Below are positions 1-36,315 of a stretch of DNA of 36,315 bases, piece after piece. The position numbers were made by a program, and so were the translations under genes. The notes under the pieces were generated by a model. That model saw only the letters and a program-made list of their open reading frames with translations, searched no databases and was not told the DNA's origin. The stretch comes from BD1-7 clade bacterium. GTDB lineage: Bacteria > Pseudomonadota > Gammaproteobacteria > Pseudomonadales > DT-91. The first letter of the stretch is position 1. Each line of letters opens with the position of its first letter. The stretch lies in NCBI GenBank assembly GCA_902705835.1, contig CACSIN010000006.1, positions 44,707 through 81,021 of the forward strand, written 5' to 3'.

Positions 1-1174
1 GTAGTGTGCCAGCATTGAAAAGTGTTGGTGTAGAGCTCATGTAATCGAACGAGCTGAGTAATTCATAAAACTCGATAGCACGTGCGTTTTTGTCGTCTTC
101 TTGAACAGACAAACCCATCGCTACACGCATAAAGAAGATCTGCGGTAATTCAAAACGGGTTTCACGCCAGTGAATGAAGTAGCGGTCGTACAGTGTCTGC
201 AAACCCAAGTAGGTAAATTGCAGATCGCACTCAGGTTTTAGTGCTGCGCCCAAACGTTCAAGATCAAATTCTCTTAATTGAGGGGCGATCAGCTCCAGTT
301 CGATACCTTTCTCAATATAAGCAGGCAATGCTTTGGCATAGAGCGTCGACATATCGGTATGGGTAGCGCTGTCGGCAACATCGAGGAATGACAGGGCTTC
401 ACGACGCAAGCTATCGAGCAACAGGCGAGCTGTTACATAGGTGTAGTTAGGCTCTTCTTCGATCATGGTGCGAGCAGTCATTACTAATGACGTACTTAGA
501 TCATCAATGGAAACACCGTCGTATAGGTTTTTCAGGGCCTGTTCGACGATGGTTTTCGAGTTAACGTAATCCAGATCTGCACAAGCTTCTTTTACAACAC
601 GTTTAAAGCGTTTGATATCTAGTTTTTGTGTTTCGCCGTTTTCCAGAACAATATTGATAGCCGGCCCTTCGGCGTTGATATCGTCGATGTTGTCTTCGGC
701 ACGTTGGCGGGCATGTTCGGCACGATAGAGAACATAGGATTGAGCGATTTTGTGTTCGCCGCTGCGCATTAATGCCAGTTCGACTTGATCCTGAATATCT
801 TCAATATGAATTGTGCCACCAGAAGGCATGCGGCGACTGAAGGTTGCAGAAACCTGGTCAGTCAGCTTTGTTACAGTTTCACGGATACGTGCGGAAGCAG
901 CAGCAGCACCACCTTCAACAGCCAAGAAGGCTCGGGTGATAGCGATGCTGATTTTTTCATTATTGTACTGAACCACAGTACCGTTGCGCTTGATCACACG
1001 AATTTGGCCAGGGGCGGTCACATTAACCGTTGGCTGCTCGGTGGCTGGTGCGTTAGCTGCAGGTTCCTTGGCAGGAGGGGTTTGTTCGGTTTGCATGCTG
1101 ATTTCCGTTGGTTGTTCTGCTGCGTTGTTCTGGTTGATTGTTGTTAGGTAGTATTGGTGACTTTTAGCCGTCAT
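1..1174 (-). CDS. nrdA: Ribonucleoside-diphosphate reductase, class Ia alpha subunit (5' part; 3' end outside window)
   Basis: This is the large subunit of the aerobic ribonucleotide reductase, which reduces ribonucleoside diphosphates to deoxyribonucleotides for DNA synthesis with a beta (NrdB) partner. Reading the minus strand gives about 391 codons from an ATG at 1174-1172. Residues 1-57 are a low-complexity tail rich in Gln, Pro, Thr and Ala. The ATP-cone then starts near residue 58 (motif VIKRNGTVVQYNNEK), followed by the all-alpha N-terminal reductase region ending in a FELPQIFFMRVAMGLS segment. The catalytic cysteines and barrel lie beyond the left edge. An in-frame TGA just upstream limits the start; Met27 is an alternative start. 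No strong Shine-Dalgarno sequence is seen. nrdB, if it follows nrdA as usual, would be outside the window. Confidence 0.93.
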   Translation of the reverse strand, partial: MTAKSHQYYLTTINQNNAAEQPTEISMQTEQTPPAKEPAANAPATEQPTVNVTAPGQIRVIKRNGTVVQYNNEKISIAITRAFLAVEGGAAAASARIRETVTKLTDQVSATFSRRMPSGGTIHIEDIQDQVELALMRSGEHKIAQSYVLYRAEHARQRAEDNIDDINAEGPAINIVLENGETQKLDIKRFKRVVKEACADLDYVNSKTIVEQALKNLYDGVSIDDLSTSLVMTARTMIEEEPNYTYVTARLLLDSLRREALSFLDVADSATHTDMSTLYAKALPAYIEKGIELELIAPQLREFDLERLGAALKPECDLQFTYLGLQTLYDRYFIHWRETRFELPQIFFMRVAMGLSVQEDDKNARAIEFYELLSSFDYMSSTPTLFNAGTL

Positions 1175-2373
1175 CTTTCTACCGTCTAACGTTCACTCTG
1201 TCTGCTTTCTGCGCTTACGTCTGTATTCAATTGACTGTGTAAGTGCTGTTCAATTTTTTGTTCTGGCCGTTTCGTTCATTGTGTCGCGTCACGATGATTC
1301 AGCGAAATCCACTATGAGCCGAACATTGTTTAATGGCTCATATATCGCTGAAAAATGGTTCTGTCAGTGTGCCAATAGCTTATCAATATCGGGTTGTATG
1401 TTTATGCCAGAACCTATCTCTGAACTCATCCGAAGTCTAGCCAGAGCTATGCCAAATTTATGCCAGCATCAGATGTTAGTGAATGCCATCACTTGTTGAC
1501 GTTGAGTAACCTGGCGTATTCAGTCACTCATAACTTTCGGCCATATATTCGATGGCATTCGATCCTGCTGATGCAGAACCTCTCATTGTGAGCTGTTTGG
1601 ATGACATATAGCCGTTAAATCACTGTGATGTGACTTGTTTAGTATCCGATAATGCGAAACAGTCTTGTTGTCTGTTTCTATTTACGATTTTACGTATCAA
1701 AGCTATCGATGTGTTGTTGCGATGTCTTTTAGCCTGTCCATCGATCAATCCGTACATCAACGGTGAGACGCGTATGCTTTGGTGTAAAAATCGCATGTCG
1801 TGTGCCCCTCGGGTACTGCTGTTGTGGGGACGCGAACTCTCGGCGACTGTCGTCCGTGGCCTGGAATCTCCTGTTGTCGTGTGTTGTGCGAAGTCCAACT
1901 GCACGCTCTTAATACTACTTCCAATAATACTTCGGCTATTTTACCCAGTTTTATGGTGTGCTTTTTATGTACAAACCTGATGCTGATTCCGACCATGCCC
2001 ACGTATCCGATTGTGGGGGTGAAAATCAAAAAAGCACTACATATGGGGGTGATTCACTGTTGAGCTACAAGATAATGCGCTTTGGTATAATCTGCAAGCG
2101 AGAAAGCTGGGGCTAATCTGTGGATAAATTGTGTGAAAGTTGCGGATGTAAGTACCCGCTAACCTATCACTTTCGATAGCTATCAGGATCCTAAAAACAG
2201 TCCTTGGTTATAACTGTTGAGATTAAATTTTGAAATTATTTTGTTTGACTTTTATGGGCTTTGTGCGTCGATTTGGATACGACATGTTGTGTTGTCTGCA
2301 CTACTTTGGCACAAGATGTAGTTTTTCGTGGTCGTATGCGTTGGTAGGTTGAAATTTGGTGTGCTAGCTCATT
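1175..2373. other. 1.2 kb intergenic region upstream of nrdA, no convincing gene
   Basis: This stretch separates the start of nrdA from the end of the ABC ATPase gene, both on the minus strand. Several ORFs of 70-116 codons fall here on both strands, but they overlap each other, are rich in Cys, Leu, Arg and Trp without domain-like patterning, and lack ribosome binding sites. I treat none as a gene. It contains a perfect DnaA box (2119-2127). I looked for an NrdR-box pair and a cobalamin riboswitch core and found neither convincingly. It probably includes the nrdA promoter and a long leader, or decayed sequence. Confidence 0.5.
2119..2127 (-). promoter_or_regulatory. DnaA box (TTATCCACA on the minus strand)
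   Basis: The plus strand reads TGTGGATAA, the exact complement of the high-affinity DnaA site TTATCCACA. It lies about 945 bases upstream of the nrdA start codon. DnaA is known to regulate nrdAB in E. coli, so the location is suggestive. A single 9-mer can occur by chance, and the distance from nrdA is large. Confidence 0.4.
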
Positions 2374-3441
2374 CTATTGGAAGTAGATGATGTGTTTAAA
2401 CGCCGGTTCAATGGTCACTGTCTCGCCAATATCATGGTTTTGATGGCTGGGAACAGCAATGCTGAGGCTGTTTCCAGAGGCTGCTCTGACGTGGTGCAGC
2501 GTCTGCGTGCCTGCAAACTGTTTGTGTGTGATGATTACGGCCACTGGGGTGCCAGAGGTTCTATCGGGTTTGTTATCAGGATTGATGAGCCAATCATCCG
2601 GTCGTGAAAGTAGCTCAACAGGTTGGCTGACCAGATCTGCCTGCACTTGCGCCTGTGTTTCTGTAGTCGCGGGAAACGGAATGCTGCCAAACTCGGTATC
2701 GAATTGTTGATGGCTATTGAGCTGTGCGTTTATGAGAGTCCCTTGGCCGACAAATTGAGCCACAAACCGAGTTGAGGGTGTGTGATAAAGCTGGTAGGGC
2801 GTGCTGAATTGTTCCAAATGTGCTTGATTAAGAATGCCAACGGCATCACCAAACGCGAATGCCTCTGATTGATCGTGAGTGACTAGAATAGCGCCTGTTC
2901 CGGTGCTTTTGAGGATGTCACGAACATTCAGGCTTAGTGACTTCCTGAGCTCGGTATCAAGATTTGAAAAGGGTTCATCGAGTAATAAAAGTTTGGGCGC
3001 TGGCGCCAGCGCACGTGCTAATGCAACACGCTGCTGTTGACCGCCAGATAGTTCGTGAGGGTATCTGTGGTCGAAGCCGTTCAGGTTTACTAGGGTAAGC
3101 ATTTCTTGCACACGGGCACGCCAATCACCTTGGCGTGAGAGGCCAAAGGCAATATTGTCGGCAATAGTCATATGTGGGAAGAGGGCGTAATCCTGAAACA
3201 CAAACCCGATGCCGCGGCGATCCGGTTGTAGATGGCTAATGTCCTTACCATCCAGAATCAAGGTACCTTCTGCCAAGGGGTGGAACCCGGCGATTGTTCT
3301 TAGCAGTGTGGTTTTTCCACAGCCACTGGGGCCCAGCAGCGCACAAAGCTGGCCAGTTTCCAGTTCGATGCTGACACCGTCCAGCACGGTTGTTTGCTCG
3401 TAGCAACAAACAGCGTTTTGGATAGATAGCAATGATGTCAT
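2374..3441 (-). CDS. ABC transporter ATPase, FbpC/PotA-like
   Basis: This is the nucleotide-binding subunit of an importer-type ABC system, 355 residues. Walker A is GPSGCGKT at 37-44. The Q-loop region reads VFQDYALFPHM, which resembles ferric-iron (FbpC) and polyamine/sulfate importer ATPases. The signature LSGGQQQR and Walker B LLLLDEP follow. The C-terminal third (after about residue 235) fits a TOBE-type regulatory region. It starts 16 bases after the argF stop, so it is probably co-transcribed with argD-argF. No permease or substrate-binding protein gene is beside it, so the substrate cannot be assigned. Iron(III) is only the closest resemblance. Confidence 0.88.
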   Translation of the reverse strand: MTSLLSIQNAVCCYEQTTVLDGVSIELETGQLCALLGPSGCGKTTLLRTIAGFHPLAEGTLILDGKDISHLQPDRRGIGFVFQDYALFPHMTIADNIAFGLSRQGDWRARVQEMLTLVNLNGFDHRYPHELSGGQQQRVALARALAPAPKLLLLDEPFSNLDTELRKSLSLNVRDILKSTGTGAILVTHDQSEAFAFGDAVGILNQAHLEQFSTPYQLYHTPSTRFVAQFVGQGTLINAQLNSHQQFDTEFGSIPFPATTETQAQVQADLVSQPVELLSRPDDWLINPDNKPDRTSGTPVAVIITHKQFAGTQTLHHVRAASGNSLSIAVPSHQNHDIGETVTIEPAFKHIIYFQ

Positions 3442-3457
3442 GGTCAGGGCTCGGGCA

Positions 3458-4375
3458 TCAGCCCTTGGCGTTTTCCAGTAGTAGGAATTCGACGAGAGAT
3501 TTTTGTGCGTGTAGTCGATTTTCTGCTTCGTCCCAGGCTACTGAGCTTGGGTGATCTAGCATGTTTTCGCTGATTTCTTCTCCGCGGTGTGCTGGTAGGC
3601 AGTGCATGAAGAGTGCGCCCTCATTGGCGATCTTCATTAAAGCGTCGTTAATCTGGAAGCTAGCGAACGCCGTTTCACGGGCTTTTTGCTCATCTTCCTG
3701 CCCCATGGAGGCCCAAACATCGGTAACCAGTAGGTCTGCGTTTTGGGCAGCAGATTCCGCATCGTGGGTGACAGTAACGCGATCAGCATGCGCCTCAAGC
3801 AGGGCTTTGTCTGGCTCATAGCCGGGAGGGCAGGCGATAGCCAGCTCAAAATCGAACTGAGCGGCTGCCAACATATAAGACTGGCACATGTTATTACCAT
3901 CACCGATCCAAGCGACTTTTTTACCTTGGATAGAACCACGATGTTCTTGATACGTTTGCATATCGGCAAGCAGCTGGCATGGATGGTAGCCATCGGTCAG
4001 CGCGTTAATAACAGGCACACTGGAGTGTTTGGCAAACTCGACTAAGCGCTCGTGGCCGAAGGTGCGGATCATAATAATGTCGAGCATCGACGATAAAACA
4101 ATAGAGCTGTCAGCAATAGGTTCGCCGCGGCCAAGTTGGGTGTCCCGTGGAGACAAAAACATAGCATGGCCGCCCAGTTGCGCCATGCCTGCTTCGAAGG
4201 ATACACGGGTGCGCGTTGAGGATTTCTCAAACAACATGCCCATAACGTAGCCTTTAAAAGGCTGTTGCTGGCGAATATTTGCCAGCTGTTTTTTCATTTC
4301 GATAGCGCGATGAATAATGTGCTGGAGTTCTTCCGGCGTGCAATCGTTCAACGTCAAAAAATGTCTAAGAGCCAT
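3458..4375 (-). CDS. argF: Ornithine carbamoyltransferase
   Basis: The enzyme makes citrulline from ornithine and carbamoyl phosphate in arginine biosynthesis; it acts in the cytosol as a trimer. The 305-residue length is normal. The carbamoyl-phosphate loop STRTR is at 53-57, the [11 protein letters not shown] segment follows in the middle, and the C-terminal [10 protein letters not shown] motif carries the catalytic Cys of the ornithine-binding loop. It lies 27 bases after argD and 16 bases before the ABC ATPase gene, all in the same direction, so an arg operon is likely. Confidence 0.97.
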
Positions 4376-4402
4376 AACAATACCTGTTGTTCCTTTCGTC
4401 GA

Positions 4403-5569
4403 TCAGCCGAGGCCAGCGATCAGATCGCAGACGATGTCCACCAGTTGGTCAGCTTCTTCCTGCTGGATAATAAGTGGTGGAAGTAAACGGATAACCTTGC
4501 CAGCAGTTACATTGATCAGTGCGCCTTTGTCGAGCGCTTCAGCAACCAGTTGGGTGCAGTCTTCAGTAAGTTCAATGCCAAGCATTAAACCCTTGCCGCG
4601 AATATTGGCAACTTTGTTGTTGTCTGCCAGACGGCTTTTGAATTGTTCGAGTAGGTACGTACCCATTTGCGCAGCGTGATCGGTGAGCTTACCGTCATAG
4701 ATTCTTCCTACGGTGGTAAGCGCTGCCGCGGTTGCAAGCGGGTTGCCGCCATAGGTCGAGCCATGAGTGCCCGGCACCAGAATACCTGCAGCTTCGCCGT
4801 GCGCAAGGCAAGCGCCAATTGGTACACCATTGCCCAAGCCTTTGGCTGTGGTAACAACATCCGGAATAAAGTCATGGTGCTGATAGGCAAAGTAAGTGCC
4901 TGTGCGGCCATTGCCGGTTTGTACTTCGTCAAGCATCAGTAGCCAGTTATTCTTGCGGCAGATTTTATACAGCTCATCAAGATAGTTGTCATCAGGCACA
5001 TTCAACCCGCCTTCGCCTTGTACGGGCTCGACAAAAACCGCAACAATGTTGGGGTTATCAGACAGTGCATCTACCAGCTCAGGATTGTTGTAATCCAGAT
5101 GGATGAAACCGTCAGGTAGGGGGCCAAAACCTTGTTTTATTGCACTGTTGCCAGTAGCCGTCAAGGTTGCCAGCGTTCGACCATGAAATGACCGATTGAA
5201 AGTAATAATGGTTGGCGTTTCAATGCCTTTTTCATAGCCGTATTTACGGGCGATTTTAATTGCCGCCTCGTTGGCTTCCGCACCAGAGTTCGAGAAGAAA
5301 CAGTTGGTCATGCCGCTGATATTCGTCAGCTTGTCGGCAAGCACCTGTTGATTGTCAATTTGATAAAGATTTGACGTATGCAATAAGCGTTTGGCTTGTG
5401 CAGATATTGCCTCAGCAACATCAGCATCAGCATGACCAAGTGCACAAACACCTATGCCGCTTAATGCATCAAGATAGCGATTGCCGTCTCGATCAAACAG
5501 CCACACACCTTCGCCTCGCTCAAAGGTTACCGGCAAACGCCCGTAGGTGTTCATAATGCTGTTTGACAT
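4403..5569 (-). CDS. argD: Acetylornithine aminotransferase (class III PLP enzyme)
   Basis: The enzyme exchanges the amino group between N-acetylglutamate semialdehyde and glutamate to form N-acetylornithine, and often also serves as succinyldiaminopimelate aminotransferase in lysine synthesis. The 388 residues include the class III landmarks: NSGAEANEAAIK near 95-106, the LDEVQTGNGRTG segment with the PLP-contacting Asp, and TTAKGLGNGVPIG with the Schiff-base Lys. It is the first gene of the argD-argF-ABC unit. No clear ArgR operator was recognised upstream. Confidence 0.95.
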   Translation of the reverse strand: MSNSIMNTYGRLPVTFERGEGVWLFDRDGNRYLDALSGIGVCALGHADADVAEAISAQAKRLLHTSNLYQIDNQQVLADKLTNISGMTNCFFSNSGAEANEAAIKIARKYGYEKGIETPTIITFNRSFHGRTLATLTATGNSAIKQGFGPLPDGFIHLDYNNPELVDALSDNPNIVAVFVEPVQGEGGLNVPDDNYLDELYKICRKNNWLLMLDEVQTGNGRTGTYFAYQHHDFIPDVVTTAKGLGNGVPIGACLAHGEAAGILVPGTHGSTYGGNPLATAAALTTVGRIYDGKLTDHAAQMGTYLLEQFKSRLADNNKVANIRGKGLMLGIELTEDCTQLVAEALDKGALINVTAGKVIRLLPPLIIQQEEADQLVDIVCDLIAGLG

Positions 5570-5892
5570 AGCTGCCTCCCGACGCCAGAAATCTGAACGG
5601 TGGTTCTGTTAGTTTGGAGCTCAAAACACTGGATGGAAATAAATACCGAGCCCCTGAAATACAATAGGCAGCTCAAAAAGCTGCCCACCAAAGACGCGAT
5701 GCTAAGTTAAATTTTCTGCTAAATCAATAGATGTGCGGTTGAAACGGTGGGTATGGGTGCCTTGCTCAGGTCGCCCTCTGCACCGATTTGAGGTAGAATT
5801 CCCGGCCTTGAACTTTAAGCGGTACCATCGATGGTCGGGCGTGTTGTCTGGTCGGCGGTGATATCAAACTCAGACAACGTCAGGTTATCGTG
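5570..5892. other. Divergent intergenic region argD / grxD
   Basis: This 323-base stretch lies between divergent genes and contains no ORF of interest. It holds a perfect 7-bp hairpin (GGCAGCT at 5667-5673, AGCTGCC at 5679-5685, loop CAAAA) with no T-tract on either strand, so it is not a typical terminator. A possible -10 (TAGAAT, 5794-5799) faces grxD, but I see no good -35 at the right distance. Confidence 0.4.
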
Positions 5893-6216
5893 ATGGATAT
5901 TGTTGATACAATCAAAGAACAGATCGAGAGCAATACAGTCCTTCTGTACATGAAAGGCTCTCCAAATCAGCCACAGTGTGGTTTTTCTCAGCGTGCGTCT
6001 CAGGCAGTGATGGCTTGCGGCAAACGATTTGCGTATGTAGACATTCTGTCTAACCCTGATATTCGTTCAACGTTGCCACAATACGCAAACTGGCCAACAT
6101 TCCCTCAGTTGTGGGTTGCTGGTGAGCTAGTTGGTGGTTGCGATATTATCGGCGAAATGTATGAAAGTGGTGAGCTGCAAGAGCTATTGAATGAAGCAGT
6201 GCCTGGCGAGAGCTAA
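5893..6216 (+). CDS. grxD: Monothiol glutaredoxin, CGFS type
   Basis: This is a Grx4-type glutaredoxin that binds a glutathione-coordinated [2Fe-2S] cluster and takes part in iron-sulfur cluster delivery, often with a BolA partner. The 107 residues are the usual single-domain size. The CGFS active site is at 29-32, within QPQCGFSQ; WPTFPQLW and a GGCDI glutathione-binding segment follow. GTG at 5890 immediately precedes ATG at 5893; I chose ATG because AGG at 5882-5884 is better spaced from it. A good terminator follows at 6285-6313. Confidence 0.96.
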   Translation: MDIVDTIKEQIESNTVLLYMKGSPNQPQCGFSQRASQAVMACGKRFAYVDILSNPDIRSTLPQYANWPTFPQLWVAGELVGGCDIIGEMYESGELQELLNEAVPGES

Positions 6217-6284
6217 GATGCGATTAGCATCGGGTCTGTAGTTGTTTAGGCAAGTCTTTGCGAAATACGACGATGACCTTCCCT

Positions 6285-6313
6285 AAACCGGCTTTCCTAG
6301 CCGGTTTATTTTT
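6285..6313 (+). terminator. Rho-independent terminator after grxD
   Basis: The arms AAACCGGC (6285-6292) and GCCGGTTT (6300-6307) pair perfectly around a 7-base loop and run into ATTTTTG on the plus strand. It is about 70 bases after the grxD stop. Confidence 0.85.
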
Positions 6314-6397
6314 GCCTGAAATACGCTGACGCGCGTCTTTTATCCTGCGATTCCTTTCTTTTTCTGCAGCCAGGCGAAGCGTTGTAGGCGTGATAGA

Positions 6398-8899
6398 TCA
6401 GCCGATGTTGCGGTGTACTTGTCTGTTTGAGATTAGCCTGTTTTGGCCAACCCCCAGAGTTAATAGGATAAGGAGCATCAGCAAGCCCATGTTACCGCCG
6501 CCTGATGGCGAGTCATTCGAGGTATTGTCGATCGGACTGGCATCGTCATCCAAAATCGTGGCTGAGACTCGGTCAATCATCGAAATATCCGGGTCGTCGG
6601 ATGATAAAACAACAGAGAACCCTTCATGGTCTTCGATATCGCTGTCGTCGCTGACATTGATGGTTAATTCCGCACGATCGCTGCCGGCTTCAAAAGTAAC
6701 CTGCCCTTGTGGCAGCTGGTTATCCTGAAAATCCTGCGGATTTGCCGATGGTGCAGCGACGGCTTCAACACGATAACGGATGGTCAGTGCTGTTGTGATA
6801 TCGCCAGTGCGTATCAGTGTGTATGTAAATGTTTTGTTGGATTCAAATTGTTGCAGGGCTAATGGTGACACGGCAATTGTTGCTGTGCCTGGGGCAGCGG
6901 CAACTGAAAAGTCACCGACGGAATAGTTGAAGAAGACGTTGTCGACACAGCGAACCCGAATTCTGCCGCCGCTGGTTGGCAAATTAGGTATTACGACATC
7001 TTCGTCGCCATCATTCGGTGTATTGGGTGTCAGTACCTCGGCAAAGCGATCTCCGCCATCGGCGGAAAAGGCAATTTCTACATTGGCACAATTAACCGGT
7101 GCTTGATCGGTGCCAGCGACGTCCCAGCGTACTTGTTGGATCGATAGACCATCGAAAGTATCACTACCATTGGGGGCCGTAACGATAAACGGCCCGCTAT
7201 CCCCATCAACGGATAGTCGCATATCATCTTGATCCACGCCCATATCCTGTGCTCGGAGAGTGACTCTGAAATTCAGGCTTCGACTGCGGCTTGGTAGGCG
7301 TTCACCTTTGTTTGCAATCATGTCGTTTTGCTTGAGCGCTTCAGCGAAAGGAATAAGGCGGATGCCGTCGCTAGACCCTGGCATTGATCGGATAAGAGGC
7401 CCACTGCCTTGATCGGTATGCATCATGTTAGCGGAGACGCTCGGGTTGCCGAGGTCCATTTGCTCCCAGGTATAGGTTCCGGCGGTGTTACTGCTGGCAC
7501 TTAGCCGAAAAGGGCTGAGTTTTGGGATGATATAATCAGGCCCAGCATCGACGTTTGGAATGAGCGTCGAGCGAGTTTCTGAGCGGCCGCAGCGATCGCC
7601 ACGGACGTTTGAGAAGGGAATTTCTCCGTCAATAAACTCGCGAATTTGCTCAACGCTGCGACCGTGAAAGTACGGGTTGACCGCGCCTTGCAAATCTTCG
7701 CCTTGGCAAATACCTGCGTAAGACATAATGGTTGAGCCGGACCCGACCTCAACGGCGGAGGCTGCGAGAAACTCGCTGCGCGAATCGTCATCAGCAAATG
7801 AGCCATTGCTGTGTTGTTGGCGGTTCCCTGCGCAGAAGCCTGATTGACCGTTGAACGAGTGCGTAGCACCAAGTTGGTGGCCGATCTCGTGTGCGAGCAA
7901 GTCAATATAGAAAATTTCTGTGGTCGGGTTACTGAGGCCGGATGCGCCTTTCGCCTTGCGGGTGTTATCGCACACTGAAGCAACTGATGCGAGGCCACCG
8001 CCATTGCTGGTTAATATATGACCGATGTCGTATGCGTCACTGCCGATACGGCTGTCAATGTAGCTTTGGTTGGCATTGAGCAAACTTGAGCTATTACTGC
8101 CCGGAAAGGTGCTTTGTGAATCCGCCATCAGCTCTTCGCCGGAGACTAATTCGAAACGAACGCTAACGTCACGCTCAAACACTTGGTTGATCCGGTTCAG
8201 TGCGATGACGACCTGGTTGAAGGCCTTCGCAGCAGTTGGCGAGCCGAGACTAACTGCATTGCGGTACCCTAATGAGGTACTGATCGCAATGCGGTAGATT
8301 TTCAATCGATCGCCAAAGCGTTTTTCAGATGTGTCTTTGGGTGCATCTCTCGAATTATCATCAAGCAGATATTGCAGGCTGTGATCCTGATGATCGTGGC
8401 CTTCAACGCCGCAGTTGTATACCGGTTTTTCATTCGCCATTGCAGTCGTTGATCGGTAGGCCAAATCGCTGGCTGTGTTAGAAAAATGTTGTTCGGGGAC
8501 AATTTGTACCACGCCAGAAGGCGTTAACAAGCGCGCGTACAGCCCTTGAGTGTTGATTTCCATCGTTCCGCTGATGCCGTTTTCACCGCTAACTCGGAAG
8601 GTTTGCATATGCGGGTATCTGGCGTGCAACGCTGCAGATAGTAGCGATGTGGGTGTTATTTGAACGGCCAGATTGGTGCCATCAGGAAGCGGCAAAACGA
8701 TTGAGCGCGTCTCCGGCGTTATAGTCGGTGTGGCCAGTGCGGTGACCGTACGCGAGGAATTCCCCTTGCCGGCTAAGTCTGTATTTTGATACCAGATGTC
8801 GTCTGAATAAGCGGGCGTACTATTGAAAAGAAATAATAAGCAAATCAGAAGGCTAGGTAGTACAGCTACAACATTACAGCTTTTGAAGATCCCTTTCAT
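6398..8899 (-). CDS. Secreted metzincin metalloprotease (reprolysin-like) with Calx-beta domain and GlyGly-CTERM-like tail
   Basis: This is a predicted exported zinc endopeptidase. I chose the ATG at 8899 (833 residues) because it directly starts a signal peptide (MKGIFKS then a hydrophobic run ending in PAYS near 32). An in-frame ATG 21 codons upstream would bury the signal. The zinc motif HEIGHQLGATH is at 337-347, followed by a Met-turn TIMSYAG near 392-398, as in metzincins. After the protease comes a beta-sandwich region, then a Calx-beta-like domain ending in ISMIDRVSATILDDD. The C-terminus has SGGGNMG near 799-805, a hydrophobic helix, then Arg-containing sequence, resembling GlyGly-CTERM sorting tails handled by rhombosortase. 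No rhombosortase gene is in the window. The natural substrate is unknown. Confidence 0.88.
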   Translation of the reverse strand: MKGIFKSCNVVAVLPSLLICLLFLFNSTPAYSDDIWYQNTDLAGKGNSSRTVTALATPTITPETRSIVLPLPDGTNLAVQITPTSLLSAALHARYPHMQTFRVSGENGISGTMEINTQGLYARLLTPSGVVQIVPEQHFSNTASDLAYRSTTAMANEKPVYNCGVEGHDHQDHSLQYLLDDNSRDAPKDTSEKRFGDRLKIYRIAISTSLGYRNAVSLGSPTAAKAFNQVVIALNRINQVFERDVSVRFELVSGEELMADSQSTFPGSNSSSLLNANQSYIDSRIGSDAYDIGHILTSNGGGLASVASVCDNTRKAKGASGLSNPTTEIFYIDLLAHEIGHQLGATHSFNGQSGFCAGNRQQHSNGSFADDDSRSEFLAASAVEVGSGSTIMSYAGICQGEDLQGAVNPYFHGRSVEQIREFIDGEIPFSNVRGDRCGRSETRSTLIPNVDAGPDYIIPKLSPFRLSASSNTAGTYTWEQMDLGNPSVSANMMHTDQGSGPLIRSMPGSSDGIRLIPFAEALKQNDMIANKGERLPSRSRSLNFRVTLRAQDMGVDQDDMRLSVDGDSGPFIVTAPNGSDTFDGLSIQQVRWDVAGTDQAPVNCANVEIAFSADGGDRFAEVLTPNTPNDGDEDVVIPNLPTSGGRIRVRCVDNVFFNYSVGDFSVAAAPGTATIAVSPLALQQFESNKTFTYTLIRTGDITTALTIRYRVEAVAAPSANPQDFQDNQLPQGQVTFEAGSDRAELTINVSDDSDIEDHEGFSVVLSSDDPDISMIDRVSATILDDDASPIDNTSNDSPSGGGNMGLLMLLILLTLGVGQNRLISNRQVHRNIG

Positions 8900-9052
8900 G
8901 ACTCTTCGCCTGTATGTGAAGTGTGCTCCTTCAACACTAGGAAAAAAAACCGAATTGATCAAAAAATGAGCAAAATGATCAAAGGTGCCGGATTCTGGTT
9001 CCGGTGGTGGGGTAAAACCGATGCGGTTGGTAGTTTTCCTTTTTGGGACGGT

Positions 9053-9058
9053 TATAAT
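9053..9058 (+). promoter_or_regulatory. Candidate -10 (TATAAT) for the membrane coiled-coil gene
   Basis: A perfect TATAAT lies 39 bases before the ATG at 9098. The nearest -35-like TTGGTA (9027-9032) gives a 20-base spacer, longer than ideal, so only the -10 is convincing. Confidence 0.45.
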
Positions 9059-9097
9059 GAACGTTTCTACCTGAAGCTGTTGGAAATTGCTTAGCCT

Positions 9098-9952
9098 ATG
9101 CCTGATCGTGATCCTTCGCTGGAGCTGAATGACCTGCCCGAAATCCAGACTGATAAACGAGAGTCGTCGAGTTCTGGATCTTCGTCCAAGCCGCCAAAAC
9201 CACCGGCATCCTCCAAAAAAGGCGGTGGTGAACCCCCGTCGAACAAACCTCCAGCCAGCAAAGCACCCCGTTCAAGGTCGAATGCGGGCATATGGGCTGC
9301 ACTCGGTGTTTTGATTTTGTGTGTGGTGGGCCTATCTTTCTGGAACAGAATGCTGCTGGAAAAGATGTATAAACATCAAGATCAGGTGCTCAATGCTCAG
9401 GAGCGCATTCAAGGATTAGAAGGACGTCTATCGTCGACCGACGAGAATGTCAGTCAATCCGGGATTGCAATGCAGGTACGTTTGAAAGATTTGGAAAAGC
9501 GAACCGACGATTTATGGGCCCAAATGGACAAGCTTTGGGCATCGGCATGGCGACGGAATCAGACAGACATCAAGAAGCATTCGAGCCAGGTAAAATCGCT
9601 TCAGGCACGCGCCGCTGAACTTGATAAACGTCTAGATTCTCGCGAAGAGAGTGCAAAGACAACGGCGATCGATATGACGGCATTACGTGCTGAAGTAGAG
9701 GATCTTGGGCTACTTGCGGGGCGGTTGGATGAAAGTGCGGAAGCACTCGCTGCGACTAACGCATCACTTCAGGGTGAGCGCAAGAAGATCGACGCGCTTC
9801 AATCCTCCGTACGCAAGTTGCAGACCGGTGCGAATGAATTCAATGACTGGCTGGAATCTAACAAGGCATTTCGTCGGCAAGTGAATATTGAGCTCGATGG
9901 CCTAGAGAAAAAGGTACAGGCATTACAAAGTCCCGCTAAAGCAGCGCCATAG
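9098..9952 (+). CDS. Single-pass membrane protein with disordered N-terminus and coiled coil, function unknown
   Basis: I do not recognise a characterised family. The 284-residue protein has a Ser/Pro/Lys/Gly-rich, probably disordered cytoplasmic segment (1-62), one transmembrane helix (about 64-82) and a long heptad-like, charged region (about 85-280). This predicts a type II topology with a periplasmic coiled coil. Its Gln/Glu/Lys/Leu pattern resembles envelope scaffold or YbgF/TolA-like proteins only in a general way. No strong Shine-Dalgarno sequence precedes the ATG. It is upstream of and co-directional with fumarase, but 173 bases separate them and fumarase appears to have its own promoter. 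Confidence 0.8.
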   Translation: MPDRDPSLELNDLPEIQTDKRESSSSGSSSKPPKPPASSKKGGGEPPSNKPPASKAPRSRSNAGIWAALGVLILCVVGLSFWNRMLLEKMYKHQDQVLNAQERIQGLEGRLSSTDENVSQSGIAMQVRLKDLEKRTDDLWAQMDKLWASAWRRNQTDIKKHSSQVKSLQARAAELDKRLDSREESAKTTAIDMTALRAEVEDLGLLAGRLDESAEALAATNASLQGERKKIDALQSSVRKLQTGANEFNDWLESNKAFRRQVNIELDGLEKKVQALQSPAKAAP

Positions 9953-9992
9953 ACCGCTGCGTTAGTGATACGGCAGTGGGCGCAGACTCATG

Positions 9993-9998
9993 TATAAT
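9993..9998 (+). promoter_or_regulatory. Candidate -10 (TATAAT) for fumarase
   Basis: A perfect TATAAT preceded directly by TG lies 128 bases before the fumarase start. No clear -35 is visible 16-18 bases upstream. Transcripts starting here would include the inverted repeat at 10054-10085. Confidence 0.45.
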
Positions 9999-10053
9999 TC
10001 CTACTGTTTATTCAAAGCGGTAGGCTTACACCCGTAAACACCGAACAACAACA

Positions 10054-10085
10054 GGTTTATATTGAATATCGATTCAATGTAAACC
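10054..10085. repeat. 14-bp inverted repeat / stem-loop in the fumarase leader
   Basis: The left arm GGTTTATATTGAAT and right arm ATTCAATGTAAACC are complementary with one exception, which would be a G-U wobble in RNA; the loop is ATCG. It ends 40 bases before the fumarase ATG. It could be a dyad operator for a repressor or an RNA hairpin. It has no T-tract, so it is not a terminator. Confidence 0.65.
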
Positions 10086-10125
10086 CGACTCCAATCTGAG
10101 AATACAAGAGAGACGAGAGGCCCTA

Positions 10126-11646
10126 ATGACGGTTATCAAGCAAGAGGATTTAATTAGCAGTGTTGCAGATGCGCTGCAGTATATTTCCTATTACCACCCT
10201 AAAGACTTCATTGATGGCATGAATGAAGCCTACGAACGTGAGCAGAACCCGGCCGCTAAAGATGCGCTGGCGCAAATTCTGATCAACTCCCGTATGTGCG
10301 CAGAAGGCCATCGCCCGATCTGCCAGGATACCGGTATTGTTACTGCGTTTGTTAATGTGGGTATGGACGTCCAGTGGGAAGACGCCACCATGGGTGTTGA
10401 AGATATGGTTAACGAAGGCATTCGTCGTGCCTACGCGCACCCCGATAACGTTTTACGTGCGTCGATCTTGGCCGACCCTGATGGTGCGCGTACGAACACA
10501 AAAGATAACACGCCTGGTGTAGTTCACTTTAAATTAGTGCCTGGCGATACTGTTGATGTTCATGTTGCTGCCAAAGGTGGTGGTTCGGAAGCAAAATCCA
10601 AGTTTGCCATGTTAAATCCGTCAGATTCTGTGGTTGATTGGGTGTTGAATATGGTGCCTCAGATGGGTGCTGGCTGGTGCCCGCCAGGAATGTTGGGTAT
10701 AGGTATTGGTGGTACGGCCGAAAAAGCTATGTTGCTGGCGAAAGAAGCGTTGTTGGATCCGATTGATATCCATGACCTTCAGAAGAAAGGTGCCGAGAAT
10801 CGTGTTGAAGAACTGCGTTTGGAACTGCACGAAAAAGTGAATAAGTTGGGTATTGGTGCGCAAGGCCTCGGTGGTTTGACAACGGTACTGGATATTAAAG
10901 TTAAAGATTATCCGACTCACGCTGCAAACAAAGCGGTTGCGATCATTCCTAACTGTGCAGCAACTCGTCACACGCATTTTGAACTGGATGGTTCTGGGGC
11001 AGCAGAATTTAAAGCTCCAAAACTTGAAGACTGGCCTGAAATTACTCGTGAAGCATCTGCTGATGTAAAACGAATTAATTTGCAGGAAGTTACCGAAGAA
11101 GATGTGAAATCTTGGAAGCCAGGCGATGTGTTGCTGTTGAACGGCAAAATGTTGACCGGTCGTGATGCGGCACATAAAAAGATCGTCGACATGTTGAACA
11201 AGGGCGAAGAGTTACCTGTTAGCTTGAAGGGCCGCTTCATCTATTACGTTGGCCCGGTTGACCCGGTACGCGAAGAAGTCGTTGGCCCTGCAGGCCCAAC
11301 TACCGCAACACGTATGGATAAATTCACTGAGCAAGTGTTAGCTGAAACGGGCTTGATGGGCATGATCGGTAAAGCGGAGCGTGGCCCAATTGCGTTAGAA
11401 GCGATTAAGAAACACGAATCTGTGTATCTAATGGCTGTGGGTGGCGCGGCTTACCTGGTGTCGAAAGCGATTAAAAATGCCGAAGTAGTTGGATTCCCTG
11501 AGCTGGGAATGGAAGCTATCTATGAATTTGATCTTGAAGATATGCCTGTGACCGTGGCGGTAGATAGTCAGGGTGAATCAGTCCATAAAACCGGCCCGCA
11601 ACTCTGGTCGAAAAAGATTGAAGAAGAGAATATTAAGGTAGTTTAG
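10126..11646 (+). CDS. Fumarate hydratase, class I ([4Fe-4S], fused alpha-beta)
   Basis: The enzyme hydrates fumarate to L-malate in the citric acid cycle, in the cytosol, using an oxygen-sensitive [4Fe-4S] cluster. The 506 residues cover both halves of the class I enzyme (TtdA-like then TtdB-like). Likely cluster cysteines are C66 (in RPICQDTG), C185 (GAGWCPPG) and C277 (IPNCAATRH). Their spacing of 119 and 92 residues fits the known class I pattern. GPAGPTTATRMDKFT and the C-terminal VGGAAYLVSKAI segment mark the beta half. A purine-rich GAGAGG lies shortly before the ATG. Two strong terminators follow. Symbols differ between species (fumA, fumB), so none is given. Confidence 0.95.
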   Translation: MTVIKQEDLISSVADALQYISYYHPKDFIDGMNEAYEREQNPAAKDALAQILINSRMCAEGHRPICQDTGIVTAFVNVGMDVQWEDATMGVEDMVNEGIRRAYAHPDNVLRASILADPDGARTNTKDNTPGVVHFKLVPGDTVDVHVAAKGGGSEAKSKFAMLNPSDSVVDWVLNMVPQMGAGWCPPGMLGIGIGGTAEKAMLLAKEALLDPIDIHDLQKKGAENRVEELRLELHEKVNKLGIGAQGLGGLTTVLDIKVKDYPTHAANKAVAIIPNCAATRHTHFELDGSGAAEFKAPKLEDWPEITREASADVKRINLQEVTEEDVKSWKPGDVLLLNGKMLTGRDAAHKKIVDMLNKGEELPVSLKGRFIYYVGPVDPVREEVVGPAGPTTATRMDKFTEQVLAETGLMGMIGKAERGPIALEAIKKHESVYLMAVGGAAYLVSKAIKNAEVVGFPELGMEAIYEFDLEDMPVTVAVDSQGESVHKTGPQLWSKKIEEENIKVV

Positions 11647-11735
11647 TTCGGGTGAGTAGTTTTGTGGGGGGGGGAAGAAACCTCGTATTAAACTGCAGTC
11701 TAATACCTGAAAGTTAAATCGCTACAAATAGAGAT

Positions 11736-11772
11736 AAAAAATCCGATTGAGTGAGCTCAATCGGATTTTTTT
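11736..11772. terminator. Bidirectional Rho-independent terminator after fumarase
   Basis: The stem ATCCGATTGAG / CTCAATCGGAT has a TGAG loop and is flanked by an A-run on the left and a T-run on the right. It can stop plus-strand transcription from fumarase and also read as a terminator on the minus strand. Confidence 0.92.
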
Positions 11773-11800
11773 GTTCATGCTTTTTTTTCACTTTCGATGA

Positions 11801-11911
11801 ATTTTCATTTCTAGAAATGGCCTCTTCAAAGATGACGCTGAAGACCCATCCATTGTTGCCAATACCAGAGTTGATAATCGGCGTGTTGAATTGAAAATGC
11901 TAGAGCGATAG
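11801..11911 (+). pseudogene. Remnant of an OmpA-family C-terminus
   Basis: Between the two terminators the plus strand has an open frame of about 36 codons ending at TAG (11909-11911). It lacks a start codon and its upstream end is a TGA. Its last residues read RVDNRRVELKMLER, close to the NRRVEL-type ending of OmpA/MotB peptidoglycan-binding domains. The rest of the domain is absent. It looks like the tail of a deleted gene whose own terminator (11931-11962) survives. I infer this from the motif only; the fragment is short. Confidence 0.55.
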
Positions 11912-11930
11912 TTACTTTTTGAAGCGTATA

Positions 11931-11962
11931 AAAAAAGGGCCTCGATTAAGAGGCCCTTTTTT
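11931..11962. terminator. Bidirectional Rho-independent terminator
   Basis: AAAAAAGGGCCTC and GAGGCCCTTTTTT form a 13-bp perfect stem around GATTAA. On the minus strand it lies about 48 bases past the stop of the porin gene and fits as its terminator. On the plus strand it closes the OmpA-like remnant. Confidence 0.92.
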
Positions 11963-12009
11963 GTGTCATTTCGAACGATCGTTGTTCATCGAATACGACG
12001 TATTGCCGG

Positions 12010-13236
12010 TTAGAACTTCATCTCACCCCAAACCCAGAGTTTGCTGGTGCTTTTAAGGTCTTTCGTTGACGCAGAATCGACACCAAAGTCTGCCCATTTC
12101 ACTGCAATGGTGTATTTCCGTGCGAAGGTTTTCTGGGCAACGATATCAAATTCTGTGCCGTACTTGCGTCCGCCTTCATCCGCTTTGAACTCGTGGAATA
12201 TCAAGCCAAGCCTTAATCCTTCGGCACCGATAAAGCCTTGTACATATAAATCCTGTAGACCATCGTCAGGTGTGAATTCAAAAACGTCGGCCCAACCATT
12301 AAATGCATGGTTTGAACCTAATGGAGTCTGGAATCCGTACCCGCCTTGGTCAGAGCCTAATACTTCATAACCGACCAAAATATCAACCACACCGATATCA
12401 ACACCGATTTCACCAACATAATAATTGGCAGCGACATCAACAGATGCGCCTTCGTATTCTGAGACGTCTTGGCGCGCGTACTCAGCGGTGTAGATCAGAG
12501 AGAAATAGTCGTTAACTTCTGACGTGCCGTGGAAGCGGAAGCCATATGTCTTATTGAAGTATTGATTGTCAGAGAAGTTGGAGTTATCGCGGTTGTCCAG
12601 ATCATAGTAATACAAGCTGAATTTACCGATGTTGAATGCATCGAAACTCAGGTTTGCCAGATAATCTGTCGATTTTCCGCTAAGGACCGGGTCGAAGTTT
12701 TGAACGCGATCAATCCAGCCTAACGTAATATCAAAGCTATAGATGTTGTAAGTAAAGGTGATGGCATCAAACGTTCTTTCTGTTTGGCGCCAGCCGTAGT
12801 TACCGATGAAACGTTGGTTGTCTATGGTGAAACGTTGACGACCGCCTGTAACGGTCATGCCTTCGAGTGGTTCACTGCGTAGGTATGCCTGATTCAGTAC
12901 CGTTTGTTTGCGGTCAGCAATAGTAGGGAAACCAGTTTCATTGGGTGAAAATTCACCAACACCACCAACAATACGGTTATCAGAGAATTCGATAAACCCG
13001 GAAAGGGTCGCATATTCAGCGGTTTTATAGCCTAGGCGAGTACGCAATGTTAGGCCGTTTGCTTTCTTTGCATCTGACTGTTTGACGCTTTCCCAGCGGA
13101 AGCGCGTATCGAATTTTACTTCGCCTGACGAAATCCATTCATAAAAATCGTCAGCAGCGGAAGCCGGTTGACTGCCGAGCAGTGCGAGACTGCCAACAGC
13201 AAGACCTACAGCACAAGTAGACTTGGGGAATTTCAT
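12010..13236 (-). CDS. Outer membrane beta-barrel porin, AlgE / alginate-export-like
   Basis: This is a predicted outer membrane barrel of 408 residues. A signal peptide spans about 1-27 (cleavage after PASA). The mature part alternates hydrophobic and polar residues, is rich in Tyr, Phe, Gly and Asp, and ends in Phe (WGEMKF), as Bam substrates do. GEVKFDTRFRWESVKQ and the LRTRLGYKT / GFIEFSDNR segments resemble the alginate-export (AlgE-like) family, which also covers general anion and sugar porins. An alginate role is therefore not proven and no alginate genes are nearby. A GGAG Shine-Dalgarno sits about 6 bases before the ATG. It is separated from holA by 128 bases and probably has its own promoter. 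Confidence 0.8.
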   Translation of the reverse strand: MKFPKSTCAVGLAVGSLALLGSQPASAADDFYEWISSGEVKFDTRFRWESVKQSDAKKANGLTLRTRLGYKTAEYATLSGFIEFSDNRIVGGVGEFSPNETGFPTIADRKQTVLNQAYLRSEPLEGMTVTGGRQRFTIDNQRFIGNYGWRQTERTFDAITFTYNIYSFDITLGWIDRVQNFDPVLSGKSTDYLANLSFDAFNIGKFSLYYYDLDNRDNSNFSDNQYFNKTYGFRFHGTSEVNDYFSLIYTAEYARQDVSEYEGASVDVAANYYVGEIGVDIGVVDILVGYEVLGSDQGGYGFQTPLGSNHAFNGWADVFEFTPDDGLQDLYVQGFIGAEGLRLGLIFHEFKADEGGRKYGTEFDIVAQKTFARKYTIAVKWADFGVDSASTKDLKSTSKLWVWGEMKF

Positions 13237-13364
13237 TGATGCTCCTAGCGGTTTTATTATGTTCCGTCAAAACACGTATTTATGATAGATCAATTTAGCT
13301 CGAATCAATTCGATTTCAACTCTAATTGTCGAGAAAAGGCGGGTATTGTCTGTGAATACAGGCT

Positions 13365-14366
13365 TCAGCGGCTCGTTTGAAGTGTCAGTTGCTCTAACAT
13401 CATCCATATATTGCCGCTGGCCTGGCCTTTGATAACCTGGTCGATGTTTCGGCAAAATCGCAACAATTGCTGAATTTTGGCAAGGGATAACCGCTGTGTA
13501 GCATGACGGGTAACATTTAGGCGATTTTTAAAGATGCGCTGATTTTTCATGGCAAGGTCGATAGTTTGACCGTCTTTTACCAAATCTTGCAGGTTGTGCA
13601 GCACACGCAGCTCTCGTGATAGTGACCAGAGTACGAGTGTTGGCTCAACACCTTCGCCGCGTAGTCCGTTGAGAGTTTTTAATGAGGCGCGTATATCGCC
13701 GGCCAAGCATCGGTCAACGAGGTTGAATACAGTGTAGCGGCTCATGTTGCTGACGGCGTCCGACATCGTCTCAAGATCGATCGTGCCGGAGAGATCCATC
13801 AGTGAGAGCTTCTCAACTTCTTGGCTGGCGGCGAGTAGGTTCCCTTCGACATTGTCTGCCAGAAAAGTAACGGCATCGTCAGTTGCCTGAATGCCTTTTT
13901 CTACGAGGCGCTGCTGTATCCAGCCAGGCATCTGCTGCCGTTCAACAGGCCACACGGGAATACTGACTCCGGCTGATTCAATGGTTTTGTACCACTTGCC
14001 ACGTTGTGTTGATGCATCGAGCTTTGGCATGACGATGCAAACAATGGTATCCGGATTGATTTGGTCGAGGTAGCGTACGATGGCTTTAGAGCCCACATCA
14101 CCTAACTTTGTGGTTTTACAGCGCAGCTCCATGAGTTTGCGATCTGCAAACAATGACATGCTATTGGCTGATTGCACAAAATCATCCCAGCTAAAGCCGG
14201 ATTCCAGATGATGCACTTCGCGTTCTTGAAAGCCGCTGTCACGACAGGCTTTGCGTATATCGTCGCAGCACTGCTCAACGATTAATGTCTCATCACCGCT
14301 GACGAGATAAATCGGAGCCAGTTGCTGTTTAAGCGACTTACGGAGCTGGTTGGCCTGAATTTTCAT
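13365..14366 (-). CDS. holA: DNA polymerase III delta subunit
   Basis: The delta subunit opens the beta sliding clamp as part of the clamp loader. The 333-residue length and the N-terminal pattern (MKIQANQLRKSL, then LAPIYLVSGDETLIVEQ) match HolA, as do the central LFADRKLMELRC segment and the C-terminal helical collar domain. The start overlaps the end of lptE by 29 bases, an arrangement found in many gammaproteobacteria (leuS-lptE-holA). Confidence 0.95.
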   Translation of the reverse strand: MKIQANQLRKSLKQQLAPIYLVSGDETLIVEQCCDDIRKACRDSGFQEREVHHLESGFSWDDFVQSANSMSLFADRKLMELRCKTTKLGDVGSKAIVRYLDQINPDTIVCIVMPKLDASTQRGKWYKTIESAGVSIPVWPVERQQMPGWIQQRLVEKGIQATDDAVTFLADNVEGNLLAASQEVEKLSLMDLSGTIDLETMSDAVSNMSRYTVFNLVDRCLAGDIRASLKTLNGLRGEGVEPTLVLWSLSRELRVLHNLQDLVKDGQTIDLAMKNQRIFKNRLNVTRHATQRLSLAKIQQLLRFCRNIDQVIKGQASGNIWMMLEQLTLQTSR

Positions 14367-14928
14367 GTTCAGTGCAGTCCGGTGGGTTTTGAGTGATTCG
14401 GTCTACCTGGCGCAGTATCTGTGCGGCCAGATCTCTCAGAAGCTCCTGACGAATCAGGTTTTCTTCGTTGTTTTTGCCGAGAATTTGATTCTGGTTATCT
14501 TGGTAGGTTGCTTGTCGTGTAGAGACAACTGGGCCGTAGGTTTCGCTGCCTGCGACACCGCCGTTAGTCGGTGTTGTTGCATCGGCAGTGGCTTGTTCAA
14601 AATGGCGATGAACAAGATTGAACGTGATCTGACGCTTGAGCAGGAATTCATCCGTATCAGCGTTTTGCGTGCCGGTTAAACGCATACGTGTGAATTGGTC
14701 ATTGGTGATCTCGATAGCCCACGCTGCATCACTGGTTACCGTCATGCCGTACTGTTCGGCTTTACGGGTAACTTCTTTGCCAATATCGGAATTTTTATAG
14801 CGGCCAGTCAGGGCAAATTCCTGCAGGGCGCTGTTGTAGGCATCGTTGCCGCGCAGTTGAAAACCGCAGGCGGTGAGCAAACAGCAAGCTGCGATAATCA
14901 GCGTGGTTAGCCGGATTTTCTGTGTCAT
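14338..14928 (-). CDS. lptE: LPS-assembly lipoprotein LptE
   Basis: LptE is the outer membrane lipoprotein that plugs the LptD barrel during lipopolysaccharide export. The 196-residue protein has a lipoprotein signal with a lipobox LLTAC (Cys21), followed by GFQLRG, the typical LptE beginning. The C-terminal tail is polar and variable. It overlaps holA by 29 bases and follows leuS by 85 bases, with a strong hairpin in between. Confidence 0.93.
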   Translation of the reverse strand: MTQKIRLTTLIIAACCLLTACGFQLRGNDAYNSALQEFALTGRYKNSDIGKEVTRKAEQYGMTVTSDAAWAIEITNDQFTRMRLTGTQNADTDEFLLKRQITFNLVHRHFEQATADATTPTNGGVAGSETYGPVVSTRQATYQDNQNQILGKNNEENLIRQELLRDLAAQILRQVDRITQNPPDCTEHENSGQPAP

Positions 14929-14954
14929 GCAGTCGTCCGTTATTGTTATGGTTA

Positions 14955-14979
14955 GGCGGCTAACTAACAGTTAGCCGCC
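14955..14979. repeat. Perfect hairpin between leuS and lptE
   Basis: GGCGGCTAACT (14955-14965) and AGTTAGCCGCC (14969-14979) form an 11-bp stem with a three-base loop. Neither side has a T-tract. It may be a processing site, a mRNA-stability element or a weak attenuator rather than a full terminator. Confidence 0.6.
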
Positions 14980-15013
14980 ATATCTGGCGTTAGTACAGCG
15001 TTTGAGATACCAG

Positions 15014-19182
<4,169 letters not shown>

Positions 19183-19201
19183 GATGACTGCGCCTGGAGC
19201 G

Positions 19202-20074
19202 TTAACTCGCGTTATTGTTGTCCTGTAATTCCTGAACCCGCAGCAAATGCACGCGGCGGTTATCTGCGTAGACAACCTTGAACTGCAGGTCTCCGATGCT
19301 CAGGGATTCACCGGATTGCGGCAAGTGGCCTACGTGTTGTGTCACTAATCCGGCGATGGTATCGACATCGCTGTCGTCAAAGTCGGTATCGAACTGTGCG
19401 TTAAACTCTTCGATTTCCATCTGCCCTTTAACGATATAGTCGTTATTGCCAATTGAGCGGACGGGCGTATCTTGAGCGACGTCGAATTCGTCTTCGATAT
19501 CGCCGACAATCTCTTCGAGGATATCTTCGATGGTGATCAAGCCGGCAACACCGCCATATTCGTCGATGACGATGGCCATATGGTTACGGTTTTCTCGGAA
19601 GCTGCGCAGTAACGTATTGAGGCGCATGCTTTCAGGCACTTTAAAGGGTTCACGCAGGTAATCAGCCATGTTGAAGGTGTCGCGGTTCTTGTCAAGAATC
19701 AGCGGCAGCAGGTCTTTGGCGTGAAGAATGCCGATGATGTCGTCGGCGGTGTCTGCGACGACAGGGAAACGGCTATGGCCGCTGTCGATTACCGTGTGTA
19801 AAAACTCTTCGAGGGTGTCGCTGGCTTTTACAACGATCATTTGTGTTCTGGGTACCATGACATCGCGGGCGTGTGATTCCGTGACTTCCATGGCGCCGGC
19901 AATGATAGAAAATTCATCCCGCCCGATTAGCTGGTTAGCCGTGGCAACTTGCAATAGCTCGTTGACGTCTTCGCGGGTTTTGGGGGTAGAGCTGAAAATA
20001 TCAAAGATTTTATCGATCCAGGATTTGTCGCTAGACCTGTCTCCCGGATCGTTCGATCGCTCTTCGGTATTCAT
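19202..20074 (-). CDS. corC: CorC/YbeX family CBS-domain protein, magnesium/cobalt homeostasis
   Basis: The 290-residue protein has the family start (DVMVPRTQM), two CBS domains that bind adenine nucleotides (about 65-185, including IVIDEYGGVAGLITIEDILEE split between them) and a C-terminal CorC/HlyC transporter-associated domain. It lacks the membrane DUF21 domain, so it is the short cytosolic YbeX type. Family members are linked to Mg2+/Co2+ efflux and, with YbeY, to ribosome maturation. It sits between ybeY and lnt as in E. coli. Confidence 0.94.
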   Translation of the reverse strand: MNTEERSNDPGDRSSDKSWIDKIFDIFSSTPKTREDVNELLQVATANQLIGRDEFSIIAGAMEVTESHARDVMVPRTQMIVVKASDTLEEFLHTVIDSGHSRFPVVADTADDIIGILHAKDLLPLILDKNRDTFNMADYLREPFKVPESMRLNTLLRSFRENRNHMAIVIDEYGGVAGLITIEDILEEIVGDIEDEFDVAQDTPVRSIGNNDYIVKGQMEIEEFNAQFDTDFDDSDVDTIAGLVTQHVGHLPQSGESLSIGDLQFKVVYADNRRVHLLRVQELQDNNNAS

Positions 20075-20163
20075 GATGTGTTTTGTTGGCTCTTGTTAGT
20101 CAGTGATATAGGTAGCTAGCGGATCAAAAACGATCATTCGCTAATTGAATCGTGCAGCGACGG

Positions 20164-20682
20164 TTAATCCTGCTCGTAGGGGTTATCGTATCCGAGATCT
20201 TTCATAATGGCGATCTCCAGTGCTTCCATCACATGGGCATCGTGCTCGATAATATGATCAAAGCCCAATAGATGCAAAATGCCGTGAACCGTCATATGCG
20301 CCCAGTGTGCCTCAATGGATTTATGTTGTTCGCCGGCTTCGCGCATCACCACGGCAGGGCAAATAATAATGTCACCGAGTAACGGTACATCAACGCCTTC
20401 AGGTAGGTCTGCTGGGAATGATAAAACATTGGTTGGGTCGTTTTTGTGACGATATTCGCGATTCAAACGTGTGATTTCGTCGGTATCAACCAATGTCAGG
20501 CTGACTTCCGCGTCAGGCTGGGCATATTTTGCGGATGTCAGTGCTTTTAACGTCCAGTGCTGAAACTGGCTATCGTCAGGAATGCTATCGTGCTCACCCA
20601 GTGTTTCATCGAGACGCTGGATATCCAGCGTCAGTGTTATGGTTGAGTCATGCATGGATTTTATTGTTGGCTCGTTACTCAT
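20164..20682 (-). CDS. ybeY: Endoribonuclease YbeY
   Basis: YbeY is a zinc-dependent RNase for 16S rRNA 3'-end maturation and ribosome quality control. The 172 residues contain the metal motif HGILHLLGFDH, with His133, His137 and His143, and RHKNDPTNVLSFP upstream of it. The ATG overlaps the phoH stop by four bases (ATGA), which supports this start even though it gives a longer N-terminus than usual; Met10 is an alternative. Confidence 0.95.
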   Translation of the reverse strand: MSNEPTIKSMHDSTITLTLDIQRLDETLGEHDSIPDDSQFQHWTLKALTSAKYAQPDAEVSLTLVDTDEITRLNREYRHKNDPTNVLSFPADLPEGVDVPLLGDIIICPAVVMREAGEQHKSIEAHWAHMTVHGILHLLGFDHIIEHDAHVMEALEIAIMKDLGYDNPYEQD

Positions 20683-21686
20683 CTGTCGTTTTCATCATCA
20701 AGGGCATCATAGGCTTCGACAATGCGCTGCACTAATGGATGTCGAACAACGTCTTTGGATTTGAAGTGGGTAAAACTGATGCCTTCAACGCCATCGAGCA
20801 CCTCGGTAGCATGTCGTAAGCCAGAGCGAACGCCTTTTGGCAGATCGACTTGTGTGGTATCACCTGTGATAACAGCCGTTGACCCAAACCCGATGCGGGT
20901 TAGGAACATCTTCATTTGTTCACGTGTGGTGTTTTGGCTTTCGTCCAGAATGATAAACGCATTGTTGAGCGTACGTCCGCGCATATAAGCCAGTGGTGCA
21001 ACTTCGATAACATGGCGTTCGATGAGTTTGTCGACACGTTCGAAGCCAAGCATTTCATAGAGTGCGTCGTACAGTGGGCGTAAGTAAGGGTCGACTTTTT
21101 GCGACAGATCTCCCGGCAAAAACCCGAGCTTTTCGCCGGCTTCTACTGCAGGGCGCACCAACAAAATCCGCTGTACTTGTTCTTTTTCCAATGCCTCGAC
21201 GGCACAGGCGACGGCCAAGTAGGTTTTACCGGTGCCGGCCGGACCGATGCCGAAGTTAATATCGTGGCCGCGAATAGCTTGTACATAGCCTTTCTGATTC
21301 GCGCCGCGTGGTTTTACCAGCAGCTTTCGCGTGCGAATGCTGGCAATGGATTCGATATTGTCTGAGTCATCGCCATGATTGGATGTTGCCAGCTGTTGTT
21401 GTCCGGCTTCATTGAGACTTAAATGCACTATGTCAGGTGTTAGTTCAACGCCCTTGATGACCGATTTATACAGCTGCTTGAGCAACTTGGTCGTCGACTG
21501 CACCTCTTTTTCGAAGCCCTCGATACGAAACTGGTTACCACGAGACTGAATACTTACATCCAGTCGTTGTTCAATCAGTTGGATATGCTGATCAAATTGC
21601 CCGCAAAGAACGGCCAGCGCGCGTGGATCATTGGGCTCCAGCTTCAGAGATTTGTGGGTAGGAGTGCCGCTTTGTGCCTGTTCCAA
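20679..21686 (-). CDS. ybeZ: PhoH-like ATPase (YbeZ)
   Basis: This is a P-loop ATPase of the PhoH family, a functional partner of YbeY in RNA metabolism. The 335 residues carry Walker A GPAGTGKT at 148-155 and Walker B in FIILDESQNT; ITGDTTQVDLP lies further on. An N-terminal KH-like region precedes the ATPase. It is translationally coupled to ybeY and lies 86 bases downstream of miaB. Confidence 0.95.
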   Translation of the reverse strand: MEQAQSGTPTHKSLKLEPNDPRALAVLCGQFDQHIQLIEQRLDVSIQSRGNQFRIEGFEKEVQSTTKLLKQLYKSVIKGVELTPDIVHLSLNEAGQQQLATSNHGDDSDNIESIASIRTRKLLVKPRGANQKGYVQAIRGHDINFGIGPAGTGKTYLAVACAVEALEKEQVQRILLVRPAVEAGEKLGFLPGDLSQKVDPYLRPLYDALYEMLGFERVDKLIERHVIEVAPLAYMRGRTLNNAFIILDESQNTTREQMKMFLTRIGFGSTAVITGDTTQVDLPKGVRSGLRHATEVLDGVEGISFTHFKSKDVVRHPLVQRIVEAYDALDDENDR

Positions 21687-21772
21687 AAAAGTAATACCTA
21701 TTGTTGGATGTACGTCGACAATGTCGTTCGGTTATTGGTCTTTAATAGTATGTCGAATGCTGGCCGTGTTGC

Positions 21773-23113
21773 CTAAATCAGATGACCACGCAGTGAATTC
21801 GGTAATGCTTCCGTGATTTTGACATCTGCAAAATTATCGATCAAGGAATGATCGTCGCAGTTGAAGTTTACAACGCGGTTGTTTTCGGTACGGCCTTGTA
21901 ATTGACCTGGATCTTTTTTCGATACACCGGTCACCAGAATGCGTTGCTCGGTATCGACCATACGACGGCTGATTTGCATCGCATTTTGAATGAGGCGTTG
22001 TTGTAGCAGTTTAAGTCGCTGTTTTTTAACGTCCATCGGTGTGTCGTCGGCAAGATCGGTTGCCGGTGTGCCTGGGCGTGCTGAGTAGATGAAGCTGAAG
22101 CTTGAGTCGTAGCCAACGTCGGCGATCAAGTTCATCGTTGCTTCAAAATCCGCATCGGTTTCGCCGGGGAAGCCAATAATAAAGTCTGATGAAAAACTCA
22201 TGTTCGGGCGAATAGCCTTGAGTTTGCGGATTTTGGATTTGTACTCGATCGCGGTGTGATTGCGCTTCATCGCCGCGAGAATGCGGTCTGAACCACTTTG
22301 TACCGGTAGATGCAGGTGATCAACCAACTCGGGAACCGTTTTGTACGCTTCAATTAATGCTTCAGAAAACTCTACCGGATGGGAGGTGGTATATCGAATA
22401 CGATCAATACCCGGGATGCGCGCGACATAGTGCAACAGCTCAGCGAAATCGACGATGTCTTCATCGCTATTGAGGCCGCGGTAAGCATTAACATTTTGGC
22501 CCAATAGATTAACTTCACGGACACCTTGATCGGCCAAAACCGCGATTTCGGTCAGCACATCATCCAATGGACGGCTGACTTCTTCGCCGCGGGTGTAAGG
22601 TACAACACAGAAGGTGCAATACTTGGAGCAGCCTTCCATGATAGACACAAATGATGATGCACCTTCTTTCTTAGGGTCAGGTAAGCGATCGAATTTTTCG
22701 ATTTCTGGGAAGGAAATATCGACCACGGTTGGGCCATTGGCTGTTTTTGAAGCATCAATCATTTCAGGCAAACGATGCAGAGTTTGCGGGCCGAAAATAA
22801 CATCAACAAATGGCGCGCGCTTACTGATGGAGTCGCCCTCTTGGCTGGCGACACAGCCGCCAACACCGATCACCAGATCTGGATTTTTGTCTTTGAGTTT
22901 TTTCCAGCGACCAAGCTCGTGGAAAACTTTGTCTTGGGCTTTTTCACGGATAGAGCAGGTATTCAGCAGGATAACGTCGGCATCTTCCGGGTTGTCGGTC
23001 GGCACCAATTCGTGAGATTCACCCAGCAAATCGCGCATACGCGTTGAATCGTACTCGTTCATCTGACAGCCGTGTGTCTTGATATAGAGCTTTTTCTCGA
23101 CGGTCTCAGTCAT
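21773..23113 (-). CDS. miaB: tRNA-2-methylthio-N6-dimethylallyladenosine synthase MiaB
   Basis: MiaB is a radical SAM methylthiotransferase that modifies i6A37 of tRNAs reading UNN codons. I chose ATG at 23113 (446 residues): it gives the normal family start [20 protein letters not shown], while an ATG 46 codons upstream adds unrelated sequence. The second-cluster cysteines are C16, C53 and C87. The radical SAM triplet CSKYCTFC is C162, C166 and C169. A TRAM domain ends the protein. It heads the miaB-ybeZ-ybeY-corC-lnt-leuS-lptE-holA run. Confidence 0.97.
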
Positions 23114-23327
23114 AGCGCTTCGCTTGGTTCTCGTAATAAATCTAAAATGGGCAGGAATTATACCGGTGTGTCTGACCATTGCATAGCTCTGTAGACAGCG
23201 ACTTGGTCTGGATCGATCCCTGATTCGATCATTGGTGGCCTGATAACGCAAGTGTGGGGATTAAGTGCTGCGCCCATGGTGCGATGTTGATATGATGGCG
23301 CGGCTTTTTAACGCTAATCAGGTCATT

Positions 23328-23657
23328 ATGTCCGGGCAAATCTTTAAGATCGTATTTCAAAATCAAGACCAGGTATTCGAGGTGTATGCTCGGCAGATTT
23401 TTCAAAGCGAACTCTATGGCTTTATTGAAGTAGAAGAGTTTGTCTTCGGTGAGAAGACGCAGGTGATTGTCGACCCGAGCGAAGAAAAATTGAAAAACGA
23501 GTTTGCGGGCGTGAAGCGCTCGTTTATTCCGATGCATTCGGTGATTCGTATCGACGAAGTCGATAGTCGCGGTACGGCGAAGATTACTGAAAACAACGGT
23601 TCGAATGTGACACGGTTTCCGACCAAACCTGATTTTGGCTCTAAGCCGCCGGTTTAA
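23328..23657 (+). CDS. DUF1820 family protein
   Basis: This small conserved proteobacterial protein has 109 residues and no established function. The start ATG at 23328 gives the family beginning (MSGQIFKIVFQNQDQVFEVY) and has AGG just upstream; an earlier ATG at 23265 would add 21 non-conserved residues. The core segments YGFIEVEEFVFGE and VDPSEEKLKNEF are recognisable. It is divergent from miaB, 214 bases away. Confidence 0.9.
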   Translation: MSGQIFKIVFQNQDQVFEVYARQIFQSELYGFIEVEEFVFGEKTQVIVDPSEEKLKNEFAGVKRSFIPMHSVIRIDEVDSRGTAKITENNGSNVTRFPTKPDFGSKPPV

Positions 23658-23669
23658 GCGGCTTTCTTC
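23643..23669 (+). terminator. Possible terminator overlapping the DUF1820 stop
   Basis: AAGCCGC (23643-23649) pairs with GCGGCTT (23658-23664) and TCTTC follows. The stop codon lies in the 8-base loop. The T-tract is weak, so this is tentative. Confidence 0.4.
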
Positions 23670-23810
23670 GCATTCCAGCTGAGCTTTTCTGCCGAGCTCT
23701 CCTACCGAGTTTTTCGGTCACACCCCTCTGCATCTGGTTTTAGCACTCACTTTGTAGTTGGTAAGAAACCAACCCCGTCGAGAAGATGCGGATGCACGAT
23801 TGTATCATCG

Positions 23811-26795
23811 TCATTCGTGTTGATACTTCATCAATTTCGTAAAATGGCCGTTTTGGCGTTTTAGGGCATCGTAACTGCCCTGTTCAACGATTTTTCCATC
23901 CTGCATAACCAATATACGATCCGCTTTGATGATAGTTGATAGCCGGTGTGCGATGACAATGCGTGTCGCCTGGAGTTGGTCAAGCGCCCGTGTAATGATC
24001 GCTTGGGTTTGGTTATCCAATGAGCTGGTAGCTTCGTCAAATAACAGTACTTTTGGGTTTTGCGCGAGTGCTCTAGCAATCATTAACCGTTGAACCTGAC
24101 CACCTGAAATCGCGGTGGAGTTGGCTGATACCCGAGTTTCGAGTTTCATTGGCATCGCATCGATTACCGGTTTAAGCCCGGCGTCATCGAGTGCCTGCCA
24201 CAGACGTTTGTCGTCGATATTGCGGCCGGCGCGCAAATTATCTCGAATGGAGCCGTCGATCAGCTGGCGGCTTTGCAAAACGACCCCTAATTGTCGTCGT
24301 AATGAAGGTTTGTTGAGTGCGGTAAGGTCCGTGCGATCGTATTGAATAGACCCCAGCAATGGCTTTTCAAACCCGAGCAGCAGGCGCATTAGAGTGGATT
24401 TTCCGGAGCCTGAGAAGCCGACGATGGCGACGTATTCGCCAGCGGTGATATCAATGCTGATATTTTGTACCGCCAATGGCAGGTCATCTTGGTAGCGGAA
24501 GCTGACATGGTTGATAGATATATTACCGGCGAGTGAAAAAACCGGTTCTGAGGCATTTTCAGATTCCGTGGGTTGATCCAGAATTGGCCGGATGCGTTCG
24601 TAGTCTGGCTTCAGGCTCATCAGATTGACGGCACTTTCTGACAAGGTAAACACCGCAGCCATAAACTGCCCAAGCGCAACATTGAATGCCATGAAGTCCG
24701 CGGTAGAAATAATCTGCGTGGTGTTTTGACTGTGCAGCTCGACCCAGCTGGTAGGGGTCTCAAAAAAAGCAAATAACACGTGGCCCTGGAACGACACAGT
24801 GGTAATGAGGCCGATAAATGCCAAGAAGTGAAATAAGGATTTAAACAATTTAAGCCGATTGCTGATCATTTGTGTGCGGTAAGACAGTGCAAGAATGTCA
24901 CTGTATTGGCGGTTCCAACGGGCGAAGGCTGTGACGACGGCGTTGCTGGTTTTGAGTTTGCTGATGGCGTTGAGTAGTTGGATTCCTAGCCCCTGCATAT
25001 GCCCCTGCCGTAGCATTAGATCGCGATGCATCTGGAGCATGCGTTTGCCAACAAAATAGATACATACGAGGTAAGTGAGAGCAATCAAACTGGCGATGCA
25101 GGCGATTTTCCATTGGTAGTAGAGCATCATCAGTAGTGAAAAAACTCCGGTTGCTCCCTGCAAAACACCTGAGATTGTTGTGGCGCCCAGCCTGCGCCGA
25201 ATTTGATTAATACCTGCGGCGCGATTAGCAAGATCGCCCGCTGTGTATTGTTGGAAAAAACTGCCCGGTAAGTGCAACAACCGATTCCAAACGGCGGTTT
25301 CCAATTTGAAGCTCATGGCACCTTCAGTGCGCAACAGGCTCATGTTCTGTATCAGTTGCAATAGTATGCCCGTGAGCCCAATGCCTGTTAGTGCGGTAAT
25401 GTAGATCACCAATTGTGATACTTCGGCGTTGGGAATGGCATAGCCGACAATGCGGCCGGTAATCAATGGCGGCAAAATTGATAGCAACCCGGCAAAGAAC
25501 GCGCAGGCGATTACTAATCGCGCCTCGGGCATTAAGCCTTTACCGGCATAACGCAGGATATTCCACGTTGACAGGTGAACGGGCAACTCCGGCACCACAA
25601 CGTAGGCGGTTGACCGCAGCTGGTGTGTGTTGGGTTGTGCATGGTGCGATCCAATGGCTTGGTAGTGATGGGTTTTATGGTGAACCAAGGTGACCGGATT
25701 GCCGTCTCTATCGAAAGCCAGAATAGCGGGGTAATTTTGCTGGAAGAGATCTGCTCTAACGTTGATGCGGCGTAGTTGAATACTGCTAACGATTGCTAGC
25801 GCGCCGAGAGGGTCGTCTTGGCGTAATGCGACAGAAATTTGCCGTTCTTCCAAATCGATATCGAGGCTGCTGGCTTTGGCTAGATGTAAAAATGCGGAGA
25901 CTAGTTCATTTTTGTGCAATGGCGCAGTTGTGTCTTTCCCTGTGAGGGTTTCAGGGAGTCTGCCGAGGCTATTTCGGTACTTTGCGCGAACGTTTTCGGC
26001 GCGGCGGAGATTGTTTTCTTCCAGGTTGGCGGCGCGTTCTTCGGCTGATTTTAAGTAGGCATCGAATATTATATGGTGAAGAGATTGCCAGTGATTCACC
26101 AACGCCGTTTGGCTAAGCCATTCTTTTGTGGATAACGGTGTTGTTGTTTCTTCGCTGGCAACTGCTGCCATGGTTAATGAAACTGGAACCAAGGTGGGTG
26201 CAACGCTTGTCGGTGCAAATGCAGGCAGGCCTTTAATCCAAGTGAAATCATTTGCTGTGACTCGCTGGCCTGCGTGAATCAGGGATTGCAGTGGAAGTGT
26301 AATGCGAGGCGCGTTGTATATCGTATTGTTTTCGTCGGCGTATTCGAGGTTGCTATACAGGTTTGTTAGCCAGACTTCGACGCAATCTGCAAATGCCTCT
26401 GTCGCCGTTAAATCCTCGATGCTATGCCAATCCAGTTTCAGGATTTGTGCATCCATTGACGGGCTTACCGCGAATTGCTCAACCGTTAAGTGGCTAGCTT
26501 GCGGGCAAAAAAGGATGCTTCCGGCTTCGAAGCGTCCTATAAAGCTGGGCACTTGTTGTGTGTTATCCGTTGGCGTTGGGTTAGCAAACAGGTCGACAAA
26601 GCCGCTCAATACCAAGACGAGTTCGGTGTCCGATGTGAACGAGAATCTGTCTCGTCGATTAACGGTCTGGACATCACCTTCCCAATGATTGCCACTGATC
26701 CAGCTGGCGAATGGCTCTGGCCACACTTTGCTGGCTAGTTGCTTGAGCGTGGTGCCGCCGAGCAGGAAGTCGAGTTTTCCGCCTTTTTCACTCAT
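23811..26795 (-). CDS. NHLM-type RiPP exporter, ABC permease/ATPase with long N-terminal region
   Basis: This 994-residue protein is the second ABC subunit of an NHLM bacteriocin-type export system. Residues 1-130 resemble a cyclic-nucleotide-binding-like fold (beta-rich, with RFEAGSILFCPQ). Residues 130-410 form a large soluble region without a catalytic motif I recognise, and no C39 Cys-His pair. About five or six membrane helices follow (425-720), then the nucleotide-binding domain with Walker A GFSGSGKST at 793-801, signature SGGQ near 897-900 and Walker B VLLFDEATSSLD. Its start overlaps the stop of the C39-ABC gene by four bases (ATGA). It likely works with that protein to move mature peptide into the periplasmic tunnel. 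Confidence 0.9.
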   Translation of the reverse strand: MSEKGGKLDFLLGGTTLKQLASKVWPEPFASWISGNHWEGDVQTVNRRDRFSFTSDTELVLVLSGFVDLFANPTPTDNTQQVPSFIGRFEAGSILFCPQASHLTVEQFAVSPSMDAQILKLDWHSIEDLTATEAFADCVEVWLTNLYSNLEYADENNTIYNAPRITLPLQSLIHAGQRVTANDFTWIKGLPAFAPTSVAPTLVPVSLTMAAVASEETTTPLSTKEWLSQTALVNHWQSLHHIIFDAYLKSAEERAANLEENNLRRAENVRAKYRNSLGRLPETLTGKDTTAPLHKNELVSAFLHLAKASSLDIDLEERQISVALRQDDPLGALAIVSSIQLRRINVRADLFQQNYPAILAFDRDGNPVTLVHHKTHHYQAIGSHHAQPNTHQLRSTAYVVVPELPVHLSTWNILRYAGKGLMPEARLVIACAFFAGLLSILPPLITGRIVGYAIPNAEVSQLVIYITALTGIGLTGILLQLIQNMSLLRTEGAMSFKLETAVWNRLLHLPGSFFQQYTAGDLANRAAGINQIRRRLGATTISGVLQGATGVFSLLMMLYYQWKIACIASLIALTYLVCIYFVGKRMLQMHRDLMLRQGHMQGLGIQLLNAISKLKTSNAVVTAFARWNRQYSDILALSYRTQMISNRLKLFKSLFHFLAFIGLITTVSFQGHVLFAFFETPTSWVELHSQNTTQIISTADFMAFNVALGQFMAAVFTLSESAVNLMSLKPDYERIRPILDQPTESENASEPVFSLAGNISINHVSFRYQDDLPLAVQNISIDITAGEYVAIVGFSGSGKSTLMRLLLGFEKPLLGSIQYDRTDLTALNKPSLRRQLGVVLQSRQLIDGSIRDNLRAGRNIDDKRLWQALDDAGLKPVIDAMPMKLETRVSANSTAISGGQVQRLMIARALAQNPKVLLFDEATSSLDNQTQAIITRALDQLQATRIVIAHRLSTIIKADRILVMQDGKIVEQGSYDALKRQNGHFTKLMKYQHE

Positions 26796-28951
26796 TGTGA
26801 TTTCACCAGCGCCGCATAGTGGCCATTCAACGCTATCAATTGATCGTGGCTGCCACGTTCAACCAGTGTGCCGTTGTCGAGCACGAGTATTTGATCGCAG
26901 TCTTTTATGGTGCTGAGTCGATGCGCAATGATTAAGCAGCTAATGGCACGTTTACGTAAGTTGTTATCGATGCGTCGTTCTGTTAGTGCATCCAGTGCTG
27001 CGGTGGCTTCGTCCAAAATCAATACCGACGGGGTGCGGGTCAGTGCCCTAGCGATTTCCAGGCGTTGGCACTGGCCACCACTGAAATTTGCGCCGCGTTC
27101 GGCAATGTGAGCTTGGTAGCCACCGGGCCTGCGAATAATATCGTCATGAATACACGCATCCTTGGCAGCCTGTATTACTGTCTGCATCGGTAAGCTCGAA
27201 TCCCACAGGGTCAGGTTGTTTGATATGGATCCCTCAAACAGGAAAATATCTTGATCGACACTGGCGATGGATGCCGATAGTGTTGCATTGTCGATATCTG
27301 CAAGGTTGCGATCGCCAATGGTTATGCATCCGTGATCGGGTTGTTCCAATCCTAATAGAATTCTTGCCAGTGTCGATTTGCCGGATCCTGAACCACCCAC
27401 GAGTGCGACTCTTTCGCCGGGTGCCACTGAAAAGTGAATGTTTTGCAGCACCCATGGGCTGTTTTCGGTATAGCGGAAGGCCAGTTGATCGACGTTCAGC
27501 GTGCCGCTGAGTCGATCGGGTGCCGTCGGTTCGGGAATATGATTGCGTGTGTCGATGTCGACTTCGGTGACATCGTTAAAACGCTGTAGATCAGCCGTTG
27601 ATTGTTGGATGCCTGCAGCGAGGCTGATTACCGACTGAATCGAGTTGGCGAATTGTCCCATTAGTGTTTGGAAACCTAGCAGTATGCCAATGCTGAGGTT
27701 GCTGCCGATGATTAAGGCAGAGCCAAAACCCAAGATACAGGCAATGCTGATGGTGTGGGCAAGCCCAGGGGCAGTGTTCAAGTATTGTGATGTGCGGCCC
27801 ATGATTTGGCTGGCATTGATGGCTTGAATTTCTTCTCTCATCCATTGATGGGTAATGAAGTCAGATTCTGATCCGGTTGCTTTCAGTGTTTCTGCGGCAT
27901 GCAATGCCGATACTGAAACACCCGCGAGGGTGGCTTGATGGCTTAACATAGCCGCGCTTTTCTCACTGCGAAGGTTCTGTGTACTCCAAACCAGGGCAAT
28001 GTTCAAAAAGGTGATGGCTAAGGCAGCGAGAGCAAGTTTGACATCCATAGAAAACATCACTGCGGCGTAAACCGCAGCGGATATCATGTGCGCAAAGGCA
28101 AGAGAAAACGGCCCTGCCAACAATGCTGATATATTGTGGCAAGAAGCCAGCCGTGACATCAGATCGCCAGCTGAACGTTGATTGAAATACTGCATGGGCA
28201 GTTTCATCAAGTGCATGAAAAAATTACCCGAGATACGGGCTGTGAGTTTGGTCTCGAGTTTCAGTAGATAACGGTTTTGTTGATAGATAAAGATCGCATT
28301 CAAAACTGCTGCGAGCACCAATAATAGAATCAGCGGCAATATCCAGGTGTTGGTTTGCTGTATCAGAATGTCATCAACAAAGGATTTAAGTGCTGCGGCT
28401 AGGGTTAGCCCGGGTATGGTCATTAACAGAGCGTAACCGGCAATGATCAGTGCGGTTTGCTGATTGCCTTGAAAGAGGGCCAGTAATTGGCGCGTAGACG
28501 AGGGTCTTTTACCGTGTGGTTCAAAATCCGTATCCGGTTCGAGCATCAAGCAGATGCCTGAATAATGGCGATCCAGTTCGTCTGTGGAGATAACCTGACG
28601 TCCAACTGCCGGGTTATTAATGTGAATCTTACCGCGGTGGAACCCTTCAACGACGACAAAATGGTTTTTGTCCCAGTGTGCAATAAAAGGCGGTTTGAGT
28701 TTTCGCAGTTGGCGTTTAGTCGCCATTTTCCCTTGCGCTTTTAAGTTGAATGTCACGGCCGTGGATTTTATTTGAAGTAGGTTGGCACCATCTCGATTGA
28801 TGGCCATTTTTTGGCTCAGCTCTCGTAGTTCAATCCAGTAGCCGAAGTGGGCAAGGATACTCGTTAAGCATGCTGCGCCGCATTCAGTGGCTTGCATCTG
28901 CATAACAACGGGGGTTCTTACGATGCCGTTTTTCAGCAGCGGTATATTCAT
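26792..28951 (-). CDS. NHLM-type RiPP exporter, C39 peptidase / ABC permease / ATPase
   Basis: This 719-residue peptidase-containing ABC transporter should cut Gly-Gly leaders and export the core. The C39 domain (about 1-140) shows Gln18, catalytic Cys24 (ATECGAACL) and His97 (DKNHFVVVEG). The residue expected to be the catalytic Asp is Asn113 (HINNPAVG); H-to-N spacing of 16 equals H96-D112 of ComA. The membrane domain follows (about 165-450). The nucleotide-binding domain has Walker A GGSGSGKST at 519-527, signature FSGGQ at 623-627 and Walker B VLILDEATAALD. Its ATG directly follows the adaptor gene's TAA. Confidence 0.93.
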   Translation of the reverse strand: MNIPLLKNGIVRTPVVMQMQATECGAACLTSILAHFGYWIELRELSQKMAINRDGANLLQIKSTAVTFNLKAQGKMATKRQLRKLKPPFIAHWDKNHFVVVEGFHRGKIHINNPAVGRQVISTDELDRHYSGICLMLEPDTDFEPHGKRPSSTRQLLALFQGNQQTALIIAGYALLMTIPGLTLAAALKSFVDDILIQQTNTWILPLILLLVLAAVLNAIFIYQQNRYLLKLETKLTARISGNFFMHLMKLPMQYFNQRSAGDLMSRLASCHNISALLAGPFSLAFAHMISAAVYAAVMFSMDVKLALAALAITFLNIALVWSTQNLRSEKSAAMLSHQATLAGVSVSALHAAETLKATGSESDFITHQWMREEIQAINASQIMGRTSQYLNTAPGLAHTISIACILGFGSALIIGSNLSIGILLGFQTLMGQFANSIQSVISLAAGIQQSTADLQRFNDVTEVDIDTRNHIPEPTAPDRLSGTLNVDQLAFRYTENSPWVLQNIHFSVAPGERVALVGGSGSGKSTLARILLGLEQPDHGCITIGDRNLADIDNATLSASIASVDQDIFLFEGSISNNLTLWDSSLPMQTVIQAAKDACIHDDIIRRPGGYQAHIAERGANFSGGQCQRLEIARALTRTPSVLILDEATAALDALTERRIDNNLRKRAISCLIIAHRLSTIKDCDQILVLDNGTLVERGSHDQLIALNGHYAALVKSQ

Positions 28952-30238
28952 TTAGTTACGTCCCGTAGTATCAGGCTGCCTAGGCGCTGATGTATCCGGC
29001 GCAATCCATTCGTGAAATACGGGAATCAGAAGATTAATAGGATGGATTTTATCAAGCTCAACGGAGACATACGCAAATTCTCCGGGGCTGATCTTCTGTC
29101 GAGGTCCATTGGAGGATGTCCATGCCAAGCCGCTGTATGTGTTCGGGTCAGTTGTTAACACTAATTTGACCTGAATCGGGGCAGAATCAGCGGTCAGACT
29201 TTGGGCGAGATCGTTTTCACCGACGACGGCCAAGACTTCCTTACGCGATACGGGTAAGCGGCTAACGTCGTCGACCCGCGCAATAATAGAGCCGTAGATA
29301 TCGCGCTTTACGGTTGTCGGGGTAACCAGTGCCCGCATACCGGGTCTGACGCGTTTGCCTTTGTCAGGTGGCAGATAGGCAAATACTTCGAGACCTTTAC
29401 CCTGCGCTTCAATGGTCACGAGCTTGGCTCCGGCATCTACAAATTCGCCGAGATCTGAATTTACCGATGTCACTATGCCGTCTACCGGAGCGCGAACGCG
29501 GGTTGCGATATTGACTTGCGTGGTGAGTTCGCTGAGTTTTTCTTGTGCCTCGGTAATGCTATTTAGTAGTTGTTGGGCTTTCAGGGCGTTTTGGTTTAAG
29601 TAGGCAAGCTGCTTTTCATCCAGAGATACGAGAGTGTTTGAATTACCGGCAATCGTTTGCTGGACAGTATCAATATCAGCGCGTGTTGAATGTAACATCT
29701 GTGCTGTGGCGTACCCGGCTTTGACTTCTTTCTCAAGATTGCGCTCGAGGTTTTTGAGATAGGCAAGCTGTGTCTTGAGTTCGGTATTATTGGATTCCAG
29801 CGTTTTGATTCGCCGTGCCAAAAGTGTTTCGCGTTTTGCGGATTCTTCCGTGGTCAGTGACTTCCATGTGGTGTATTCCTGCTTGGCGAAATCACGCTGT
29901 TTTTCAGCGATTTTAATTTTTTGATGATCCACCAAGTGGCGCAACGTAATAATGTCTTCGCCCTGCATCACTGTGCTGCCGGGTTTGGTTTGGATGTTGG
30001 CAACCGTGCCGGCACTGGAGGCGGAAGCTTGATAAATGCGGCTGTTCTTCCACAGTACGATACCCATGCCATCACCGCGATGGGAGAGAGTGCCGAAGAC
30101 GGCCCAAATAACGATAACCAGGCAAACGACGGCAAATGCGCCCCAGAATAGCCAGCCTGAATAGGGCACTAGTTGCAGGCTGGCATACATTTGGTCGGTC
30201 GATTCAGCCTTGTTGGGTTGGGTGTTTTTTTCGTCCAT
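28952..30238 (-). CDS. HlyD-family periplasmic adaptor of the NHLM export system
   Basis: This membrane-fusion protein should link the ABC proteins to the TolC-like channel. I chose ATG at 30238 (428 residues): AGGGG lies upstream and the start follows the TolC-like stop by 13 bases. An upstream ATG would extend into the previous gene. A transmembrane helix spans about 28-50. It is followed by a lipoyl half-motif (AGTVANIQTKPGSTVMQGE), a long alpha-helical hairpin, the second lipoyl half (RVRAPVDGIVTSVNSDLGE) and beta-barrel regions. Confidence 0.92.
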   Translation of the reverse strand: MDEKNTQPNKAESTDQMYASLQLVPYSGWLFWGAFAVVCLVIVIWAVFGTLSHRGDGMGIVLWKNSRIYQASASSAGTVANIQTKPGSTVMQGEDIITLRHLVDHQKIKIAEKQRDFAKQEYTTWKSLTTEESAKRETLLARRIKTLESNNTELKTQLAYLKNLERNLEKEVKAGYATAQMLHSTRADIDTVQQTIAGNSNTLVSLDEKQLAYLNQNALKAQQLLNSITEAQEKLSELTTQVNIATRVRAPVDGIVTSVNSDLGEFVDAGAKLVTIEAQGKGLEVFAYLPPDKGKRVRPGMRALVTPTTVKRDIYGSIIARVDDVSRLPVSRKEVLAVVGENDLAQSLTADSAPIQVKLVLTTDPNTYSGLAWTSSNGPRQKISPGEFAYVSVELDKIHPINLLIPVFHEWIAPDTSAPRQPDTTGRN

Positions 30239-30251
30239 GAGTTGATAACCC

Positions 30252-31646
30252 CTATTGTGGCGGATATTGAGACGGGGATTTGCGGTCGATAGCTTGCTGC
30301 TTGTGATCGTCGCCAGTATCAAGATAACTCAATGTAAGGATGCCCATGGTCGACAAAAGTTTTGCTTCGCTTAACAGTAAGCGGCGAAAGGCTTGTTGGT
30401 GTTGTATGCGGGCTTCAAGATAGGTATTTCGGGCTTCAATCACGTCTTTTACGGTGACCTGTCGGTTGCGGTATTGCACTTGCAGGCCTTCAATTATTGC
30501 CTGTGCATAGCTGACATCTTGAGCGGTCTGTTGGATGTTTTTCTGGCTGGTGCTCAATTGCGTGTGTGCGGTGTAGGCACCGGAGACGATCGTGTTCTGC
30601 AAGTCGAGCATTTGATAGTAAGCTTCTACGGCTTTTTTCTTTGCTTGCCGCACTAGTGAATATGTATTGCCACCCAGGTACAGGGGCACGCTCACTGACA
30701 GCGTCACAACTTGGGTTGTTTCGTAGCCGAGCTCATCGAAGGATCCGCTTGATGCATAGCGCGCAGCGTCTTTGACGTAGGTTGCCTGATACGACAGACC
30801 CAATTGCGGTAGCAGGGCGCCTTCGTTTTGTTTCACAAAATATTTACTGGCTTCAACACTGGCCTTTTGTGCCTGTAGCTGAGGGTTGTTGTTGAGGCTA
30901 CGTTCCACAGCGTCTGTTTCTGAAAACCGGTTCTCTGTCAGTGTTGGCCATTGATCAACTGGCTGTTGGCGAGTACCTGTAATGATGGCAAAACGGTGGT
31001 TAGCGGCACGCAACAAGCCGAGTTGCTGATCAATCTGCACGCTGATGGCACTGAGTTGTTGTTGTGCTCGTGCAACATCAACGCGCGTGGCCAGTTTGCG
31101 TGCCAGCTTATTCCGGTTGTCGCGGATCAGGTTCTCGGCAGCTTTTGCTTCTTCCTGAAGAAATCTGAGAGTTTTACGGGTAAGTTGTATGGCTGCAAAG
31201 GTATGTGTCACGTTGAGAAACAGTGTCTGTTGTGTCTGGTCTACACTAAATTCGGCAGCATTGATGGTGTAGTCAGCGACTTTTCCGGCGGCTTGATTTT
31301 GGCCGCCGGAAAACAATGGATAATCGATATTGAGGCCGACTGTTTTTTCGTCAGTGTGGGTGATGGTATCGAGATCGGCGTTAACTTTTTGGTCAATGCG
31401 CTCAAGTGCTACGTCGCCTGAAACTGAAATTTGCGGTTGCCAGAACGTCGACAACGCTTGTGATTTTATTTCTGTGGTTGCTTCATAGCCGGCTTCGGCA
31501 GCACGCATTGCAGGGTTACTTTTGTATGCGAGCGCGAATGCTTCTCTTAATGTGATACCCGAGTTTGCCCGGCTCTGCATACTCGCTATGAGCAACATAC
31601 CGGCGACGATCATCGTCCAGATAACAGTATGTGTCTGTCTTTTCAT
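30252..31646 (-). CDS. TolC-family outer membrane efflux protein
   Basis: This is the predicted outer membrane channel of the RiPP exporter. ATG at 31646 (464 residues) starts a clear signal peptide (MKRQTHTVIW, cleavage near SRANS). A longer ORF start at 31733 would overlap the divergent GNAT-like gene. Two OEP repeats are visible: the first begins ITLREAFALAYKSNPAM, the second near RSLNNNPQLQAQKASVEA. It heads the operon tolC-like, hlyD-like, C39-ABC, ABC. Having its own TolC paralogue suggests a dedicated tripartite export line. Confidence 0.92.
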   Translation of the reverse strand: MKRQTHTVIWTMIVAGMLLIASMQSRANSGITLREAFALAYKSNPAMRAAEAGYEATTEIKSQALSTFWQPQISVSGDVALERIDQKVNADLDTITHTDEKTVGLNIDYPLFSGGQNQAAGKVADYTINAAEFSVDQTQQTLFLNVTHTFAAIQLTRKTLRFLQEEAKAAENLIRDNRNKLARKLATRVDVARAQQQLSAISVQIDQQLGLLRAANHRFAIITGTRQQPVDQWPTLTENRFSETDAVERSLNNNPQLQAQKASVEASKYFVKQNEGALLPQLGLSYQATYVKDAARYASSGSFDELGYETTQVVTLSVSVPLYLGGNTYSLVRQAKKKAVEAYYQMLDLQNTIVSGAYTAHTQLSTSQKNIQQTAQDVSYAQAIIEGLQVQYRNRQVTVKDVIEARNTYLEARIQHQQAFRRLLLSEAKLLSTMGILTLSYLDTGDDHKQQAIDRKSPSQYPPQ

Positions 31647-31707
31647 GATCACGAGTTTGCTTTCATCCTTGTTAGTGAAAGCGTAGCTCAAAACAACGGG
31701 ATAGCCG

Positions 31708-32598
31708 ATGGCATTCAATGATGTTGAGCTCAAGGTGCTGGATTGCCGCAGTGCCGCGCAGACTGCCCCATTTCGTTCGCTAACCTATGCCGCGATGCAG
31801 CATCTTTTTGACCCCATGATTGCTGATCAGGTCTGCGCTGTAGGGCTGTCGGTAGGCGATGCGCCCGTCGGTCTTGCTTTGGCGCGCCGCAATGGTGATG
31901 TGGAGTGGGAGATGGCCTCGTTCTTTATTCAGGGTTTTTGGAATACTGAGGAGCAACGACAGCGATTATTTGGGTGTTTGGTTAACGCCGTTAACTTGCC
32001 GAGTGGGAAGGGCTATTACCTATTCACATTGAGTGAGGCTGATGGAGATCGGGATTGGCAACAGTTGAAAAAACTGGGTTGGCATACTCCAGTCTACCGT
32101 GGTGTCAGTTGTGAAGTAGGGATGGATGACGCCGTCATTTGCCCGTGGATTGTATCTGCAACGTTACCCGAAGCTTATCGAATCGTTGAATGGGGTGATC
32201 TTGATGTTAATGCGTTATCAACTCTGAAACAGAACCTGCCGACGCTACTCGATCAATACCACCCTACCATTGACCCGTTTCATCACTTAGACGGTGCGGA
32301 TACTGCGCTGAGCCTGGCACTGGTGAAAAATAACACGATTGTTGGCTGGCACGTTGTTCATCGATTAGATGACGCGGTTGTACGTTGGTCGTGCAGCTGC
32401 ATTCTTGATCGAAGCCGCCACCGGACGTGGATATTTTCACTATGGAAGGAGGCGATTTTTCGTCAGCAGGCAATGGGCGTCGAGCGGTTTATTTTTGTTG
32501 TACAAAGCCGCCAGCCGACGATGGCGGAGTTTGCCGTGCGGCGATTGAAACCGGCTGGTACGCGCATTAGTGGGCTCTATCACGCGACGTATGGGTAA
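31708..32598 (+). CDS. GNAT-superfamily-like protein in the RiPP locus, function uncertain
   Basis: The 296-residue protein is divergent from the tolC-like gene (61 bases between the starts) and convergent with precursor A. The first half contains APVGLALARRNGDVEW followed by a helix and YYLFTLSEADGDRDWQQLKK, then LGWHTPVYRG. That layout resembles an acetyltransferase fold. A second half repeats a similar pattern (IVGWHVVHRLDDAVVRW), suggesting two tandem GNAT-like domains. The acetyl-CoA P-loop (Q/RxxGxG/A) is not clear in either half, so activity is doubtful. It could modify, bind or protect against the peptide, or be unrelated. Confidence 0.75.
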   Translation: MAFNDVELKVLDCRSAAQTAPFRSLTYAAMQHLFDPMIADQVCAVGLSVGDAPVGLALARRNGDVEWEMASFFIQGFWNTEEQRQRLFGCLVNAVNLPSGKGYYLFTLSEADGDRDWQQLKKLGWHTPVYRGVSCEVGMDDAVICPWIVSATLPEAYRIVEWGDLDVNALSTLKQNLPTLLDQYHPTIDPFHHLDGADTALSLALVKNNTIVGWHVVHRLDDAVVRWSCSCILDRSRHRTWIFSLWKEAIFRQQAMGVERFIFVVQSRQPTMAEFAVRRLKPAGTRISGLYHATYG

Positions 32599-32634
32599 CT
32601 TGCTCATCGGCGCGGTATGTAGGGCGTTATCCTA

Positions 32635-32952
32635 CTAAGTGTAAACGGCTGTGGGGCTTGTTCCGTCAGATGAAATACCCGTGGCAACAACGCTTTGGGT
32701 TATTTCTGCGTTTACTTGTGAGGTGTTGGTACTTTTACCACCAGCAACTGCTTCAAGCTGTGCATCACTGAGTTCAAGGCCTGATTGGTTCTCGATAAAC
32801 TCTTCAGCATCCTCCAGGGTAAACACAAACCCGTGCGCGTTAGCAAACTCGACGATCGACGCGAGACCGCTGGCAGACGCCTGAAACTGTGTCGACAGCT
32901 CGGCATCATTCTCAATAGCAGCAAGAAACTTTGCGATGTGGGCGTTGGCCAT
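32635..32952 (-). CDS. Nif11-type RiPP precursor peptide A
   Basis: The 105-residue peptide has a Nif11-like leader (1-72) with the helical landmarks HIAKFL, FANAHGF and LEDAEEF, ending LSDAQLEAVAGG. Gly71-Gly72 is the expected C39 cleavage site. The 33-residue core (73-105) is rich in Ser, Thr, Val and Ala, has no Cys, and ends SPTAVYT. Without Cys, lanthionines and sactionine links are excluded. GAGGA lies close upstream of the ATG. The gene follows the B12-type radical SAM gene by 20 bases on the same strand, so that enzyme is its likely maturase. The leader matches precursor B at 35 of 72 positions without gaps (hand count). Confidence 0.92.
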   Translation of the reverse strand: MANAHIAKFLAAIENDAELSTQFQASASGLASIVEFANAHGFVFTLEDAEEFIENQSGLELSDAQLEAVAGGKSTNTSQVNAEITQSVVATGISSDGTSPTAVYT

Positions 32953-32972
32953 ACTATTTCCTCATAGGTCCG

Positions 32973-34901
32973 TTAGCCGTTCAGGCTGTTTAGTGTTTCT
33001 GCCGTTTTGATATAACCGCCAGGAAAATTCTCCAGCTTGGGCAACTCTGCCGCTTTGCCATTCAATGCTAACGCCAGATAACGTTGGTTGTTTTTCAGCA
33101 GTAGTTTGTTGTTTTGCAGTGTTTGTAATGCGGTCTCAAAATTATTGTTCATATTGGCGTTATCGGCGAATTTTCGCATCAATGCGTCATGGTGGATTGG
33201 CGTATGGCATGCGAGGTAAATTTCTGCGTCGATACCTCGAAGACAATGTTGCGGCTGTGTTGCGATTTCGCGGGTATCTTCGATGAGGATGTCATTGTCG
33301 ACGAATGTCATTGTTAATTGTGGGGTTTCTTGTTTTCCCCAATACTGCTGAATCCAGAGTTTAAGCGCTTTTTCCAGCTTGGTATGGCCAGGCTGACTGA
33401 ATTCATAAGACGTCTCGAGTTTGTAATTTGCTTGTGGTTCTTCGCTGGTGCTTTCGAAAAAGTACGCGATGTTGGTCAGTTGTTCATCATCAAGTGGGTA
33501 GATATGGCGGTAGCTGGCTAAGGGTTTGATGGAAATCCCCCAGCGTTCAGGTGCATCAAAGTAGGGGCTAAACCTTGGGTAACGCACTTTGATTAGGTTC
33601 TGCCGGGGCGCTTGCAGATGTGCAATCATCGGCAGCCAATCTGCCATGTCGCTGTACCAACTGTCTTTTTCACCGGGAATATTCGATAGCAGATTCCAGA
33701 ACAAGCGCACGCCAAACTGTGTGCACCACTTAAGAGTGGCAACGTTTTGAATGGCTGTCGTGCCTTTGCGCACTAATTTTAAAAAATCATCATTGAGGCT
33801 TTCAAGACCCGGTTGAATCCATCGAATACCTGCATCTGCCATTGCTTTGACTTGGTGTTCTTTTAGGTTGGCTTTGGTTTCATAAAATATTTCATAGTGT
33901 CTTTCGTCGCCGCTCAGGTGTGGCGTTAATGTTTTAATGTACTCTGCCGCCATAATATTATCGACGACTTCAAAGCGGTTGATCTTATGCCGAAAAAAAA
34001 GGGTATCCATTTCATCTAGTACGGTATTGGCGGGTTTCGCCCGGTAGTCCATTCCCATGCCATTGAGGCCACAAAAGGTACAGTGCGCTTTGGCACCCCA
34101 CCAGCAACCGCGGGATGTTTCCAGAACTAGCCCCGGGTTGATTTCATCGCTGAGTGCGAGCTGTTCGAGTGTTGCAAAGTAGTCATCATAGTTGGGCATA
34201 CCGACATGACTCATATCCTCGACGGCCGCACGAGTGATAGCTGTATCAGAGGCGATGGTTTGAGTTTGTCGGGTCAGCAGCCCTTCAAATTGGCTCTCTA
34301 TTGGTGTTTCGTTAGTCAGCAACGTTTGTATCAGTGGCACAATGGTTTCATCGCATTCACCCGAGAAAACAAAGTCCAACCAATCGAAGGCGTTAATCAG
34401 GGTTTGGCCCATAATGCCTTCACAATTAGCACCGCCCATCATGGTGATGATGTCTGGGCGTTTTTGTTTGATCTCCCTGAGGAGCGCAAGAGACGCGCAG
34501 TTTTGCTGAAACGTCGATGTACAGCCGACTATTTTTGGATTCGTGGCAATAACATCATCTGCAAGTTCGCGAATAAATCGGGGGGTATAGGCGCGATGTT
34601 GTTGGAGTAAGGTTTTTAGGTTTTTGTGGATGTTGGGAAAGAGCTCAAAATAGGCGGGGTCTTTTCCCTGCATTTCAGGGAAGGCTGCCGGAGCAAAGGT
34701 CCATTCGCCGGCCATGTGCTCATGATTGATGGCTTCAACCAGGTAGGTGTATTTGACGCCGGCTTTTTTTGCGTAGAGCAGATTGGCGTCGATGACCTGA
34801 CAGGCTAATCCTGCTTTTGATAAGTAAGTTTTGATCAGGCCAAGTGCGATAGAAGGTCTCGCCATCGACGCATAGGGCATATTGACGAGGCACACTGACA
34901 T
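32973..34901 (-). CDS. B12-binding-type radical SAM RiPP maturase (rSAM_ocin_1-like)
   Basis: The 642-residue enzyme likely modifies a Nif11-type core. Residues 1-200 form a Rossmann-like cobalamin-binding-type domain (RPSIALGLIKTYLSKAG, then TMMGGANCEG, then FSGECDETI), though no DxHxxG motif is seen. The radical SAM domain has SRGCWWGAKAHCTFCGLNG, with cysteines 266, 274 and 277 spaced CX7CX2C instead of CX3CX2C. This matches, as far as I recall, the family named RiPP maturation radical SAM protein 1. The last 90 residues look like a winged-helix leader-recognition domain (RGIDAEIYLACHTP, then NNQRYLALAL). A good Shine-Dalgarno (AGGAG) precedes the ATG. The exact reaction is unknown. Confidence 0.88.
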   Translation of the reverse strand: MSVCLVNMPYASMARPSIALGLIKTYLSKAGLACQVIDANLLYAKKAGVKYTYLVEAINHEHMAGEWTFAPAAFPEMQGKDPAYFELFPNIHKNLKTLLQQHRAYTPRFIRELADDVIATNPKIVGCTSTFQQNCASLALLREIKQKRPDIITMMGGANCEGIMGQTLINAFDWLDFVFSGECDETIVPLIQTLLTNETPIESQFEGLLTRQTQTIASDTAITRAAVEDMSHVGMPNYDDYFATLEQLALSDEINPGLVLETSRGCWWGAKAHCTFCGLNGMGMDYRAKPANTVLDEMDTLFFRHKINRFEVVDNIMAAEYIKTLTPHLSGDERHYEIFYETKANLKEHQVKAMADAGIRWIQPGLESLNDDFLKLVRKGTTAIQNVATLKWCTQFGVRLFWNLLSNIPGEKDSWYSDMADWLPMIAHLQAPRQNLIKVRYPRFSPYFDAPERWGISIKPLASYRHIYPLDDEQLTNIAYFFESTSEEPQANYKLETSYEFSQPGHTKLEKALKLWIQQYWGKQETPQLTMTFVDNDILIEDTREIATQPQHCLRGIDAEIYLACHTPIHHDALMRKFADNANMNNNFETALQTLQNNKLLLKNNQRYLALALNGKAAELPKLENFPGGYIKTAETLNSLNG

Positions 34902-35153
34902 GAAAATCTCCTGATTTAACCGCTATCGCGCGTGGTAACAGACTTAGCCTTGAATGGCTGGTAGCAAGATGTCGCGGCCGCAATTCCTTTGTATTCCTTG
35001 TATGGACTCCGATAGCGTGACGATTACTGCATCACAGACCGTATTGTGAGTTTAACCCGCAGGAAACGAACCCGACTACACCTTGTCGAAGTTTCCAAAG
35101 ACCTATCAGAGCGACTAGAGTCTAGTAGGTTATTCATCAGTGAGGATGGGCTT
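34902..35153. other. Divergent intergenic region between the two RiPP units
   Basis: This 252-base gap lies between the start of the radical SAM gene (minus) and precursor B (plus). It should contain both promoters, but I found no confident -35/-10 pair. An in-frame ATG-like extension of precursor B into this region (from 35046) is unlikely to be translated, since the Nif11 leader and a good Shine-Dalgarno start at 35154. Confidence 0.45.
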
Positions 35154-35567
35154 ATGTCGTTAGAGCATATCGAAAACTTTCTCGAAGCATTAAAAACGGA
35201 CACCACGATGCTTGAGGAATTTCAGGACACGATTGGAGGTTTGCAGTCCGTTGTTGATTTTGCGGCGTCCAAGGGCTTTTCGATCTCGCTTGAAGACGCA
35301 AGAGAGTTTCTTCGCACTCAGGCTGACATTGAGCTCAGTGATGAGCAACTTGAAGCCATTGCTGGGGGTAAGGGGCATTCTTCGTCTTCCAGTGTTGCAG
35401 TCGCAACTCAGGCGGCAGCGGTGCAGACCGTTGCAGCGGCGACAACCGAAGCCGCTGTATCGGAAACCACCGAAGCGGTCATCGCTGAAACGACTGAAGC
35501 TGCTGCGGTAGAGACGTCGCTGGTAGCGGCAGTTGAGGCGGTTGTTGTGCCGGTATTGGTTAGCTGA
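35154..35567 (+). CDS. Nif11-type RiPP precursor peptide B with repetitive core
   Basis: The ATG at 35154 has GAGGA seven bases upstream and starts a 72-residue Nif11-like leader (HIENFLEAL, FAASKGFSISLEDAREFL, LSDEQLEAIAGG) of exactly the same length as in precursor A. The 65-residue core (73-137) is dominated by Ala, Val, Thr, Glu and Ser, has no Cys, and carries four tandem 8-residue units at 97-128 before a hydrophobic tail (AVVVPVLVS). Such a core fits a substrate for epimerisation or methylation, as in proteusins, rather than thioether crosslinking. The PoyD-like gene starts 48 bases downstream. Confidence 0.92.
   Translation: MSLEHIENFLEALKTDTTMLEEFQDTIGGLQSVVDFAASKGFSISLEDAREFLRTQADIELSDEQLEAIAGGKGHSSSSSVAVATQAAAVQTVAAATTEAAVSETTEAVIAETTEAAAVETSLVAAVEAVVVPVLVS
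35442..35537 (+). repeat. Four tandem 24-bp / 8-residue repeats in precursor B core
   Basis: Residues 97-128 read as TTEAAVSE, TTEAVIAE, TTEAAAVE and TSLVAAVE. The first three share TTEA in the first four positions; all four end in Glu with small aliphatic residues before it. The codons differ between units (ACA/ACC, ACC/ACC, ACG/ACT), so the protein repeat is conserved better than the DNA. Confidence 0.85.
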
Positions 35568-35615
35568 ACATCTTTTTCTCCTACCGTAACTCTCCCATCT
35601 AACAACGGAGGCTAC

Positions 35616-36315
35616 ATGGAATCTGCCGCCAACGCGCCCCATGTGCAACAGTATCAAGCATTATTTAGTTCGCTCAATGACGAACAGTGCCATGACTTGG
35701 CTCATATCAAACGGTTTTTGGAACGTATCGTCGGTGATAATACGTTTCGTGATGCTTTTGCTGAATGCGAGGATGCTGACGCCATATTGGCACTAGCACG
35801 TTCGATTGGTTGTGATATTGATCCGCTGGATATTCTGCCGTTGTTCCATGCGAATTTTCTGGAACAAAAAGGTTTACCTGAAGCGATAGAGCGCTGGCCT
35901 AAACATCATTTGTGGACAGAGTATATTCGCCAGTTGCGCGCACATCTCACTACCGTAAAGGAAATGGGCGGCCCGAAAGAAGCCAGTCCAAAATTACACC
36001 GCTGGCGTTTGCGTCAAATTATTCGTACTAACAATCAGCTAGGTTATCATCTTGGGCACCACATTGTTCATCCGTTAATTACTTTCGAACTTTCTGACGG
36101 GTGTTCTGTGGGTTGCTGGTTTTGCGGTATTTCAGCCGAAAAATTTAATGGCTACTGGCCCTATAGCGAAGAGAATGCTGCACTTTGGCAAGCTATCCAT
36201 CAGCAATGTCAAACATTGATGGGGACGGCTATGCAAACAGGGTTTTGCTACTGGGCTACCGACCCTATGGATAATCCCGACTACGATAAGTTTCTGATGG
36301 ATTACTACCGTGCCC
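35616..36315 (+). CDS. PoyD-like radical SAM RiPP epimerase (5' part; 3' end outside window)
   Basis: An ATG with a strong GGAGG upstream opens 233 codons to the window edge. The radical SAM motif CSVGCWFC has cysteines 163, 167 and 170 (CX3CX2C), in the context FELSDGCSVGCWFCGISAEK, which resembles the PoyD-type amino acid epimerases that turn L- into D-residues in RiPP cores. Residues 29-77 resemble the Nif11 leader itself (HIKRFLERIVGDNTF, then ILALARSIG), suggesting a fused leader-like domain. The family's H-donor Cys and the auxiliary region lie outside the window. It is co-directional with precursor B, its likely substrate. Confidence 0.85.
   Translation, partial: MESAANAPHVQQYQALFSSLNDEQCHDLAHIKRFLERIVGDNTFRDAFAECEDADAILALARSIGCDIDPLDILPLFHANFLEQKGLPEAIERWPKHHLWTEYIRQLRAHLTTVKEMGGPKEASPKLHRWRLRQIIRTNNQLGYHLGHHIVHPLITFELSDGCSVGCWFCGISAEKFNGYWPYSEENAALWQAIHQQCQTLMGTAMQTGFCYWATDPMDNPDYDKFLMDYYRA

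What the first reader, a model, noticed from the sequence alone, without database searches (positions are those of the whole stretch)
23811..36315. Two-precursor, two-radical-SAM Nif11 RiPP locus with complete NHLM-TolC export set
The window shows two Nif11-type Gly-Gly precursors, a B12-binding-type radical SAM enzyme, a PoyD-like epimerase, a GNAT-like protein, C39-ABC and partner ABC proteins, an HlyD adaptor and a TolC-like channel. The cores lack Cys, so lanthipeptide or sactipeptide chemistry is excluded. D-amino-acid formation plus a B12-dependent modification is the plausible output. The combination of Nif11 leaders, instead of nitrile-hydratase-like proteusin leaders, with a PoyD-like enzyme and a CX7CX2C B12 enzyme in a free-living gammaproteobacterium may be undescribed. 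Pairing of each enzyme with one precursor is inferred from adjacency.
Basis: partly seen in the sequence, partly recalled or inferred. Interest (0 to 1): 0.88.

Follow-up and report, generated by a model that had tools for sequence, protein, structure and literature searches.

The report
Island making a D-amino-acid, lipidated peptide
A bacterium of the BD1-7 clade carries a compact, inserted set of nine genes predicted to make and export one or two small peptides whose building blocks are flipped to mirror-image forms, methylated and perhaps given a fatty tail; similar gene sets recur in other bacteria, so it is a real but not unique natural-product pathway.

Summary
Window 23811 to 893 bases past the window end is a nine-gene RiPP cluster of a BD1-7-clade gammaproteobacterium: two Nif11-leader precursors, a PoyD-family epimerase (449.5 bits), a CX7CX2C B12 radical-SAM C-methyltransferase (681 bits), a tandem-GNAT protein, ABC/ABC/HlyD and TolC. 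It is a clean insertion: a genome of a sister genus has the flanking genes side by side without it. dN/dS is 0.015-0.18 for the nine genes. The novelty claim weakens: a review already mentions Nif11-type leaders beside the PoyD homologue PlpD; 54 of 77 PoyD-type loci here hold Nif11 precursors; and a Mesorhizobium has precursor, both enzymes, GNAT and exporter in a row with one precursor, so pairing by adjacency is not supported. New here, as far as I could see: precursor B's core resembles cores behind another leader class (NHLP) in other phyla; the GNAT is related to GNATs in lanthipeptide clusters of the selidamide sort and goes with Lys at core position 1, predicting a lipidated D-peptide; PoyD-family enzymes carry an N-terminal domain of the leader clan. 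All chemistry is inferred. New variant of a known kind.

The parts
23811..26795 (-). ABC2: NHLM-type partner ABC permease/ATPase, 994 aa
   Evidence: TIGR03797 663.6 bits (cut-off 709.4), best family
26792..28951 (-). ABC1: C39 peptidase + permease + ATPase, 719 aa
   Evidence: TIGR03796 776.4 bits (cut-off 853.3); PF03412 Peptidase_C39 E 1.4e-33
28952..30322 (-). HlyD periplasmic adaptor (NHLM type), 456 aa from the first TTG
   Evidence: TIGR03794 231.8 bits over cut-off 156.2
30252..31733 (-). TolC-like outer-membrane channel; true start probably downstream of the first TTG
   Evidence: PF02321 OEP E 1.2e-50; TIGR01844 158.7 bits below cut-off 225.15
31708..32598 (+). Tandem-GNAT protein, predicted acyltransferase on the core peptide
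   Evidence: 10 of 13 family members hit Acetyltransf_1; AlphaFold2 pLDDT 78.9; best PDB matches tandem GNATs 7q3a, 2wpw, VipF, TM about 0.5-0.6
32635..32952 (-). Precursor A: 72-aa Nif11 leader ending AGG, core of 33 aa
   Evidence: TIGR03798 44.9 bits over cut-off 32.3
32973..34901 (-). B12-type radical-SAM C-methyltransferase, CX7CX2C, 642 aa
   Evidence: TIGR03975 681.4 bits (cut-off 281.85); PF02310 B12-binding 24.1 bits below cut-off 32.1; motif read
35154..35567 (+). Precursor B: 72-aa Nif11 leader ending AGG, core of 65 aa with an eight-residue repeat and a Val-rich end
   Evidence: TIGR03798 42.8 bits; core comparison; repeat test
35616..36315 (+). PoyD-type radical-SAM epimerase (first part; continues to window-equivalent 37208), CX3CX2C, with an N-terminal leader-clan domain
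   Evidence: TIGR04517 449.5 bits (cut-off 325); Nif11 domain PF07862 25.8 bits over cut-off 23.8 at residues 30-65
23658..36315 (.). Part in the window of the inserted island; right edge lies outside, before window-equivalent 37330
   Evidence: Empty site in genome G005

Best explanation
A self-contained RiPP cluster, probably acquired as a unit. Two precursors with Nif11 leaders (A, 33-aa core; B, 65-aa core) are made; a PoyD-type radical-SAM enzyme turns selected L residues of the cores (most likely Val/Ala of precursor B) into D residues; a PoyC-like B12 radical-SAM enzyme methylates unactivated carbons, most likely Val side chains; a tandem GNAT probably acylates the Lys that follows the Gly-Gly site; the C39 domain cuts after Gly-Gly and the ABC/HlyD/TolC system exports the product. 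Shown by sequence: gene identities, cluster limits, selection, recurrence, resemblance of cores. Inferred: each chemical step, its sites, which enzyme acts on which precursor, and the biological role (probably an exported antagonist or signal).
For: Families; 39 of 39 aligned epimerases, the sister strain's among them, match TIGR04517. Limits: in G005 the flanking genes are 535 bp apart, with one small stretch homologous to window 23409-23563 and no match to the nine cluster proteins at E 1e-3. Selection: dN/dS between G000 and G003 is 0.015 to 0.180 for the nine genes; precursor B 19 synonymous to 1 replacement change. Precursor B and epimerase: in most Nif11 loci listed the precursor lies next to the epimerase and many cores end Val-rich. 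B12 step: CX7CX2C is described for PoyC, which C-methylates Val and Ile (passages of PMC11285071); the host genome has four cobalamin riboswitches over the cut-off. GNAT: its family model finds cyanobacterial GNATs in loci with LanM and Nif11 precursors, one with a core much like the published NpuA, whose GNAT acylates Lys1. In loci with a GNAT 19 of 20 GG-site precursors have Lys at +1, against 12 of 22 without (p 0.004 per precursor; per locus 11 of 11 against 9 of 19, p 0.004).
Against: No product, mass or enzyme assay. The GNAT's acyl-CoA loop is degenerate in both halves of the window copy (read), so it may be inactive or bind differently. The Lys1 link is not corrected for kinship; 8 of the 20 precursors are from one locus; one GNAT call (L021) is a 67.6-bit partial match and without it p is 0.005-0.011; several cyanobacterial GNAT loci have precursors without Lys1. 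Precursor A's core has no clear relative (best z 4.2), and its core changes (1 synonymous, 2 replacement) tell nothing about selection. The C39 domain has Asn where 11 of 13 aligned have Asp.
Confidence: 0.8

Rival explanations
1. Two separate products: the B12 enzyme serves precursor A only and the epimerase serves precursor B only, sharing the exporter.
For: Gene order: B12 enzyme and precursor A are 20 bp apart on the minus strand, precursor B and epimerase 48 bp apart on the plus strand. The two cores are unlike in make-up.
Against: Both enzymes occur with a single detected precursor in L017, L018, L022 and L026. The two leaders are identical at 35 of 72 positions. Val, the likely C-methylation site, is more frequent in core B (14 of 65) than in core A (4 of 33).
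Confidence: 0.25
2. The GNAT is a self-protection or other enzyme and not a maturase of the peptides.
For: Divergent acyl-CoA loops; the structural matches have many different roles.
Against: It lies inside the insertion, is conserved (ratio 0.18), co-occurs with PoyD-type enzymes in 12 of 77 loci, and its family includes GNATs in loci with LanM.
Confidence: 0.3
3. A decayed or silent cluster in which the pathway no longer works.
For: Degenerate GNAT loops, Asp-to-Asn in the C39 motif, one undetermined base in the epimerase.
Against: All nine reading frames are open; low dN/dS since the split from G003, lowest in precursor B; the undetermined base is resolved in G003.
Confidence: 0.07

Closest known systems
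Polytheonamide-type proteusin pathway (poy)
   Same: PoyD-family epimerase and a CX7CX2C B12 C-methyltransferase as described for PoyC (passages of PMC9505594 and PMC11285071); Val/Ala-rich core without Cys.
   Different: Nif11 leaders in place of the nitrile-hydratase-like leader; no gene assigned to N-methylation or hydroxylation among the nine; a GNAT instead; core with Glu-containing repeats and one Pro. The poy sequences were not held, so there was no direct comparison.
Spliceotide cluster plp of Pleurocapsa (PlpD epimerase)
   Same: PoyD homologue with precursors whose leaders resemble nitrile hydratase or Nif11 proteins (passage of PMC11002830).
   Different: Its second radical-SAM enzyme PlpX excises tyramine with an RRE protein; here the second enzyme is TIGR03975, and there is a GNAT. 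Not compared by sequence.
Selidamide pathways (kamptornamide, phaeornamide, nostolysamide)
   Same: GNAT of a related family beside Nif11 or NHLP precursors; Lys directly after the cleavage site as in NpuA.
   Different: No lanthionine synthetase, no arginase, no Cys here. NpuN itself was not compared.
Nif11 + PoyD-type loci of rhizobia, Microvirga, Roseibium, Rhodospirillaceae, Spiribacter
   Same: Precursor and epimerase, often B12 enzyme, GNAT or exporter; same side of the epimerase tree.
   Different: 21 rhizobial precursors lack the GG site, and 23 of 31 rhizobial ones have a sigma-54 promoter.
NHLP precursors next to PoyD-type enzymes (Thermoanaerobaculia L084, cyanobacterium L079)
   Same: Similar core: 24 of 42 positions identical without gaps to L084's C-terminal part.
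   Different: NHLP leader instead of Nif11.

Membership tests
PoyD-type RiPP epimerase (TIGR04517) | Full-length match over the curated cut-off | tested here: met
   449.5 bits, cut-off 325, profile 1-441 of 446
PoyD-type RiPP epimerase (TIGR04517) | CX3CX2C cluster motif and a conserved later Cys (its role as H donor is recalled, from no call) | tested here: met
   C163, C167, C170 and C335 invariant in 39 rows, L016 numbering
PoyD-type RiPP epimerase (TIGR04517) | L-to-D conversion of core residues | not testable with these tools
   needs D2O labelling or Marfey analysis
RiPP B12 radical-SAM C-methyltransferase (TIGR03975) | Full-length match over cut-off and CX7CX2C | tested here: met
   681.4 bits, cut-off 281.85; motif read; CX7CX2C named for PoyC in PMC11285071
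RiPP B12 radical-SAM C-methyltransferase (TIGR03975) | B12-binding domain by its own model | tested here: inconclusive
   PF02310 24.1 bits, below cut-off 32.1
Nif11-leader RiPP precursors (TIGR03798) | Leader match over cut-off, Gly-Gly site | tested here: met
   42.8 and 44.9 bits, cut-off 32.3; AGG in both
Proteusins | Nitrile-hydratase-like leader (TIGR03793) | tested here: not met
   Neither precursor hits TIGR03793 at E 0.01; no TIGR03793 match in the sister genome behind L016 (G396)
Selidamides | GNAT related to the RiPP acyltransferases | tested here: inconclusive
   Family model finds GNATs in loci with LanM and Nif11 precursors, one with an NpuA-like core; NpuN itself not held
Selidamides | Fatty acyl on an Orn or Lys side chain | not testable with these tools
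   only the Lys after GG was seen
NHLM exporter (TIGR03794/03796/03797) | All three proteins over their cut-offs | tested here: not met
   HlyD over; ABC1 and ABC2 have these models as best family but stay below cut-off
Lanthipeptides / sactipeptides | Cys in the core and, for lanthipeptides, a lanthionine synthetase | tested here: not met
   no Cys in either core; no lanthionine synthetase in the tables

The most novel reading that the evidence does not exclude
PoyD-type epimerases carry at their N terminus a domain of the same clan as their substrates' leaders (Nif11 or NHLP), a relic of a precursor-enzyme fusion that now helps to hold the leader; and the substrate core is an older, separately inherited unit that has been carried by both leader classes. 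The window's product would then be a lipidated, C-methylated D-amino-acid peptide, a cross of the polytheonamide and selidamide kinds.
Probability: 0.25. Interest if true: 0.75.

Novelty: new variant of a known kind. Interest (0 to 1): 0.5.

Why it matters
If the predictions hold, one compact cluster makes a peptide that combines epimerisation, C-methylation of unactivated carbons and lipidation, changes that bear on membrane activity and stability. The survey shows that epimerases with Nif11-leader substrates are a large group in sequenced genomes, and the likeness of cores behind two leader classes gives a direct way to ask what is recognised in a RiPP precursor: leader, enzyme domain or core.

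Tried and rejected
Considered and rejected: (a) a unique combination: rejected. (b) independent swaps of leader class and enzyme N-terminal domain: rows with Nif11 and with NHLP leaders are separated by one change on the epimerase tree, so the match of domain type to leader type is a single phylogenetic contrast. (c) foreign base composition: none, G+C is 0.47-0.51 in the cluster part and 0.46-0.52 in the window; the insertion rests on the empty site. (d) Rfam: no match in the window at gathering scores. (e) PDB by sequence: nothing useful for the GNAT (best E 0.1) or the epimerase (no hit). (f) papers naming rSAM_ocin_1: none. (g) a paper on the BD1-7 strain: the 12 rows shown (of 1,238) have no occurrence of 'BD1-7 clade'. 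(h) an epimerase gene in G001, G002 or G005: none; in G001 the aminotransferase gene lies 207 bases from its contig end, so no empty site can be read there. Rows dropped: the tree left out L004, L010, L061 and L063; one search kept 89 of 90 epimerases; one search took GNAT matches from 30 bits (this adds L021) and includes L014 and L015, one search took 200 bits and only L016-L092; one search found 171 relatives but returned the best 80 (77 loci). Mended on checking: my first per-locus test had 9 non-Lys loci where one search shows 10; one search has the right counts. The probability of the novel case went from 0.3 to 0.25 because a paper speaks of an RRE domain embedded in the PoyD relative OspD and of leader-independent turnover; the interest went from 0.55 to 0.5 because.
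Full report
WHAT IS THERE. The window lies at G000:C6:44707-81021. ORF listing and family scans give nine genes in a row: ABC2 (23811-26795, minus), C39-ABC1 (26792-28951, minus), HlyD (28952-30322, minus), TolC-like (30252-31733, minus), GNAT-like (31708-32598, plus), precursor A (32635-32952, minus), B12 radical-SAM enzyme (32973-34901, minus), precursor B (35154-35567, plus; the frame opens at a GTG at 35046) and a PoyD-type radical-SAM enzyme (35616 to window-equivalent 37208, plus). The last gene is cut by the window end; its full frame was taken from the same contig (L004:8323-9915) and holds one undetermined base. Genome G003 has a near-identical cluster (96-99% protein identity) without that gap; its contig has the number and length of the record of BD1-7 clade bacterium SB11_3 (285,493 bases, L016). 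The BD1-7 clade is placed in Spongiibacteraceae, Gammaproteobacteria. Lifestyle was not tested.

FAMILIES. Epimerase: TIGR04517 449.5 bits against a cut-off of 325. B12 enzyme: TIGR03975 681.4 against 281.85, with C-X7-C-X2-C; the Pfam B12-binding model is hit below cut-off. Precursors: TIGR03798 44.9 (A) and 42.8 (B) against 32.3; both also hit the CTB bacteriocin model below cut-off. HlyD is over its NHLM cut-off; ABC1 and ABC2 have the NHLM models as best family but stay below the cut-offs (all). The GNAT-like protein alone hits nothing in Pfam or NCBIfam. With 12 relatives (alignment A2), 10 of 13 members hit Acetyltransf_1; the predicted structure (pLDDT 78.9) finds tandem GNATs best in the PDB (7q3a, 2wpw, VipF; TM-scores about 0.5-0.6). 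In the window copy the glycines of the acyl-CoA loop seen in most relatives are missing in both halves (read).

THE CLUSTER IS ONE INSERTED UNIT. In G005, a genome of another genus of the same family, the homologues of the MiaB-like gene (C53:18906-20249) and of the aminotransferase-like gene (C53:20785-22074) are 535 bp apart (both gene names are my reading). Between them lies a stretch that aligns with window 23409-23563 at 75%; none of the nine cluster proteins matches there at E 1e-3. In G000 the same two genes enclose the nine genes. So the insertion runs from about 23658 to before window-equivalent 37330. Base composition does not set it apart. Of six genomes of the family, G000, G003 and G004 have a TIGR04517 gene, and G004's cluster is a different one. 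Of 369 genomes drawn from the class, 3 have one, the own genome included.

IT IS KEPT. Between G000 and G003 dN/dS is 0.140 (ABC2), 0.045 (ABC1), 0.119 (HlyD), 0.107 (TolC), 0.180 (GNAT), 0.143 (precursor A), 0.072 (B12 enzyme), 0.015 (precursor B), 0.048 (epimerase). Precursor B's core alone has 13 synonymous and 1 replacement change; precursor A's core has 1 and 2, too few to tell.

HOW COMMON THE COMBINATION IS. A profile of four epimerases of the genus found 171 relatives in GTDB genomes; the best 80 gave 77 loci. A Nif11 model built from the two window leaders finds Nif11 precursors in 54 of 77 loci, a home-made NHLP model in 14, one locus having both and 10 neither. Of the 54, 22 have an enzyme like the window's B12 enzyme (phmmer 300 bits or more), 10 the GNAT, 7 both, 15 a C39-type ABC; both enzymes, GNAT, ABC1 and HlyD together are in L016 and L022 (flanks are 10 kb at most and many contigs are short, so these are lower bounds). 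L022, Mesorhizobium helmanticense, has precursor, epimerase, GNAT, B12 enzyme, HlyD, ABC1, ABC2 in a row on one strand with one precursor; the five of these that I scanned pass their NCBIfam cut-offs. On a quick tree of the epimerase without its N-terminal part, rows with Nif11 and rows with NHLP leaders are separated by one change; the NHLP side has SH-aLRT 99, and L016, which stands for the window's enzyme and is a long branch, falls with the Nif11 rows (branch support 91).

IN PRINT. A review states that the plp cluster with the PoyD homologue PlpD encodes precursors with leaders like nitrile hydratase or Nif11 proteins (passage of PMC11002830). A survey of marine Synechococcus mentions a Nif11 cluster with a putative epimerase of unstated kind (passage of PMC10783134). 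Nostatin A combines a PoyD-like epimerase with a second radical-SAM enzyme in a proteusin (passages of PMC11583998). So the pairing of Nif11-type leaders with a PoyD relative has precedent. I did not see the set with TIGR03975 enzyme and GNAT described (searches; passages read of PMC2887384, PMC9505594, PMC10676384, PMC10783134, PMC10858898, PMC11002830, PMC11583998, PMC12703449, PMC13060382). Subscription papers are not held.

PAIRING. Because single-precursor loci carry both enzymes (L017, L018, L022, L026), adjacency in the window does not show that each enzyme has its own precursor. The two leaders share 35 of 72 residues. Precursor B is the likely epimerase substrate because many Nif11 precursors next to these epimerases have the same kind of core, ending Val-rich. 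Its core has an eight-residue repeat (18 of 57 identities at lag 8; 0.0012 of shuffles at that lag, 0.017 over all lags 2-16). Precursor A's core has no clear relative.

SIMILAR CORE, OTHER LEADER. I compared the precursor B core of L016 (one residue different from the window's) with 86 cores of the epimerase loci. The best match is the NHLP-leader precursor of a Thermoanaerobaculia genome, L084 (its last 45 residues, since no GG site was found): 24 of 42 identical without gaps, z 7.6, 0 of 200 shuffles as high. Next are Nif11 precursors of other gammaproteobacteria (G004/L068 and L074, z 5.9-7.0); a cyanobacterial NHLP core (L079) has z 4.4. Such letters are of low complexity, so shuffles of the same letters were the control; convergence is not excluded. 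The reading I prefer is that the core type is older than the split of leader classes, or was moved between leaders.

B12 STEP. A review states that PoyC has CX7CX2C, performs C-beta methylation and methylates Ile3 and three Val (passages of PMC11285071). The host genome has four cobalamin riboswitches over the cut-off.

GNAT STEP. The A2 model, run over 195 genomes of a cyanobacterial order, matched in 57 at E 0.001 or better, many weakly. Of 20 regions fetched around strong matches, 6 show a Nif11 precursor; of ten proteins scanned from these regions, four, in four regions, are LanM-like. L123 has a LanM, the GNAT and a Nif11 precursor whose core, cut after VAGA, has 25 residues with Lys at 1, 3 and 24, two Thr, four Cys and four Ser; the published NpuA core has 25 residues, Lys1, Lys3 and Lys24, two Thr, four Cys and three Ser, and NpuN acylates Lys1 (passages of PMC13060382). 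In the epimerase loci, 19 of 20 GG-site precursors with a GNAT in the locus have Lys at +1, against 12 of 22 without (p 0.004; per locus 11 of 11 against 9 of 19, p 0.004; without the partial match L021 p 0.005-0.011; kinship not corrected). A further 28 precursors had no GG site by my pattern. Both window precursors have Lys. Against this: the degenerate loops, and cyanobacterial precursors without Lys1.

A LEADER-CLAN DOMAIN ON THE ENZYME. Residues 30-73 of the window's epimerase match the Nif11 domain (PF07862 25.8 bits over cut-off 23.8; TIGR03798 26.5 bits below cut-off). Of 39 aligned epimerases 3 hit PF07862 and 2 PF14407; 10 hit NF038399 'NHLP clan protein' (best E 3.4e-11), 5 TIGR04509 'NHLP-related RiPP peptide', 1 TIGR03798. 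Profile comparison: Nif11 leaders against this domain E 2.2e-6, 6.7e-6 for the enzymes of Nif11 loci alone; NHLP leaders against the enzymes of NHLP loci E 1.6e-7; crosswise 7e-4 and 1.3e-4; column shuffles never exceeded a score of 16.7 against 33 and 41; the two leader families do not find each other. One by one the signals are weak: with a margin of 2 bits and E under 0.05, 8 of 60 enzymes of Nif11 loci and 12 of 16 of NHLP loci are assigned, each to its own class. By sign of the score difference it is 52 of 58 and 16 of 16, but this is one phylogenetic contrast. The model of the enzyme has helices 22-40, 42-50 and 54-62 there at high confidence; the NHLP leader has a three-helix bundle (passages of PMC12455567). 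Against a recognition role: a paper says that the PoyD relative OspD has an embedded RRE domain and was shown to work leader-independently, though leader helices 1 and 2 had mattered in another study (passage of PMC10858898).

VERDICT. A real, complete and conserved RiPP island, a new variant of a known kind: PoyD- and PoyC-type enzymes on Nif11 leaders with a GNAT.

Noticed in passing
rhizobial loci among L021-L070; example L043:9407: Of Nif11 precursor genes in Mesorhizobium, Bradyrhizobium and Sinorhizobium/Ensifer loci 23 of 31 have a sigma-54 promoter (TGG[CT]A[CT]N5TTGC) within 200 bases upstream, 21 of them at -82 to -98, against 0 of 37 other precursors and 0.06 expected from shuffles; some have a TGT-N10-ACA element further up. 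L043's site is letter for letter the site printed for a Nif11-domain gene of Bradyrhizobium DOA9 lowered in rpoN mutants (passages of PMC13207237).
   Followed up: partly
L023-L025, L028, L032-L034, L037, L039-L041, L043, L044, L046, L048, L051, L052, L056, L060, L061, L069: Twenty-one rhizobial precursors next to the epimerase have no [AVST]GG site, and 19 of these 21 loci show no ABC or HlyD protein in the stretch held: a reduced form that may act inside the cell or be cut otherwise.
   Followed up: partly
window 26792-28951 (minus): In the C39 domain the DP motif reads NP; 11 of 13 aligned C39 domains have Asp there, the window's kind and L080 have Asn.
   Followed up: no
L012:7619-19873 and L013:36-389 (genome G004): A relative in the same genus has another cluster with two PoyD-type enzymes, a Nif11 precursor with a TTEA-type core, two ABC proteins, an HlyD and, by eye only, a methyltransferase and a condensation/thioesterase-like protein.
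   Followed up: partly
L020:5148-13392: A Rhodospirillaceae genome has nine Nif11 matches around one epimerase, with very different cores.
   Followed up: no
L004:9023: One undetermined base in the epimerase gene of the assembly, resolved in G003.
   Followed up: yes
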